Assembly: GCA_030625685.1 (NCBI GenBank)
Contig: DAOUQJ010000012.1
Location: 1-64,000 of the forward strand
Reading direction: 5' to 3'
DNA length: 64,000 bases
From: Oscillospiraceae bacterium
GTDB taxonomy: Bacteria > Bacillota > Clostridia > Oscillospirales > Oscillospiraceae
In this document: piece by piece, positions 1-64,000 of the stretch
Numbering within the stretch: the stretch's first letter is position 1
Layout: each line of letters begins with the position of its first letter
The notes under the pieces: generated by a model
Told to the model about the DNA's origin: nothing
The model's input: only the letters and a program-made list of their open reading frames with translations
The model's database searches: none
Translations under genes and position numbers: made by a program

Positions 1-2
1 GT

Positions 3-428
3 ATCATAGCGGGGCTACTCATTTCTTGGCTTGGCGTGACAACGTTTCCTCCTATTATTGACAAATCTCTATCCCATTTTTCTGCACTTGTCACCCCACT
101 CGCTCTTTTATCTATAGGCGCAAATTTTCAAGGAGACAAAACCATCTCCAAATTGCCACAAGCAACCCTCGCCACATTCATCAAACTCATTTTGCTACCT
201 ATGCTCTTTTTGCCTCTGGCAGTTAATTTCGGTTTCACCGATTCAAAACTTGTAGCACTCATCATCATGTTGGGCAGCACCACAACCCCTACTTGTTATA
301 TTATGGCTAAGAACTTAGGACATGACGGAGATTTTTCTATCAGTGTCATCATTTTAACCACCATTTTATCTGCCTTCACTTTGACATTCTGGATTTTTCT
401 TATTCGCTATTTTCACTTAATTAGTTAA
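3..428 (+). CDS. AEC-family (auxin efflux carrier-like) transporter, C-terminal part; 5' end outside window
   Basis: Frame open to the left window edge; hydrophobic C-terminal domain with 'LALLSIGANF' and 'LIIMLGSTTTPTCYIMAKNLG' typical of AEC permeases. Confidence 0.75.
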   Translation: MIAGLLISWLGVTTFPPIIDKSLSHFSALVTPLALLSIGANFQGDKTISKLPQATLATFIKLILLPMLFLPLAVNFGFTDSKLVALIIMLGSTTTPTCYIMAKNLGHDGDFSISVIILTTILSAFTLTFWIFLIRYFHLIS

Positions 429-434
429 GGAGCT

Positions 435-2225
435 ATGCCGATGCGACATCAACTTATACAATTGCGCAAAGCAATGAAAGAACACAATATTGATGCTTAC
501 CTTATCACATCATCCGACTTTCACGGCAGTGAATACATTGGTGCCTTTTTCAAAGGGCGCGAATACGTCTCTGGCTTCACAGGTTCAGCTGGGGTCTTGC
601 TTGTATTTCAAGATTGGGCAGGACTGTGGACAGATGGTCGTTATTTTCTGCAAGCAGAATCTGAACTGGCAGGGTCTGATATCACCTTAATGAAACAAGG
701 GTTCAAAGAAACCCCATCTCTTCATCAAGTGCTCAAAGAGCGATTAACCAAAGGACAATGCTTTTCTTTTGATGGTCGCTGTGTCACAAGCAACGATGGA
801 AAACAGTTTGAAAGGGTTTTGACAGCGCTTGGCATTCGTATGCAAACGGATTGCGATCTACTCACTCAAATCTGGAAAACCCGTCCTGCCCTTTCAGCCG
901 AACCTATTTGGGAGTTGCATCAAAATTATGCAGGTTTGTCTCGCTCTGATAAAATTCAAACACTCCGTAACATGCTAAAGTCGCATAACGCCGATTACTG
1001 CATCGTTGCTTCATTGGAAGAAATTGCATGGCTTCTCAATTTGAGAGGAAATGATATCATCTATACTCCTGTTTTTCTTTCTTTTCTCATTCTCTCGCAA
1101 GATGAATTACAGTTATATGCGAATCCAGCCAGTATAAGCCCCTCAATAAAAGAAGCCTTGCAAGCAGATGGGATAACAATATTTCAATATGATGATATAT
1201 ATTCAGCGGTTTCTTCGCTCTCTTCTCCCTCTTGTATTTGGCTCGCTAGCAGTGCAAATTATACGCTCTCACAAACGCTTCCTAAAGAGTGCAAACGTAT
1301 TGACAGACCTACCCCCATTGCACATTTAAAAGCCATCAAAAACGAAACTGAAATTGAAAACATGAAACTGGTACACGTAAAAGATGGGGTAGCACAGACG
1401 AAATTTATGTACTGGCTCAAGCATCTCACCTTAGATGGCTCAGAAACTGAACTCTCCCTTGCTTCCAAGCTAGAAAATTTTCGCACAGAACAAGAAAACT
1501 ATCTGGGAGCCAGTTTTTCTCCCATAGTTGGCTTCAACGCACATGGAGCAATTGTTCATTATTCAGCAACCGAAGAGAGCAATGCACAGATTGATTCCAA
1601 TGGATTTTTACTTGTTGATACAGGCGGTCACTATCTCAATGGCACCACCGACTGTACAAGAACCTATGCCCTTGGAACCCTCAGCCAAAAACAAAAAAGT
1701 CACTATACAGCGGTATTGTGCGGTAATTTAAGCCTAGCGGATGCCTGTTTCCCAAGAGGCACAACAGGCGCACATCTTGATGTACTCGCAAGGCAACCAC
1801 TTTGGAAACTACATTTGGATTATGCACACGGCACAGGACATGGGGTATCCTATTTAACCTCTGTCCATGAAGGCCCACAACAAATATCATGCCGTGGAAA
1901 CAGACTGGGCACAGCAATGGAATCTGGCATGGTCACCTCTAATGAACCAGGCGTATATTTTGCAGGCGAATATGGCATAAGGCTTGAAAATCTACTCCTT
2001 TGCACGCAATCATCTCAAGAAACCAGTGGAGATTTTCTCAGTTTTGAAACACTCACCTTAACGCCATTTGATTTAGATGCAATTAGCAAAAAGCAAATGA
2101 GTTCAAGAGAAATTGATTTGCTCAATGCATATCATCAAATGGTCTTTGAAAAAATTTCTCCGTATTTGACAGAGGAAGAAACGAAATGGCTCAGCGTGGC
2201 CACGCGTCCACTTTGCTTTGATTAA
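435..2225 (+). CDS. Xaa-Pro aminopeptidase, M24 family
   Basis: Creatinase-like N-terminus (MRHQLIQLRKAMKEHNIDAYLITSSD..), M24 metal-ligand motifs (LLVDTGGHYLNGTTDCTRT, HGTGHGVS, EPGVY, GIRLENL). Confidence 0.92.
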   Translation: MPMRHQLIQLRKAMKEHNIDAYLITSSDFHGSEYIGAFFKGREYVSGFTGSAGVLLVFQDWAGLWTDGRYFLQAESELAGSDITLMKQGFKETPSLHQVLKERLTKGQCFSFDGRCVTSNDGKQFERVLTALGIRMQTDCDLLTQIWKTRPALSAEPIWELHQNYAGLSRSDKIQTLRNMLKSHNADYCIVASLEEIAWLLNLRGNDIIYTPVFLSFLILSQDELQLYANPASISPSIKEALQADGITIFQYDDIYSAVSSLSSPSCIWLASSANYTLSQTLPKECKRIDRPTPIAHLKAIKNETEIENMKLVHVKDGVAQTKFMYWLKHLTLDGSETELSLASKLENFRTEQENYLGASFSPIVGFNAHGAIVHYSATEESNAQIDSNGFLLVDTGGHYLNGTTDCTRTYALGTLSQKQKSHYTAVLCGNLSLADACFPRGTTGAHLDVLARQPLWKLHLDYAHGTGHGVSYLTSVHEGPQQISCRGNRLGTAMESGMVTSNEPGVYFAGEYGIRLENLLLCTQSSQETSGDFLSFETLTLTPFDLDAISKKQMSSREIDLLNAYHQMVFEKISPYLTEEETKWLSVATRPLCFD

Positions 2226-2235
2226 TTGATTAAAT

Positions 2236-3120
2236 GTGGTGATACAATTGAACGAATTCAAAAAGCAAGTCTTTTATGTCTTGCAACCATCTAAAAAAGG
2301 AAATGATTTGAGCAAATTTATTGACATTTTTCTCATCTTTATTATCCTTCTCAACACCTGTATTGTCTACTCCTATACGTTTCCTCTTTCAGAATCTTTA
2401 CTAGACACACTATCTAAGATTGAAGTGTTTTCTGTGATCATCTTCACCTTAGAGTATCTACTACGCCTTTGGACAGCAGATGTATTTTATAACTATATGC
2501 CTGCTTGGCGTGCAAGACGCGCCTATGCATTCTCGCTATTAGCTGCCATTGACTTACTCGCAGTGCTTCCGTTTTACCTTCCCATGGTGTTTCCGGTCGA
2601 TTTGACTGTCTTAAAACTGTTTACAATATTCCGCTTTTTCCAAATTTTCAAATTGACTCGTTACACCTCATCCATGCGAAATATCGGTCTAGTTTTAAGA
2701 CGAAAAGCTTCACAGCTCATCACTTCGATTCTTGTCATCGGCATGATTATCACCATCGTATCACTGATTATGTATCATATTGAACACGATGCTCAACCAG
2801 ACAAATTTGAAAGTGCGTTTTCTGGTATGTGGTGGGCAATTTCTACATTGACCACCGTAGGCTATGGAGACATTTATCCCATCACCACTTTTGGGCGCTT
2901 TATGGCAGGCATCATATCCTTCCTTGGCATCGGATTTGTTGCTGTCCCAACGGCTATCATTAGCTCTGGTTTCATTGAACAAATGAACACCAAACGAAAT
3001 ACACGTAGAAAAATCAAAGAATACCACTACTGTCCACATTGTGGAAAGCCACTCTCCGATGAACAAGAACTCATCGTCTCTCCGCCCATGCAAACCGAAA
3101 CTCCAGAATTAAAAAAATAA
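2236..3120 (+). CDS. Voltage-gated potassium channel (6TM), C-terminal CPHCG motif
   Basis: S4-like RFFQIFKLTRYTSSMRNIGLVLRRK, selectivity filter TTVGYGDIYP, tail YHYCPHCGKPLSDEQ. Confidence 0.9.
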   Translation: MVIQLNEFKKQVFYVLQPSKKGNDLSKFIDIFLIFIILLNTCIVYSYTFPLSESLLDTLSKIEVFSVIIFTLEYLLRLWTADVFYNYMPAWRARRAYAFSLLAAIDLLAVLPFYLPMVFPVDLTVLKLFTIFRFFQIFKLTRYTSSMRNIGLVLRRKASQLITSILVIGMIITIVSLIMYHIEHDAQPDKFESAFSGMWWAISTLTTVGYGDIYPITTFGRFMAGIISFLGIGFVAVPTAIISSGFIEQMNTKRNTRRKIKEYHYCPHCGKPLSDEQELIVSPPMQTETPELKK

Positions 3121-3254
3121 TAGCAGTACATACTCTAACCTAAATTACCTGCTGTCACGCTTTTGGATTTCTACTATTAGAATAACAAAAGCCTGCTTCC
3201 AAAACAAAGAATGCAAACGTTTATTGACTGAAAACATCTAATTCACATATTAAG

Positions 3255-3284
3255 AAGACTGGCAAACATTTGCCAGTCTTTTTA
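3255..3284. terminator. Intrinsic terminator between convergent genes
   Basis: AAGACTGGCAAA-CA-TTTGCCAGTCTT followed by T-run. Confidence 0.85.
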
Positions 3285-3289
3285 TTTTC

Positions 3290-4711
3290 TCATTCAAGAG
3301 TCTTATTTTGCAGCGAACTCTTAGGTAAGTGCATTTCAAACACAGCGCCACTGTTTTCCCTACGATTGAGGATAGAAAGTGAGCCATGATGCCGCTTCAA
3401 TATCTCAGCCACAATGGATAGTCCAATGCCACTGCCATCACTTTTTTCCTTCGCAAGACCATTTGTCAAATTGCGAAGGCTCGCTTCATCAAACCCTTTT
3501 CCATTGTCTGCTATGATTATTTGAAGTTCACCCTCCGTTTCAAGCACTTTGATTTCAACTAAGTCCTTTGTATATTTGATGCAATTTGAAAGCAAATTTA
3601 CAATTGCCCGATATATTTTATCATAGTCCAGTTCTAATGCTTTAGTTGGATGCGGCTCATAAAAAATATCAATATCTTTGAGTATTGCAATGCTCTCAAC
3701 ACTGCGAATCGCATCTTCAATCACTTCACCAACATGGCATTCTTGAAAGTCATATACTTCAATATTACTCTCTAACTTACTCAAAAAGATAATATCTTCC
3801 GTCAGTTTTTTAATTCGCAAACTCTCGTTCATAATAATATCAAGCACTTCATCTTGGTTCGTAAAAACGCCTGATTTAAGCCCTTCTGCATATCCATAAA
3901 TTGAAGTGAGTGGCGTTTTCATTTCATGAGAAACATGTCTGAAAAACTTCACTTGTTCTTCATCATGTCGCTTAAGGCTACTTGCCATTTCATCAACCGC
4001 AATGGATAATTCTTCGATTTCATCTCCTGTGTGCGCGATGAATCTCTCCGAAAAGTCCTGTTTGGCATATTGGCGTGTGAGTGCAGTCACTGTATTGATT
4101 GGATCTGTGATTTTTTTAGAAAACCGTTGCATCACAACAATTGAGATTCCACCCAGTAGAATGATAATCAAAATCAGTGCTGCAATATACTTTGCGATGA
4201 GATTCTGCACACTATCGAGTGGCACGAGTGATATGGCAATACTTTTTGGGATATCTAGATTTCTCACATTTGACACCTCGCTCATCGTTGCCAAATATGT
4301 TTTACCATTCAATACAATATGTACCACCTCATCATCTTGCTTACTCATTTCTCGCATCAAAGCGATAATGTCAGCTGGAGCCTTGAAATCTTCATTATTG
4401 ATAGAGGTAAGTTCATACGCACTCATCTTTTCATTCCATACAAATACCATACTTGTGCTTTCTGTTAAATTATCAAACATCCAAGGCTTTGAAGAAATTT
4501 TATCTACCACTTCTAAATTAGTCCGATTGCGTAATAGTGCCACTCTATGGACTGATTTATTTTCAATGAGCAGTTGCTCTCCTAAACTCTCGTTCATATA
4601 ATTTTTTAATATCACCGAAACCACAATGCAAAATACACTCAATGCAATAACCAAGATCATGGAATTTACCGTAATAAGTTTTCGATTGAGTTTATTTTTC
4701 ATTTGAATCAC
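3290..4711 (-). CDS. Membrane sensor histidine kinase (HAMP, HisKA, HATPase)
   Basis: H-box FRHVSHEMKTPLTSIYGYAEGL, HATPase DNGKGFDEASL..GSGIGLSIVAEIL; two TM segments. Confidence 0.93.
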   Translation of the reverse strand: MIQMKNKLNRKLITVNSMILVIALSVFCIVVSVILKNYMNESLGEQLLIENKSVHRVALLRNRTNLEVVDKISSKPWMFDNLTESTSMVFVWNEKMSAYELTSINNEDFKAPADIIALMREMSKQDDEVVHIVLNGKTYLATMSEVSNVRNLDIPKSIAISLVPLDSVQNLIAKYIAALILIIILLGGISIVVMQRFSKKITDPINTVTALTRQYAKQDFSERFIAHTGDEIEELSIAVDEMASSLKRHDEEQVKFFRHVSHEMKTPLTSIYGYAEGLKSGVFTNQDEVLDIIMNESLRIKKLTEDIIFLSKLESNIEVYDFQECHVGEVIEDAIRSVESIAILKDIDIFYEPHPTKALELDYDKIYRAIVNLLSNCIKYTKDLVEIKVLETEGELQIIIADNGKGFDEASLRNLTNGLAKEKSDGSGIGLSIVAEILKRHHGSLSILNRRENSGAVFEMHLPKSSLQNKTLE

Positions 4712-5390
4712 CTATTTTATACCCATATCCCCACACCGTCTGAATTTGACAGGCGGAGCCAATTTCAATCATTTTCTTTCTTAGGCGTTTTATCATGTGA
4801 TCTACTTGTCTTGAATCTCCATAATAATCATATCCCCAAATGCGATCTAAAATATTGTCCCTAGAAAATGCAATATTTATATTCTCTAAAAACAACTCTA
4901 ATAAATCAAACTCTTTGGAAGTCGTCTTAAGGAGCTCTCCATCAATATGTACTTCACGTGTCCTTTTATTGAGAGACAAATCCAAGCAAACCAAAGAATC
5001 GGCATCCGCAACTGGATCCGTTTTCTGCGATTCTAACCGTCTGAATAAATTTTTGATTTTTGCCAACAATTCTCGAAAACTAATGGGTTTTGAAATATAG
5101 TCATCACTACCCAACTCAAGCCCAAGCACTCTGTCAATTTCATCGTTGTTCGCTGAAATCATAAAAACTGGCACCATACTGCGCAGTCGGATTTCACGGC
5201 ATAAATCATAGCCACCCATCTCTGGCATTGCAATATCAGTGATAATTAAATCACAAGGCTTTTCAAAAAAACGATCCAAGAGCATTTGCCCATTCGAAAA
5301 CGTTTCAACCGTATATCCTGCATTTTCAATATGACTTTTGAGAAGTGTACAAATATTTTTGTCGTCATCTGCTACATAAATCAGTTTCAT
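4692..5390 (-). CDS. OmpR-family response regulator
   Basis: REC: VADDDKN, DLIITDIAMPEMGG, KPISFREL; winged-helix DNA-binding C-terminus (DRIWGYDYYGDSRQVDHMIKRLRKKM). ATG at 5390 preferred to the ORF-track start. Confidence 0.93.
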   Translation of the reverse strand: MKLIYVADDDKNICTLLKSHIENAGYTVETFSNGQMLLDRFFEKPCDLIITDIAMPEMGGYDLCREIRLRSMVPVFMISANNDEIDRVLGLELGSDDYISKPISFRELLAKIKNLFRRLESQKTDPVADADSLVCLDLSLNKRTREVHIDGELLKTTSKEFDLLELFLENINIAFSRDNILDRIWGYDYYGDSRQVDHMIKRLRKKMIEIGSACQIQTVWGYGYKIGDSNEK

Positions 5391-5437
5391 CTCAAACACC
5401 TTTTTATTTTGATTATAGCATATCCCTCTTCTGAAAA

Positions 5438-5465
5438 AAACTGTCCGCATTTCTAGCGGACAGTT
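5438..5465 (-). terminator. Intrinsic terminator/attenuator between the repeat-protein gene and the response regulator gene
   Basis: AAACTGTCCGC-N6-GCGGACAGTTT with T-run on the minus strand. Confidence 0.75.
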
Positions 5466-5477
5466 TCCTCTTGGCAA

Positions 5478-6305
5478 TTAGATTTCGTTTCTTTTAGTAG
5501 CTCCATCATCTACTGCTCTTTGCACACGATGCATCATTCCTTTGCCTTCCTCTAAGCGCACTTGTCTTGCTTCCCATTTAGCTTCAAATTCTTCCTGTGA
5601 GATTCCATTTTCTTGCGCGATTTCCCACATGACTTCTTTCATCATTTCATGTCTTTCTTCACGCTCTAACTCTCTGTATTCTTCAATCGTCATGCCAAGT
5701 TCTTCCGCTTCTTGTACTCTTTGCTCATGCAAATAAGTTTTATACTCTTCCATTGTCATTCCGAGTTCTTCTGCTTCACTTTCTATTTGAGCGCGTTGTT
5801 CTTCTCTAATTTCTGACATAGCCTGTTTCATTTGGTCACGTGCTTCCTCAATTTGCGCTCTGTATTCTTCAACAGTCAGACCAAGTTCTGCAGCTTTACT
5901 TTCCATTTGCTCTTGTCTTTCCGCTTTGAATTCTTCGACTGTCAAGCCAAGTTCTTCTGCTTTACTTTCAATGTTTTCTCGAATTTCCCCATTGCGTTTT
6001 TCGCCATTAACAAGCATATGGTTCATTTTTTCTTTCATTTGCTCTTGTCTCTGTGCTTGAAATTCCTCAACCGTCATGCCTAGTTCAGCTGCTTTAGCTT
6101 CAATTTCTTCCTGCATTTTTGCTTTTACTTCATCCACTGTGATGCCAAGTTCATCCGCTTTTTGTTCAATTCTTTGCATTTGTTCTATGCCGAAGTTTCG
6201 CTCACGAGTTGCAGTGTCCACATTGTTTGCTGTTGTTGCAGAAGCAGAAATAGCAGTTGCTCCTACCAATACACATGTCATTGCCAATACGCCTAGTTTT
6301 TTCAT
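5478..6305 (-). CDS. Secreted repeat protein with ~6 'ELG(M/L/I)TxEE(F/Y)' helical repeats
   Basis: Signal peptide MKKLGVLAMTCVLVGATAISASA; repeated ExKAxELGxTVEEFxAxRQEQM units; RBS AAAGGAG upstream. Confidence 0.85.
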   Translation of the reverse strand: MKKLGVLAMTCVLVGATAISASATTANNVDTATRERNFGIEQMQRIEQKADELGITVDEVKAKMQEEIEAKAAELGMTVEEFQAQRQEQMKEKMNHMLVNGEKRNGEIRENIESKAEELGLTVEEFKAERQEQMESKAAELGLTVEEYRAQIEEARDQMKQAMSEIREEQRAQIESEAEELGMTMEEYKTYLHEQRVQEAEELGMTIEEYRELEREERHEMMKEVMWEIAQENGISQEEFEAKWEARQVRLEEGKGMMHRVQRAVDDGATKRNEI

Positions 6306-6352
6306 AATAATTCTCCTTTCAATTGTCTTAAAACTATCTTTAAGATGTGTTT

Positions 6353-6408
6353 AGTATAGAAGAAAATTATGGCATCTTTATGCGGTATATATGGCAATTT
6401 TGTGGCAA
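6353..6408 (-). promoter_or_regulatory. Putative activator-dependent promoter of the repeat-protein gene: -10 TATACT plus phased direct repeats over the -35 region
   Basis: Minus strand TTGCCACAAAA-TTGCCATATAT-ACCGCATAAAG-ATGCCAT, 10 bp upstream of TATACT (6353-6358); no good -35 hexamer. Confidence 0.6.
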
Positions 6409-6471
6409 ATGCTAAAAAACTTCATTTTCAATCGTACGAAACTTTGAAAAGAAGTTTTTTTAACTACCGCT

Positions 6472-7173
6472 TTATTTCATTTTGATATCTTTGAGTTTAG
6501 TATAAAGCACTTTATATTCTTTTTCATTTGCAATTTCCAAAAGCTTATCATCTGGATTGACGCAGATGGGCATTCCCACCAAATCTAAAATTGGCATGTC
6601 GTAATAACTATCTGCATAAGCAACACTGCTTTGAAAATTAATATCATCGAAGTGCTCTTTGAAACGAATCGCTTTCATTTCATTTTGAATGATTTCCATA
6701 TCTACCGAAAAATCAAGCATCTCTTTGCTATCCACTGTCTTATAACTCAGTTCGCTTCCAATCACAAAATGGATACCAATTTCTTTTATCATATATTCTA
6801 GGAGCTCTCTATAGTTTCCAGAAAGTAGCACTGTATAATAGCCCTTGCTTTTCACTTTTTCCAATTCACGCAAAATCTCTTCATCCAATATACGCGCAAA
6901 TTCTTTCCCTGCATAAGAAAAAAAAGAGTCAATTGTCTCTCTATCATAAGATTTTAATGTATAAGTTAAATCATCAAACGCCTCTTTGCTAAATTGTTCT
7001 TTCGAATAACTCGATATCAACTTATATTTGACTATCTTCATTGCGATTTTAAAATATGCCTTTCGCAATATTCTAGGTTCGTTGAAAAACTCCTTGTGAT
7101 ACTGTAAAAATTTCGGTCCAAAGTCATGTGGCAACAGTGTCCCATTAAAATCGAATATTGCTACTTTTTGCAT
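6472..7173 (-). CDS. HAD-family hydrolase (phosphoserine phosphatase-like, HAD-IB)
   Basis: FDFNGTLL, LLSGNYRELLEYM, YADSYYDMPIL motifs. Confidence 0.85.
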   Translation of the reverse strand: MQKVAIFDFNGTLLPHDFGPKFLQYHKEFFNEPRILRKAYFKIAMKIVKYKLISSYSKEQFSKEAFDDLTYTLKSYDRETIDSFFSYAGKEFARILDEEILRELEKVKSKGYYTVLLSGNYRELLEYMIKEIGIHFVIGSELSYKTVDSKEMLDFSVDMEIIQNEMKAIRFKEHFDDINFQSSVAYADSYYDMPILDLVGMPICVNPDDKLLEIANEKEYKVLYTKLKDIKMK

Positions 7174-7267
7174 TTTTGTCTCCTCGTCTAACTTAACTTC
7201 AAATTAATTCTGTAAGGAACGCCTCTTTTATACTCGAACTAATTCGAACCATATCGCCCCAAAATAC

Positions 7268-8191
7268 TTACACAATTTGTTCTGCAGTTTGTCTATCTGT
7301 CAAAAGAATATCAATATATCCACTTTTGAGCGTGGCTTGTATGGCTTTTGCTTTGGCATCTCCAATTGCGACTGCAATGGTTTTTGAATTCTTCAGTTTT
7401 TCGAGTGGTAATCCTATCACACGATTGGAGTGTTTCGAATACACTATATCTCCATCCTTATTGATATAAGAAGCTCCACAAGCCGCAACAACACCTAGAA
7501 ATTTGAGTTCTTTCAAATCTTGTTCCGTCAACAAATTTTCTGTGTCGTAATTTATCAACGCTTCAATATTTGTGATACCCACAAAACTGACTTGGGACTG
7601 TTCAGCTTTTTTGAGTATCTCAGAAATGGATGGTTCTTTTTTGAGACCATCTGCCGTTTCAGCCGACTGCACAAAAGCTGGTGCATTGAGCTGAAAATAT
7701 TGCCCATTGGTCTTTTTGGCAAAGTTTACAGCAATTTGATTGGCGTGCCAATCTGCGCCATTAGTGCCCAATCCACCGATCATTGGAATAAACGACAATC
7801 CTCTTTTATCTATCAGATTAATCCTCTTGACTACCTCTCCTATTGAATACCCTGTCATAATTCCAACGGAAGCATTTTCTGGAATATAGGCATTGATATG
7901 CGAGGCAACACTCGCATAAAAATCAACATTCCCATTAAAGCTGTTATCAAATACAACAACATCAGAAATCTGATATTGCCTCAAAACTTCATCTTCCAAA
8001 TCCCCTTCATATGGATGCGGATTTTTCACTTGAATAGTGACAATATTATGGTCTTTAGCATAAGCCAATATACGACTAACCTGCGGACGTGAAATAAGAA
8101 GCCGCTTTGATATCTCCTTTTGGCTCAATCGTTCAATATAATATAATTTACATACCTTTACGATGATTCTCTGATTATCAATGATAGACAT
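7268..8191 (-). CDS. SorC/DeoR-type sugar-binding transcriptional regulator
   Basis: HTH ERLSQKEISKRLLISRPQVSRILAYAK; sugar-binding domain SVGIMTGYSIGEVV, VAACGASYINKDGDIV. Confidence 0.9.
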   Translation of the reverse strand: MSIIDNQRIIVKVCKLYYIERLSQKEISKRLLISRPQVSRILAYAKDHNIVTIQVKNPHPYEGDLEDEVLRQYQISDVVVFDNSFNGNVDFYASVASHINAYIPENASVGIMTGYSIGEVVKRINLIDKRGLSFIPMIGGLGTNGADWHANQIAVNFAKKTNGQYFQLNAPAFVQSAETADGLKKEPSISEILKKAEQSQVSFVGITNIEALINYDTENLLTEQDLKELKFLGVVAACGASYINKDGDIVYSKHSNRVIGLPLEKLKNSKTIAVAIGDAKAKAIQATLKSGYIDILLTDRQTAEQIV

Positions 8192-8284
8192 AAAAACCTC
8201 TCAATGTGTGCATCATATTTCTTATAACACTATAATACCATAATTTTCTTTTTTACGCAAAAATGTAAACTTTGAGCTTCATTC

Positions 8285-8334
8285 GCGCTAGAATACCCCC
8301 ATAATTGATATCAATTATGGGGGTATTCTAGCGC
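8285..8334. repeat. 50-bp perfect palindrome
   Basis: GCGCTAGAATACCCCCATAATTGATATCAATTATGGGGGTATTCTAGCGC is exactly its own reverse complement. Confidence 0.98.
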
Positions 8335-8350
8335 ATAAACAAATTCATAT

Positions 8351-10000
8351 TCATTGATCATCTGTTTTCTTTTTACTTTTGTCATAAAACGTATATCCAC
8401 CAGAAAGGTTATACACTTCTTTAAATCCACGACCTAATAAAATATTCTGTGCCGCATTGCCAGTACCGCCTTTATTGCAATAAATAACTGTTTTCTTTTC
8501 TGAATCAAAAGAATCTAATTTCTTGCGTAAGTTTTCATGTGGCACATTCACCGCACAGTCAATGCAGCCCTTTTCGGCATGATCTTCTGGGCTTCTTGCA
8601 TCGATTACTTGAAGAGAGTCATCCTGTTTGTCCAGTTCTTCTGCTCGGAGTAGTTTTCTGCCCTTATTCACAGCATTTTCTAACACCATACCAGCATAGT
8701 GAACAGGATCTTTCGCAGTTGAAAATGGCGGCGCATAGGATAAATCCAAATAAAATACGTCATCAATTTTAGCTTCATAGGTAATGAGCGTTGCAAAGAC
8801 ATCAATTCGTTTATCTACGCCAATAGTGCCAATGATTTGAGCACCAAGCAATCTCATACTTTTTTTATCTGCCACGACCTTAATGGCCATGTCTTCTCCA
8901 TGAAAATACTCTGTTTTGTTAGGGCGAATGAGATGAGCCACTTGAATATCATATCCTAGTTCCAACGCCTCACGCTCAGATAATCCCGTCGAAGCAATGG
9001 TATATTCAAATAGTTTAAAAATACCTGAACCTACGTTTCCACGATAGCGTAATGTACCACCAGTGAGTGCATCACCAGCTATTCGACCCGTTTTGTTCGC
9101 GGTAGAGCCCAACGGTGTATAAACAGGTCGTCCATCAATGGAGGAAAAGGTTTCAATACAGTCACCACACGCATAAATATCGGGAAGATTTGTCTGCATC
9201 GCAGGGTTGACTTTAATTGCACCTTTTAGCCCTAACTCTATCCCAATGGATTTGGCAAGGTCTGTATTGGGTTTTATGCCAGTCGCTAGTAGGACCAAAT
9301 CAGCATCTAATTTACTGCCATCACTGAGTAGCACATGTGATTTCTCAATTTTTTGAATGCTGGTTTCATTAAGAATACGAATCCCTTTTTGACAGATTAA
9401 ATTTTCCAAAAATGCTGCCATATCTTCATCTAAATTAGGCGTGATTTTCTTTGCAAGTTCCACTACCGTTACATCAATACCACGATTCACAAAGTTCTCT
9501 AATACTTCAAATCCAATGGCACCTGTACCCGCAATGACAGCTGTTTTCGGTTTTTTACCTTCAATAAATGATCTAATATTTCTCGCATCTTGCACATTTC
9601 TCAAAGAAAAGACGTGCTCTGCATCTTTTCCTTCAATGTTGGGGATAAACGACTTGGCACCCGTTGCAATAACAAGCTTATCATAGGTATCCGAAAATAC
9701 CTCACCTGTCATCATATTCTGTACCTTTAATGCTTTTTCCTCAGGAAGAATCTCAAGCACTTCATGTCTAATTTTAACATCAATATTATATTTTCGTTTG
9801 AACATTGCAGCATCTCGAGGCGTTATTTGTGTAATATCGTTGATTTCTCCTCCGATATAATATGGTAATCCACACCCAGCATATGAAATATCTTGATCTT
9901 TTTCATATATCACAATTTCTGCTTGTTCATTATTTCTTCGTGCTTTGGTTGCCGCTGATGTGCCTGCAGCAACTGCACCAATGACCAAAATTCTCATCAA
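8351..10000 (-). CDS. CoA-disulfide reductase-like FAD/NAD(P) oxidoreductase with C-terminal rhodanese domain
   Basis: GAVAAGTSAATKARR, single redox Cys YAGCGLPYY, GTGAIGFE, YACGDC; rhodanese loop VIYCNKGGTG. Confidence 0.92.
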   Translation of the reverse strand: MMRILVIGAVAAGTSAATKARRNNEQAEIVIYEKDQDISYAGCGLPYYIGGEINDITQITPRDAAMFKRKYNIDVKIRHEVLEILPEEKALKVQNMMTGEVFSDTYDKLVIATGAKSFIPNIEGKDAEHVFSLRNVQDARNIRSFIEGKKPKTAVIAGTGAIGFEVLENFVNRGIDVTVVELAKKITPNLDEDMAAFLENLICQKGIRILNETSIQKIEKSHVLLSDGSKLDADLVLLATGIKPNTDLAKSIGIELGLKGAIKVNPAMQTNLPDIYACGDCIETFSSIDGRPVYTPLGSTANKTGRIAGDALTGGTLRYRGNVGSGIFKLFEYTIASTGLSEREALELGYDIQVAHLIRPNKTEYFHGEDMAIKVVADKKSMRLLGAQIIGTIGVDKRIDVFATLITYEAKIDDVFYLDLSYAPPFSTAKDPVHYAGMVLENAVNKGRKLLRAEELDKQDDSLQVIDARSPEDHAEKGCIDCAVNVPHENLRKKLDSFDSEKKTVIYCNKGGTGNAAQNILLGRGFKEVYNLSGGYTFYDKSKKKTDDQ

Positions 10001-10173
10001 ATTCCCCCTTATTTAGGCAATGATATCTTTCAGCATATCACATAGCATTTCATTTGTCATTATTTACTATACTAATCTCACAAAATTAAACACGTTTTCA
10101 TTATTCGCTATCATCTCTGCAAGCATATATAAAAACTTTTTATTCTATTAGTAGCATTATGCAGGCAAATAGA

Positions 10174-10203
10174 AACAAGGATGCAAACATTTGCATCCTT
10201 GTT
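10174..10203 (-). terminator. Terminator at the end of the FASII/ACC operon
   Basis: AACAAGGATGCAAA-CA-TTTGCATCCTTGTT. Confidence 0.75.
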
Positions 10204-10215
10204 AAATAAACGAAA

Positions 10216-11856
10216 TTAGGCGTTTTCCCATTCTTTCAAATCACGTTTTTTAATTTTTCCACTGATGGTTTTTGGCATTTCATCGACAAAATCCATAAAA
10301 CGAATCCATTTGTAATCAGATGTTCTTTCGTTGCAGAATCTTTTGATTTCTTTCTTAAGATCACTAGACGCTTCATATCCAGTGCTCAATAAAACAAAAG
10401 CTTTAATGGCTTGCCCACGAAGTGGGTCAGGAACCCCTACTACAGAACACTCTAGCACAGCAGGGTGCTCCATCAAAACATTTTCAATTTCATAAGGACC
10501 AACGCGATAACCACCTGTTTTGATGATGTCATCACTGCGCCCATTAAACCAAAAATAACCTTCTTCATCTCTCCATGCTGTATCACCAGTGTGGTAAACA
10601 CCACCACTCCAAGCGTTTGCATAGAGTTCTGGATTGTCACTATATGTGCTAAATACGCCAGTAGGCTTTTCACCATTCTCATTAGGAAGAATGACAATTT
10701 CACCTACTTCACCGTCTTCTGTGATTGTTCCATCACTATTTCTGATTGAAACATTATAAAGTGGTGTTGGTTTTCCCATGGCGCCAGGTTTCGCTTCAAA
10801 CCAAGGCAAATTAGCTAAAATAAGTGTAGTTTCTGTTTGTCCATACCCTTCTAAAATAGAAAGTCCTGTCGCCTCACGGAAACGAATGAAAACTTCAGGG
10901 TTGAGTGCTTCACCTGCTGTCGTGACATGCTCAAGACTTGGCATTTCCATCAGCCCAGTTTTGACTAAATAACGATAGATGGTAGGTGGCGCACAGAATG
11001 TATTTACTTTGTATTTATTGATAATCATCATGAGCTGACGAGGATCAAAACTATCAAAGTCAAACACCATGACTGCACTACCGACAAGCCACTGTCCATA
11101 TAGCTTACCCCAAGAGGACTTTGCCCAACCTGTTTCGGCAACTGTGAAATGTAATCCATTGTCTTTCGCTCTATGCCAATACTTTGCTGTGACGATATGA
11201 GCCAAGGTATAGCTGTGATTGTGAATAACACCTTTCGGCTGTCCTGTTGTGCCTGAAGTAAAATAATTTAATAGTGGCTCAGTGGCTAGCGTTTCCACTC
11301 GTTCAAATTCAGTAGAAGCCTTTTCCATTTCAGCCGTAAGATTGAAACAACCGTCAATGGATTCTTTGATTGTCCAAATTTGCTCTAATCTTGACTGCTC
11401 TTTTGCCTCTAAAAATCTAGCTGGCGCTTCATTTTCATGCGTGCAAATTGTAGCCTTCATATTGCCTTTTTCCAAACGATATACCATATCTCCAACTGTA
11501 AGCATATGGGTAACAGGAGCCATAATGGCACCTAGTTTATGCAACGCAACAGCAACAAACCAATATTCATAGTGACGTTTTAACATCACCATTACGGTGT
11601 CACCTTTACCGATTCCCTTAGCAGAAAGCGCATTGCACACTTGATTGCTATATTTACTAACGTCTTCAAATGTAAATGTTTTTTCATTGCCGTGTACATC
11701 ACACCAAACCATTGCCTGTTTGCTTGGTGATTCCTTAGCTATGGCGTCAACCACATCATAGCCAAAATTGTAGTTTTCAGGATATTCTAAGGAAAAGTCC
11801 GTCAATATTCCTTGTGAGTCATACTCTTCTCGGCAAAATTGCTGATAAATGCTCAT
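10216..11856 (-). CDS. AMP-dependent acyl-CoA synthetase
   Basis: [71 protein letters not shown]. Confidence 0.93.
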
Positions 11857-12668
11857 AAGTCCTCCTTGGCGATGGTATCAAACGCCCCAAATTTTCGAAA
11901 GCGTTTATATCGTTTTTCCGTTAATTCTTCAGTTGTCAAATTCGACAATGCATCTAATTTTTGTTTAATCTTGATACTCAATTTGGCATAATACGCATCT
12001 GAACCCAAGCCATTTTCGGTCAACACTTCATCCGCAATTCCAAAGGTCAACGCATCTTTTGCCGTGAGCTTTAAACATTCAGCAGCGTCAGCTGCACGTG
12101 TTGCATCTTTCCACAATATTGCTGCACAACCCTCAGGTGAAATGACAGAATAGATGGAGTTTTCAAGCATCCACACTTCATCTGCAACCGACAAGCCCAA
12201 TGCGCCACCACTTCCACCTTCTCCGATGAGAATAGATAATACTGGAGTTTTCAGCGCACTCATTTCCATTAAGTTGACTGCAATTGCTTGGCCTTGACCG
12301 CGTTCTTCGGCACCAATTCCACAAAATGCCCCAGATGTATCAACCAAACAAATCACTGGTCGTTGGAACTTTTCTGCTTGTCGCATAAGACGCAACGCTT
12401 TACGGTATCCTTCTGGGTTTGGCGCCCCAAAATTCCGATGCACACGTTCTTTTGCAGTACGGCCTTTTTCAATACCAATCACTGTGACAGGCATTCCATG
12501 TAGGGTAGCAACACCACCCACAATCGCTGTATCATCAGCAAAAGATCGATCACCATGCAATTCAAAAAAATCATCAAACATGCTGGTAATATAAGAAAGA
12601 CTCGTTGGACGATTATTGGCACGTGCCAACTTAACACTTTCATATGCAGTATTACTCATGTGTAGCAC
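11853..12668 (-). CDS. accA: Acetyl-CoA carboxylase carboxyltransferase subunit alpha
   Basis: [61 protein letters not shown]. Confidence 0.95.
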
Positions 12669-13533
12669 CTCCCATATGAAGGTTCAATAAATCTGAAATG
12701 ATCTTTGGTTGATCCAAACGAGAAACAATCGCATCGATAAATCCATGTTCGAGCAAAAATTCAGAGGTTTGGAACCCTTGTGGCAACTTTTTACGCACAG
12801 TTTGTTCAATGACACGCGCTCCTGCAAATCCCACCGTTGCATCAGGCTCAGCAATAATGATATCACCTTCCATTGCGAAACTTGCCATAACTCCACCAGT
12901 CGTTGGATCAGTTAATACTGTCAAGTAAAAAAGGCCCGCATCGCTATGTCTCTTCACAGCCGCACTGGTCTTTGCCATTTGCATAAGTGACAACATTCCC
13001 TCTTGCATTCTCGCGCCTCCTGAGACAGTAAAGCCAACGACAGGAAGTTTGCGCTCTGTTGCAAGTTCGAACGTGCGCGTAATTTTTTCTCCGACTACTG
13101 TGCCCATGCTCCCCATCATAAAATAGGGGTCCATCACAAAAATGCAACAAGGTACACCTTTGATAGTCGCAGTGCCACATACAACAGCTTCCTCAGCATT
13201 TGCAATGCTTTTGGTTGCGTTGAGTTTTTTTTGATAACCCGGAAAATCTAAGGGGTCTGTACTATTGAGCCCCTCAAATTCAGGTGAAAAGGAACCAGAA
13301 TCGGTTAAAAATGAAATCCGATCTGCTGGTTTTATACGATAATGATAGCCACAAGAACAAGTATTGGCATCATCCCACAGTTTTGTCAGTTCTGTTTGTT
13401 TACGACAATTGGGACATTGTTGCGTTAGTTCGGCTTCCGTATCCCCATATTTCGGGTGAACCGATGTACGCCCACCTTGTTCAAGTGGATTTTTGGGTTT
13501 GTGTAAAAAAGGAATCGATGGCATATTTGTCAC
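12652..13533 (-). CDS. accD: Acetyl-CoA carboxylase carboxyltransferase subunit beta
   Basis: Zinc ribbon [51 protein letters not shown]. Confidence 0.95.
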
Positions 13534-13537
13534 CTCA

Positions 13538-14839
13538 CTATTTGAAAAAATCTAGGCTATAAGATCCATTTTGAAATCTTGTATCCCCTATGATATCGAG
13601 TTGATTCGCAATGTTTGTTTCAACACCCTGGATTACAAGTTCACAAAGTGCTGCCTGCATTTTTCGAATGGCTTCCTCTCTTGTTCCGGCAAACACGATG
13701 AGTTTTCCCAGTAGCGGATCATATACAGGAGATACCACGGAGCCCATCGCTAAGTAAGTGTCAAAGCGAACAAATGGACCACCTGGAATGTGTAAAAATT
13801 CAACTTTTCCAGGTGCACGAGCATTGATACGACATTCAATGGAGCAACCTTTCATTTTTACATCATTCTGTTTGAATTTGAGTGGAATACCTGCTGCTGT
13901 CCGGATTTGCCATTTTACCAAATCATAGCTTGTAATCGCCTCTGTTACAGTATGTTCCACTTGAAGACGGACATTCATCTCCATAAAGTAGTAATTCCCA
14001 CTTGAATCAAGCAAAAACTCTAAAGTACCAAGTCCAAGATATCCTACCGATTTTACAGCTTTGGTGATTTGTTCAATCATTGTGTTTCTCACGTCAGCTG
14101 TGATTGCAGGAGAAGGAGATTCCTCCACAAGTTTTTGGTGATTGCGCTGAATTGAGCAGTCTCGCTCACCCAAACAAACCACTTCACCTGCTTCGTCTGC
14201 TATGATTTGCATTTCAATGTGTCTTGCTGGATGAATATACTTTTCCATATATACTGCGCCATCACCAAAGGCAGATTTCCCTTCAGATGTCGCAGCGAAA
14301 AAGGCATTTTCCATCTCTTCTTCTTTTCTCACAAGTCGAATACCACGACCGCCGCCACCAGAGCGGGCTTTCAGCATCACAGGATAACCGATGAGCTTTG
14401 CCGCTTCTAGTGCTTCCTCTACAGAATCTAATAATTTAGACCCAGGAATGGTGGGAAGTCCAGCTTCTTCCATGAGTTGTTTGACTTGTTCTTTGTCGCT
14501 AAGACGCTCCATTTTTTCAGGGTCTGGACCGATAAAGACGATGCCATGCTTTAAACAAAGCTCGGCAAACTGCGCATTTTCGGACAAAAAACCATACCCT
14601 GGATGGATTGCCTGCGCACCAGAAATGAGCGCAGCACTAATGATGCGTTCTTGGTTTAAATAACTATCTAAAGGAGATGCTTCTCCAATGCAATAACTTT
14701 GATCAGCCAATGCAACATGCAAAGCATCTTTGTCTGCTTTCGAATAGACTGCCACAGTAGAAATGCCCATATCTTTACAACTACGAATGATACGTACGGC
14801 TATTTCACCACGATTGGCAATGAGAATTTTTGAAAACAC
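13538..14839 (-). CDS. accC: Biotin carboxylase
   Basis: MFSKILIANRGEIAVRIIRSCKDMG, KARSGGGGRGIRLV, FMEMNVRLQVEHTVTE. Confidence 0.97.
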   Translation of the reverse strand: MFSKILIANRGEIAVRIIRSCKDMGISTVAVYSKADKDALHVALADQSYCIGEASPLDSYLNQERIISAALISGAQAIHPGYGFLSENAQFAELCLKHGIVFIGPDPEKMERLSDKEQVKQLMEEAGLPTIPGSKLLDSVEEALEAAKLIGYPVMLKARSGGGGRGIRLVRKEEEMENAFFAATSEGKSAFGDGAVYMEKYIHPARHIEMQIIADEAGEVVCLGERDCSIQRNHQKLVEESPSPAITADVRNTMIEQITKAVKSVGYLGLGTLEFLLDSSGNYYFMEMNVRLQVEHTVTEAITSYDLVKWQIRTAAGIPLKFKQNDVKMKGCSIECRINARAPGKVEFLHIPGGPFVRFDTYLAMGSVVSPVYDPLLGKLIVFAGTREEAIRKMQAALCELVIQGVETNIANQLDIIGDTRFQNGSYSLDFFK

Positions 14840-14843
14840 TGTT

Positions 14844-15263
14844 TTATACCTCTTGTAGCGCGAAGGAAAAACTTGCTTTGACGCACAATTTGCCGTCTAC
14901 AAATCCTTTCCCTTCTGCAAAATAAAATGGATGTTTCGATCTAGTTAATGTACATTCTGTTTGGAATGTATCACCAGGTTTCACTGGATTTCGAAATCGA
15001 ACATTATCCAAACTTGTAAAGAGTGATAACTGATTTTCACTAGTCATTTTTTCACTGAGAAGTACACAGACTGACTGCGCAAGCATTTCACACAAAATGA
15101 CACCTGGCACCACTGGATTCCCAGGAAAATGCCCATCTAAAAACCATTCACTTCCATCTATTTTAACCTTTCCATAAGCGGTTCCATCTTCACAATAAGC
15201 TTCCTGTATGAGTAGCATACTGTCACGATGTGGCAATATGGATTTTAGTTCTTCTTGATTCAT
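14844..15263 (-). CDS. fabZ: 3-hydroxyacyl-ACP dehydratase
   Basis: LPHRDSMLLIQ, GHFPGNPVVPGVILCEMLAQ. Confidence 0.95.
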   Translation of the reverse strand: MNQEELKSILPHRDSMLLIQEAYCEDGTAYGKVKIDGSEWFLDGHFPGNPVVPGVILCEMLAQSVCVLLSEKMTSENQLSLFTSLDNVRFRNPVKPGDTFQTECTLTRSKHPFYFAEGKGFVDGKLCVKASFSFALQEV

Positions 15264-15703
15264 GCTTCCTCCTTTTGAATGCGGAAGAGAACCTGACCAT
15301 AGTCCACTACTTGCTGATTTTCTACACAGATTTCGGTAATAACACCATCAAATTCTGATGTAATTTCATTCATCAGTTTCATGGACTCAATAATACAAAT
15401 GACATCCCCTTTGCGCACTCTATCGCCGACAGATACGTATGGAGGTTGATTTTCTGCTGGTGCACGATAAAATGCGCCAACCATTGGAGAACAAATATCC
15501 TCCGTTTGACCGCCTTCGGTTTTTACAGGTGAAGGCGCTACTACTGGAGTAGTTGTTTCTGACACAACCACAGGAACTGTAGGGGAAGTCACAGCGACAG
15601 AACGCTCTAAACGAATGGTTTTTCCATTGTCGTTGACTTCTAAGCCAGTGAGCTCAAGTTCTTTCATGAGCTGTGCATATTTTCTAATATCCTTTTCTTC
15701 CAT
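15260..15703 (-). CDS. accB: Biotin carboxyl carrier protein
   Basis: C-terminal biotinyl domain with CIIESMKLMNEITSE; central Pro/Val-rich linker. Confidence 0.95.
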   Translation of the reverse strand: MEEKDIRKYAQLMKELELTGLEVNDNGKTIRLERSVAVTSPTVPVVVSETTTPVVAPSPVKTEGGQTEDICSPMVGAFYRAPAENQPPYVSVGDRVRKGDVICIIESMKLMNEITSEFDGVITEICVENQQVVDYGQVLFRIQKEEA

Positions 15704-15716
15704 GTGTCCTTCTTCC

Positions 15717-16952
15717 TTATTTCAGTTTACGAATCGCCAAACACGCATTGTGCCCACCAAATCCTAGAGAGTTTGATAGTGCCATGTCAATTTCAGCTTT
15801 TCTTGCTGTCAGCGGTACATAGTCCAAATCACACTCTGGGTCAGGAGACAGCAAACCAACTGTTGGTGGTATCAAACTATCTTCCATTGCCATGAGACAT
15901 GCAATTGCTTCAACTGCACCAGCTGCGCCTAGCATATGTCCAGTCATTGATTTGGTCGAACTGATCGGTGTTTGTTTTGCTTTTTCAAGACCCAATAGCG
16001 TTTTAATCGCTGTTGTTTCCATAATGTCATTGAGCTTTGTACCTGTGCCGTGGGCATTGATATATAATTTGGTGTCATCAGTATAGTTTGCTTCGTCTAG
16101 AGCCATTTTCATAGCATTGACAGCGCCAATACCATCTGGATGTGGTGCAGTAATATGATGCGCATCACAAGTAGAACCATATCCTGCGATTTCTCCGTAG
16201 ATTTTAGCACCACGAGCGACAGCATGTTCATATTCTTCTAAAATGAGCACACCACTGCCCTCGCCCATTGTAAAGCCGCCACGTCGACTATCAAATGGCA
16301 AAGATGCCAAATCGGGATCATCTGCAACAGACAAAGCTTGCATATTAATAAACCCAGCCATGCCTGGTTCTGCAATGGCTGCCTCAGTACCACCTGCAAT
16401 GACAGCATCTGTATATCCATGACGAATCGCACGAAGCGCTTCACCAATCGCATTAGATCCAGATGCACAAGCAGTTACGATTGGAATTGCTGGCCCTTGA
16501 CAATTGAAACGAATGGCAACCATACCAGCAGCCATGTTAGCAATCATCATTGGAATGAGATATGGGGACACCCTACGTGGCCCTTTTGCACGCAACTTAT
16601 CCATTTCATTTGTAAAAGCTTGGATTCCGCCAATGCCTGTGCCGATATACACGCTAATACGCTCTGGTGGAAGTGTACCGATAATACCACTATCCTCCAC
16701 AGCTTGCGTAGCTGCTGCAATCGCATAATGTGCATTCTGATCGCTACGCGTCACTTCAGCTTTTTCCATGTAATCTTTTGGGTCAAAGTTTTTCACTTGC
16801 CCAGCCATTTTGGCTTTATAGTTTTCTGTGTCAAACCTCGTGTTTAGACCAATGCCATGCACACCTGCTTGAATGCTTTGACGAAAACTTTCTATGTCAT
16901 TTCCGATTGGGCTCACAAGTCCCATACCAGTGACAACTACTCTTCTATGCAT
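15717..16952 (-). CDS. fabF: 3-oxoacyl-ACP synthase II
   Basis: VVVTGMGLVSPIGND, TACASGSNAIGEA, NAHGTGTKLND, GHMLGAAGAVE. Confidence 0.96.
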   Translation of the reverse strand: MHRRVVVTGMGLVSPIGNDIESFRQSIQAGVHGIGLNTRFDTENYKAKMAGQVKNFDPKDYMEKAEVTRSDQNAHYAIAAATQAVEDSGIIGTLPPERISVYIGTGIGGIQAFTNEMDKLRAKGPRRVSPYLIPMMIANMAAGMVAIRFNCQGPAIPIVTACASGSNAIGEALRAIRHGYTDAVIAGGTEAAIAEPGMAGFINMQALSVADDPDLASLPFDSRRGGFTMGEGSGVLILEEYEHAVARGAKIYGEIAGYGSTCDAHHITAPHPDGIGAVNAMKMALDEANYTDDTKLYINAHGTGTKLNDIMETTAIKTLLGLEKAKQTPISSTKSMTGHMLGAAGAVEAIACLMAMEDSLIPPTVGLLSPDPECDLDYVPLTARKAEIDMALSNSLGFGGHNACLAIRKLK

Positions 16953-16983
16953 CTAAATGTTCTTCCTTTCGGTGATTCACACA

Positions 16984-17718
16984 TCACATCGCTAGGCCGC
17001 CGTCTACGCGTAGCACCTCGCCTGTGATATAATCTGCCGCGTTACTTGCTAGAAATACGGCTGCATTGGCCACATCTTCAGTTGATCCCAAACGATTGAG
17101 TGGAATTGAATTGGCCAGTGTATTTCCAGCATCAATATCTTCTGTCATTTCAGTTTGAATGAAACCTGGCGCAATTGCATTACAAGTAATATTTCTAGGT
17201 GCCAATTCCTTCGCCAAAGATTTGGTAAGTCCAATGAGACCGGCTTTTGACGCAGAGTAATTAGACTGGCCAGCATTGCCCAAAAGCCCAGAAATTGACG
17301 TGATATTAATGATTTTGCCACCTTTTGCTCGAATAAAGACAGGAGCACAATGGCGCGCCATATGAAATGCACCTTTCAGGTTTGTATCCATAACTGCATC
17401 AAAGTCAGCTTCCTTCATGGTAGCAATGAGCCCATCTCGTGTAATGCCTGCATTGTTCACAAGCAAATCCACTTTTCCGAAATCTTTCTTCACATTCGAA
17501 ACGGTTTCTTTACATGCAGCAAAGTCAGCCACATCACAACGATAGCACTCAGCTCGGACGCCAAAAGCACGGCAGGCTTCTACGACCTCCAAAGCAGCAG
17601 TTTCATTTGATGCATATACTACAGCCACATCCGCACCATTTTGTGCATAAGAAATGGCAATTGCACGACCTATGCCACGAGATGCACCAGTGACAATGGC
17701 AACTTTTCCTTTTAACAT
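16984..17718 (-). CDS. fabG: 3-oxoacyl-ACP reductase
   Basis: VTGASRGIGRAIA, NNAGITRDGL, YSASKAGLIGLTKSLAKE. Confidence 0.96.
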   Translation of the reverse strand: MLKGKVAIVTGASRGIGRAIAISYAQNGADVAVVYASNETAALEVVEACRAFGVRAECYRCDVADFAACKETVSNVKKDFGKVDLLVNNAGITRDGLIATMKEADFDAVMDTNLKGAFHMARHCAPVFIRAKGGKIINITSISGLLGNAGQSNYSASKAGLIGLTKSLAKELAPRNITCNAIAPGFIQTEMTEDIDAGNTLANSIPLNRLGSTEDVANAAVFLASNAADYITGEVLRVDGGLAM

Positions 17719-18629
17719 GTTTTAAGCTCCTTTACCACAACAGCAATATCCTCATATTCTTCTACTTGAAATGTTCGAACATGAGGATCTATTTTCTTAA
17801 TTAGTCCAGACAAAACATTTCCTGGTCCAACCTCAACAAAGGTATCGACACCAGAAGCAATCATGTCTCGAACGATATCTTCCCAACGAACGGGATTACA
17901 TATTTGTTCCGATAAGAGCGCCTTATACTCACCCTCATACGGTTTTGCCGTATAGTTTGAGTAAAGTGGAATTTCTGGTGCAGCAACATCATACTGCTTC
18001 AATAGATCAGCAAACGCCACAGATGCGTCTTTCATGAACACAGAGTGAAATCCACCTCTCACTTTGAGTGGGATAGCTCTGCCTCCTGCTTCTTTCACTT
18101 TTGCAGAAAATGGAGCAAGCTCCTCTTTCAGACAAGCAACTGTAATTTGTCCTGGTGAATTGAAATTCACTGGATACACGTTAGAAAACTGAGATGCTAA
18201 CTCTTGAACGGTCTGAGAGTCAAGTTTCAATACTGCTGCCATAGCACTATCCACTTTTTCTGCATCTTCTTGCATCAGTTCGCCACGACGAACCACAAGG
18301 GCAAATCCATCTTCCACGGACACTGCTTTTGAAAACGTGAGCGCAGCTACTTCTCCTAGAGAAAAGCCAGCTACCATATTGGGTTTTACTCCAACGTCTA
18401 CCAAAGACAGGGCTGCCGCCAATTCACAAGCAAACATACATGGTTGGGTATTGCTCGTTTGTGCCAACTCTTTTTCATCACCGTTAAAACACATCTCTGA
18501 TGTGCCAGGTCGTATGGCATCGACTGCTGAAAAAACAGTTTTGGCTGTCTCAGAATTTTCGCAAAGACTCAATCCCATTCCTGCGTGCTGTGCACCTTGT
18601 CCTGGAAATACAAACGCTATTTTACCCAT
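17712..18629 (-). CDS. fabD: Malonyl-CoA:ACP transacylase
   Basis: FVFPGQGAQHAGMG, AGFSLGEVAAL, GGFHSVFM, FVEVGPGNVLSGL. Confidence 0.95.
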   Translation of the reverse strand: MGKIAFVFPGQGAQHAGMGLSLCENSETAKTVFSAVDAIRPGTSEMCFNGDEKELAQTSNTQPCMFACELAAALSLVDVGVKPNMVAGFSLGEVAALTFSKAVSVEDGFALVVRRGELMQEDAEKVDSAMAAVLKLDSQTVQELASQFSNVYPVNFNSPGQITVACLKEELAPFSAKVKEAGGRAIPLKVRGGFHSVFMKDASVAFADLLKQYDVAAPEIPLYSNYTAKPYEGEYKALLSEQICNPVRWEDIVRDMIASGVDTFVEVGPGNVLSGLIKKIDPHVRTFQVEEYEDIAVVVKELKTC

Positions 18630-19561
18630 TGTGATGCTCCTTCCAAAACGGACTGCGCTTCTTCACAAAGTTCACGAATGATTTCGGCTGCAGGTTGCTC
18701 TTTATGTACCATACCTGCAACTTGACCTGCCAGGAATGATCCTTTTTGCAAATCACCTTCACGAGCTGCAAGCATCAGCTTGCCAACGCCCATTTCTTCC
18801 AATTCTTCATCAGAAATAGAGGAATATTCAGCCTGGAACATTTCACGAGAAAATGGCGTTTTGAGCGCACGAACTGGGTGACCCAAGCGTTTGCCTGTCG
18901 TAATGGTTGCAAGATCGTTTGCTTTGAGTATTTTTTGTTTGTAATTTGGATGGATGCCACATTCTTCAGCAACTAAAAAACGAGTGCCCAACTGAACACC
19001 GCAGGCACCCAACATAAATGAAGCCGCCATTCCTCTGCCGTCGGCAATGCCGCCTGCTGCAATGACGGGAAGATCTGTTGCATCACAAACTTGAGGAACC
19101 AGTACCATCGTTGTCAGTTCCCCAATATGCCCACCGCTTTCTCCACCTTCGGCAATGACTGCGTCTGCGCCAAGGCGTGTGACGAGTTTTGCCATGGAAA
19201 CGGAAGGAACCACTGGAATCACGCGAATACCCGCTTCTTTCCACATGGCCATGTATTTCGTTGGATTACCTGCTCCAGTTGTCACAACTGCAACTTTTTC
19301 TTCCTTCACGACTTGCGCTACTTCATCTGCAAATGGACTCAATAGCATAATATTGACACCAAAAGGCTTTGGGGTCAAAGATTTGGCAATACAAATTTGC
19401 TCCCGAACGTAATCGCCGGGAGCATTGCCAGCTGCTATAATACCTAGCCCGCCTCCATTGGAAACAGCTGCAGCTAGTTTACCATCTGAAATCCACGCCA
19501 TGCCGCCTTGAAAAACTGGATACGTAATTCCTAATAGGTCGCAAAGTTTCGATTTCATCAT
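18617..19561 (-). CDS. fabK: FabK-type enoyl-ACP reductase (FMN)
   Basis: ITYPVFQGGMAWISDGKLAAAVSNGGGLGIIAAGN, AEGGESGGHIGELTTM; position directly after acpP. Start taken at MMKSKLC. Confidence 0.9.
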   Translation of the reverse strand: MMKSKLCDLLGITYPVFQGGMAWISDGKLAAAVSNGGGLGIIAAGNAPGDYVREQICIAKSLTPKPFGVNIMLLSPFADEVAQVVKEEKVAVVTTGAGNPTKYMAMWKEAGIRVIPVVPSVSMAKLVTRLGADAVIAEGGESGGHIGELTTMVLVPQVCDATDLPVIAAGGIADGRGMAASFMLGACGVQLGTRFLVAEECGIHPNYKQKILKANDLATITTGKRLGHPVRALKTPFSREMFQAEYSSISDEELEEMGVGKLMLAAREGDLQKGSFLAGQVAGMVHKEQPAAEIIRELCEEAQSVLEGASQWVK

Positions 19562-19565
19562 AGAA

Positions 19566-19790
19566 TCAGTCCTTACACTTTTCCTCCACAAAACGAACAA
19601 GATCGCCAACAGTTTCGACTTTTTGATCAAGTTCAATTTCGCGTCCAATGGTATCTTCTAAGTTCATCAGCAATTCAACTGTATCGAGGGAGTCAATTCC
19701 AAGTGCTTGGAATGTTGTGTCCATCGTAATTTCAGAAACGTCACAGTCGTTGTGCTCTGCGATCAAATTTGCAATTGCTTCAAATATCAT
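19566..19790 (-). CDS. acpP: Acyl carrier protein
   Basis: ALGIDSLDTVELLMNLED phosphopantetheine site; start MIFEAIANL at 19790. Confidence 0.96.
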   Translation of the reverse strand: MIFEAIANLIAEHNDCDVSEITMDTTFQALGIDSLDTVELLMNLEDTIGREIELDQKVETVGDLVRFVEEKCKD

Positions 19791-19883
19791 AATAAGTACC
19801 TCCAAAAGTTGAGTAAATTCTGTTTTTTTGCATTCATTTACACGAATAAATATGCTTTAAATTCGCGCATATAACCAGCACCA

Positions 19884-19912
19884 ATTATAAACAGCATGTT
19901 AATGTTTGTCAA
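19884..19912 (-). promoter_or_regulatory. Consensus sigma-A promoter for the acpP...acyl-CoA synthetase operon
   Basis: Minus strand TTGACA (19907-19912), 17-nt spacer, TATAAT (19884-19889), about 90 nt upstream of acpP start. Confidence 0.8.
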
Positions 19913-20115
19913 TAGTTGTTTGTTTTCAAAAGTTAGGCACAATGCACACTATAGCGTCTTTTCCTGTGTAATCCAGAGATGCTTTGTTTGTTATATTTTT
20001 ACATTTATTCGTGTCCTTATGCTCCATTTGTCCGCAACATGATAGAAATTGCGTCTTAGCGTAAATTTGTATGTATTGTATCTTGTCGTATATCTTTGAA
20101 TAGAAGAGTATCCCG

Positions 20116-21216
20116 TCAAAGATTGGCATGTTTCATAACCGCTTCGGAATATCCTTGTTTGAGCTCTTCGAATAGTTGCTTCACACTCACAATTTCCTTG
20201 ATGCGATGTGCATTTGCACCTGCAAACAACAATCCCTCATCAATAAATCCTTTTTGTGCTTTAATCAGTGCGCGCGTGATACAATATGGACTAATTCTGT
20301 AGTCGCACGTTTTAATACATTGTCTCGGACAGCCTTTTGGTTTTGTGAGCCCTTCTGAAACGTCTGAAACAAATTTGTTTTGAATCGCCCTACCAGGCAT
20401 TCCAACTGGACTTTCTACAATGACAACATCATCTTTTTTTGCATCGACATAGGCTTTTTTATACTCTAAAGAAGCATCACATTCTTCCGTCGCAATAAAC
20501 CTTGTTGCCATTTGCACCCCTGACGCACCATATTGCATGATGTTATAAATATCTTCTCCTGAATAAATGCCACCTGCAGCAATGACAGGAATTGTTTTGT
20601 TGCTCGCTTTTTCAAATGGTTTAATTTCCTGCACCACGTCATTGACAATATGGCTCAAAGAATACTCTGGTTTATCAATTTCATCTACACGAAAACCAAG
20701 ATGTCCGCCAGCCATTGGCCCTTCGACAACAACAGCATCAGGTGCATAATTATACTTATCCATCCATTTTTTTGCGATCACTTTTGCTGCTCTCCCCGAA
20801 GAAACGATAGGCACTAGCAGCGTCTTACTGGAATGATCTAAAAACTCTGGCAAGTTTAGTGGAAGTCCTGCACCACAAAATATGATGTCTGCCCCTTCTT
20901 TCACGGAAGTTTTGACCATATCAGAAAAGTTTGACATAGCAACCATAATATTAATGCCAATGATACCTTTTGATTTTTCTCTTGCTTTGGCTATTTCTTT
21001 TTTAAGTGCGCGAATATTTGCTTCTAAAAAATTCGAGTGATGATCTGATTCATTAAACCCGACATTTGCAGCAGAGATGACTCCAATTCCTCCTTCATTG
21101 GCAACTGCAGCTGCCAGATTAGAAAGGGACACACCAATACCCATCCCACCTTGTACAATGGGTACTTTCGCTGTTAAATGCCCTATTTTGAGTTCTTTCA
21201 TTTCTATCCTTTTCAT
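20116..21216 (-). CDS. FabK/nitronate monooxygenase-like flavin oxidoreductase with C-terminal Cys cluster
   Basis: VPIVQGGMGIGVSLSNLAAAVANEGGIGVIS, VEGPMAGGHLGF, IPVIAAGGIYSGEDI; CPRQCIKTCDYRISPYC. Confidence 0.88.
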   Translation of the reverse strand: MKRIEMKELKIGHLTAKVPIVQGGMGIGVSLSNLAAAVANEGGIGVISAANVGFNESDHHSNFLEANIRALKKEIAKAREKSKGIIGINIMVAMSNFSDMVKTSVKEGADIIFCGAGLPLNLPEFLDHSSKTLLVPIVSSGRAAKVIAKKWMDKYNYAPDAVVVEGPMAGGHLGFRVDEIDKPEYSLSHIVNDVVQEIKPFEKASNKTIPVIAAGGIYSGEDIYNIMQYGASGVQMATRFIATEECDASLEYKKAYVDAKKDDVVIVESPVGMPGRAIQNKFVSDVSEGLTKPKGCPRQCIKTCDYRISPYCITRALIKAQKGFIDEGLLFAGANAHRIKEIVSVKQLFEELKQGYSEAVMKHANL

Positions 21217-21479
21217 TATTCTCTCCTATCGCTAAAAGCTCACAAATATTTTGATACACTGACAAGACACGTTCTGTGTCCATACATTTATTTTGACCTT
21301 TCATCCAATCGAATAGTGATATGTCCCCCATGACCTTTCCCACTCATATCACACTTCTTGACAATGCAAATTTTGCAAACCGTGGACATACTGGCATGCA
21401 AAAATAAGATAGAGTTGGTCATTTAAAGAACGTAAAGTGCAATTATAATATACTTATCACGAAAAATAAAGGAGAAATT

Positions 21480-22355
21480 ATGAATACGCAACGACAAACA
21501 CTCAACAAACAACTTGCACAAATGCTAAAAGGTGGCGTCATCATGGATGTTATGACTCCTGAACAAGCACAAATTGCTGAAAAAGCAGGCGCTTGCGCCG
21601 TCATGGCTTTAGAGCGAATTCCAGCTGACATCAGAGCAGCTGGTGGCGTTTCTAGAATGAGCGACCCAAAAATGGTAAAAGAAATTCAACAATCGGTTTC
21701 TATTCCTGTTATGGCAAAATGTCGCATTGGACATATGGCTGAAGCGCAGATTTTAGAGGCAATTCAAATCGACTATATTGATGAAAGCGAAGTCTTAAGT
21801 CCAGCCGACAATGTGTACCATATTGACAAAACTGAATTTGAAGTGCCGTTTGTCTGCGGTGCTAAAAATCTTTCTGAAGCACTACGCCGCATTAGTGAAG
21901 GCGCAACTATGATTCGTACCAAAGGAGAGCCTGGAACAGGTGACGTTGTGCAAGCGGTTTCTCACATGAGAGAAATGCAACGCCAAATGAAGCGCATCGC
22001 TTCCATGAGCAAAGATGAACTATTTAACGAAGCAAAAGAATTACAAGTGCCTTATGAATTGCTTCTATATGTCAATGAACATGCTTCTTTACCAGTTGTT
22101 AACTTTGCAGCTGGCGGTGTTGCAACCCCAGCCGATGCCGCTTTGATGATGCAATTGGGAGCTGAAGGCGTCTTTGTTGGCTCTGGTATTTTTAAATCAG
22201 GCAATCCTGAAAAACGCGCTGCAGCCATTGTAAAAGCAGTCACAAACTACAATGACCCTAAAATTTTGGCTGAAATTTCAGAAGATTTGGGTGAGGCAAT
22301 GGTCGGCATCAACGAAGACGAAATCAAAATTTTGATGGCGGAGCGTGGCAAGTGA
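21480..22355 (+). CDS. pdxS: Pyridoxal 5'-phosphate synthase, synthase subunit
   Basis: [61 protein letters not shown]. Confidence 0.98.
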
Positions 22356-22927
22356 TGACCATTGGTGTTTTGGCTTTGCAGGGCGCTTTCATTGAACATA
22401 TCCAAATGCTTGAAAAACTGGGCGTCAAAACGCAGGAAATCAGAAAAACAGAAGATTTCTCTGCACAGTTAGATGGCCTCATTCTCCCTGGTGGCGAAAG
22501 CACAACCATCGGTAAATTATTGCATGATACCTCTCTTTTTCTCCCCATCAAAGAGTGTATTGATGCAGGCATGCCTGTCTTTGGCACTTGTGCAGGAATG
22601 ATTTTGGTTGCAAAAGAAATTGCAGACGACTCTACCTCGCATTTTCAAGCGATGGATATTCAGGTCAAGCGAAATGCCTACGGCAGACAACTGGGCAGTT
22701 TTGGCTGCAATGCAACCTTTGCCGATGAACATGTAATCGAAATGCCTTTTATTAGAGCTCCTTACATATCATCCCATGGGAAAGCTGTCAAAATACTCTC
22801 TGTTGTAGACGGAAACATTGTTGCCGCACAAGAAAATAATATGCTCGTCACCGCTTTTCACCCCGAACTCACCGATGACACAACCGTGCATGAACACTTT
22901 ATTTCTATAATCAACAAAAACTCTTAA
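22352..22927 (+). CDS. pdxT: Pyridoxal 5'-phosphate synthase, glutaminase subunit
   Basis: [47 protein letters not shown]. Confidence 0.97.
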
Positions 22928-22956
22928 GAGCATTTTATTAAACACTATGGTTCAGG

Positions 22957-23004
22957 AAAAAGAAGCTAAGTGAATGGAAACACCATATCACTTAGCTTCT
23001 TTTT
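22957..23004. terminator. Intrinsic terminator
   Basis: AAAAAGAAGCTAAGTGA ... TCACTTAGCTTCTTTTT between convergent genes. Confidence 0.85.
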
Positions 23005-23034
23005 GTCAATTAAATCACAAACAAACTCATATCA

Positions 23035-25812
23035 TTATTTGGTAGATTCAGCACAAACAAGCCCAATATCTGACACATGAAACTTATTCTTTTTTAATAC
23101 TCTCTCTGTAAATACTTCAACTATGTGTGGGTCAAAATGTGTCCCAGCACATTGTTTTAGTTCTGCCACTGCCTCTTGCTCTGTTTTAGGTATTTGGTAA
23201 AAACTGCGCCCAATCATAGCGTCATATGCATCGGCAACTGCAATCATTCTAGACTCAATGGGAATCTCTTCTCCCTTGAGCTGACTGGGATAACCAGTTC
23301 CATCATAGCGCTCATGATGGTATCGAACAATGTCAGCTATGACTTTGTATTCAACGGTACTTTCAAGTATTCTAGCTCCTTTTTCAACATGCAAAACCAT
23401 TTCTTTCCATTCTTCTTTGTTGAGTCTTGCTGTCTTATTCAGAACATTATCCGAAACACCAATTTTCCCTATATCGTGTAACGTACCCGCAACACGCACT
23501 TTATTGACAAGACCATCATCCCACTCCAACTCTTTTGCAATTGCTTCACATATGAGCCCCACACGTTTAGAATGTCTTTCTTCTCTCATACTTTTCTCAA
23601 AAAGCGCATTCAAGATGGCTTTGATTGCTGTGCTTTTCATACTTTTATTATCAAAGAACTTTCTACGGTTCACATAGGTTTCAGCTTCTGTTAGCAATTC
23701 GCCTAGCTCAACACCCGCATTTTTTTGCATAGCATACCCAAACGATATCGACGTACTAATTGGTACATCCATATAAATTTGTGGTTCATATTCAAGGAAA
23801 AATTCCTCTGAAGTCATTTGCTCTAACCGTTTTATGAGTTGCTTGATATCTTCTTTAGAACAATGCGTGAGTAAAATTGCAAACTCATCTCCACCAATTC
23901 TAGCCAATATATGTTCTGAATTAATGCAATTATGAATTCTCTTTGCCACTTCTACTAAGAGCTTATCACCAACATGATATCCCATGAAATCATTGATTAA
24001 TCTCATTCCGTTGATATCACCTCTGATGATGGCAAGCGGATAGTTTGTAATCTTATTTAATTTTTTATACTCATTTTCTAGATATCTTCTGTTATATACG
24101 CCAGTCAAATAATCGTAAAACGCCAAACGAATCATTTCACCCTTTGCTTCTTCTCTATCAGTGGCATCAAAAATAATAGAACATATATATTCCTCATCTT
24201 CATATACAATTGGAGAAGCATAGAGCTCAACAACTTTGATTGTTCCATCTTTTAACCGATGAGGTACCAGCAACTTTTTTTGCTTTTGTGCATATAATTT
24301 ACGCAAATGTTCTGAAATGATTTCTGGTTCGTTCGTACTAATATCTTCAATAGTCAACTTAAGAAATTCTTCTTTTGAATAACCATAAAACTCTACTGCC
24401 GCATTATTTGCATCAATTATTTTTGCTGTGGTAGGATCAATAATTAGTATCGTGGCGGTTAAGCCATAGATGATCTCATTGAGCTGCTGCAACTGTTTAT
24501 CTTTTTCATCTTGAATCATTTTTTTCTCTGTTACATCAAATCCAATGGAATACCAACTAGTAATTCTACCCTCACCATCAAATACGGCCGAATCTTGCCA
24601 CTCCATCCATCGAATCGCATCTTTTTTAAAGACAGGATATGTTTGTGTTGTAGTGGGGCTCTCCGTTGTTAATTGCATATACCTTTGTTTGATGGTTTCT
24701 CGTTCATCCAATGGCATAAATGTCAAAAATTGTTCCCCAACAAGTTCCTCGGCTTTTTTTCCAAAATAAACACAAAAGGCATCGTTTACATATGTAATTG
24801 TGGTATCAGGTAAAAACTCAGCGATGAGCACTCCAATTTTATTAGAAATTTCACCTAGTTTTTGTAATTTTAGATTCATTTGTTTCTCTGCAAATTTTTG
24901 TTGCCTTCCCATCCAAGCCCTTTGCATGAATAACACCAAATGGTTGAGATTCATTGAAGGATACTGATTTGGAAAATTTGCAAGGTTCAAAACTGCAACT
25001 AGTGTTCCTTCAAACATAATAGGGATCGAAACGAATGTATCCAATGAAACGTATTGTCTTGCCAAGTCTTTGCTCAGTATCTCTATTTGGGAAGGTTGCG
25101 CAAGTACTGTAGAAGGATAGTTTGTATCTAGTAAAGCAAGTTCATATTTTGATTCTTTATTTGTGGTTTGATAAGCATGTATATTATCAATCTTTCTCTC
25201 TAACTTATCGTAAGAATTGACACATTGCATCGATTGGCAAAGTTCGGTTTCTTCATTCAAAAACCAGATATCCGCATACTCACAAGAAGAAAGCTCCATA
25301 ATAATACCAAGTGAATGGGCTACAAACTCTTGGATATTTGCAAAATTTGTTTTGTAAATATCCATCAAATACTGTTGCTGTTTTAGCAACTGTTCTGTTT
25401 CAAGTTGCTTTATTGCTTGCTTTTTTTCTTCTGTAATTTCACGCGTTAGTGTTATAAAATAACCTTTTTGAGGGGAATATGCCGTTACGGAATACCATTT
25501 ATCTAATGAACTACTAAACTCTTCAAACTCAAGGGTCTTTTCAGAAAACGCAACCGTAGCATAAGTCCCAATCCAATCAAATTCTTCGTCTTTAATCGTT
25601 GGAATAACCTCTGTAACTGTTTTTCCAATGACTATATCAGACAAAAGTCCTGTTTGTTTTTCAAACATATCATTGATTTCAATATATTCATAATCGCATG
25701 CTTCCCCTGCATCATTTAGAACCATTTTATGAAGCGCATAGCCAAAGGGCAGGTTTGTTAAAACGGAATTATGCCTCAACATATCCATAAAGTCCTCCTT
25801 TAAAAATGCCAA
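23035..25812 (-). CDS. Multi-domain PAS/GAF-like sensor with GGDEF and HD-GYP domains
   Basis: PAS repeats, LARIGGDEFAILL, LHDIGKIGV...HHERYDGTGYP. Confidence 0.93.
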   Translation of the reverse strand: MAFLKEDFMDMLRHNSVLTNLPFGYALHKMVLNDAGEACDYEYIEINDMFEKQTGLLSDIVIGKTVTEVIPTIKDEEFDWIGTYATVAFSEKTLEFEEFSSSLDKWYSVTAYSPQKGYFITLTREITEEKKQAIKQLETEQLLKQQQYLMDIYKTNFANIQEFVAHSLGIIMELSSCEYADIWFLNEETELCQSMQCVNSYDKLERKIDNIHAYQTTNKESKYELALLDTNYPSTVLAQPSQIEILSKDLARQYVSLDTFVSIPIMFEGTLVAVLNLANFPNQYPSMNLNHLVLFMQRAWMGRQQKFAEKQMNLKLQKLGEISNKIGVLIAEFLPDTTITYVNDAFCVYFGKKAEELVGEQFLTFMPLDERETIKQRYMQLTTESPTTTQTYPVFKKDAIRWMEWQDSAVFDGEGRITSWYSIGFDVTEKKMIQDEKDKQLQQLNEIIYGLTATILIIDPTTAKIIDANNAAVEFYGYSKEEFLKLTIEDISTNEPEIISEHLRKLYAQKQKKLLVPHRLKDGTIKVVELYASPIVYEDEEYICSIIFDATDREEAKGEMIRLAFYDYLTGVYNRRYLENEYKKLNKITNYPLAIIRGDINGMRLINDFMGYHVGDKLLVEVAKRIHNCINSEHILARIGGDEFAILLTHCSKEDIKQLIKRLEQMTSEEFFLEYEPQIYMDVPISTSISFGYAMQKNAGVELGELLTEAETYVNRRKFFDNKSMKSTAIKAILNALFEKSMREERHSKRVGLICEAIAKELEWDDGLVNKVRVAGTLHDIGKIGVSDNVLNKTARLNKEEWKEMVLHVEKGARILESTVEYKVIADIVRYHHERYDGTGYPSQLKGEEIPIESRMIAVADAYDAMIGRSFYQIPKTEQEAVAELKQCAGTHFDPHIVEVFTERVLKKNKFHVSDIGLVCAESTK

Positions 25813-26169
25813 GTTTATTCATACGAAAACTTCTACCCAAAGACAACATCCTATCGCACTTAAAAAGGGACGCAAATTAAACTTGAAAATCCTGTAACAA
25901 ACTCAAATGTTTTCTATCATTTTACAAGAATCTACATATTGTGTCAATCATTTCATGCTATATAAAGACATCTTTTTTACCAGTATTTCTATAGTAATTT
26001 ATCACAAACAAATGGAGAAATATTTACTATTAATTTAAACACTTTAAAAATAAATAAGGTCAGTTGATTTTACCTATAGTAACAATCAATGATATTGACA
26101 TACACGTCAGCTTCGTTTACACTAAAATAGTTAGAATTCAAGCAATTATGATAGGATGAGGTATAAAAG

Positions 26170-26628
26170 ATGAACAAACAAACGCAAATTGAAGAAATCT
26201 CAACCGCATTGATGAACGTTCCTAGACTGATGCATCATTTTCGCAGAACATTCAAAACTGATTTTGATGTCTCGCTCAAAAAAAGTGAAATGCACTTATT
26301 GTTTGCGCTCCATCAACACTCCAATCTACCGATGAAAGACTATCTTACTGCCGTTGACATGGAAAGTGGTTCCTTTACATATTTGACCAACAATATGGTA
26401 GAAAAAGGTCTCATCGAACGAGTGCAATCAGAAGCAGACAAGAGAGTCACTGTGCTACAATTGACTGAAAAAGGAATAGAAACTTGCAACCAAACTAAGA
26501 GGCAAATAAATTCACACATTCAGAAAATGATTTGTTCACTTGGAGAAGATGACCTAAGCGAACTTGCGCGCGCGCTTTACTCTCTAGAAAACATTTTAGG
26601 AAAACTCAAAGAAAACCGATGCGAGTAA
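26170..26628 (+). CDS. MarR-family transcriptional regulator
   Basis: wHTH with DYLTAVDMESGSFTYLTNNMVEKGLIERVQSEADKRVTVLQLTEKG. Confidence 0.88.
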   Translation: MNKQTQIEEISTALMNVPRLMHHFRRTFKTDFDVSLKKSEMHLLFALHQHSNLPMKDYLTAVDMESGSFTYLTNNMVEKGLIERVQSEADKRVTVLQLTEKGIETCNQTKRQINSHIQKMICSLGEDDLSELARALYSLENILGKLKENRCE

Positions 26629-26751
26629 TTTCTCCACTTCATAGCACTCGATTTACCGAGTAATTATAAAACAACGTTGTAGACACCAAAAAGTTTCATT
26701 CTCTCCCCCAAAGTGTCTAGATACAACAATCGTATTTAAAGAGGTTCATAA

Positions 26752-28497
26752 ATGATTAAAACTCTCACAAAACAATTAAAGCAATATAAAAATGCAAGCT
26801 TCATGACAATATTGTTTGCTATCATAGAAGTCATGACGGATATTGCTATTCCCTATTTAATGGCGCTTATCATTGACCGTGGACTCAATGCAAAAGATCT
26901 CTCACAAATATACTTCTATGGAGGCATCATGCTTGTCGCCGTACTCATCGGTCTCGCAAGCGGTGTTTTGGCCGGAAAATATGCCGCAACTGCATCTACC
27001 GGTTTTGCACACAATTTGAGAGATAGCATGTTTTCCAACATTCAAACCTTTTCATTTTCAAATATAGATAAGTACAGCACAGCAGGCCTCATTACTCGCA
27101 TGACCACCGATGTGACAAATTTGCAAAACTCATATATGATGCTCCTGCGACAGTTTGTCAGATTTCCACTTCTTCTGATTAGCGCACTGATTATGACACT
27201 CATCATCGCACCACAAGTAGGGTCGATTTTCATACTTGCCTCCATATTTCTCATCATCGCCATTTCTCTTATCATCAGAAAAGCTATCCCCATCATTCGA
27301 GAGGTTTTTGCTGGCTATGATGATTTGAATGCCAGTGTTCAAGAAAACATCACTGCCATACGCGCTGTAAAGGGTTTTGCTCGTGAGCCATTTGAAAAAG
27401 CTAAATTTGGCAAGACTGTATATAACCTATTTCACAAGTTCTACAGTGCTGAAAGAATCATGGTTCTCAATAGCCCTGTCATGATGATTTCCATTTATGG
27501 TTCAATGATTTCCATATCATGGCTTGGCGCTAACTTAATTGTAGGTGGCGCTTTGACAACAGGTGAACTGACAAGCTTATTTGCCTATGTTCTCAATATT
27601 TTCATGAGTTTGATGATCATATCTATGGTTTTGGTCATGATTACCATGTCTATCCCTAGCGCAAAACGAATTGTCGAAGTGATTGATGAAAAAGCGAACA
27701 TCATAAATACACAAACCCCTTCTTTTCATCTCGCAGATGGCACGATTGAATTTAAACATGTCGATTTTTCGTATCAGGCAAACAGCGTTAAATACGTTCT
27801 TTCCGACATCAACCTTTCCATCGCTTCTGGTGAAACAATTGGCATCATCGGCGGAACAGGCAGCTCGAAGTCTTCTTTGGTTAATCTGATCAGTCGTCTA
27901 TATGATGTAACAAATGGTTCAATTGAAATTGGAGGCAAAAACGTCAAAGATTATGACATCGAAACACTGCGCAACAAAGTAGCAGTTGTTCTTCAAAAAA
28001 ACGAACTTTTCTCAGGAACAATCTTAGAAAATTTGCGATGGGGCGATCAGAATGCAACATATGAAGAGTGTGTCCAAGCAGCGAAGCTCGCCTGTGCAGA
28101 CGGTTTTATCAATGCGTTTCCCAAACAATATGACACCTATATTGAACAAGGTGGCTCAAATGTTTCCGGTGGACAAAAACAAAGGCTCTGCATCGCAAGA
28201 GCTTTGCTAAAAAAACCAAAAATTTTAATATTAGATGACTCAACTTCAGCAGTCGATACAGCGACCGAAGCTAGGATTAGAACATCTTTCAAAGAACACA
28301 TCCCAAACACTACCAAACTCATCATAGCGCAACGTGTCTCTAGCATTGCAGACGCTGATCGAATTGTGGTATTAGAAGACGGAAAAATAGATGCAATTGG
28401 AACACACGAAGAGTTACTAAAATCAAATGAAATATACCAAACAATTTACCAAAGTCAAGAAAAAGGTCTCGCAGACTTTGACGAGATGGGAGCATAA
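26752..28497 (+). CDS. ABC exporter half-transporter (degenerate ATPase site)
   Basis: TM domain plus NBD; Walker A GGTGSSKSS, signature VSGGQKQRLCIARALL, Walker B LILDDSTSAVD. Confidence 0.93.
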   Translation: MIKTLTKQLKQYKNASFMTILFAIIEVMTDIAIPYLMALIIDRGLNAKDLSQIYFYGGIMLVAVLIGLASGVLAGKYAATASTGFAHNLRDSMFSNIQTFSFSNIDKYSTAGLITRMTTDVTNLQNSYMMLLRQFVRFPLLLISALIMTLIIAPQVGSIFILASIFLIIAISLIIRKAIPIIREVFAGYDDLNASVQENITAIRAVKGFAREPFEKAKFGKTVYNLFHKFYSAERIMVLNSPVMMISIYGSMISISWLGANLIVGGALTTGELTSLFAYVLNIFMSLMIISMVLVMITMSIPSAKRIVEVIDEKANIINTQTPSFHLADGTIEFKHVDFSYQANSVKYVLSDINLSIASGETIGIIGGTGSSKSSLVNLISRLYDVTNGSIEIGGKNVKDYDIETLRNKVAVVLQKNELFSGTILENLRWGDQNATYEECVQAAKLACADGFINAFPKQYDTYIEQGGSNVSGGQKQRLCIARALLKKPKILILDDSTSAVDTATEARIRTSFKEHIPNTTKLIIAQRVSSIADADRIVVLEDGKIDAIGTHEELLKSNEIYQTIYQSQEKGLADFDEMGA

Positions 28498-28499
28498 GT

Positions 28500-30332
28500 A
28501 TGAAAAATTTAATGAAACTGCTACTGCAAAACCATAAATCTCGTCTCATTGTCGTCTTTTTTGGCATTCTAGGCTCTGCCATTGCGACCGTATTGGGAAT
28601 GATGTTTCTCGAAGCGCTGATTGATGACTATATTCTTCCAATGACAAAGGTGCAAAATCCCGATTTCGCACCACTCACTTCGGCCTTATTCCAGATTGCA
28701 TTTATCTATCTATTTGGAATCTTGTGCAACTACCTATACACAAGAACCATGGTTTCCGTCAGTCAAGGCACAATGAAAGAACTGCGCATCAAACTATTCA
28801 ATCATATGGAATCATTGCCCATACAATATTTTGACACGCATTCCCACGGCGACATCATGTCACTATATACCAATGACATCGATACGCTCAGACAATTTTT
28901 AAGCCACAGTCTACCTCAACTGATGAACAGTCTCATCACCATTATCAGTGTGCTCATCAGCATGATTATCATGAACATTCCTCTCACGATTTTATCTCTG
29001 GCAATGGTCATGATCATGTTGCTATCAGCTTCTAAAATCGTGAAATCGGCTGGGAAAAATTTTAAAAAGCAGCAAGCTGATTTAGGCATTGTCAATGGCT
29101 ATATTGAAGAAATGGTCAGCGGACAAAAAGTAATCAAAGTCTTTAACCACGAAGAAGAAAATATCGCTAAATTCAGAAATCTAAATGCCACTTTAAGAGA
29201 AAGCGCTGAAAAAGCGAACACCTTCGCCAATATCATCATGCCGGTCAATGGACAGCTTGGCAATATCAGTTATGTGTTATGCGCCATTCTTGGCGGAATT
29301 CTAGCTATCCAGGGCTATACAGGGCTGACTTTAGGCATGCTCGTTGCGTTTCTTTCCCTTAACAAAAGTTTCAATCAGCCCATTGGTCAAGTCAGCAACC
29401 AAATGAATGCAGTTGTAATGGCAGCTGCTGGTGTCGGCAGAATCTTTCAATTGTTTGAAGAAGCACCTGAAGCCGATGATGGCGCTGTCACATTGACGCG
29501 AATTCAAAAAGACAACGAAGACAATGTCGTAGAAACCGATCAAAATACAAGCATGTGGGCTTGGAAACACCAGCACCCCTCCACAAAAGAAAATTCGTAT
29601 CAAACGCTCAGGGGTAATATCGAGCTAGACCATGTCAACTTTGGTTACACAAGTGAAACTCCCGTTTTGCACGATATCTCCCTTTGTGCAAAACCAGGAC
29701 AAAAAATCGCATTTGTCGGCAGTACCGGTGCTGGTAAAACAACCATCACCAATCTGCTCAACCGTTTTTACGATATCCAAGAAGGCACCATCAAATACGA
29801 CGACATTGATATCAAGCAAATCAATAAATCTGATTTGCGTCGCAGTTTAGGTTTGGTCTTACAAGACACGCACTTATTCACAGGTACAATCATGGAAAAC
29901 ATTCGTTTTGGTAGATTAGAAGCAACGGATAAGGAATGCATCGCCGCAGCAAAACTTGCCAATGCAGACAGCTTCATTTCAAGACTACCCAATGGATATG
30001 AAACAACGCTAACGAGTGATGGCACAAATCTCTCACAAGGGCAAAGACAACTACTCGCAATCGCGCGTGCTGCTGTTGCAAATCCCCCTGTATTAATTCT
30101 AGACGAGGCCACCTCAAGCATCGACACAAGAACAGAAGGTTTGGTCCAAAAAGGAATGGACGAACTCATGAAAGGTCGCACCACGTTTGTCATTGCCCAT
30201 CGCTTATCCACAGTGCGAAACAGTGATTTGATTGTGGTTCTTGAAAATGGACGAATCATCGAACGTGGCACTCATGATGAACTCATAAGACTAAAAGGAA
30301 AATATTATAATTTAAATGCAGGCATCGCTTAA
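28500..30332 (+). CDS. ABC exporter half-transporter (canonical ATPase site)
   Basis: Walker A GSTGAGKTT, LSQGQRQLLAIARA, Walker B LILDEATSSID; adjacent to the partner. Confidence 0.94.
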   Translation: MKNLMKLLLQNHKSRLIVVFFGILGSAIATVLGMMFLEALIDDYILPMTKVQNPDFAPLTSALFQIAFIYLFGILCNYLYTRTMVSVSQGTMKELRIKLFNHMESLPIQYFDTHSHGDIMSLYTNDIDTLRQFLSHSLPQLMNSLITIISVLISMIIMNIPLTILSLAMVMIMLLSASKIVKSAGKNFKKQQADLGIVNGYIEEMVSGQKVIKVFNHEEENIAKFRNLNATLRESAEKANTFANIIMPVNGQLGNISYVLCAILGGILAIQGYTGLTLGMLVAFLSLNKSFNQPIGQVSNQMNAVVMAAAGVGRIFQLFEEAPEADDGAVTLTRIQKDNEDNVVETDQNTSMWAWKHQHPSTKENSYQTLRGNIELDHVNFGYTSETPVLHDISLCAKPGQKIAFVGSTGAGKTTITNLLNRFYDIQEGTIKYDDIDIKQINKSDLRRSLGLVLQDTHLFTGTIMENIRFGRLEATDKECIAAAKLANADSFISRLPNGYETTLTSDGTNLSQGQRQLLAIARAAVANPPVLILDEATSSIDTRTEGLVQKGMDELMKGRTTFVIAHRLSTVRNSDLIVVLENGRIIERGTHDELIRLKGKYYNLNAGIA

Positions 30333-30399
30333 CATTGTGTATTTATAAAACATGAACTATATTGCGTTTTTCCTTTATCTAAACAACTTATATAAAAAC

Positions 30400-30434
30400 A
30401 ACAGCCCTACTCAACAATTCAGAGTAGGACTGTT
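30400..30434 (+). terminator. Probable terminator
   Basis: AACAGCCCTACTC ... GAGTAGGACTGTT (one non-WC pair). Confidence 0.55.
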
Positions 30435-30507
30435 ATCTATCATATCAAACATGACTTATCGTAACATTCACGCAAACCATAAAAGCACTATACAAAGTCG
30501 TAGGATT

Positions 30508-31722
30508 TTATTCTTCTAACGAATTGATGAGTGTTTCAATGGCAGTTTGAATCTTATTCAAGTCTTCTGCTTTTGCACTGCCGTTGAATTCGACGAAATC
30601 GAGCAAGTCCCAATTCAACTTATAGCGTTCTAGCATTTCATCAAGTTCTTTTTTTGCTCCCTTCGACCAACCATATGACCCAAACATAATCGCTTTTCTG
30701 TTGGCAACTTTTTTTCTGCCCAATTCATCAATCGCTTCGGCAACTGGAGGAAACATTTTAAATTCATAGGTAGGTGTTGCAACAATAATGCCTTGTGACT
30801 CCCACGCAGAAGCCAACACTGTTCCAATATCAGTATCAGGCAATCGATAGGCGCGATACGTGACACCTTTTTCATCCAAAAGTTGCTTGGCGTATTCTAC
30901 CGCAGCTTCCGTCATCCCATACATTGAGCCAAAGAGTAGTGTCACTTCTTTCTTAGCGGGTCCTTTTTGATAGTTGGCAAGTGTTCGATAATGCTCAATG
31001 ATTCTATTTGGATTTTTTCTCCACACAATACCGTGACCCGGGGCAACAATTTTGATGGGTAGCTGTGCACACTTATCCAACGCTTTTAATACCTGTTGCG
31101 AGAAAATGGCAACAATATTTGAATAGTATCGAACTGCCTCTTTAAGAAAAAAAGAAATTTCTTCTTCTGAGAGCAAATCATCATAATTTCTTTCAGAAAC
31201 ACTACCATATGAGCCAAAAGCATCACAAGACATCAGCGTTCCTGTTTCATTATCAAACGTTGCCATAGTATCTGGCCAATGCAAATTCGGAATCTCTACA
31301 AACGAAAGTTGCTTTCCATTTCCCAAGTCTAAAATATCTCCATCATTCACTATGCGCACATTTTCTGTGTGATTATAAAATGCAGACAGGAAATTAGCAG
31401 CGTTCTTACTGCAGATGATTTCAAAATCACTCGATATTTCACGAAAACTTTCAATCCATCCGGAATGATCTGGCTCTGTGTGATTCACAACGAGATAATC
31501 AATATCTTCCACTTTTATGTCCATTTGGTCAAGCAAGGCAAAGAGTGCTTCAGGTGTTTCGTCCCATCCACAAACACCATCAATAATAGCCGTCTTTTCA
31601 CCTTTTACAATATATGAGTTTAAAGAAACCCCATTCGGAATTTCCCATAAACCTTCGAATAAGATGTTTTCCACATTGATAGACAATCGATATATGCCTT
31701 TGGCTACTTCTGAAATATTCAC
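30508..31722 (-). CDS. FprA-family A-type flavoprotein (flavodiiron protein)
   Basis: Metallo-beta-lactamase diiron motif NHTEPDHSGW, flavodoxin domain LLFGSMYGMTEAAVEYA. Confidence 0.93.
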   Translation of the reverse strand: MNISEVAKGIYRLSINVENILFEGLWEIPNGVSLNSYIVKGEKTAIIDGVCGWDETPEALFALLDQMDIKVEDIDYLVVNHTEPDHSGWIESFREISSDFEIICSKNAANFLSAFYNHTENVRIVNDGDILDLGNGKQLSFVEIPNLHWPDTMATFDNETGTLMSCDAFGSYGSVSERNYDDLLSEEEISFFLKEAVRYYSNIVAIFSQQVLKALDKCAQLPIKIVAPGHGIVWRKNPNRIIEHYRTLANYQKGPAKKEVTLLFGSMYGMTEAAVEYAKQLLDEKGVTYRAYRLPDTDIGTVLASAWESQGIIVATPTYEFKMFPPVAEAIDELGRKKVANRKAIMFGSYGWSKGAKKELDEMLERYKLNWDLLDFVEFNGSAKAEDLNKIQTAIETLINSLEE

Positions 31723-32025
31723 TATCTTATCTCCTTCTCAGTTACATGTATAATTTTTCTTTATATATAATTACAGCTTCCCAATTGTTTGAAGATATTA
31801 TACCATAGCGTATATGAATTTTGTAACGCATTTCTTTATTTATATATCCAAATTCATTCTAAAATTACTCCCCACTCACCTCTTTTAGATATCCAAGTTC
31901 CCTCATGACTGCTTGTATCATCTCAATGTCATCAAGGTAAAATATAAGAAACTCTCGATAGAGTATCACAAACACACTTTGTAAAATTCTTATAGAGATC
32001 AAAATAAACCAACTCTTACACAAGT

Positions 32026-32054
32026 TGACTATTTTTTTGGGCTTTGCTAAAATA
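32026..32054 (+). promoter_or_regulatory. Putative sigma-A promoter for the downstream lipoprotein
   Basis: TTGACT-N17-TAAAAT, about 30 nt upstream of ATG at 32085. Confidence 0.65.
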
Positions 32055-32084
32055 GACTAAATTTACATTAAAAGGAGAACTTAA

Positions 32085-33230
32085 ATGAAAAAGATCCTTC
32101 CACTTTTGATTTCATGTTGTTTTGTACTCATGTTGGCTTCTGGTTGTTCGTCAAAATCTGACAAGGAACCTGAAGTTGCACCACAAAATGAAGATGTTTC
32201 AACTTCTGCAAACATCTCTGAAACAGAAACGCCTGAATCAAACACGCAAGACGAAGAAGATGAAGAAGCGCAAGAAGATGAAGACGAGAACGCAAACGAA
32301 GAGAACAGCACACTTGAAGAAGAGCCTGCTGGCAAAACAGCTCCTACTCACATTGATGGTCACAAGGTGATAGAATACCATGCAACCAATGATGAATTTC
32401 ATATCAAGTTAGATGGAACATATGAAGGTTTAACCGGCGAACTTTCCTATGATCCATACTATTATGGTGGATTTGTTCTTAACATACCAAGCACACCCGA
32501 TATGGAATCATTTGAATTCAGTTTGGAAGAATTCAACTCTTCCATCACTCCACCAGCCGATACCTACACGTTATCAGACGAGTATGTAATCAATTTGGTA
32601 GGATCAGAATTTTCTGACTATGTCAAAAACGGAAACACATTACAAGTGGAATGTAATGTCAGCAACTATGAGTTCGGAGCAATCTACGCCTCTGAACCAT
32701 TCATCAACGCGACGATTGATATTTATAGTTTTGAAGATCCTCAAATCACACCATCTACTCCCGACGAATATCTAACAGGATTTGATAGTGAAACACTTTT
32801 CTCACAAGACACTCCAATGGAAATCAACTACGAAGACTACTCACTTGTCATTGTGCCTATGCAAATAAGCACTAATATGGAACAGCTGACACCACGAATT
32901 GTAGAAGTTCCTCAATCTGAATCAAATGAGTACGTAATGCCACATTTTCTTGTGTTTGGCGCTCTACACAATGTCACATTAACATATACCGTAAATGGGC
33001 TTGATCCAAATGAAGAGCCTGTTGAAGTGTTCATTGCAGATACCATCGAAAACGAATGTGTATACATAGATGCCGTCTTCCCCACAGATTTTTCTTCCAT
33101 CACCATCACAGGGTATTATGGTTTCCAAGGCTTAGAAGAAGTCACATTTTCCCTCAATGATATGATGGATTCTTCCAGTTATAAAATCATCACCTTTGAT
33201 GCGTATACCTATCCCAACGAAGCGTATTGA
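32085..33230 (+). CDS. Secreted lipoprotein, unknown function, acidic linker
   Basis: Lipobox LASGC; low-complexity Glu/Asp/Asn-rich linker, beta-rich C-terminus. Confidence 0.85.
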   Translation: MKKILPLLISCCFVLMLASGCSSKSDKEPEVAPQNEDVSTSANISETETPESNTQDEEDEEAQEDEDENANEENSTLEEEPAGKTAPTHIDGHKVIEYHATNDEFHIKLDGTYEGLTGELSYDPYYYGGFVLNIPSTPDMESFEFSLEEFNSSITPPADTYTLSDEYVINLVGSEFSDYVKNGNTLQVECNVSNYEFGAIYASEPFINATIDIYSFEDPQITPSTPDEYLTGFDSETLFSQDTPMEINYEDYSLVIVPMQISTNMEQLTPRIVEVPQSESNEYVMPHFLVFGALHNVTLTYTVNGLDPNEEPVEVFIADTIENECVYIDAVFPTDFSSITITGYYGFQGLEEVTFSLNDMMDSSSYKIITFDAYTYPNEAY

Positions 33231-33266
33231 TGTATATCCGTGTTTCATTCCAATGAGAATATCACG

Positions 33267-33317
33267 AAACCTCAAGTGTTTTGTTTGCAATTTTGCAACA
33301 AACACTTGAGGTTTTTT
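33267..33317 (+). terminator. Intrinsic terminator
   Basis: AAACCTCAAGTGTTT ... AAACACTTGAGGTTTTTT. Confidence 0.88.
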
Positions 33318-33397
33318 ATTGCCATGGATGCTATACAGCGCATAACATAAGCCATTTCTAATATGTCATTTTCTTTTCAAAACAGATTTCATTGCTT

Positions 33398-34360
33398 TTA
33401 TAACAAACCAATTTGAAATCCTAATTCTTGCAACATAGCAATATCTGTTTGCGTTGTAATGCCCGCCGTTGTTAACATATCTCCTGAAATGGCAGCATTA
33501 ATTCCTGAGGCAAAGAGACATTTGCCTTTGTCTAACATGCAACCACGCCCCCCTGCCAAACGAAGCACAGCATTCGGCAGAATAAAGCGAAATATCGAAA
33601 CAATGCGTTTCACTTCTTCTGCTGTCAAAGGTTTTAAATTGGCCAATGGGGTACCTTCAATGGCATTGAGCACATTGATGGGCACAGAATTGATATTCAG
33701 CTTTCTTAAATCCAGCGCCATATCTATTCTATCTTCCATGCTTTCTCCGAGTCCCATAATCCCCCCACTACAAACCTCAAGCCCTGCACTTTGTGCCGCC
33801 TTAATCGCATCTATTTTATCGTCATAGGTATGGGTTGTGCAGATGTACGGAAAGAAACGGCGAGAAGTTTCTAAATTATTGTGATACCGTGTGACACCAG
33901 ATTCTTTTAAATGAAGAAACTGCGCATAGTTTAACAGTCCATGCGATGCACAAAGGGCAATCTCGCACTGGTCTTTAATGTACCGATAGCTTTCACATAC
34001 ACGTTCCAATTCACTATCGCTCAAATAGCGACCAGAAGTGACAACAGAAAAACGAGAAATCCCTGCCAAAGCATGTGCTCGTGCATCTTTTAAAAGCGTT
34101 TCTTTCCCCAACAGCGAATGGCATGCAATGTCTACTTCAAAGTGGGTAGATTGTGCACAGAATTTACAGTTCTCTGAACATTTACCACTTTTCCCATTTG
34201 TAATGGCACACAACTCAATATGTTCACCGTAAAAATGTGTGCAGATCTCGCTTGCAGCATTCGAAAGGATTTCTAAGTCTGCTTTCACTAGCTCCAAAGC
34301 GTCTTGCTTTGATACCAGGTAGTTGTCATATATGATGCTTTTCTTGAGGTCTTCTACCAT
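33398..34360 (-). CDS. bioB: Biotin synthase
   Basis: Radical-SAM CSENCKFCAQS, ARAHALAGISRFSVVTSGR, YHNNLETSRRFFP, SGGIMGLGE. Confidence 0.96.
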   Translation of the reverse strand: MVEDLKKSIIYDNYLVSKQDALELVKADLEILSNAASEICTHFYGEHIELCAITNGKSGKCSENCKFCAQSTHFEVDIACHSLLGKETLLKDARAHALAGISRFSVVTSGRYLSDSELERVCESYRYIKDQCEIALCASHGLLNYAQFLHLKESGVTRYHNNLETSRRFFPYICTTHTYDDKIDAIKAAQSAGLEVCSGGIMGLGESMEDRIDMALDLRKLNINSVPINVLNAIEGTPLANLKPLTAEEVKRIVSIFRFILPNAVLRLAGGRGCMLDKGKCLFASGINAAISGDMLTTAGITTQTDIAMLQELGFQIGLL

Positions 34361-34489
34361 TCAAATACTCCTAAACTATACTTTTCCCATTGCTTATTGT
34401 ATGCGCAATCATTGTCACTTAACTTATCGTGCTCTTATTAAAAATAATAAAGAATGCAACAAACCCCATGATATCTGATTTACCCTTTC

Positions 34490-34521
34490 TTGTCAACTTA
34501 TTCTATTTCATAAGTTGACAA
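34490..34521. promoter_or_regulatory. Putative BirA operator (BioO-like)
   Basis: TTGTCAACTTAT-N8-ATAAGTTGACAA perfect 12-bp inverted repeat upstream of bioB. Confidence 0.8.
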
Positions 34522-34618
34522 TGAAGGTAAACTTAAATATTCAAAACTTGTTTTTGACTTTTTTGTCTCATCAGTTATATTACTCAATACTAATCGTTTT
34601 TTCCTTAATATATAAAGG

Positions 34619-34652
34619 CCTCGCCAAGTAAATCTAAATTCACTTGGCGAGG
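34619..34652. terminator. Hairpin/terminator downstream of the TlpA-like gene
   Basis: CCTCGCCAAGT ... ACTTGGCGAGG. Confidence 0.6.
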
Positions 34653-34769
34653 TTATATAAACCGAGTGAGACACTCGCGGTTTGAAGTTTGTTCATTAAC
34701 ACTTTGTTTTCTCTTGCTCTTTCACAAAGACATATTAGCACTCAAATAAGAGAAAGACAAAATACGTTT

Positions 34770-35357
34770 CTACTCATCTTTGAGTAAACGATCTAAATTT
34801 GAATAGAGTTCCTCTTCTGACATTTCACTGAGCTTCATTTGAATAATCTTACCATCTTTATCAATAAATACAGTAGCAGGAAATCCACACAGTCCGTATA
34901 AAGTCTTTGCCTCACCATTCATTTCATAATAAACAGGAAACGTATACTCTGACTCATTAATGAAGTTTTTTCCATCTTCACTTTCTCTTTCAGAAGCCAC
35001 TGCATTCACCATCAAAAATTGGATTTCTTCTCCATATTCATGAAATGCCGACTGAAAGTATGGCAATTCATCTATGCAAAAATTACACCAAGAAGTCCAG
35101 AAATGGAGCACTACTGGAGCATCTTCAAAATCAGATAATTTCACTTCTTGTCCAGTTTCATCAGTCATAGTAAAATCTGCTGCAGTTCCACCCGCCACTG
35201 AAACTGTCTGAACATAATCCTCTGAGTTTGAGGTAAGAGAATCGCTATACACGTCGTACATCACAATCGAAAGTATAAGAATTACTACAAAAGCTACGAT
35301 AATAATTGCCCGATTTTTCGTCTTATACATTGCTAATCTCCTTTCTAAAGGATTCAA
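34770..35357 (-). CDS. TlpA/ResA-like membrane-anchored thiol-disulfide oxidoreductase
   Basis: N-terminal TM anchor; FWTSWCNFCIDELPYFQ CxxC; GFPATVFIDKDGKI. Confidence 0.88.
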   Translation of the reverse strand: MNPLERRLAMYKTKNRAIIIVAFVVILILSIVMYDVYSDSLTSNSEDYVQTVSVAGGTAADFTMTDETGQEVKLSDFEDAPVVLHFWTSWCNFCIDELPYFQSAFHEYGEEIQFLMVNAVASERESEDGKNFINESEYTFPVYYEMNGEAKTLYGLCGFPATVFIDKDGKIIQMKLSEMSEEELYSNLDRLLKDE

Positions 35358-35490
35358 TATACTCCTGTTGTATATTGATTTCCCTTTCTCCTTGATTTAT
35401 TCATGTTTCTTTGCTCTTTCATAGCAAACAGTCAACTTTCCCCAAGGTTTCTTCATAAATTTTATTTTTCTATTATACTGCAGAAAATTT

Positions 35491-35530
35491 AAAAAGCTTG
35501 TTGCAGTATGTCACTGTCAACAAGCTTTTT
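35491..35530. terminator. Intrinsic terminator
   Basis: AAAAAGCTTGTTG ... CAACAAGCTTTTT. Confidence 0.75.
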
Positions 35531-35694
35531 TCGTCATATATGCATATTTAAAGTTAAATTCTGAAGGTTTTTCGTTTCAAAATTTTTCTTATGCTCTTAT
35601 TAATCCTCTAAACATTTTACCGTTTCTTCTAATTACTCAACTATTTTATTAAAGGAACTATAAAACAAGAAGCGCTTCTCAAAACAAAACAATA

Positions 35695-36894
35695 TTATTC
35701 AACTATACCCAATTCTGTTTTTGGTTGTTTCACAACGAAGGTAATCATAGCTCCAATGACAGAAAGCACAGCCGCAATCATAAAGGTTGGCTTTAGACCA
35801 CCTGCATTTGCAACAATAATGGGTCCCACAAGTGCAGCGACTCCGTATGCTTGGTACACAACTCCGTAATTTGCTCCCAAATTTTTCATCCCAAAAAAGT
35901 CACCAGTGATGAGTGGGAATACAGCCAGAAATCCACCAAAGCAAAACGCAATGCCAGCTAAACTAGCAAAAAAAGTCAGATAGTTTAGTGCAAACACACT
36001 CATCGTAATCATAGCGAGTGCCGTTATTATAAACATTAAGGTCACCACTTTGATTCTTCCAAGTTTATCAGATAACGTGCCCCAAACCAGTCTTCCTCCT
36101 GCATTGAAAAGTGCAATCATCGCAACTGCATGGGCCGCCACAGAGGCTTCTAACCCTGCCAGCTGCATTCCAATGTCCTTGGCTAACCCAATCACCAGAA
36201 GACCACTCATGCAACCGAACAAATACATAAACCATACAAAGTAAAATGATTTTGTTCTCATCATCTGTCCAACTGTATAGGTTCTCTTCTGTTCCTCTTC
36301 CACATTTGAAATTTGCTTGCCATAGCCTATTGGGGGCACTCTTAAAAACTGCGCACCGAAAAGACCTAAAATTAAGTATATTCCGCCAATGTATAAAAAA
36401 GTAGAAGCCACGCTAGTGTGCGCTAAAAAGTACTGAATAATATACTTAAAGAGAAAACTCCCCAAACCAAAGGCACCGACCGCAATTCCCGTAATAAAGC
36501 CTTTTTTCTCAGGAAACCATTTTACACAGGTCGTCAGTGGACAAACATATGCAAACCCAACCCCAGCACCTGCAATGATGCCATAATACACATATAATTG
36601 CATCAACGATGTCGCAGTCGATGCAAGAATGATGCCTCCTCCATATAAAAGCGCACCAATTGTAGCGACAATTCTTGGTCCAATTCTATCTTGTAATCTG
36701 CCAGAAAATATGGTAGAAAACGCAAATACAAAAACTGCAATAGAATAGGTAAGAATTACGTCATGTTTCTCCCAACCAAAATGCTCCATCAGAGGTTGAT
36801 TAAACAAACTCCATGTGTAAATTGTGCCGATACACATTTGCAATAATACAGCACCAAATACAACAAACCAACGATTCATTGTTTTACTCGTCAT
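35695..36894 (-). CDS. MFS transporter, OFA (oxalate/formate antiporter) family
   Basis: 12-TM; MNRWFVVFGAVLLQMCIGTIYTWSLFNQPL, GRLVWGTLSDKLGR. Confidence 0.88.
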   Translation of the reverse strand: MTSKTMNRWFVVFGAVLLQMCIGTIYTWSLFNQPLMEHFGWEKHDVILTYSIAVFVFAFSTIFSGRLQDRIGPRIVATIGALLYGGGIILASTATSLMQLYVYYGIIAGAGVGFAYVCPLTTCVKWFPEKKGFITGIAVGAFGLGSFLFKYIIQYFLAHTSVASTFLYIGGIYLILGLFGAQFLRVPPIGYGKQISNVEEEQKRTYTVGQMMRTKSFYFVWFMYLFGCMSGLLVIGLAKDIGMQLAGLEASVAAHAVAMIALFNAGGRLVWGTLSDKLGRIKVVTLMFIITALAMITMSVFALNYLTFFASLAGIAFCFGGFLAVFPLITGDFFGMKNLGANYGVVYQAYGVAALVGPIIVANAGGLKPTFMIAAVLSVIGAMITFVVKQPKTELGIVE

Positions 36895-36982
36895 AGTATC
36901 CTCCCATGCAATCCACAAAGCTACCATTCATGTTTGTACACATGTTCCCTCTCTTTTCCTGTTTCACTCTTCCTTATTTTCA

Positions 36983-37026
36983 AAAAAACCGCAAACCCTA
37001 ACTAATTAGCGGTTTGCGGTTTTTTT
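36983..37026. terminator. Intrinsic terminator inside the MFS 5' leader
   Basis: AAAAAACCGCAAACC ... GGTTTGCGGTTTTTT. Confidence 0.85.
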
Positions 37027-37204
37027 GTTGGTTGAAGTGATTAAACTTGACTTTGCAATTCCTTTCGCAATTGAAAAATTCTATATAAACAATACGCTAC
37101 ATAGCTTTCCAATTTAAATCAAGACGCATAATCGAACATTTCAAATGACTACAAGGTCATACAAACAATGTTAGTTCTTTATATCTGTGTACTAAACTAT
37201 GATA

Positions 37205-37233
37205 GTTATACTTTATGTCTAGCCAAATGTCAA
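37205..37233 (-). promoter_or_regulatory. Putative sigma-A promoter of the MFS leader or a stand-alone RNA
   Basis: Minus strand TTGACA (37228-37233), 17 nt, TATAAC (37205-37210). Confidence 0.65.
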
Positions 37234-37358
37234 CATCTTAATTCATGTTTTGGATAGCAGGTTTTCACTTACTCTAGTTTGCACATTTTCTTAGGAAAAA
37301 ACAGTTCAAATTTAAGTTATTTTGTGAAAGGAATTCTACGCTTAAACTGCATTTTTCT

Positions 37359-39167
37359 CTAATTTAAATCCACCAAAAGATAAATTTCTGCATTGAATTG
37401 CGTATGTTCTTCACTTTTGTCAATATCAATATAGAAAACAACAAGTTTAAAAGTAGCCTGTTCATTTTCAGAAACCACAGAAGCTTCTTCTAACGAAAGT
37501 GTGTAATCGTTTTCAATATAGTTTTCGAAATGCTTCAAAATGGCTTGATCGGCCAAACTTGCAATCTCATTGCCGTCAATGTCACGCAGCACTATTCTGG
37601 AATCATTCTCGTCAACTTCATGCACAACTTGATACCTGTCATCTTCCGTTACAAGAATATTTTTATCGGCATTCTTTGCCCCATCATAATTTGAAATATG
37701 CGTTTGTGCAAAATAGTCATATCCAGCAATATCAATCATCCTGTTGTTTTCACTGCGGAAATGGAAATATTCCACATCACTTCTTGGATACTCATACGGT
37801 GAAAAGCCAAATACATCCGAAAAATCTTTGTAGTATTCGAAATCTTCAGGCAACCACGCAAGTTCATTCAAATATTCCATTCGATTAAGATATTGCATCG
37901 TCTCAACAATCTTTTCTCTTCCATTTTCTTGAATCTCAGGCTTTGGTTTTACTTCGCCATCACGGAGCATTTCATTTTCTACTAAAGTGCTTTCTAACAC
38001 TTTAATTTGACTTGTTTTGCTAACAGAAAATGCATCTAGCATAGGAATGAGCGAAATTGCTATACATATAATCAAAACCATTGGAACAATTCCATTCTTT
38101 TCAACAGGCTTAAGACTAAATACGAGACTTGCTATAAATGCAAAAATCCCAAATAAAATGACGTAATAGCGCCCATAGGTCAAACCAAAGTCACCAATCC
38201 TAAGAAAAGAGTTTAGTGTTTGAAATATTACAATAGGAATTAAGATCTTAGGAAAGTACTTACGAAACAACACTGTACTTTTGTTGTGCATCCTACTAGA
38301 CAGAATATACAAGAGTATAACAACTACAATATAAGAAACCAACATCGGCTCAAGCAAAGCATCGTTCCAAAAACTTCCGCTCACATTAATTACAATATAA
38401 GCGAGTAATATCAGTGTAAAAATCACCGAAATCGGAATCACGATGTAAGAAATTAATATTTCTAGATATTTGGGACATGAAGTCGCCTTAGCCAAATTAT
38501 CTAGACTAGTACTCTTCGTAGCACCTTCATCCATACCTTCTCTTGCTCCTGGATAGATCGGAATCAAAGATAAAAAGTACATAACAGCAAATAGAATGAA
38601 AATCACGTTACTCGCATGGGCATATATATCGCTATTGACATCGAAAAGCAGTTCATCTATGGCCAAAAACACAAGGGAAAATCCAGCCATCAAGACAACA
38701 GAGAACAACAGAGCGATAAAAAAGGACTTAAAGCTAACCATAAAAACTTCATTAAATGTAGTCTTGTTTTTAATGGATGGCACCCATAAAAATCCAATGA
38801 AAAGACCAAACAAAAGGACAAAAGTTTTTATTTCTGCTTCCATACGCAAATCAAACTGATTCATAATAGTAAAATAGTAACCGGCCATCAACAACACAGT
38901 TAACCCCATAAAGCTAAATCTTGTTGTTCTCTTTGAATAGAATCTCTCATAAATCATTTGGAATAGTGCACTGAGCAAGACACCCACAGCTATAGTCATT
39001 AAGTGTTTTTCAAAGCTGAATTCTCTATCATGAATCATCATTCCATTGAGAACAACAGCAATGAGTAGAAAAACTGCGGTTAGTGGAAATCTTCCTACTG
39101 CATTTGAAACATTATAAATCAACTTACTTAATCTAAACTGCATTTTCACAAAATCACGTCCTTCCAA
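37359..39167 (-). CDS. DUF4153-like multi-pass membrane protein with extracellular C-terminal domain
   Basis: N-terminal AVGRFPLTAVFLLIAVVLN, many TM segments, soluble C-terminal ~200 aa. Confidence 0.65.
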   Translation of the reverse strand: MEGRDFVKMQFRLSKLIYNVSNAVGRFPLTAVFLLIAVVLNGMMIHDREFSFEKHLMTIAVGVLLSALFQMIYERFYSKRTTRFSFMGLTVLLMAGYYFTIMNQFDLRMEAEIKTFVLLFGLFIGFLWVPSIKNKTTFNEVFMVSFKSFFIALLFSVVLMAGFSLVFLAIDELLFDVNSDIYAHASNVIFILFAVMYFLSLIPIYPGAREGMDEGATKSTSLDNLAKATSCPKYLEILISYIVIPISVIFTLILLAYIVINVSGSFWNDALLEPMLVSYIVVVILLYILSSRMHNKSTVLFRKYFPKILIPIVIFQTLNSFLRIGDFGLTYGRYYVILFGIFAFIASLVFSLKPVEKNGIVPMVLIICIAISLIPMLDAFSVSKTSQIKVLESTLVENEMLRDGEVKPKPEIQENGREKIVETMQYLNRMEYLNELAWLPEDFEYYKDFSDVFGFSPYEYPRSDVEYFHFRSENNRMIDIAGYDYFAQTHISNYDGAKNADKNILVTEDDRYQVVHEVDENDSRIVLRDIDGNEIASLADQAILKHFENYIENDYTLSLEEASVVSENEQATFKLVVFYIDIDKSEEHTQFNAEIYLLVDLN

Positions 39168-39392
39168 ATATTTGATTATATAAGTACATTATATTTCAAG
39201 AACAATATTATAGCAATACATTTAGACACTTTTCACTATCATTTCTTTATTAACACCCCAAATCTATTCATTTTTCACAATTTTACCCTGTATCCTTAAC
39301 TTTGCATCAGAATTATTTGAATTGCAACACCCTTTCTTTCACTCTACCCCAAATAGAATACTCTCGCATTTTGAAAAAAGAATATAAAAAAA

Positions 39393-39423
39393 CCGCAAAT
39401 CATTGTATCTCAACAATTTGCGG
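39393..39423 (-). terminator. Terminator after the degenerate response regulator gene
   Basis: Minus: CCGCAAAT-N15-ATTTGCGG followed by TTTTTTT. Confidence 0.8.
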
Positions 39424-39511
39424 AGTATAAGTTCTCTAAACAACTTCACTTAATTAAATTCAGTTTTTCTAAATGCTTATAAGTTATTTGCATATTCGAC
39501 ATTCTATAATA

Positions 39512-40348
39512 TTATTCAAATTCTGCTTCAGGAAATAGTTTTTCTATCAATGTGCTTGCGTCTGTTCCATCGCTAGGAAAGGTAACAAAAGTATTACTAA
39601 TATCATAGTTTTTCATATTATCGTCATAAATTTTCAGTTCTTCAAACTTCTTTTTTACTTTATCATCAATGATTACCGTATTATCTTCTGGGCAAAAAGG
39701 AAAATACCCTAGAAAATGCTCTAGATTGTACTGTATAAAGATATCTGTATCCCAAAACAAGCTTTTGAGTCCTGTAAAAATCCGATTGCTAGAATCGGCA
39801 TTGATTTCTGCATTTTCTGAATAAGCAGACGCACTTAAGCACGTTTTCAATATGGTAACCGTATACTTACCTTTTTTTGCTTTTGAAATTTCATGATTTA
39901 AATATTCTTTAAGATTAAACGTAATTGAGTTTTTAAAGGCGTTACTTTTTTTCTTTTGGATGGTCTTATTGTCTTTTTTCAGCAGTCGAAGGACTCTTTC
40001 ACTGAGATAATAATCCTCAAATGGCTTTAAAATATAGTCCGACGCACCTTCTGATACACATCTTAGGAAAAAATTTTTCTTTGCTTTCGATGTTAAAATC
40101 ACAACAGGAACATTGGGATATCCACTCTTTATTTCTCTCATCATAGCAAAGATATTTTCTTCAATTTCTTGATTGGTATTGATTATGAGAATGTTAACAT
40201 CGTTGTCATGTTTTGTAATTGCATTTATGATGCCATGAAAACTTTCAGCATCTGTGACTTGGAATCCTTGTGATCTAAATATTTTCCCAATTCTAGCTTT
40301 GGTTATCAGCATACTGTCAAAAATAATGACATTAATATTGCTATGCAT
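39512..40348 (-). CDS. Atypical response regulator with degenerate receiver and degenerate GGDEF-like C-terminal domain
   Basis: REC-like fold with conserved T/K (VVILTSKAK, DYILKPFE) but Asp site reads LIINTNQ; C-term FWDTDIFIQYNLEHFLGYFP and VTFPSDGTDASTLIEKL resemble GGDEF landmarks. Confidence 0.65.
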   Translation of the reverse strand: MHSNINVIIFDSMLITKARIGKIFRSQGFQVTDAESFHGIINAITKHDNDVNILIINTNQEIEENIFAMMREIKSGYPNVPVVILTSKAKKNFFLRCVSEGASDYILKPFEDYYLSERVLRLLKKDNKTIQKKKSNAFKNSITFNLKEYLNHEISKAKKGKYTVTILKTCLSASAYSENAEINADSSNRIFTGLKSLFWDTDIFIQYNLEHFLGYFPFCPEDNTVIIDDKVKKKFEELKIYDDNMKNYDISNTFVTFPSDGTDASTLIEKLFPEAEFE

Positions 40349-40524
40349 ACATCCCCCTCATACACGTCCCATGCAAAACGCGGTGTTAAAGTTAACCCAT
40401 ATATTATACACTAATCGTTGTAGTCTTTCCACAATTTACAATATATTCTTCACTTCTTTTCACTAAAAATATATTGATACACTTGAAACGATTTTGATTC
40501 TATTCTACCAAGTATCATAAAACA

Positions 40525-40568
40525 AGGGTGTTGGCTTAAATTCACTTCGTAATTGTAGCCAACACCCT
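40525..40568. terminator. Terminator downstream of ppdK
   Basis: AGGGTGTTGGCT ... AGCCAACACCCT. Confidence 0.75.
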
Positions 40569-40612
40569 ATAGTTTAAGATAAAACTAATGTATCAAAAAG
40601 ATATGTTCTTTA

Positions 40613-43237
40613 TTATTTTTGTTTGATAGCCGCTTGTGCTACTGCAAGACGGGCAATTGGAACACGATATGGTGAACAGCTGACATAGTTAAGATCAATG
40701 GTGTTCACAAATTCGATGGAATATGGATCGCCACCGTGCTCACCACAAATACCCAAAGAAATCTTTGGATTTGTTTTTCTAGCCGCTTCGCAAGCAGACT
40801 TCACAAGTTTGCCCACACCTTCAACGTCCAATTGTTCAAATGGATCTCTTTCTAACACATTCTTTGACTGGTAAGTAGGAATGAATTTTCCTGCGTCGTC
40901 ACGTGAAAAACCGAATGTCATTTGTGTTAGGTCATTGGTACCGAAGCTGAAGAAATCCGCATGCTTCGCAATTTCATCTGCTACGACAGCAGCTCTTGGA
41001 GTTTCAATCATTGTGCCCACTTTATACTTCAGTGTTACTCCACTTTGGGCAATAATTTCATCTGCTGTTTCTGTCACGATTTGTCTTACATATTGAAGCT
41101 CTGGCGCTTCACATACAAGCGGAATCATAATTTCTGGAACGATAGAGAGACCTAGTTCCTTATTCACATTGATTGCCGCTTCGATAATTGCTCTTGCTTG
41201 CATTTTTGTAATTTCAGGATTGGTTACAGATAATCTACAACCTCTGTGTCCCATCATAGGGTTTACTTCACGAAGACCTTCTACCACTTCAGACAACGCG
41301 TCAACCTCTACGTCCATCTCAGCTGCAAGAGTTTTAATATCGTCCTCTTCATTAGGCAAGAACTCGTGAAGTGGTGGATCAAGCAAACGAACGGTTACTG
41401 GTTTTTCATGCATAACGCGATAAATGCCTTCAAAATCGCCTCTTTGCATATCAAGAAGTTTATCAAGCGCAACTTGTCTTTGCTCCATTTTTTGTGACAA
41501 AATCATTTGACGAATAGCCAAAATACGTTCAGCTTGGAAGAACATATGTTCCGTTCTTGTTAGTCCAATTCCCTCTGCACCAAAATCAATGGCAACTTGC
41601 GCATCTTTTGGTGTATCTGCATTTGCACGAATGCCCATTGTTCTAACTTCGTCAGCCCATGACATTACTTTTGCAAAGTCACCACTGATGGTAGCTTCGA
41701 TCATTTCAATCTGACCAAGATAAACATTACCAGTATTTCCATCAATGGACATATATTCACCCTCGTTGACTTTGAGGTCCTCACCAATTGTGATATATCC
41801 TTGCTCTGGGTTAACATGAATTTCTGAACAGCCAGCTACGCAGCAAACACCCATTCCACGTGCAACCACGGCTGCGTGGCTTGTTCTGCCGCCTGTAGCT
41901 GTTAGAATACCTTGCACAACAGCCATACCTTCAATGTCTTCTGGGCTAGTTTCATTACGCACAAGCAATACTGGTCCATTTTTCACTTCTTCTACAGCCT
42001 TTTCCGCTGTAAAGACGATACGACCACATGCCGCACCTGGACTTGCAGCAAGACCTTTTCCAACTAGGTTTGCATTTTTCAGAGAAGTATCTTCAAAACG
42101 TGCATGCAATAGGCTGTCGAGTTGTTTTGGTTCAATTTTAAGTAGGGCTTCTTCTTTTGTCAAAAGGCCTTCATCAACCATATCAACTGCAATTTTGAGT
42201 GCAGCCTGCGCTGTACGTTTGCCATTTCTTGTTTGAAGCATATACAGTCTACCATTTTCAATGGTAAACTCCATATCTTGAATGTCTTTGAAATGATGCT
42301 CAAGTTTGTCAGAAACTGCAACAAATTCATCAAAGACTGAAGTGTTAACTTCTTTGAGGCTCTCAATTGACATAGGAGTACGAATACCTGCAACAACGTC
42401 TTCCCCTTGTGCATTCATCAAAAATTCGCCATATAATTTATTCTCACCAGTTGCAGGATCACGTGAGAACGCAACGCCTGTACCTGAATCATCACCCATG
42501 TTACCGAAAACCATTTCCTGCACATTAACAGCAGTTCCCCATGAAGAAGGAATGCCATTCATGCGGCGATAGAATACTGCTCTTTGTGTATTCCAGCTGC
42601 TAAATACTGCTTTAATAGCAACGAAAAGTTGCTCATGTGGATCAGAAGGAAATTCCTTATTAGTGAGGCCAAAATAGATTTCCTTAAAGCGGCTGACAAG
42701 ATATTTCATATCTTCAGCATCAAGATCAGAATCAAACTGAACGCCTTTATTATTCTTTAATGTAGTCAGCTCATGTTCAAAAGAATTTTTAGGAAGTCCT
42801 AGTGCAACATCTGAGAACATTTGAATGAAACGACGATAACTATCATAAACAAAACGTGGATTATCTGTAATCTGTGCAAGCGTAGCTGCAACTTCATCAT
42901 TAATACCTAGATTTAAAACCGTATCCATCATACCTGGCATAGATACTCTTGCTCCTGAGCGAACAGAAACGAGCAAAGGTGCTTCAGTGTCCCCAAATTT
43001 TTTCCCTGATATTGTCTGCAACTGATCAACAGCTTTTAAGATTTCATCTTTAATACTATCATTGATCTGTTCACCATCATCATAATATAGGGTACAAGCC
43101 TCTGTAGTTACAGTAAAGCCTTGTGGGATAGGCAGACCTAAACTTGTCATTTCAGCAAGATTGGCTCCTTTGCCCCCAAGCAGTTCACGCATGTTTCCGT
43201 CGCCTTCCGAAAACAGATAGACATACTTCTTGTTCAT
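40613..43237 (-). CDS. ppdK: Pyruvate, phosphate dikinase
   Basis: LLGGKGANLAEMTSLGLPIPQGFTVTTEAC, TGGRTSHAAVVARGMGVCCVAGC, SFGTNDLTQMTFGFSRDD. Confidence 0.97.
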   Translation of the reverse strand: MNKKYVYLFSEGDGNMRELLGGKGANLAEMTSLGLPIPQGFTVTTEACTLYYDDGEQINDSIKDEILKAVDQLQTISGKKFGDTEAPLLVSVRSGARVSMPGMMDTVLNLGINDEVAATLAQITDNPRFVYDSYRRFIQMFSDVALGLPKNSFEHELTTLKNNKGVQFDSDLDAEDMKYLVSRFKEIYFGLTNKEFPSDPHEQLFVAIKAVFSSWNTQRAVFYRRMNGIPSSWGTAVNVQEMVFGNMGDDSGTGVAFSRDPATGENKLYGEFLMNAQGEDVVAGIRTPMSIESLKEVNTSVFDEFVAVSDKLEHHFKDIQDMEFTIENGRLYMLQTRNGKRTAQAALKIAVDMVDEGLLTKEEALLKIEPKQLDSLLHARFEDTSLKNANLVGKGLAASPGAACGRIVFTAEKAVEEVKNGPVLLVRNETSPEDIEGMAVVQGILTATGGRTSHAAVVARGMGVCCVAGCSEIHVNPEQGYITIGEDLKVNEGEYMSIDGNTGNVYLGQIEMIEATISGDFAKVMSWADEVRTMGIRANADTPKDAQVAIDFGAEGIGLTRTEHMFFQAERILAIRQMILSQKMEQRQVALDKLLDMQRGDFEGIYRVMHEKPVTVRLLDPPLHEFLPNEEDDIKTLAAEMDVEVDALSEVVEGLREVNPMMGHRGCRLSVTNPEITKMQARAIIEAAINVNKELGLSIVPEIMIPLVCEAPELQYVRQIVTETADEIIAQSGVTLKYKVGTMIETPRAAVVADEIAKHADFFSFGTNDLTQMTFGFSRDDAGKFIPTYQSKNVLERDPFEQLDVEGVGKLVKSACEAARKTNPKISLGICGEHGGDPYSIEFVNTIDLNYVSCSPYRVPIARLAVAQAAIKQK

Positions 43238-44496
43238 TGTTATCCTCCTAATATCTATTAATGCTATTTCAATAAATTTTTCTATAATAGTACAATGATC
43301 AGATTTACTCTGAAAGAGGTTCCGCTATAGCCCTTTTCCACTTTCGTGGAATACTAGCTAACAATATATCTGCAGCACTGAACAATTTGAGCAATACATC
43401 ACAACATATTTTTAATATAGATTGTCAGATATCACTTCATGTGAAAAAGTGCAATTAATTAAAACCGGTCGTAAATCGCAAACTGATTACTAACTGCTAC
43501 CAGTGTACTTTTATATTGTTTTACACAGTTTTAAGGCATGGTAAAATAGCATCCTACACCTTCTCTCAATGTGATAAAGACATATACAAATTAAATATGA
43601 CAAAATTTGCCGAAAAGCCCTAAAAAATGATTCATCAAAGATTGCATTCGCTTCTAATTTGAAGTCTTTTATCCTCATTAGAAATGAATATTGTTTCTCT
43701 TCTGAACGCATCACACAGAAAGTATAAAACGAAAAATTACACCGTCTACGCCTATTGAAAACTATAGCCGATATTTCATTTAATCTATATGTGGAATCTT
43801 TACTCCACAGCATGCATTTTTATATCTCGTGAAACAACGATAAACTATTCAATAACTAGCATAAGTTATGTATATATATCTAGTATACCAGCATAAATAA
43901 ATACAAGCATTTCTATTATGCCATTGTGATTCCGTGTGGTCAAGCCCCAATCGCTTTTCCTTTACTATAGAACACCTTAATTTCGTATAATTTGTCGATA
44001 TTTTGCCCATATGTATTTCCCTTTTTATTTCAAAAAGCATGCTTCAAAGACGTTAACATCCTTTTCCAACTCAAACTTTTAATTTAATTCGGCTAAGTCG
44101 GTTTGAAAACATCCTAATCTTAAACTTGTTTCAATTAAGAAAAGCGAACACTATATTTTATTTTGAAATATCAACAATGTTACTTTCATCCCTTTAAAGC
44201 ATATGTACAATCAGATTGTTTTACCTCAAAAAATAATATTTTATTGTTCCTTTTCATTCTTATTTTTCACTCATCATTCTCTCTGCAATGGTTATATGAT
44301 TCATGATACACAGCAACTTTGAACTTATAGTTCATACTATGAAACGATTCTTAAAAACAACCAACGAAAAAATCTATGACCTTCATCAAAATGATGCGTT
44401 TTACAACAAAGTTTATTCTTTATATACTTATTTCATAAAGGTTGTAACAACAGCAAACATGCTGTGCCAGAACATTAATGTAAGGTGGTACATATT

Positions 44497-44931
44497 ATGA
44501 CAACTATTAAAAATGCAACTATGGAAGATTTTGATATAGCATTTGACTATATCGAAAAACTTTGGACTTATAACACATACGATCGTGCAGTAATTGAAAA
44601 GGTTTACAAAGAAGTGCTTGAAAACGACAATGACTTCGCATTCTTCTTGTATGATGACGGAAAACCAGTTGGATTTTGTCATGGCTCCTTTTTCAATACA
44701 TTTTGGATGTCTGGCAAAACGTGCTACATCGCAAGCATCATTACAAATGAAGAACAAAGAAAGAAAGGCTATGGCACAGCTCTCATGAACCATACAAAAA
44801 CCATTGCGACTGAACATGGTTGTCATGCCATGATTCTTGATACTGGTTTGCCAAGAGAAGGTGCGCATAAATTCTATGAAAACTATGGTTTCCATAAATG
44901 TGCATACTGCTTTGAATATAAACTAGACTAA
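44497..44931 (+). CDS. GNAT-family N-acetyltransferase
   Basis: EEQRKKGYGTALMNHTKTIATEHGCHAMILDTGLPREGAHKFYENYGF. Confidence 0.88.
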   Translation: MTTIKNATMEDFDIAFDYIEKLWTYNTYDRAVIEKVYKEVLENDNDFAFFLYDDGKPVGFCHGSFFNTFWMSGKTCYIASIITNEEQRKKGYGTALMNHTKTIATEHGCHAMILDTGLPREGAHKFYENYGFHKCAYCFEYKLD

Positions 44932-44998
44932 GCTTATAATATTTAGCCTAGTCAAAACAACGCATATATTCTCATTTATGTGAGTATATTAAATATAC

Positions 44999-45047
44999 AA
45001 CAAAAACCCCACGATTTATCTGTACGACAAATCGTGGGGTTTTTGTT
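44999..45047. terminator. Intrinsic terminator, bidirectional
   Basis: Perfect 19-bp stem AACAAAAACCCCACGATTT / AAATCGTGGGGTTTTTGTT. Confidence 0.9.
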
Positions 45048-45189
45048 GCGTATTGCTTTTTTAAACAACTGCAAAGCAGAGCAAATATGATACAATACGT
45101 TGAACAATCTGCGTTTGAAACGAAAGAAGATTGTTCTAAGAAATAGACAAGAAATACAATCCATTGTATACTAATGATACATTATTTGA

Positions 45190-46107
45190 ATGGTGGTGAG
45201 TACATTGAGCACGCAAAAATATGAAACCTTTTTGAAAATCGTAGAAGTTGGTAACATCACTAAGGCGGCAGATATTCTGGGCTATTCTCAATCTGCCATC
45301 AGTCATGTTGTAGCAAGCTTGGAAAGTCAATGGGATGTAAAACTTCTGGTGCGAGACAAACAAGGAGTGCACCTAACCAGTGAAGGCAAACTGCTACTCC
45401 CCGCCATTGAACAGGTTGTGGCAGAAAATAAGAATCTTTTGCATCAAGTATCTGAACTCCATCAACTTAAAACTGGAGTGATTCGAGTGGGTGCTTTTCA
45501 CAGTGCCTCTATGAATTTACTTCCAAACCTCATCAAGTCATTTCAGACTTTATACCCTCAGATTCAGTTTGAAGTAAAACAGCGTGGCTACTATGAAACA
45601 GAACAGATGATTTTTGATGGCAAGCTTGACTGTGGATTTGTTCGTTTGCCTACCCAGTTTGATATTAACACTATCCCCTTATTTAAGGACAAAATGTTTG
45701 CTGTCTTTCAAAAAGATAAAGGACCAAAGGAAAGCCGTTTTCATATTGAAGATATCGAGCACGAAAACTATATCCATATTAAAGAGTTAGAGTTTGAAGT
45801 GCTTGAATTTATTGAAAAGAACAAAATAAAGCTGAATAAAACAACAGAGGCTGACTATAATTACACCGTTTTGCCTATGATTGCCACTGGAATCGGTATG
45901 TGCATTCTTCCCGAGCTAATGCTACAGAACACACCCTATGAACTCACCTTAAAGGAGCTCGATCCCCCCTCTTATCGAACCATCGGCATAGGCTTTAACC
46001 AGAGATATCTTTCTCCAGCTACTCGCCTCTTTATGAAGCATACAAAGGAATACATTCAAGATAATTATGACTTTTTTAACCTCATTTTAAAGCTTAATCA
46101 CAAGTGA
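45190..46107 (+). CDS. LysR-family transcriptional regulator
   Basis: FLKIVEVGNITKAADILGYSQSAISHVVASLESQWDVKLLVRDKQGVHLTSEG. Confidence 0.93.
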   Translation: MVVSTLSTQKYETFLKIVEVGNITKAADILGYSQSAISHVVASLESQWDVKLLVRDKQGVHLTSEGKLLLPAIEQVVAENKNLLHQVSELHQLKTGVIRVGAFHSASMNLLPNLIKSFQTLYPQIQFEVKQRGYYETEQMIFDGKLDCGFVRLPTQFDINTIPLFKDKMFAVFQKDKGPKESRFHIEDIEHENYIHIKELEFEVLEFIEKNKIKLNKTTEADYNYTVLPMIATGIGMCILPELMLQNTPYELTLKELDPPSYRTIGIGFNQRYLSPATRLFMKHTKEYIQDNYDFFNLILKLNHK

Positions 46108-46178
46108 AGCATACAAACTGCTTGAAATATCTTTTGGGGCGCACTTAGATAGACCATAAAACAAAAGTGAACCATTCT

Positions 46179-46216
46179 AATCAACCACCAATCGTATACA
46201 CGATTGGTGGTTGATT
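46179..46216. terminator. Intrinsic terminator
   Basis: AATCAACCACCAATCGT-ATAC-ACGATTGGTGGTTGATT. Confidence 0.88.
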
Positions 46217-46336
46217 GTTTTTCCAATTTAACAAGCTCAAAGAGCATGTATTCTATTCAACACTTAAATATAGATGCATCTTCATAACAACGACCGCAAC
46301 AAATTCAATCCATATAATAGAGATTCTTATAAATCT

Positions 46337-46879
46337 CTATATTGCTTCCTCACTATAGTTAAGATCGTATACTTGTTTTTGCTGCTCAGGATTTAGCGCT
46401 TTTTCTGTCGTGAACGCTATTATTAAAATGCCGATAATGCTGAGAGTCAAACGAGTTAATGTAAAAGGTATCCCTAAATTAGCGGCTTCAAAGGTTAACA
46501 TGGGTATCTTTGTCGTTGACCATGCGCCAATGAAAATAAATACATTAAATATGCTGCTACCCTTTTTTAACATAATACTCGCAATGGGAAAGGCTGCATA
46601 CAATGGACCAGCTGCTGCAGAACCTAACAAGAAAGCAATAAAAATCCCCTTATATCCCGAATTTCTGCCAGTGTACTTCATCATAGTTTCTCGATCAACC
46701 CATACGTCCAACAGTCCCAAAAGTATAAAAATAGGAGGAATCACCAACATCATTTCGATGAGGTTCTGCTTGGTTAAGCTAAACGCGTTTAATCCGATTT
46801 CTGGCATAGCAATAGCGATTACTACGTTAATGAAAAGCAACAGGAAAACCAATCTATATCGCTTCAAAATAACTTTCAT
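46337..46879 (-). CDS. Permease half (ArsP/DUF318-like), second gene
   Basis: Hydrophobic; GSAAAGPLYAAFPIASIMLKKG motif, 5 or so TM segments. Confidence 0.7.
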   Translation of the reverse strand: MKVILKRYRLVFLLLFINVVIAIAMPEIGLNAFSLTKQNLIEMMLVIPPIFILLGLLDVWVDRETMMKYTGRNSGYKGIFIAFLLGSAAAGPLYAAFPIASIMLKKGSSIFNVFIFIGAWSTTKIPMLTFEAANLGIPFTLTRLTLSIIGILIIAFTTEKALNPEQQKQVYDLNYSEEAI

Positions 46880-47355
46880 TACAACACCACCCCAATCAAT
46901 AACGCAGCTATCAGCGAAAACACAAATGCTGAAACATTTCGAATAATTGTTGCTTGTTTTCCAAAGGTCTTTATTTCAATTGGTAGCGTTACAACCCCAA
47001 CCATCATAAGCGTCGAAACAAAAGCTGTAATTTGCATGTATCCCGCACCGCTTTTCAAAAGAGCCGCCGCAAGTGGAAACGCAACAAAACCCGGAATCAA
47101 GGTGACAGATCCAATAATTCCAGCCCCAAGAATACCCCAAATTCCTGACTGGGTTCCAAGAAGGTTCGTAATTGTCTCCGGACTCAATATCGCCAAAGCA
47201 ATTCCGATAATGATTAAAATGGCCAAAAATTGTGGCAGAATATTCTCAAAGGATTTCCACGCCTTTTTTAGCGCCATTTTCGTCTTTATTCTGTCTTTAG
47301 AAAATGATATCACAAGGCTAAAACCTGCTAGCCCATATAAGATGTAGTTAAACAT
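46879..47355 (-). CDS. Permease half (ArsP/DUF318-like), first gene
   Basis: Hydrophobic; GSVTLIPGFVAFPLAAALLKSG motif related to the partner half; start MFNYILYG. Confidence 0.7.
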   Translation of the reverse strand: MFNYILYGLAGFSLVISFSKDRIKTKMALKKAWKSFENILPQFLAILIIIGIALAILSPETITNLLGTQSGIWGILGAGIIGSVTLIPGFVAFPLAAALLKSGAGYMQITAFVSTLMMVGVVTLPIEIKTFGKQATIIRNVSAFVFSLIAALLIGVVL

Positions 47356-47496
47356 TTGGCACCTCTTTTTTTTATTAATATTGCGCTTCAAAGCTGATGT
47401 TATATAAAATCTTAACACCCTCCTCCATGAACCAATTCATCCCAAGTTGTAGGGCTTCGATTTACCTTCAAATTTCTGATATTAATTTTTCCTCTT

Positions 47497-47516
47497 AAAT
47501 CAATTATTTTTGATAT
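47497..47516. promoter_or_regulatory. ArsR-type operator copy 1
   Basis: AAATCAATTATTTTTGATAT; arms ATCAA/TTGAT. Confidence 0.6.
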
Positions 47517-47524
47517 TAATCACT

Positions 47525-47560
47525 CAATAAATGCCATCTTTTTAGATGGCTGATTTATTG
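47525..47560 (-). terminator. Hairpin between the arsR-like gene and permease genes
   Basis: CAATAAATGCCATCT-TTTT-AGATGGCTGATTTATTG (imperfect). Confidence 0.5.
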
Positions 47561-47565
47561 CAATC

Positions 47566-47862
47566 CTAAGAAGAATTTTCTGTATCCAATGCTGTTAAAC
47601 TAACAAGTATGGAAATTGCTCTTTCACTACCTACTGTATTTATTTTATAGTGTGTCCACTTACCAACATACCAACATTCGACAATCCCACTTTCACATAA
47701 GATTTTCATGTGATACGATAGTTTTGACTGTGCAAGACCAAGTTCCTCAGAGATATCACAAGCACACTTTTCTCCAGTTTTAAGCAACTGCACAATTGAC
47801 ACTCGATTGGAATCACAAAGCGCTTTGAAGATTTGAGCAATTTTTGTTACATCCTCTTCCAT
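47566..47862 (-). CDS. ArsR-family metalloregulator
   Basis: IFKALCDSNRVSIVQLLKTGEKCACDISEELGLAQSKLSYHMKILCESGIV with CxC (CAC) sensor motif. Confidence 0.9.
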   Translation of the reverse strand: MEEDVTKIAQIFKALCDSNRVSIVQLLKTGEKCACDISEELGLAQSKLSYHMKILCESGIVECWYVGKWTHYKINTVGSERAISILVSLTALDTENSS

Positions 47863-48006
47863 TATTTTATCCTTTCTGCTAAAAGCCTTTCCCATTACAT
47901 GCAATATGCAACTATTACCTTTAAAGCTATTTGAGTATGTGCGGGCATTTATTTACATATATAGTTTCCTTTAAACTAGATTTTCATTTACTAATTACAC
48001 TATCTC

Positions 48007-48026
48007 AAATCAATTATTTTCGATAT
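48007..48026. promoter_or_regulatory. ArsR-type operator copy 2
   Basis: AAATCAATTATTTTCGATAT, 19/20 identical to 47497-47516. Confidence 0.6.
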
Positions 48027-48314
48027 AACTTATAGTACACTTGTTTTGATTTGGTGTCAACTCTCAAATCAACTTCTTTTGTTTTATAGTTTCAACTTTC
48101 TCACGTTAAATTCTTGACGAATCCTATATTTTCTCACTTAATATAGTTAACCCTGATACCGTCCTTTAAACTATCACTATTACCATCAAATGTCAACAAA
48201 ACACAGTGAAATTTTCAAGAAGCAAATAGTGCTGATTATACTTTTTTGAATAAACAGAAACACAAAATTTCATACTATATAAATGATAGATGAATTCAAT
48301 TTGGGAGGTGTATT

Positions 48315-48839
48315 TTGAGATATGTAATTGTAAGTGTTGTAAAAGGCAAGGCTGGAAATTTCAATAACAACCTAAGAAAAGAAGTTTTTAAAAAGTTCAA
48401 CACTAGGTCTTCAAAGCTTCCTGCTCATTTTACGATAAAAGCGCCCTTTGAAAGGGATGATGTCAATGACATAGAAAGGGTTTTAGAAAAATTTTCTAAA
48501 ACCCATCATTCTACTGAATATCAAATCAAAGGATATGATCATTTCAAGGATAGGGTTATATTCATGAAAGTATTGATGAGCAACGAAGGCAAAGCTATCC
48601 ATGATGAATTAATTGATAGGTTAAATAAAATTGAATTCTTAGAGTTCTCTAAAACAGATGGAAAAGATAAAGTTTTCCACATTACCATAACTTCTAAAAA
48701 AATTAGAGATGTGTTTAATCAATTATGGGATTATGTTTCTTCAATACCTTGTGATTTTGATTGTCATTTTGATAATATTTGCATTTATAAATGGACGAAT
48801 AATACTTGGGTATTACATAAACAGTATTTATTGGGTTGA
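48315..48839 (+). CDS. 2H phosphoesterase / 2'-5' RNA ligase-like protein (TTG start)
   Basis: Two HxT motifs: PAHFTIKAPF and VFHITITSKK; RBS GGGAGG upstream. Confidence 0.8.
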   Translation: MRYVIVSVVKGKAGNFNNNLRKEVFKKFNTRSSKLPAHFTIKAPFERDDVNDIERVLEKFSKTHHSTEYQIKGYDHFKDRVIFMKVLMSNEGKAIHDELIDRLNKIEFLEFSKTDGKDKVFHITITSKKIRDVFNQLWDYVSSIPCDFDCHFDNICIYKWTNNTWVLHKQYLLG

Positions 48840-48914
48840 TTCTAGACGCAACAAAATCCTTTTGAGCTAAGCCAATATCATCGTTCTTGTATACCCTCAA
48901 CAGCTAAAAATATT

Positions 48915-51653
48915 TTATTTTTTAAAATCTATACCTTCACTAATAATGGAAGAATCAGTGGTCAAAAAATCATAATATGGAAGCACCTTGTTTATAAACA
49001 CTGATACAACTTCTGGGTCAAACTGAGTTCCCGACCATCTTTTCAATTCTAATATTGCCTCGTCCTGACTTTTTGTTAGTTGATATGATCTTTTATCCGT
49101 CATAGCATCATAAGCATCTGCAACAGAAATGATTCTGGACTCCATTGGAATAACCTCTCCCTTTAATCCTCTAGGATAACCTGTTCCGTCATAGCGCTCA
49201 TGATGCGATAGTACAATATTTGCAATATCTTTATATTCATGCGTGTTTTCTAGAATACTAGCACTTTTTAACGGATGGAGTTTCATTTTTTCCCACTCAT
49301 TATCATTTAACTTCTCAGGTTTATTTAAGATATATTCATCAACAGTAATTTTTCCAATATCGTGAAGATAACCTGCAATACGAATTCTGTTCAAATACTC
49401 TTCTGGCCACCCCAGCTCTATCGCTATTGCTTGGCACATTAACCCTACTCTTTCAGAGTGTTTTTCTTCCCTCTGGCTCTTCTCAAACAAAATATTCATA
49501 ATAGCCTTAATAGCATTACTTTTCATACTTTTACTATGATAATATTTCCTTCGATACATAAAACTTTCAGCCTCTGTCATGAGATCATCTAATGTATCAT
49601 TAGGATATTTTTGTATTCCATAACCAAAAGAAATTGATAATTCGATAGTAGATTTTTCTTCCGCATTTAAAGTAAATTTACAGTTATTGATATTTTTCAA
49701 AGATTTCATTAGTATTTTAACATCTTCTTCATTCGTGTTTGATAATAAAATTGTGAATTCGTCTCCACCTATACGAGCCAATATATTTCCTTTGTCTATG
49801 CAATTTAGCATTCTTTTGGCTACCTCTTTTAATACACTATCACCAGCAATGTGTCCTAACGAATCATTTATTGATTTTAATCCGTTCAGGTCACCCATAA
49901 TAACTGCCAGTGGGAAATTACTTGACTTATTCAAATTACTGTATTGCTCTTCAAAGTACCTTCTATTATAAACACCCGTTAAGTAATCGTGAAATGCTAA
50001 ATACTTAATTTCCCTCATAGAATTTTCTCGGTCAGTTACATCAAAAATGATAGAACATAACATATTTTTATCATCATATTTAATGGGAGATGAATAAACA
50101 TCTACCCTTTTTATTTCTTTATTTTTTAACCTATGTGAAAACGTAAAATAGTTTTTCTTTTCCTCATTCGCTTCGTGCATTAATTTATTGATACTTTCAT
50201 CTTCCAATATATTGATATCATGAATACTCATTTGAAGTAACTCGTTTTTATCATATCCATAGAAATTTTGAGCTGCAGGATTTGCATCTACTATTTCTCC
50301 GGACAGAGGATCGATTACCAACATGACAACTTGAGATCCATTAATCATCCCATTTAATTGTGATAATTGTTTCTCTTGTTCATCATTTAGTTGTTTTTCT
50401 TCTGTTATATCTGATCCAATAGAATAATAGCTAATTGGATTTTCCTTTGCATCAAAGATACACATATCTTCCCATTGTGTCCATCTGATTTCGTTATCTT
50501 TTTGAACTTGATGTATATATTTTATAGATGGGTTTTCAGGTGTTAATGTTAAATATTTATTTTGAACTATATCCTTTTCTTCTGATGGTATAAATTTTAG
50601 AAACTTTTCACCTATTAATTCTTCTGCGCTTTTCCCAAAATACTTGCAGTAAGCTTTATTAACAAATGTAATTGTACTATCTGTTTTGAATTCGCAAATC
50701 AACGCACCCATTTTATTTGAAATATAAGCAAGTTTTTTTTGGTCAGAAAAGATTCTGTCCTCCAAAGCTTTCTGATCTTGAATAAACCATGCACTTTGAA
50801 AGAGTAACGCAATATGGTTTGCATCCATTTCTGTATATTCTGAAGCTTGATTTCCTAAATCAGCAATAGCTACTATTTTATTATCAGCAATAACTGGTAT
50901 TGACATAATATGTTTATACTTAGTATAGCCTTTAAGCAAATTTTCACTTTTTTCAGCATTCCGATTTAAATTATTGAAAATTAGTGGTTCTCTCTGATGA
51001 ATTACTTGACTCCAAAGATTCTTTGTTTTTAATGATTCGAAAGTCGAATTGTTTAACAAATTATTAGTTGCACCAGTATTGATTTTACATGGAGGAACTC
51101 TAAACTCTTGTGTTTGTTCATTATACAAGCAAACATCAACATATTCACTTTGAGTTAGTTCTTTTGCTTTTTCAAGAATATAATCTAAAAAATCAACTTG
51201 ACTTGTAAATTTTTTATTATACATATCCATCAAAACTTCTTGTCTTTTAATATCATTCTCTTTTTCGATCATCTTATTTTGAACAAATTTTTCTTCTGAT
51301 ATATCTGTAATTATCGTGACAAAATATCCTTTTCGAGGTGAATATGCACTCACTTTATACCATCGGTCCAAACAATTGGAGTATTCTTCTAAATCTAGTT
51401 TTTTACCCTCGTATGATACACTTGCATATTCTTTAATCCAGTCAAAACTATCTTCTTTTATATTTGGTAAAACTTCAGTAACTTTTTTACCTATACACTC
51501 TGCCGCTGACAGACCAGTATACTGTTCAAAAAAAGAATTTAACTCTAAAAAAATATAATCGCAAGGTTTTCCATTTTCATCTATGACAAACTGGTGTAAA
51601 GCATATCCAAACGGTAATCCTTGTACAATATCATTTATAAAATCATTCTCCAT
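48915..51653 (-). CDS. Multi-domain PAS/GAF-like sensor with GGDEF and HD-GYP domains, paralogue of 23035-25812
   Basis: LARIGGDEFTILL, LHDIGKITV...HHERYDGTGYP; N-terminal PAS (LPFGYALHQF...GKKVTEVLP) matches paralogue. Confidence 0.93.
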   Translation of the reverse strand: MENDFINDIVQGLPFGYALHQFVIDENGKPCDYIFLELNSFFEQYTGLSAAECIGKKVTEVLPNIKEDSFDWIKEYASVSYEGKKLDLEEYSNCLDRWYKVSAYSPRKGYFVTIITDISEEKFVQNKMIEKENDIKRQEVLMDMYNKKFTSQVDFLDYILEKAKELTQSEYVDVCLYNEQTQEFRVPPCKINTGATNNLLNNSTFESLKTKNLWSQVIHQREPLIFNNLNRNAEKSENLLKGYTKYKHIMSIPVIADNKIVAIADLGNQASEYTEMDANHIALLFQSAWFIQDQKALEDRIFSDQKKLAYISNKMGALICEFKTDSTITFVNKAYCKYFGKSAEELIGEKFLKFIPSEEKDIVQNKYLTLTPENPSIKYIHQVQKDNEIRWTQWEDMCIFDAKENPISYYSIGSDITEEKQLNDEQEKQLSQLNGMINGSQVVMLVIDPLSGEIVDANPAAQNFYGYDKNELLQMSIHDINILEDESINKLMHEANEEKKNYFTFSHRLKNKEIKRVDVYSSPIKYDDKNMLCSIIFDVTDRENSMREIKYLAFHDYLTGVYNRRYFEEQYSNLNKSSNFPLAVIMGDLNGLKSINDSLGHIAGDSVLKEVAKRMLNCIDKGNILARIGGDEFTILLSNTNEEDVKILMKSLKNINNCKFTLNAEEKSTIELSISFGYGIQKYPNDTLDDLMTEAESFMYRRKYYHSKSMKSNAIKAIMNILFEKSQREEKHSERVGLMCQAIAIELGWPEEYLNRIRIAGYLHDIGKITVDEYILNKPEKLNDNEWEKMKLHPLKSASILENTHEYKDIANIVLSHHERYDGTGYPRGLKGEVIPMESRIISVADAYDAMTDKRSYQLTKSQDEAILELKRWSGTQFDPEVVSVFINKVLPYYDFLTTDSSIISEGIDFKK

Positions 51654-51831
51654 CTAAGCTTATCTCCTTAGTACAATTGTTGAATTCCTCTATTCTCTGT
51701 ATCATGCTCTAAATTTTTTTGTTTCACCTGAATAAGCCAATATGTTCCTATTGAGCTTCGTCGTATAAGCTACTATTTTGCGATATTAGAAACTAATTTT
51801 AATTATACTTTCTCTGATTAAACAGATAACT

Positions 51832-52671
51832 CTAAACATATTTACTTAATATTTGCACAAATCTATTCTCATAAATATCTGATTGTGAGTTAATGTCATT
51901 TATTACTAAGTTAGTAGGAATAGCTTGTTTATACGGCCTTTGTGTAGTTGCTGTATCATAATATTCTGCAATTGCAACTATTTTTGATTCATCTAAAATA
52001 TTTTTAGATTTAAGCCCATTTGGATAACCAGTTCCATCATTTTTTTCATGGTGCTGTAAGATAATCGTCTTGCTTAGTTCAGAAAGTTCAGTATCTTCTA
52101 ACATTAAATATCCTAAATTAGAATGATTTCTAGCAATAGACATTTCAGTATCTGTTAATTTGCTTGGTTTATTTAATATTTTTTGAGGGATTAATGTCAT
52201 TCCGATGTCATGTAAAGCTGCTCCAAGCACAAAGTCAAAAAGCCTTTTATCTTTAAATCCTATGTCTACTCCAACAATACAACTAATCAAAGCAACATTG
52301 ATGCAATGTGGATATAACCAGTCATTACAATTCATTAAGGATTTTAAATAATAATACCATTTAGTATCCTTACATCTAAATACTATTGTTTCTACTATAT
52401 CAACAGATGTTTGATAAATAGAGCTATCCAAGGAAGGTATCTTCTGATATAGATCAGAAGTAGATTGGTTCAAAATACCATCGAATCTATTTTTCTCAAT
52501 ATCGGTGCTTTTAGATTGTTGTTTTTCACTAGATTGAGTAATCTGTTCCATGATGCCCATCGCATTAAATACATTTTTACGTTCTTGGGTTAAATCAATT
52601 TCTTTACCTTTGGAAATCAACAAAACACCATCGTTATCAAAAATATCTTTAGTAAATTTAATTCTCTCCAT
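51832..52671 (-). CDS. HD-GYP domain protein
   Basis: ALHDIGMTLIPQKIL, LQHHEKNDGTGYPNGL. Confidence 0.9.
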   Translation of the reverse strand: MERIKFTKDIFDNDGVLLISKGKEIDLTQERKNVFNAMGIMEQITQSSEKQQSKSTDIEKNRFDGILNQSTSDLYQKIPSLDSSIYQTSVDIVETIVFRCKDTKWYYYLKSLMNCNDWLYPHCINVALISCIVGVDIGFKDKRLFDFVLGAALHDIGMTLIPQKILNKPSKLTDTEMSIARNHSNLGYLMLEDTELSELSKTIILQHHEKNDGTGYPNGLKSKNILDESKIVAIAEYYDTATTQRPYKQAIPTNLVINDINSQSDIYENRFVQILSKYV

Positions 52672-52879
52672 AGACCCTCCTTAAATTTTCATCTTCGAAC
52701 TATCAACTTACACTTGTTAATATATTATTTTTTATGTGTTCTTTAATATAAAAACAATATTGGATCTATGTTTGAAGAGATATTATCGAAACTCTCAGGT
52801 TCACTTAAAAAATCATTGTCATAATTTATTCTTCAATCTTGAGCTTGTTTTTTCAAAAGTATTTAGATAATTTTTCCAA

Positions 52880-52931
52880 ATAATTATACAAATATTTGTA
52901 TAATTATACTAATACAGTACTTTAATGTCAA
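52880..52931 (-). promoter_or_regulatory. Consensus promoter with overlapping 28-bp perfect palindrome upstream of the HD-GYP gene
   Basis: Minus: TTGACA (52926-52931)-N17-TATAAT (52903-52908); palindrome ATAATTATACAAATATTTGTATAATTAT 52880-52907. Confidence 0.75.
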
Positions 52932-53002
52932 CATAATTGAAATGAAATCAAAGTGAAATATAGGATAATATATACAAAAACATAATTTTTGGTTCAAACA
53001 AA

Positions 53003-53039
53003 AAAATAAGGACTACCTTATAGGTAGTCCTTATTTTAA
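53003..53039. terminator. Intrinsic terminator
   Basis: AATAAGGACTACC-TTATA-GGTAGTCCTTATTTT. Confidence 0.85.
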
Positions 53040-53048
53040 AATATGAAA

Positions 53049-53570
53049 CTATCCCCTGATTTTTATAGTTAATCCCTTTAAAAAATTCCTTGCAAATTTA
53101 TCCCCACACTCTTTATAATTTTTCTGACCTTTTTTTCTTAAGAGAGCACTTAATTCTCCCTTTGTTATACTGATTCCTGCTTTATGAAATATATCCATCA
53201 TATCCTCGCTTTTCAATGATAGCGCTATTTTCAGTTTTTTAAGCATTATATTATTGAGATTATCACTATTAGTATTTTCAATTATTTCTGGCTGGTCAGG
53301 TTTTGTCTCTTGTTGCCCTCTCTTGAAGATAATCAAACCATTAAAAAAAGCCTCTAAAGTACTATTCTTACATTTTAAACTTTCATCATTTTCATTTGTT
53401 TTTTCTACAATGTCGTTAGCATTCCGATCAGTCTCTTTTGATTTGATAAGTAGCTTTTTCACTTCTTCTTGTGTGAAATCAACACCACCAAGTTTAAGTA
53501 TCTTTTGCATATCTTTATCTCGAATGTTTAATGCATATCTTAATCTGATTAATATATCGTTATTATCCAT
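53049..53570 (-). CDS. DUF1456 / YehS-like protein (two internal repeats)
   Basis: NDILIRLRYALNIRDKDMQKILKLGGVDFTQEEVKKLL and NIMLKKLKIALSLKSEDMMDIFHKAGISITKGELSALLR; NYKECGDKFARNFLKGL. Confidence 0.8.
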   Translation of the reverse strand: MDNNDILIRLRYALNIRDKDMQKILKLGGVDFTQEEVKKLLIKSKETDRNANDIVEKTNENDESLKCKNSTLEAFFNGLIIFKRGQQETKPDQPEIIENTNSDNLNNIMLKKLKIALSLKSEDMMDIFHKAGISITKGELSALLRKKGQKNYKECGDKFARNFLKGLTIKIRG

Positions 53571-53921
53571 TTTTATTCCTCATATGCCTTTCAAAATATT
53601 ACGTTCATTATATCATGTATTTAGTAGTTATGTAGATAAAAATTACTAGTCTACATTACACATAGATATCTATCCTTATAAAAATATCCATTAAGGGCAT
53701 TTTATTAGAATTAATCTTAGTATTCTTCTCAAAAAATCCTATCATCCATTGCTATATTCACAAGTCTTAATACTTTTTCTAAAAATAATATTCATTTAAA
53801 CCTTTATAATAAAACGAAACCTTCAAATAAAGCTTAATACAAATTTTACATAAACCTATTCCATATCTTACATCGCAAAGTTATCATTTATTTGTAAGAC
53901 AAATACTGAAAGGAGTTTACA

Positions 53922-54698
53922 ATGGAGGCGCTTAGAAGTAAAAAAGGTTACATTTGCGATATGGATGGTGTCATCTATCATGGTGATAAACTTTTACCCG
54001 GAGTCAAAGAATTTGTAAGTTGGCTATATCAAGAAGACAAAAAATTCTTATTCTTGACAAACTCAAGTAGATATTCACCAAAGGAACTCCAGCAAAAATT
54101 AGAAAGAATGAGATTAGAAGTAGATGAGAAACACTTCTACACAAGTGCACTTGCTACGGCAAAATTTTTAAGCAAACAAAACCCAAATTGCAGTGCTTAT
54201 GTCATTGGTGAACACGGACTATTTAATGCCCTTTATGATGCTGGAATCACAATAAACCACCTAACCCCAGATTACGTCGTTGTGGGCGAAGGAAGCAATT
54301 ATAACTATGAAACAATCTGCAAAGCCGTTAGTCTCATTCTCAAAGGAGCGAAGCTAATTGGCACAAACACCGATATCACTGGCCCTTCCGAACATGGGAT
54401 TATTCCTTCCTGTGGAGCTCTCGTAGCACCAATAGAAGCTGCCACCAATAAAAGTGCTTATTTTGTCGGCAAACCTAACCCACTAATGATGCGAACTGGA
54501 TTGCAAATTCTCGGAGTGCATTCTGAAGATGCGGCCATGATTGGAGATCGCATGGACACAGACATTATTGCTGGCATCGAAAGTGGCCTAGACCCAATTT
54601 TAGTATTAAGTGGAGTCACCTCAAGGCAAAGCATGGAGCAATATCCCTATCGTCCAAGACTTGTGCTCAATGGCGTAATTGACATAGTCGATCATTAA
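53922..54698 (+). CDS. HAD-IIA family hydrolase (NagD-like)
   Basis: CDMDGVIYHGDKLLPG, FLTNSSRYSPKEL, GKPNPLMM, MIGDRMDTDIIAGIESGL. Confidence 0.93.
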   Translation: MEALRSKKGYICDMDGVIYHGDKLLPGVKEFVSWLYQEDKKFLFLTNSSRYSPKELQQKLERMRLEVDEKHFYTSALATAKFLSKQNPNCSAYVIGEHGLFNALYDAGITINHLTPDYVVVGEGSNYNYETICKAVSLILKGAKLIGTNTDITGPSEHGIIPSCGALVAPIEAATNKSAYFVGKPNPLMMRTGLQILGVHSEDAAMIGDRMDTDIIAGIESGLDPILVLSGVTSRQSMEQYPYRPRLVLNGVIDIVDH

Positions 54699-54743
54699 TT
54701 TATTTACTTCCTACCTATATTTTTTTCATATTTCTTTATCCTG

Positions 54744-54787
54744 AAGACCACAGCCCACTCATTAAAGAATGAGTGGGCTGTGGTCTT
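54744..54787. terminator. Intrinsic terminator-like hairpin
   Basis: Perfect 20-bp stem AAGACCACAGCCCACTCATT-AAAG-AATGAGTGGGCTGTGGTCTT. Confidence 0.8.
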
Positions 54788-54993
54788 CTTATTACTTTGG
54801 GTATAAAAGCTCTTTTTCAAGGTTCACACATGCTTTATCATATTCAAAAGTTTACTTGTACAAATTCTATTTTGCTCTAGTATTCATTCTTATTTTTACT
54901 GATTTGATGTGAAAAATTAAGCAGTATTGGTTACTTACTTGAAGAACCAACACAGCTTAAAACATTATACTTATTGAAACATATCAACACAAT

Positions 54994-56703
54994 CTATCTA
55001 ACCATCCAAGCTTGATGCTTTTGCATTACTCTTTTATGCACAATATCATATATAAATCTCACTACCATATTAATCATTACAATCATCATACACAGTGCTG
55101 CTGCTTGCGCATCGTCTCCAGCATCATTAATATTAAGAATAACAATACTTGCAAGCTTTGTCACCGGAGTATACAGGAATATAACAGCAGATACCGTAAT
55201 CATAGAATTCATAAAATAGTATGTAGCCATTTCCATCAAAGCTGAAACAGACATTGGCAGCGTAATTTTCAGAAACGTTTTATAAAACGGTACACTAAGA
55301 GAATCAGACACACTCTCAAATTCACTATCCAGTCTTTTCAATGATGTTGATGCCGTTACAAAAGGAACTGAAAAATAATGTACAATATTAACTACTATTA
55401 AAATAAGTGTTGTGCCATACAATACATTAAATGAATTGATAATTGACCAATCGGTATATGGAATCGCAAATGATTTAGGGTTGAAGAACAAAATAAACGA
55501 AAGACCTATAACTGTACCAGGGATTGCAGTAGGTGCAATAGATAAGAAATATAATAATTTTCTGATCTTCGGAAAAACAGTGATTTTTTCTATTAAATAA
55601 GCTGTAATAAATGCAATTAAACTACCAAAAACTGCTACTAAACAAGATACTTTAATTGATTGTTTCAACGCGTCTAAACCTGTTCCTGCCGCAATTTTAG
55701 TAAAATCATAATGCTCTAATGTTAGTTTCAAATTATATGGCCATGAAGAAACCAAAGAACCATATAAGGAAATCAGAAAAAATGATACTATGGTCAAACT
55801 GACTATACAGCAAAACAGTGTAGCAATTCGATCCGAGAATTTATGTGGCTTAATTTTGTATGGAATTGATTTAGAGGATATAGCACTGGTTTGCTTTGCG
55901 CTCGTTACCCTATTTACAATAAACGAAATCACAGTGGTAATCATCATAAATATTCCAACAACCGCGCCCATATTGAAATTTTGCTGTCCAATGACCTGTT
56001 TATAAATATCAGTAGCTAAAACGTTGAAATTTCCACCAACAACACTTGGTGCACCAAAATCAGTAAAGCTATATGTAAAACAGATAAAAAAAGCATTGAT
56101 GAGTCCATATTTTACACTCGGCAATGTAACGGTCATCATCTTTCGTAGCGCACTTGCCCCCAATGTATCTGCAGCTTCATACAATCGATTATCTGCTGCT
56201 GAGAAGGCTACTTCAATGATCATGAGCGCAATGGGAAAACAGTAAATCGCTTCAGCTATAACAATGCCTATCTTTCCATATACAGGTATTTGCAACCCTA
56301 TTTGTGTCAAAACTCCTTTATTCCCTAACAAATAAATAAGCGACATACCAAAGAGCATTGAGGGGGCAAACATGGGAAGCATAGCAGATGTCTTTAATTC
56401 TCTTTTAAACGATATGTCTTTTCTCGACAAACAAAAAGAAAAGAAAAAAGCAGTTCCAACAGATATGAATGTGGATATAAACGCTATCTCTATTGTATTA
56501 CATAGCGACCGTAACATATTCGAAGATCGAAAATACGTAATAAACTGATCAAACCATACAAATGTCCCCGATTGATCAAAAAACGCTTTTCCAAAAAGCA
56601 TGAGCAAAGGCATCACTAAAAAAACAAAGAATGTAAACAATAGACAAGCCAACAGGACAAGTTTAAAATAATCTTGTCCTGTATAAGCCATTTTTTTCTT
56701 CAT
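54994..56703 (-). CDS. ABC transporter permease, two fused permease domains (2-aminoethylphosphonate/iron type)
   Basis: Two BPD-type permease repeats with EAA-like loops (EAADTLGASALRKMMTVTLP, FESVSDSLSVPFYKTFLKITLP). Confidence 0.85.
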   Translation of the reverse strand: MKKKMAYTGQDYFKLVLLACLLFTFFVFLVMPLLMLFGKAFFDQSGTFVWFDQFITYFRSSNMLRSLCNTIEIAFISTFISVGTAFFFSFCLSRKDISFKRELKTSAMLPMFAPSMLFGMSLIYLLGNKGVLTQIGLQIPVYGKIGIVIAEAIYCFPIALMIIEVAFSAADNRLYEAADTLGASALRKMMTVTLPSVKYGLINAFFICFTYSFTDFGAPSVVGGNFNVLATDIYKQVIGQQNFNMGAVVGIFMMITTVISFIVNRVTSAKQTSAISSKSIPYKIKPHKFSDRIATLFCCIVSLTIVSFFLISLYGSLVSSWPYNLKLTLEHYDFTKIAAGTGLDALKQSIKVSCLVAVFGSLIAFITAYLIEKITVFPKIRKLLYFLSIAPTAIPGTVIGLSFILFFNPKSFAIPYTDWSIINSFNVLYGTTLILIVVNIVHYFSVPFVTASTSLKRLDSEFESVSDSLSVPFYKTFLKITLPMSVSALMEMATYYFMNSMITVSAVIFLYTPVTKLASIVILNINDAGDDAQAAALCMMIVMINMVVRFIYDIVHKRVMQKHQAWMVR

Positions 56704-56713
56704 ATATATCCTC

Positions 56714-57712
56714 CTAGGAGACAAAGCTTAGGATATTATCAGATGGGAGTTTTAAGTACGCATGTTCTCCTACTTGCAAATTAAGTTCTTTGCTTTGCTT
56801 AAGTGGCGTGTCAACAATGAATTCATCATTTCTATGCCCATGGGTAAGTCCTGTGGATATTCTACAGAAATTACCTCTAAACTCAATGCCTTTCACAACT
56901 ACCTTAATTGATTCATCAGAATGTTCTCTGTCAAGCGTAATATTCTCTGGTCTAACCGCATGCAAATTAGTTTGATTATCAAAATCTTCATAAAAATTGA
57001 TTGCCCCGATAAAATCAGCAACAAATTTATTTGCAGGATTTTCATATACCTCAATAGGTGTGCCAATTTGCATGATTTCAGCTCGGTTCATGACAATGAT
57101 ACGATCTGCCATAGTCAGCGCTTCGTCCTGATCATGTGTAACCATAATTGTTGTTAGATTTAGCTCTTTTTGAATATTACAGATTTCTCTTCTAAGCTTA
57201 TGCCTTACTTTTGCATCCAAAGCAGAAAGTGGCTCATCAAGCAGTAAAAAGTCAGGTGAAATCGCTAGCGCTCTTGCAAGCGCAACACGTTGCTGTTCAC
57301 CACCAGAAAGCTGTGCTGGATATCTATCTTTTGCATAGGTTAATCCAACCATTTCAAAATATCTATTGACAATTTCATTCACGACAGAACTTTTCATTTT
57401 TTTACTTCTTAAGCCATATGCAACATTCTCAAATGCTGTTAGATTAGGAAATAGTGCATAAGACTGAAACATGATTCCGAAATTTCTTTTTGATGGCGGG
57501 GTAAATGTAGCATCTTTTCCACCGAGGAAAATTTCTCCATTTACTGGTGTATCTAATCCTGCGATCAATCTGAGTAGTGTTGATTTACCACATCCTGAAG
57601 GACCTAGCAGGCAGACAAATTCACCTTTTTTTATATCAATATTTATATCTTTAAGCACAGGATTTTTTCCATATGTCTTAAAAACATTTTTTACTGAAAT
57701 CGCACTGTCCAT
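56714..57712 (-). CDS. ABC transporter ATP-binding protein (2-aminoethylphosphonate/iron type)
   Basis: GPSGCGKSTLLRLIAGL, LSGGEQQRVALARALA, LLLDEPLSALDAK, TOBE-like C-terminus. Confidence 0.9.
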   Translation of the reverse strand: MDSAISVKNVFKTYGKNPVLKDINIDIKKGEFVCLLGPSGCGKSTLLRLIAGLDTPVNGEIFLGGKDATFTPPSKRNFGIMFQSYALFPNLTAFENVAYGLRSKKMKSSVVNEIVNRYFEMVGLTYAKDRYPAQLSGGEQQRVALARALAISPDFLLLDEPLSALDAKVRHKLRREICNIQKELNLTTIMVTHDQDEALTMADRIIVMNRAEIMQIGTPIEVYENPANKFVADFIGAINFYEDFDNQTNLHAVRPENITLDREHSDESIKVVVKGIEFRGNFCRISTGLTHGHRNDEFIVDTPLKQSKELNLQVGEHAYLKLPSDNILSFVS

Positions 57713-57734
57713 GTCATACTCCTTTCAAGATATC

Positions 57735-58808
57735 TTACTCACTTTTACCATCATAACGCGCAGTCCATTCAGCCAAGATACGATCTCTATTGTCTGCGCA
57801 CCATTTGAGGTCAATTTCTTTAATAAGCTGGTCAACAGGATTAACTGCATATCCTTCTGGGATTTGGTCGCCTATTCCAGTTGCAACGATTGGATAGTTA
57901 ACTGAATATTTTTGTATTTGTTCATCTTCAATAGCCCAGTCTAAAAACTTCTTCGCAATTTCTTTTTCGCCCTCTGGACGTTTAATTAGGCAGTTTGCTT
58001 CTAGGTCCCATCCTGACCCTTCTTCCGGAAACACAACGACACCATTGTCACCTAAATCTTTTGCTGACTTGATGCATCGATAACCAAAGCTAATACCAAT
58101 ACCATATTCACCCTTAGCAGCATTTTTGGCTGGTGCACTTCCCGAATGCAAATATGCAGCAACGTTTTCATGCAATCTGTCTAAATATTCCCAACCTTTT
58201 TCTTCACCATAAAGCGTTAAAATTCCATTGACAGTCAGTGTACCTGTACCTGATGAAGCTGGGTTTGGCATTGCAATTAATCCTTTATATTGAGGATCTG
58301 TCAAATCTTCATAGCTCGTTGGAATATCCGTAATGCCCTTAGACTCTAATACTTCTTTATTTACTAAAATTGCAGTTTCCCAAGCGTCAATACCAACCCA
58401 TTTTGGTGTTTGTGTACTATCTTTAAACTCTGGCAATATTTTATCGATTTCTTTTGGTGCATATGGTGCTAACATATCATGACTATCTAACACAAGTAAA
58501 TTCGCAGCAGATAGTGCCCATACGACATCCGCTTGTGGATTGTCTTTTTCAGCTAAAAGTTTTGCAGTGATAATACCAGTTGAATCTCTAGTAATATTTA
58601 CTTTAACTTCAGGAAAGCGCTCTTTAAATCCTTTCAAGTACTCAGCAATTTGATCATCTTCTAATGCTGTATATACATTAAGAGTCGTTTCATCTAAAGC
58701 ACTACCTTCTGTTTCAGAAACAGAGTTTGTTTGCTGCACACAACCTGCACATACACTCAGAATTAAAACACTTGCAAAAATCTTAGACAATAGTTTTTTC
58801 AGTTTCAT
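57735..58808 (-). CDS. ABC transporter substrate-binding lipoprotein (2-aminoethylphosphonate-like)
   Basis: Lipobox SVCAGC; LNVYTALEDDQIAEYLKGFKERFPEVKVNITRDSTGIITAKLLAEKDNPQADVVWAL. Confidence 0.85.
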   Translation of the reverse strand: MKLKKLLSKIFASVLILSVCAGCVQQTNSVSETEGSALDETTLNVYTALEDDQIAEYLKGFKERFPEVKVNITRDSTGIITAKLLAEKDNPQADVVWALSAANLLVLDSHDMLAPYAPKEIDKILPEFKDSTQTPKWVGIDAWETAILVNKEVLESKGITDIPTSYEDLTDPQYKGLIAMPNPASSGTGTLTVNGILTLYGEEKGWEYLDRLHENVAAYLHSGSAPAKNAAKGEYGIGISFGYRCIKSAKDLGDNGVVVFPEEGSGWDLEANCLIKRPEGEKEIAKKFLDWAIEDEQIQKYSVNYPIVATGIGDQIPEGYAVNPVDQLIKEIDLKWCADNRDRILAEWTARYDGKSE

Positions 58809-58825
58809 AATTATTCTCCTTTAAT

Positions 58826-59644
58826 TCAATGAATCCCTAATACACGAAAAATATTTGAATACTCAGGAACCAAGTAGTCCCCTATCTCAATACCATTTGC
58901 TTCATATCTGCCATGAAAATCACTGCCACCGCTCAAGAATAGTCCATGTTGTTTTGCAATTTCTTTCACAATATCTTTTTCAGGTTTGTTATGTGCGAGA
59001 TTGAGCTCGATGCCGTCTAAACCTACGTCAACTAAAGAAGGAACTATTTCATAATTTTTCTGTTGACCAGGATGGGCAAGAATTGCAAGCCCACCACTTT
59101 CTTTGATAGCTTTTACCGCATCTTCCGCAGAAACATAGTCAATATCAAAATCACATGGCCCACCATTTTTTAATATAGTCCGATATGTCTCTCCAAATAT
59201 TTGTTTTTCTTGATTGCTCTCAACCAAATACTCTAAAATGTGCTGTTTATAAATGGTTTCGCCAGCATACTTTTTTACGTCTTCATAGGTGATTTCAAAG
59301 CCCAATTCACCTAAAATTTCGATTTTCTTCAAGCAATTATGATTTCTTTTTCTTAGGGTATCCGCACATAAATCATCCAGTGGTCTTGTTTTCTCATAAT
59401 TCAATCCGATAATATGTGCTTTCTTATTACTTTTCTTATCGAATGCTGAAATCTCAATTCCACTAAAGCCCACAATATTGTGTTTTCTACATAACGCTAA
59501 CCCTTCTTTCCATTCTTGAGTTGTATCATGATCGGTAAAGGAAAGATATGTTAATCCCACATCTTTTGCTTTTTGAAGTATCTCTTCTCGCGAGAAACTA
59601 CAATCTGATATTGTAGAATGAATGTGAAAATCAGCTTTCACCAT
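58826..59644 (-). CDS. PHP-domain phosphoesterase in C-P lyase operon
   Basis: DFHIHSTISDCSFSREEIL, FTDHDTT, ILAHPGQ, GGSDFHGRYEANGIEIG. Confidence 0.85.
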   Translation of the reverse strand: MVKADFHIHSTISDCSFSREEILQKAKDVGLTYLSFTDHDTTQEWKEGLALCRKHNIVGFSGIEISAFDKKSNKKAHIIGLNYEKTRPLDDLCADTLRKRNHNCLKKIEILGELGFEITYEDVKKYAGETIYKQHILEYLVESNQEKQIFGETYRTILKNGGPCDFDIDYVSAEDAVKAIKESGGLAILAHPGQQKNYEIVPSLVDVGLDGIELNLAHNKPEKDIVKEIAKQHGLFLSGGSDFHGRYEANGIEIGDYLVPEYSNIFRVLGIH

Positions 59645-59655
59645 TTTAACCTCCC

Positions 59656-60351
59656 TTAAGTAAAACTTCCTTTTGAAATATTAAACACCTCATTACATAA
59701 TCCATCCATAAATTCCAAGTCATGAAATATTCCAAGCATAGAAGTCCCTTCATTTTTTAACTTCAATAGCAAATCACGAACTAGCAACTTAGTGTCTGGG
59801 TCTAAGCTTGCGGTTGGTTCATCCAAAAGAAGTAATCTAGGTCTTTTAACCATTGCGTGAGCTAGATTAAGTCTCAACTTTTCTCCTCCTGAAAATGTCG
59901 TAGGATAAATATCCCAAAGTGTAGAATTCAATCTAAAATAATTCAACATTTCCTCAGCACGAATGTGAGATTCCTTTGAAGAAAAACCAGCTTCAAGCGC
60001 TGCATTCACAACATGTTGCTTAGCTGTTGTTCTAGGAAGTGTCTTTAAAAATTGTGATACGTTTCCAATTTCCGCTTTTCTCAAACTAATGATTTGTCTT
60101 TCATCGGCTGAAAGCAGATCAATCGGTCCATACGCAAGTGAATTGTATATTGCTGTTCCACTGCTTGCTAAATACGTTCTATAAATACAGCGAAGAACTG
60201 TTGACTTTCCTGCCCCCGACTTTCCTACTATCCCTATAAAGCCGCCCTTTTCTAAATCAAAATTAATATTCTTGCAGCTATGGATTTCTTTTTCCTGCTC
60301 ATGTAAGTAAAAGGTTTTGCTCAGATTACGTATGCTAAGTATCGTCTCCAT
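59656..60351 (-). CDS. phnL: C-P lyase system ABC-type protein PhnL
   Basis: ABC NBD GKSGAGKSTVLRCIYRTYLASSGTAIY; FSGGEKLRLNLAHAMV; operon context. Confidence 0.88.
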   Translation of the reverse strand: METILSIRNLSKTFYLHEQEKEIHSCKNINFDLEKGGFIGIVGKSGAGKSTVLRCIYRTYLASSGTAIYNSLAYGPIDLLSADERQIISLRKAEIGNVSQFLKTLPRTTAKQHVVNAALEAGFSSKESHIRAEEMLNYFRLNSTLWDIYPTTFSGGEKLRLNLAHAMVKRPRLLLLDEPTASLDPDTKLLVRDLLLKLKNEGTSMLGIFHDLEFMDGLCNEVFNISKGSFT

Positions 60352-60360
60352 TTCTGCCTC

Positions 60361-61515
60361 CTAAATAAAGTATTTCACTTCATAAACTTGATTACCACTA
60401 ACCCAAGTTTGCATAATTTTATCATCTTTTACTACAATAAAATCTGCTTGTTTCCCCACTTCAATGGATCCAGTCATATGCTCAATTCCCATCGCTTTGG
60501 CAGGATTCAAAGACACCATATTACATGCCTCATTTAATGACAAAATATTCTGTTTATAAAGCTTCAATACAGACTGAATGAGTGCTTGTGGATAATAATC
60601 ACTACACAGTATATCAGCACACTTGTCTTTTATCGCATCAATAGCAGACACATTACCCGAATGGCTTCTTCCCATTAACACATTGGGTGCTCCAAATAAC
60701 GTCATAATTCCTTTTTCATGAGCAGCCTTGGCTGTTTCAAGATTAATAGGAAATTCACTAACTTGTATGCCTAACTCTAGATTTGCTTCTATTTTTTCTG
60801 CCGTATCATCATCATGAGAAGCCACACAAATCCCTTTTTCATGAGCAAGGATCACTAACTTTTGCAATTTTTCTGAGCTTACTTTTTCTTTGTGGATTTC
60901 TTTTTGAATATTTTCTTCAAATTCTTCATCAGTCAGATTTTTTCCTTCTCCAGGTAAATGCTTTCGATAAATAGATAGATTTCTATACTGTCCTTGTCCA
61001 GGTGTATGATCCATTAGAGAAAGCAAATTGACTGAATCTCCTTCAATTAAGGAAACGACCTCATCGTAACATTCAATATTGTCAATTTCATATCGCAAAT
61101 GATAACGATGATTAATCAAATGAGGTTTTGATTGCAACTCTTTAATTTTCTTTGCAAGCTTCTTAACCAAAGGCGCTGTCCTAATTTCTTTGGTATCCCA
61201 ATTTCCCATACGATACATTGAAACTGAATGATACATCGTTGTAATGCCACACCCAACTAGGATTTTTCCTGCTTCAATCAAACCTATATCAAACTCCATA
61301 GTGGATGTTGACCTAGGTTGTATGACATTTTCTATCATGTCAGAGTGAATGTCGATTATGCCAGGTAATATATATCCTCCATGACAATCCACATATGAGT
61401 CTGCTTCACATGCTGTATCTGTGATGCCCACAAATTTGCCATCTTCTACAATAAGATAATGGTCTTCTAGCAATTCATTGGGTGTAACAATTTTCGCATT
61501 TTTGAATAATATCAA
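60361..61515 (-). CDS. phnM: Alpha-D-ribose 1-methylphosphonate 5-triphosphate diphosphatase
   Basis: Amidohydrolase GGYILPGIIDIHSDMIENVIQPRST, DHTPGQGQYRN, SHDDDT. Confidence 0.93.
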   Translation of the reverse strand: MILFKNAKIVTPNELLEDHYLIVEDGKFVGITDTACEADSYVDCHGGYILPGIIDIHSDMIENVIQPRSTSTMEFDIGLIEAGKILVGCGITTMYHSVSMYRMGNWDTKEIRTAPLVKKLAKKIKELQSKPHLINHRYHLRYEIDNIECYDEVVSLIEGDSVNLLSLMDHTPGQGQYRNLSIYRKHLPGEGKNLTDEEFEENIQKEIHKEKVSSEKLQKLVILAHEKGICVASHDDDTAEKIEANLELGIQVSEFPINLETAKAAHEKGIMTLFGAPNVLMGRSHSGNVSAIDAIKDKCADILCSDYYPQALIQSVLKLYKQNILSLNEACNMVSLNPAKAMGIEHMTGSIEVGKQADFIVVKDDKIMQTWVSGNQVYEVKYFI

Positions 61516-61527
61516 GATTCGTTCCTC

Positions 61528-62358
61528 CTATAACAATGAATGCACAAGCTGCTGCGTATACTGATGTTGTGGGTCATCTAATATTTGATCTGTGAGACCT
61601 TGTTCAATAATTTTTCCATCAAGCATTACCACAGTTCTATCTGCCAGCATTTTAATGACAGCAAGATCATGTGAAACCAACAGAATTGAAACTCCAAACT
61701 CTTGACGAATTTTACGAATCAAATCCAACACTTTCGCTTGTACAGATAAATCAAGACCTGTGGTCACTTCGTCCAATAATAAAATTGCCGGATTATTTGC
61801 AAGTGCTTTTGAAATTTGTACACGTTGTTGCATACCACCACTAAAATTCTTTGGTGGTTCTTTCATTCTTGACTCTAAGATTTCAACGGCAACGAGAAGT
61901 TCTTTGGCTCGTTCCGTCATGCTTTTGAATTCTCTATGCCCTGCTGCAATAAGCTTCTCTGCTATATTCCCAGCAGCCGAATATTCCATTCTTAAACCTA
62001 ACATCGGATTTTGATAAACCATTCCCATAAGATGATTTTTAATATATTTTTTCTGTTGCAAACTTTGATCAAATATATTATCCGTTCCATCTTGATAGTT
62101 ATCTAAATATGCTGCTCCTTCTGTAACAGGAAAATCAAAATAGAGACTTTTCATCAGCGTAGATTTTCCTGAGCCAGACTCCCCAACAATCCCCAATATT
62201 TCTCCTGGAAATAAATCAATATTTATATCATTGCATGCCCAAACAGTTTTACATATTGGACAAGTATTTTTCTCAAGATTTCCGCCATCTAAACAATGCT
62301 CACAACCTTTTCCATAACGAACTGTCAAATGATTTGTATATAAAATTGGCTTTTCCAT
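61528..62358 (-). CDS. phnK: C-P lyase system ABC-type protein PhnK
   Basis: GESGSGKSTLMKSLYFDFPVTEG, GMVYQNPMLGLRMEYSAAGNIAEKLIAAG, FSGGMQQRVQISKALA. Confidence 0.92.
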   Translation of the reverse strand: MEKPILYTNHLTVRYGKGCEHCLDGGNLEKNTCPICKTVWACNDINIDLFPGEILGIVGESGSGKSTLMKSLYFDFPVTEGAAYLDNYQDGTDNIFDQSLQQKKYIKNHLMGMVYQNPMLGLRMEYSAAGNIAEKLIAAGHREFKSMTERAKELLVAVEILESRMKEPPKNFSGGMQQRVQISKALANNPAILLLDEVTTGLDLSVQAKVLDLIRKIRQEFGVSILLVSHDLAVIKMLADRTVVMLDGKIIEQGLTDQILDDPQHQYTQQLVHSLL

Positions 62359-62361
62359 GAA

Positions 62362-63201
62362 TTATTCACCTCTTCTTTTCGCGCAGAAACCAGTATCACT
62401 ACATTCGTAAAACTGTTCACCCGTTTTTTCATCGAAAAGCTCATCTAAGTAAACTCCTTTTGCACCGCAAAGACGACAAACTTTACCTCTAAAATCTTCA
62501 GTTTCAAAAGGCGCATCACTAAATGAAAGTGGAGTCACATCTGTATACGGTGGTATGGCATAAATCTTTTTTTCTCGTCCTGCGCCAAATAAATACAGTC
62601 CTTCAGCCTGATTTAGTTTAGGCACATCGTATCTTGGAATCGGACTTGGATTCATAACATATCTGTTCTCTACTGTCACTGGATACTCTGCACCAATTCC
62701 AATTTTTCCACAGCGTAGCAAATCCTCATATAGATAGAGCCACATAGGACTATACTCACATTGCGCATGCATCTTCTTTGTTGTCGCTTCTTTTGGTTCA
62801 ATGATTCTCAGCGGTTCAGGAATTGGAACTTGTAAAACCAAAACTTGTCCTTCTTTAAGAGGTATCTCTGGAATACGATGTCTTGTTTGAATAATGGTTG
62901 CTTTTTCACTATCATTCGTCACTAGTACATCTGTAGTGCTATTTACAAATTTTTTAATATTGATTGCATTTACGCTGTCATCACTACCTTGGTCGATAAC
63001 TTTTAGCAAGTCGTCATTTCCGATAATAGATAGCGTTACCTGAATACCACCTGTTCCCCATCCCCTACCAATGGGAAGTTCACGACTGCCAAACGGAACT
63101 TGATAGCCAGGAATGGCAATTGCTTTTAGAATGCATCTTCTAATTTCTCTTTTTGAATTTTCATCTAGAAATGCAAAATTGTAATGTTTCTGATCAATCA
63201 T
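62362..63201 (-). CDS. phnJ: Alpha-D-ribose 1-methylphosphonate 5-phosphate C-P lyase
   Basis: GRGWGTGGIQVTLS; Fe-S ligands CRLCGA-N-CSDTGFC (CX2CX21CX5C); start at MIDQKHYNFAF. Confidence 0.95.
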   Translation of the reverse strand: MIDQKHYNFAFLDENSKREIRRCILKAIAIPGYQVPFGSRELPIGRGWGTGGIQVTLSIIGNDDLLKVIDQGSDDSVNAINIKKFVNSTTDVLVTNDSEKATIIQTRHRIPEIPLKEGQVLVLQVPIPEPLRIIEPKEATTKKMHAQCEYSPMWLYLYEDLLRCGKIGIGAEYPVTVENRYVMNPSPIPRYDVPKLNQAEGLYLFGAGREKKIYAIPPYTDVTPLSFSDAPFETEDFRGKVCRLCGAKGVYLDELFDEKTGEQFYECSDTGFCAKRRGE

Positions 63202-64000
63202 CTTTTTCCTCCTTACCTCTGACCAAATCAAGATTTGATTGGAACGTAACATAATGAGGAAGTTTTAAATGAGAAATAAATCCATTCATCTCCAAGCTAC
63301 TACCATGTGTTAACACAAATTCATCGTCAAGCAAATCACCTTCTTTTGCCTCGTTAAGTGTTGAATCAACAATTGACATTGAAATTGCTTTGGTTTCATT
63401 TCTGCCAAACACACATCCGTATCCACCTGAAAAAACTATCTTATCAAACTCACCAGATGTTTCTTCGTGAGACGGACAAAACGCATCCACTTCCGTTACA
63501 TATATTTCTCCGATACAAATTGTTTCACCTTCCATGAGAGGATGTTCAATTTCAACAGATACCATTCCCGCTCTCAATTCACCAACAGTTGCGTGAACTG
63601 ATCCGTATCCACGCAAATGGGAATACGCGATGCCTCCTAAAAATCCAGTATCACTTCTTGTGAGCGTTTGTAATCTTGCGCTTCTATCTGCTGGAAAAGT
63701 CAATAGGTTGCTGGTAACATCAAACGGTTCTGTATTATCGTCTTCAACCTCCGGGAATAACCCTTCTTTTTGAAGTAACTCTCTTACTCTTTGACAATAT
63801 ATATCATCTGCCACAACAAAGTCTTCAACAGTATCCTCAGACTTTTTCAGTGATTCTTCAAGCAAACCAAAGTCTAATAATCTGTGCGAATAATCGAATG
63901 TTGGTCCAAGAATTTGGCCACCAGGTATATCTTTAAATGAAGCAGATATTCTCCTAAAAATCCGCATATTTTCTGTTCTAACAGGCAACGAATAGTACTC
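63194..64000 (-). CDS. phnI: PhnI, C-P lyase core subunit; 5' end beyond window
   Basis: RRISASFKDIPGGQILGPTFDYSHRLLDF; LLTFPADRSARLQTLTRSDTGFLGGIAYSHLRGYGSVHATVGELR; frame open to window edge. Confidence 0.94.
   Translation of the reverse strand, partial: EYYSLPVRTENMRIFRRISASFKDIPGGQILGPTFDYSHRLLDFGLLEESLKKSEDTVEDFVVADDIYCQRVRELLQKEGLFPEVEDDNTEPFDVTSNLLTFPADRSARLQTLTRSDTGFLGGIAYSHLRGYGSVHATVGELRAGMVSVEIEHPLMEGETICIGEIYVTEVDAFCPSHEETSGEFDKIVFSGGYGCVFGRNETKAISMSIVDSTLNEAKEGDLLDDEFVLTHGSSLEMNGFISHLKLPHYVTFQSNLDLVRGKEEKDD

Follow-up and report, generated by a model that had tools for sequence, protein, structure and literature searches.

The 50-bp perfect palindrome at positions 8285-8334 of the window (the whole 64-kb stretch of DNA that was analysed) is real, non-random and unusual in its genome, and is best filed as an exceptionally long U-tract-less 3'-UTR hairpin, a gene-end signal of an unusual, already known kind. 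We consider it probable that the element acts at the RNA level, in the 3'-UTR of the CoA-disulfide reductase (CoADR) transcript, where it would make or protect the 3' end. The palindrome and the features around it are the following.

8285-8334, no strand: perfect palindrome of 50 bp without a loop; its RNA would form a 23-bp stem closed by a 4-nt loop
8285-8309 and 8310-8334: palindrome arms, 25 nt each, 100% complementary, 0 nt spacer
8351-10000, minus strand: CoADR with a C-terminal rhodanese domain (Pyr_redox_2, Pyr_redox_dim, Rhodanese)
8230-8258, minus strand: probable promoter of sorC, TTGCGT-N17-TATTAT plus an extended -10 (TGGTATTAT), named for its resemblance to the consensus
7268-8191, minus strand: SorC-family regulator, SorC/DeoR-like, with a short HTH and a sugar-binding domain (PF04198, 3.6e-52)
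6472-7173, minus strand: HAD-IB family phosphatase (PF12710, 1.7e-19)
10174-10203, minus strand: canonical terminator ending the upstream operon, with a 14-bp stem and a T-rich tail (TTTCTATTTG)

A self-complementarity check of the letters confirmed the perfect symmetry described in an earlier, sequence-only reading of this DNA, the stretch being its own reverse complement at 50 of 50 bases. The chance of 25 consecutive pairs is about 4e-15 per centre (p about 0.27 per random pair at about 37% GC), and a chance origin is excluded. The stem alone was calculated to fold with -41.2 kcal/mol and a 131-nt minus-strand fragment containing it with -50.4 kcal/mol (z = -8.7), a stability reached by none of 200 shuffled sequences. 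The stem begins with GCGC, and neither flank carries a U-tract, as had been claimed: at most two T per eight bases were counted at the stem end or in the tail on both strands. The palindrome is missing from the terminator-scan listing. An Rfam search gave sub-threshold scores only, none above the gathering score and mostly to eukaryotic microRNA precursors, an identity that was set aside because any perfect hairpin yields such matches. The perfect symmetry over 50 bp also raised the idea of a telomere-resolvase-type site; the neighbourhood offers nothing pointing there.

The gene ahead of the palindrome has its best NCBIfam match in TIGR03385, CoA-disulfide reductase (4.8e-134, 447 bits, below the cut-off of 579), and its likely start is an ATG, 3 nt downstream of the TTG start in the ORF list. 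Its stop codon lies 16 nt from the palindrome (gap 8335-8350), the distance given earlier. CoADR and sorC are co-oriented, both on the minus strand, with the regulator starting 93 nt from the palindrome; the best NCBIfam match of its product is DeoR (NF053881, 1.4e-45, below cut-off). The promoter-like TTGCGT-N17-TATTAT (8258-8230), read directly, is situated between the palindrome and the SorC-type gene, which agrees by position with the earlier placement of the likely promoter nearer to the gene. To judge from the spacing, the HAD-IB phosphatase is probably co-transcribed with sorC. Further along, at 5478-6305, a secreted-looking protein with repeated 'KAxELGxTVEExxAxxxE' units and without a clear family is encoded. 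Apart from the palindrome, no strong hairpin lies in the interval from the CoADR stop to the sorC promoter.

Transcription of the minus strand would present the palindrome as a 3'-UTR hairpin of the CoADR mRNA, with about 23 bp of perfect double-stranded RNA and a 4-nt loop. Folded in vivo, such a hairpin could block 3'-5' exonucleases, and/or be cut by RNase III, which is encoded in the genome, so parting the CoADR RNA from read-through RNA; it might perhaps also be a weak stop of the U-tract-less, 'I-shaped' kind. The sorC promoter would then be shielded from CoADR transcription, and the sorC unit would rely on its own promoter just beyond. This reading is supported by the position 16 nt past a stop codon, by a co-oriented next gene with its own probable promoter and by the neighbouring upstream operon, which ends in a canonical terminator; from this position we infer termination and processing. 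The palindrome hairpin may not terminate at all, since canonical termination needs a U-tract, which nearly all other long hairpins of the genome have. Against the 3'-UTR reading stands the perfect symmetry of the DNA, which exceeds what an RNA hairpin read from one strand needs, as G-U pairs would suffice.

To place the palindrome among the hairpins of its own genome, a survey took in 1.55 Mb out of 2.11 Mb (74%) and allowed up to two mismatches, an 'effective arm' being the arm length minus three per mismatch. Hairpins numbered 267 when the effective arm had to reach 13 bp, 108 at a minimum of 16 bp and 14 at a minimum of 22 bp. Among the 108, 78 were without mismatch and 104 were rich in T at the stem end or in the tail, on one strand or both; 47 of these 104 lay between convergent genes. 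The T-rich-ended hairpins look like bidirectional intrinsic terminators. That so many comparable hairpins are T-rich-ended supports the earlier view that the palindrome is not a standard intrinsic terminator. The earlier reading had also set it far above the other hairpins of the window in length and exactness. This holds for the 64-kb window, where the next-longest perfect hairpin (54743-54788) has 21-bp arms, and does not carry over to the genome, where the palindrome is one of the top five by length among the perfect hairpins of 1.55 Mb (25-27-bp arms). The 21-bp-arm hairpin (GAAGACCACAGCCCACTCATT) has a weakly T-rich tail (CTTCTTATTAC). Long perfect stems are frequent in this genome, with arms of 20-27 bp and several without a loop (46 bp at L120:18343, 48 bp at L194:15181); the other loopless perfect palindromes measure 40-48 bp. 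Counting only effective arms of 18 bp or more, the survey gave 35 hairpins per Mb. A 0.56-Mb set of loci with the same GC content, most of them from Bacillota, had 12.5 per Mb, and two relatives that lack Rho and are higher in GC had 10 and 17.5 per Mb. Very long, perfect hairpins that look like bidirectional terminators thus abound in this genome, and their abundance in a genus without Rho makes a clearer general finding than the single palindrome does.

Only four of the 108 long hairpins in the 1.55 Mb lacked any T-rich end.

8285-8334 of the window: 25-bp arms, no loop
L114:18741-18802: 26-bp perfect arms, loop of 10
L144:2115-2170: 25-bp perfect arms, loop of 6, 60% GC
L138:16896-16942: 22 bp with 2 mismatches, loop of 3, effective arm 16

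The first three all rank in the top five for length among the perfect hairpins, and no sequence kinship was detected among the four. A weaker fifth (L199:13927; 18 bp, one mismatch, effective arm 15) lies inside a predicted 78-aa ORF. All four are situated directly past stop codons, at 16 nt (palindrome), 6 nt (L114), 20 nt (L144) and 23 nt (L138); a 54-bp element placed at random in intergenic DNA has a facing stop at 23 nt or less in 11.3% of cases, and the resulting figure of about 2e-4 for four out of four is indicative only, as the cut-off was picked post hoc, the ORF calls were mechanical and the cases number four. It is by this position that, among the options named in the sequence-only reading, a processing element or non-canonical stop comes out best supported. 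The genes ahead of the three other hairpins carry the Pfam domains DUF6514, CDP-OH_P_transf and YjdM/PhnA. The L114 hairpin, 6 nt past the DUF6514 gene, lies upstream of a co-oriented large ORF. The L144 hairpin, on a 3-kb contig, is 20 nt from each of two convergent genes, directly behind the T-run of the ordinary terminator that serves the plus-strand gene; directly past the minus-strand gene no other hairpin was seen. Since an ordinary terminator follows the L138 hairpin and another precedes that of L144 (on the other strand for L144), these two need not be terminators themselves.

In E. coli, 3' ends at U-tract-less hairpins are attributed to Rho termination downstream and subsequent trimming back (PMC13289151). 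We rejected this origin for the CoADR 3' end because no Rho was detected, a rejection that holds unless the draft misses the gene. The search with PF07497 gave zero matches in the 99% complete genome, and the top TIGR00767 score, 79.5 bits, fell far short of the cut-off of 509, such sub-cut-off matches being, as we infer, other ATPases. The TIGR00767 cut-off was reached by none of 16 genomes of the genus (this one and 15 others), nor by one genome of the order (G044), while the controls, E. coli, B. subtilis and others, passed it. Judging by these profiles, the bacterium seems to be without Rho.

Further copies of the arm, which had been proposed as a check, were searched for in the genome and its relatives, and bar one isolated, non-palindromic match none that is meaningful was found. 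With a 20-nt query and up to three mismatches, each arm matched once in its own genome, at the palindrome itself; with up to five mismatches in 1.55 Mb only the palindrome was recovered, and with up to seven the number of places equalled that of shuffled controls. The inner 18-mer, at up to three mismatches, was found at itself and one other place, below the shuffled controls. Among about 400 (401) genomes of the family, up to two mismatches gave the isolated match, with two mismatches, in G088, where it stands before an ORF; a reversed control pattern likewise yielded one match. Viral contigs and plasmids gave zero matches and phages a single chance-level one (E = 4). Because the arm is single-copy, the palindrome belongs to no REP or MITE family in its genome, and the earlier option of a REP- or MITE-like element is left unsupported. 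The locus DNA and the SorC protein had no counterpart in the genus genomes, and no homologue of the SorC protein above 1e-40 was found in 247 genomes of the order. The CoADR copies in the order sample are paralogues of 35-43% identity. The window CoADR is 61-66% identical to proteins of distant Clostridia and only about 42% to the genus copies, a likeness that suggests horizontal acquisition of this copy; the neighbourhood, too, looks acquired. The genome holds two CoADR-rhodanese genes, 40% identical (window:8351-10000 and G000:C12:16659-18293). In two Propionispira species an identical 52-nt hairpin with 23-bp arms (L081:2551-2602 and L083:2551-2602) lies about 400 bp upstream of CoADR, directly before GAGGTG, a possible ribosome-binding site.

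Several other explanations were weighed against the 3'-UTR hairpin, and as an operator, a mobile element or an artefact the palindrome is less well explained. The main functional rival is a DNA operator, for example for the adjacent SorC/DeoR-type tetramer, controlling sorC-HAD or CoADR. The neighbouring protein is of the SorC/DeoR type, the sorC -35 box is about 27 bp further downstream than the palindrome, and known operators of the family are similar in length (CggR 45 bp, DeoR 39 bp; PMC11229326), although these are not perfect from end to end and are sited across or after promoters. The centre, ATTGA-TA-TCAAT, loosely resembles the DeoR half-operator ATTGAACAAAATTTCAAT, yet two nucleotides separate ATTGA from TCAAT where DeoR-like spacing has eight. 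Moreover, the inner 18-mer does not recur at further promoters, and the three comparable hairpins lie past stop codons, not at promoters. With a second site absent, the earlier suggestion of an operator for a dimer or tetramer found no positive support, and we regard this reading as rather improbable. We give a similarly low standing, as an unlikely explanation, to a DNA-level product in which intrastrand template switching (quasi-palindrome correction) perfected the symmetry with no selected role. The large share of mismatch-free hairpins (78 of 108) is in keeping with a genome that may homogenise inverted repeats at the DNA level; however, template switching makes no prediction of placement directly past stop codons, and with 104 of 108 hairpins terminator-like, selection clearly acts on the class.

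It is very improbable that the palindrome is a mobile element, either REP/MITE-like or formed by two joined, inverted insertion-sequence ends. The horizontally acquired look of the neighbourhood (the CoADR identities and the sorC gene without a strong homologue in the order sample) would suit such an origin, but the arm was not found elsewhere in the genome, in viral contigs or in plasmids and had no meaningful family or phage match, a direct target repeat is absent at the palindrome borders, and no sequence relationship links the palindrome to the other tract-less hairpins. An assembly artefact is hardly credible: the genome is a draft of 35 contigs, but ordinary sequencing reads are long compared with 50 bp, and the same genome has three more hairpins of this sort at other places.

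The 3'-UTR hairpin reading can be extended, with low probability, to a small second class of gene ends in the Rho-less lineage, in which very long (about 25 bp), perfect U-tract-less hairpins directly past stop codons would end transcription, or set 3' ends through RNase III cleavage, without a U-tract. If true, the Rho-less genome would be a natural test of the dispensability of the U-tract, a point disputed for the mycobacterial 'I-shaped' terminators; on the dispute whether such hairpins terminate, PMC12288462 lists Czyz et al. 2014 among its references. If not true, the palindrome is another strong 3'-UTR hairpin.

Perfect inverted repeats past stop codons are widespread in bacteria (PMC13155455). 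Compared with a canonical intrinsic terminator, the palindrome has the GC-containing hairpin downstream of a gene (16 nt past the stop, -41 kcal/mol) and lacks the U-tract. The bidirectional terminators of its own genome resemble it in lying past genes and in their perfect, often loopless arms of 20-27 bp; they are, however, A-rich at the stem start and T-rich at the stem end or tail, and the palindrome is neither. With REP and MITE palindromes it shares an intergenic position and a size of 40-60 bp, whereas it is single-copy and without a genome family. At trimmed 3' ends of the E. coli type, a GC-rich hairpin without a U-tract serves as a barrier to 3' exonucleases (PMC13289151), a likeness that extends to the missing U-tract and ends at the primary stop, made in E. 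coli by Rho, which was not detected here. The mycobacterial 'I-shaped' intrinsic terminators have a strong hairpin at most 50 nt from the stop and no U-tail (PMC12288462), with stems of typically about 4-14 bp (PMC8355165). The palindrome is like them in forming a hairpin within about 50 nt of the stop without a U-tract, termination here being a possibility, and unlike them in its stem of about 23-25 bp and in its low-GC, Rho-less genome in which most hairpins are T-rich-ended.
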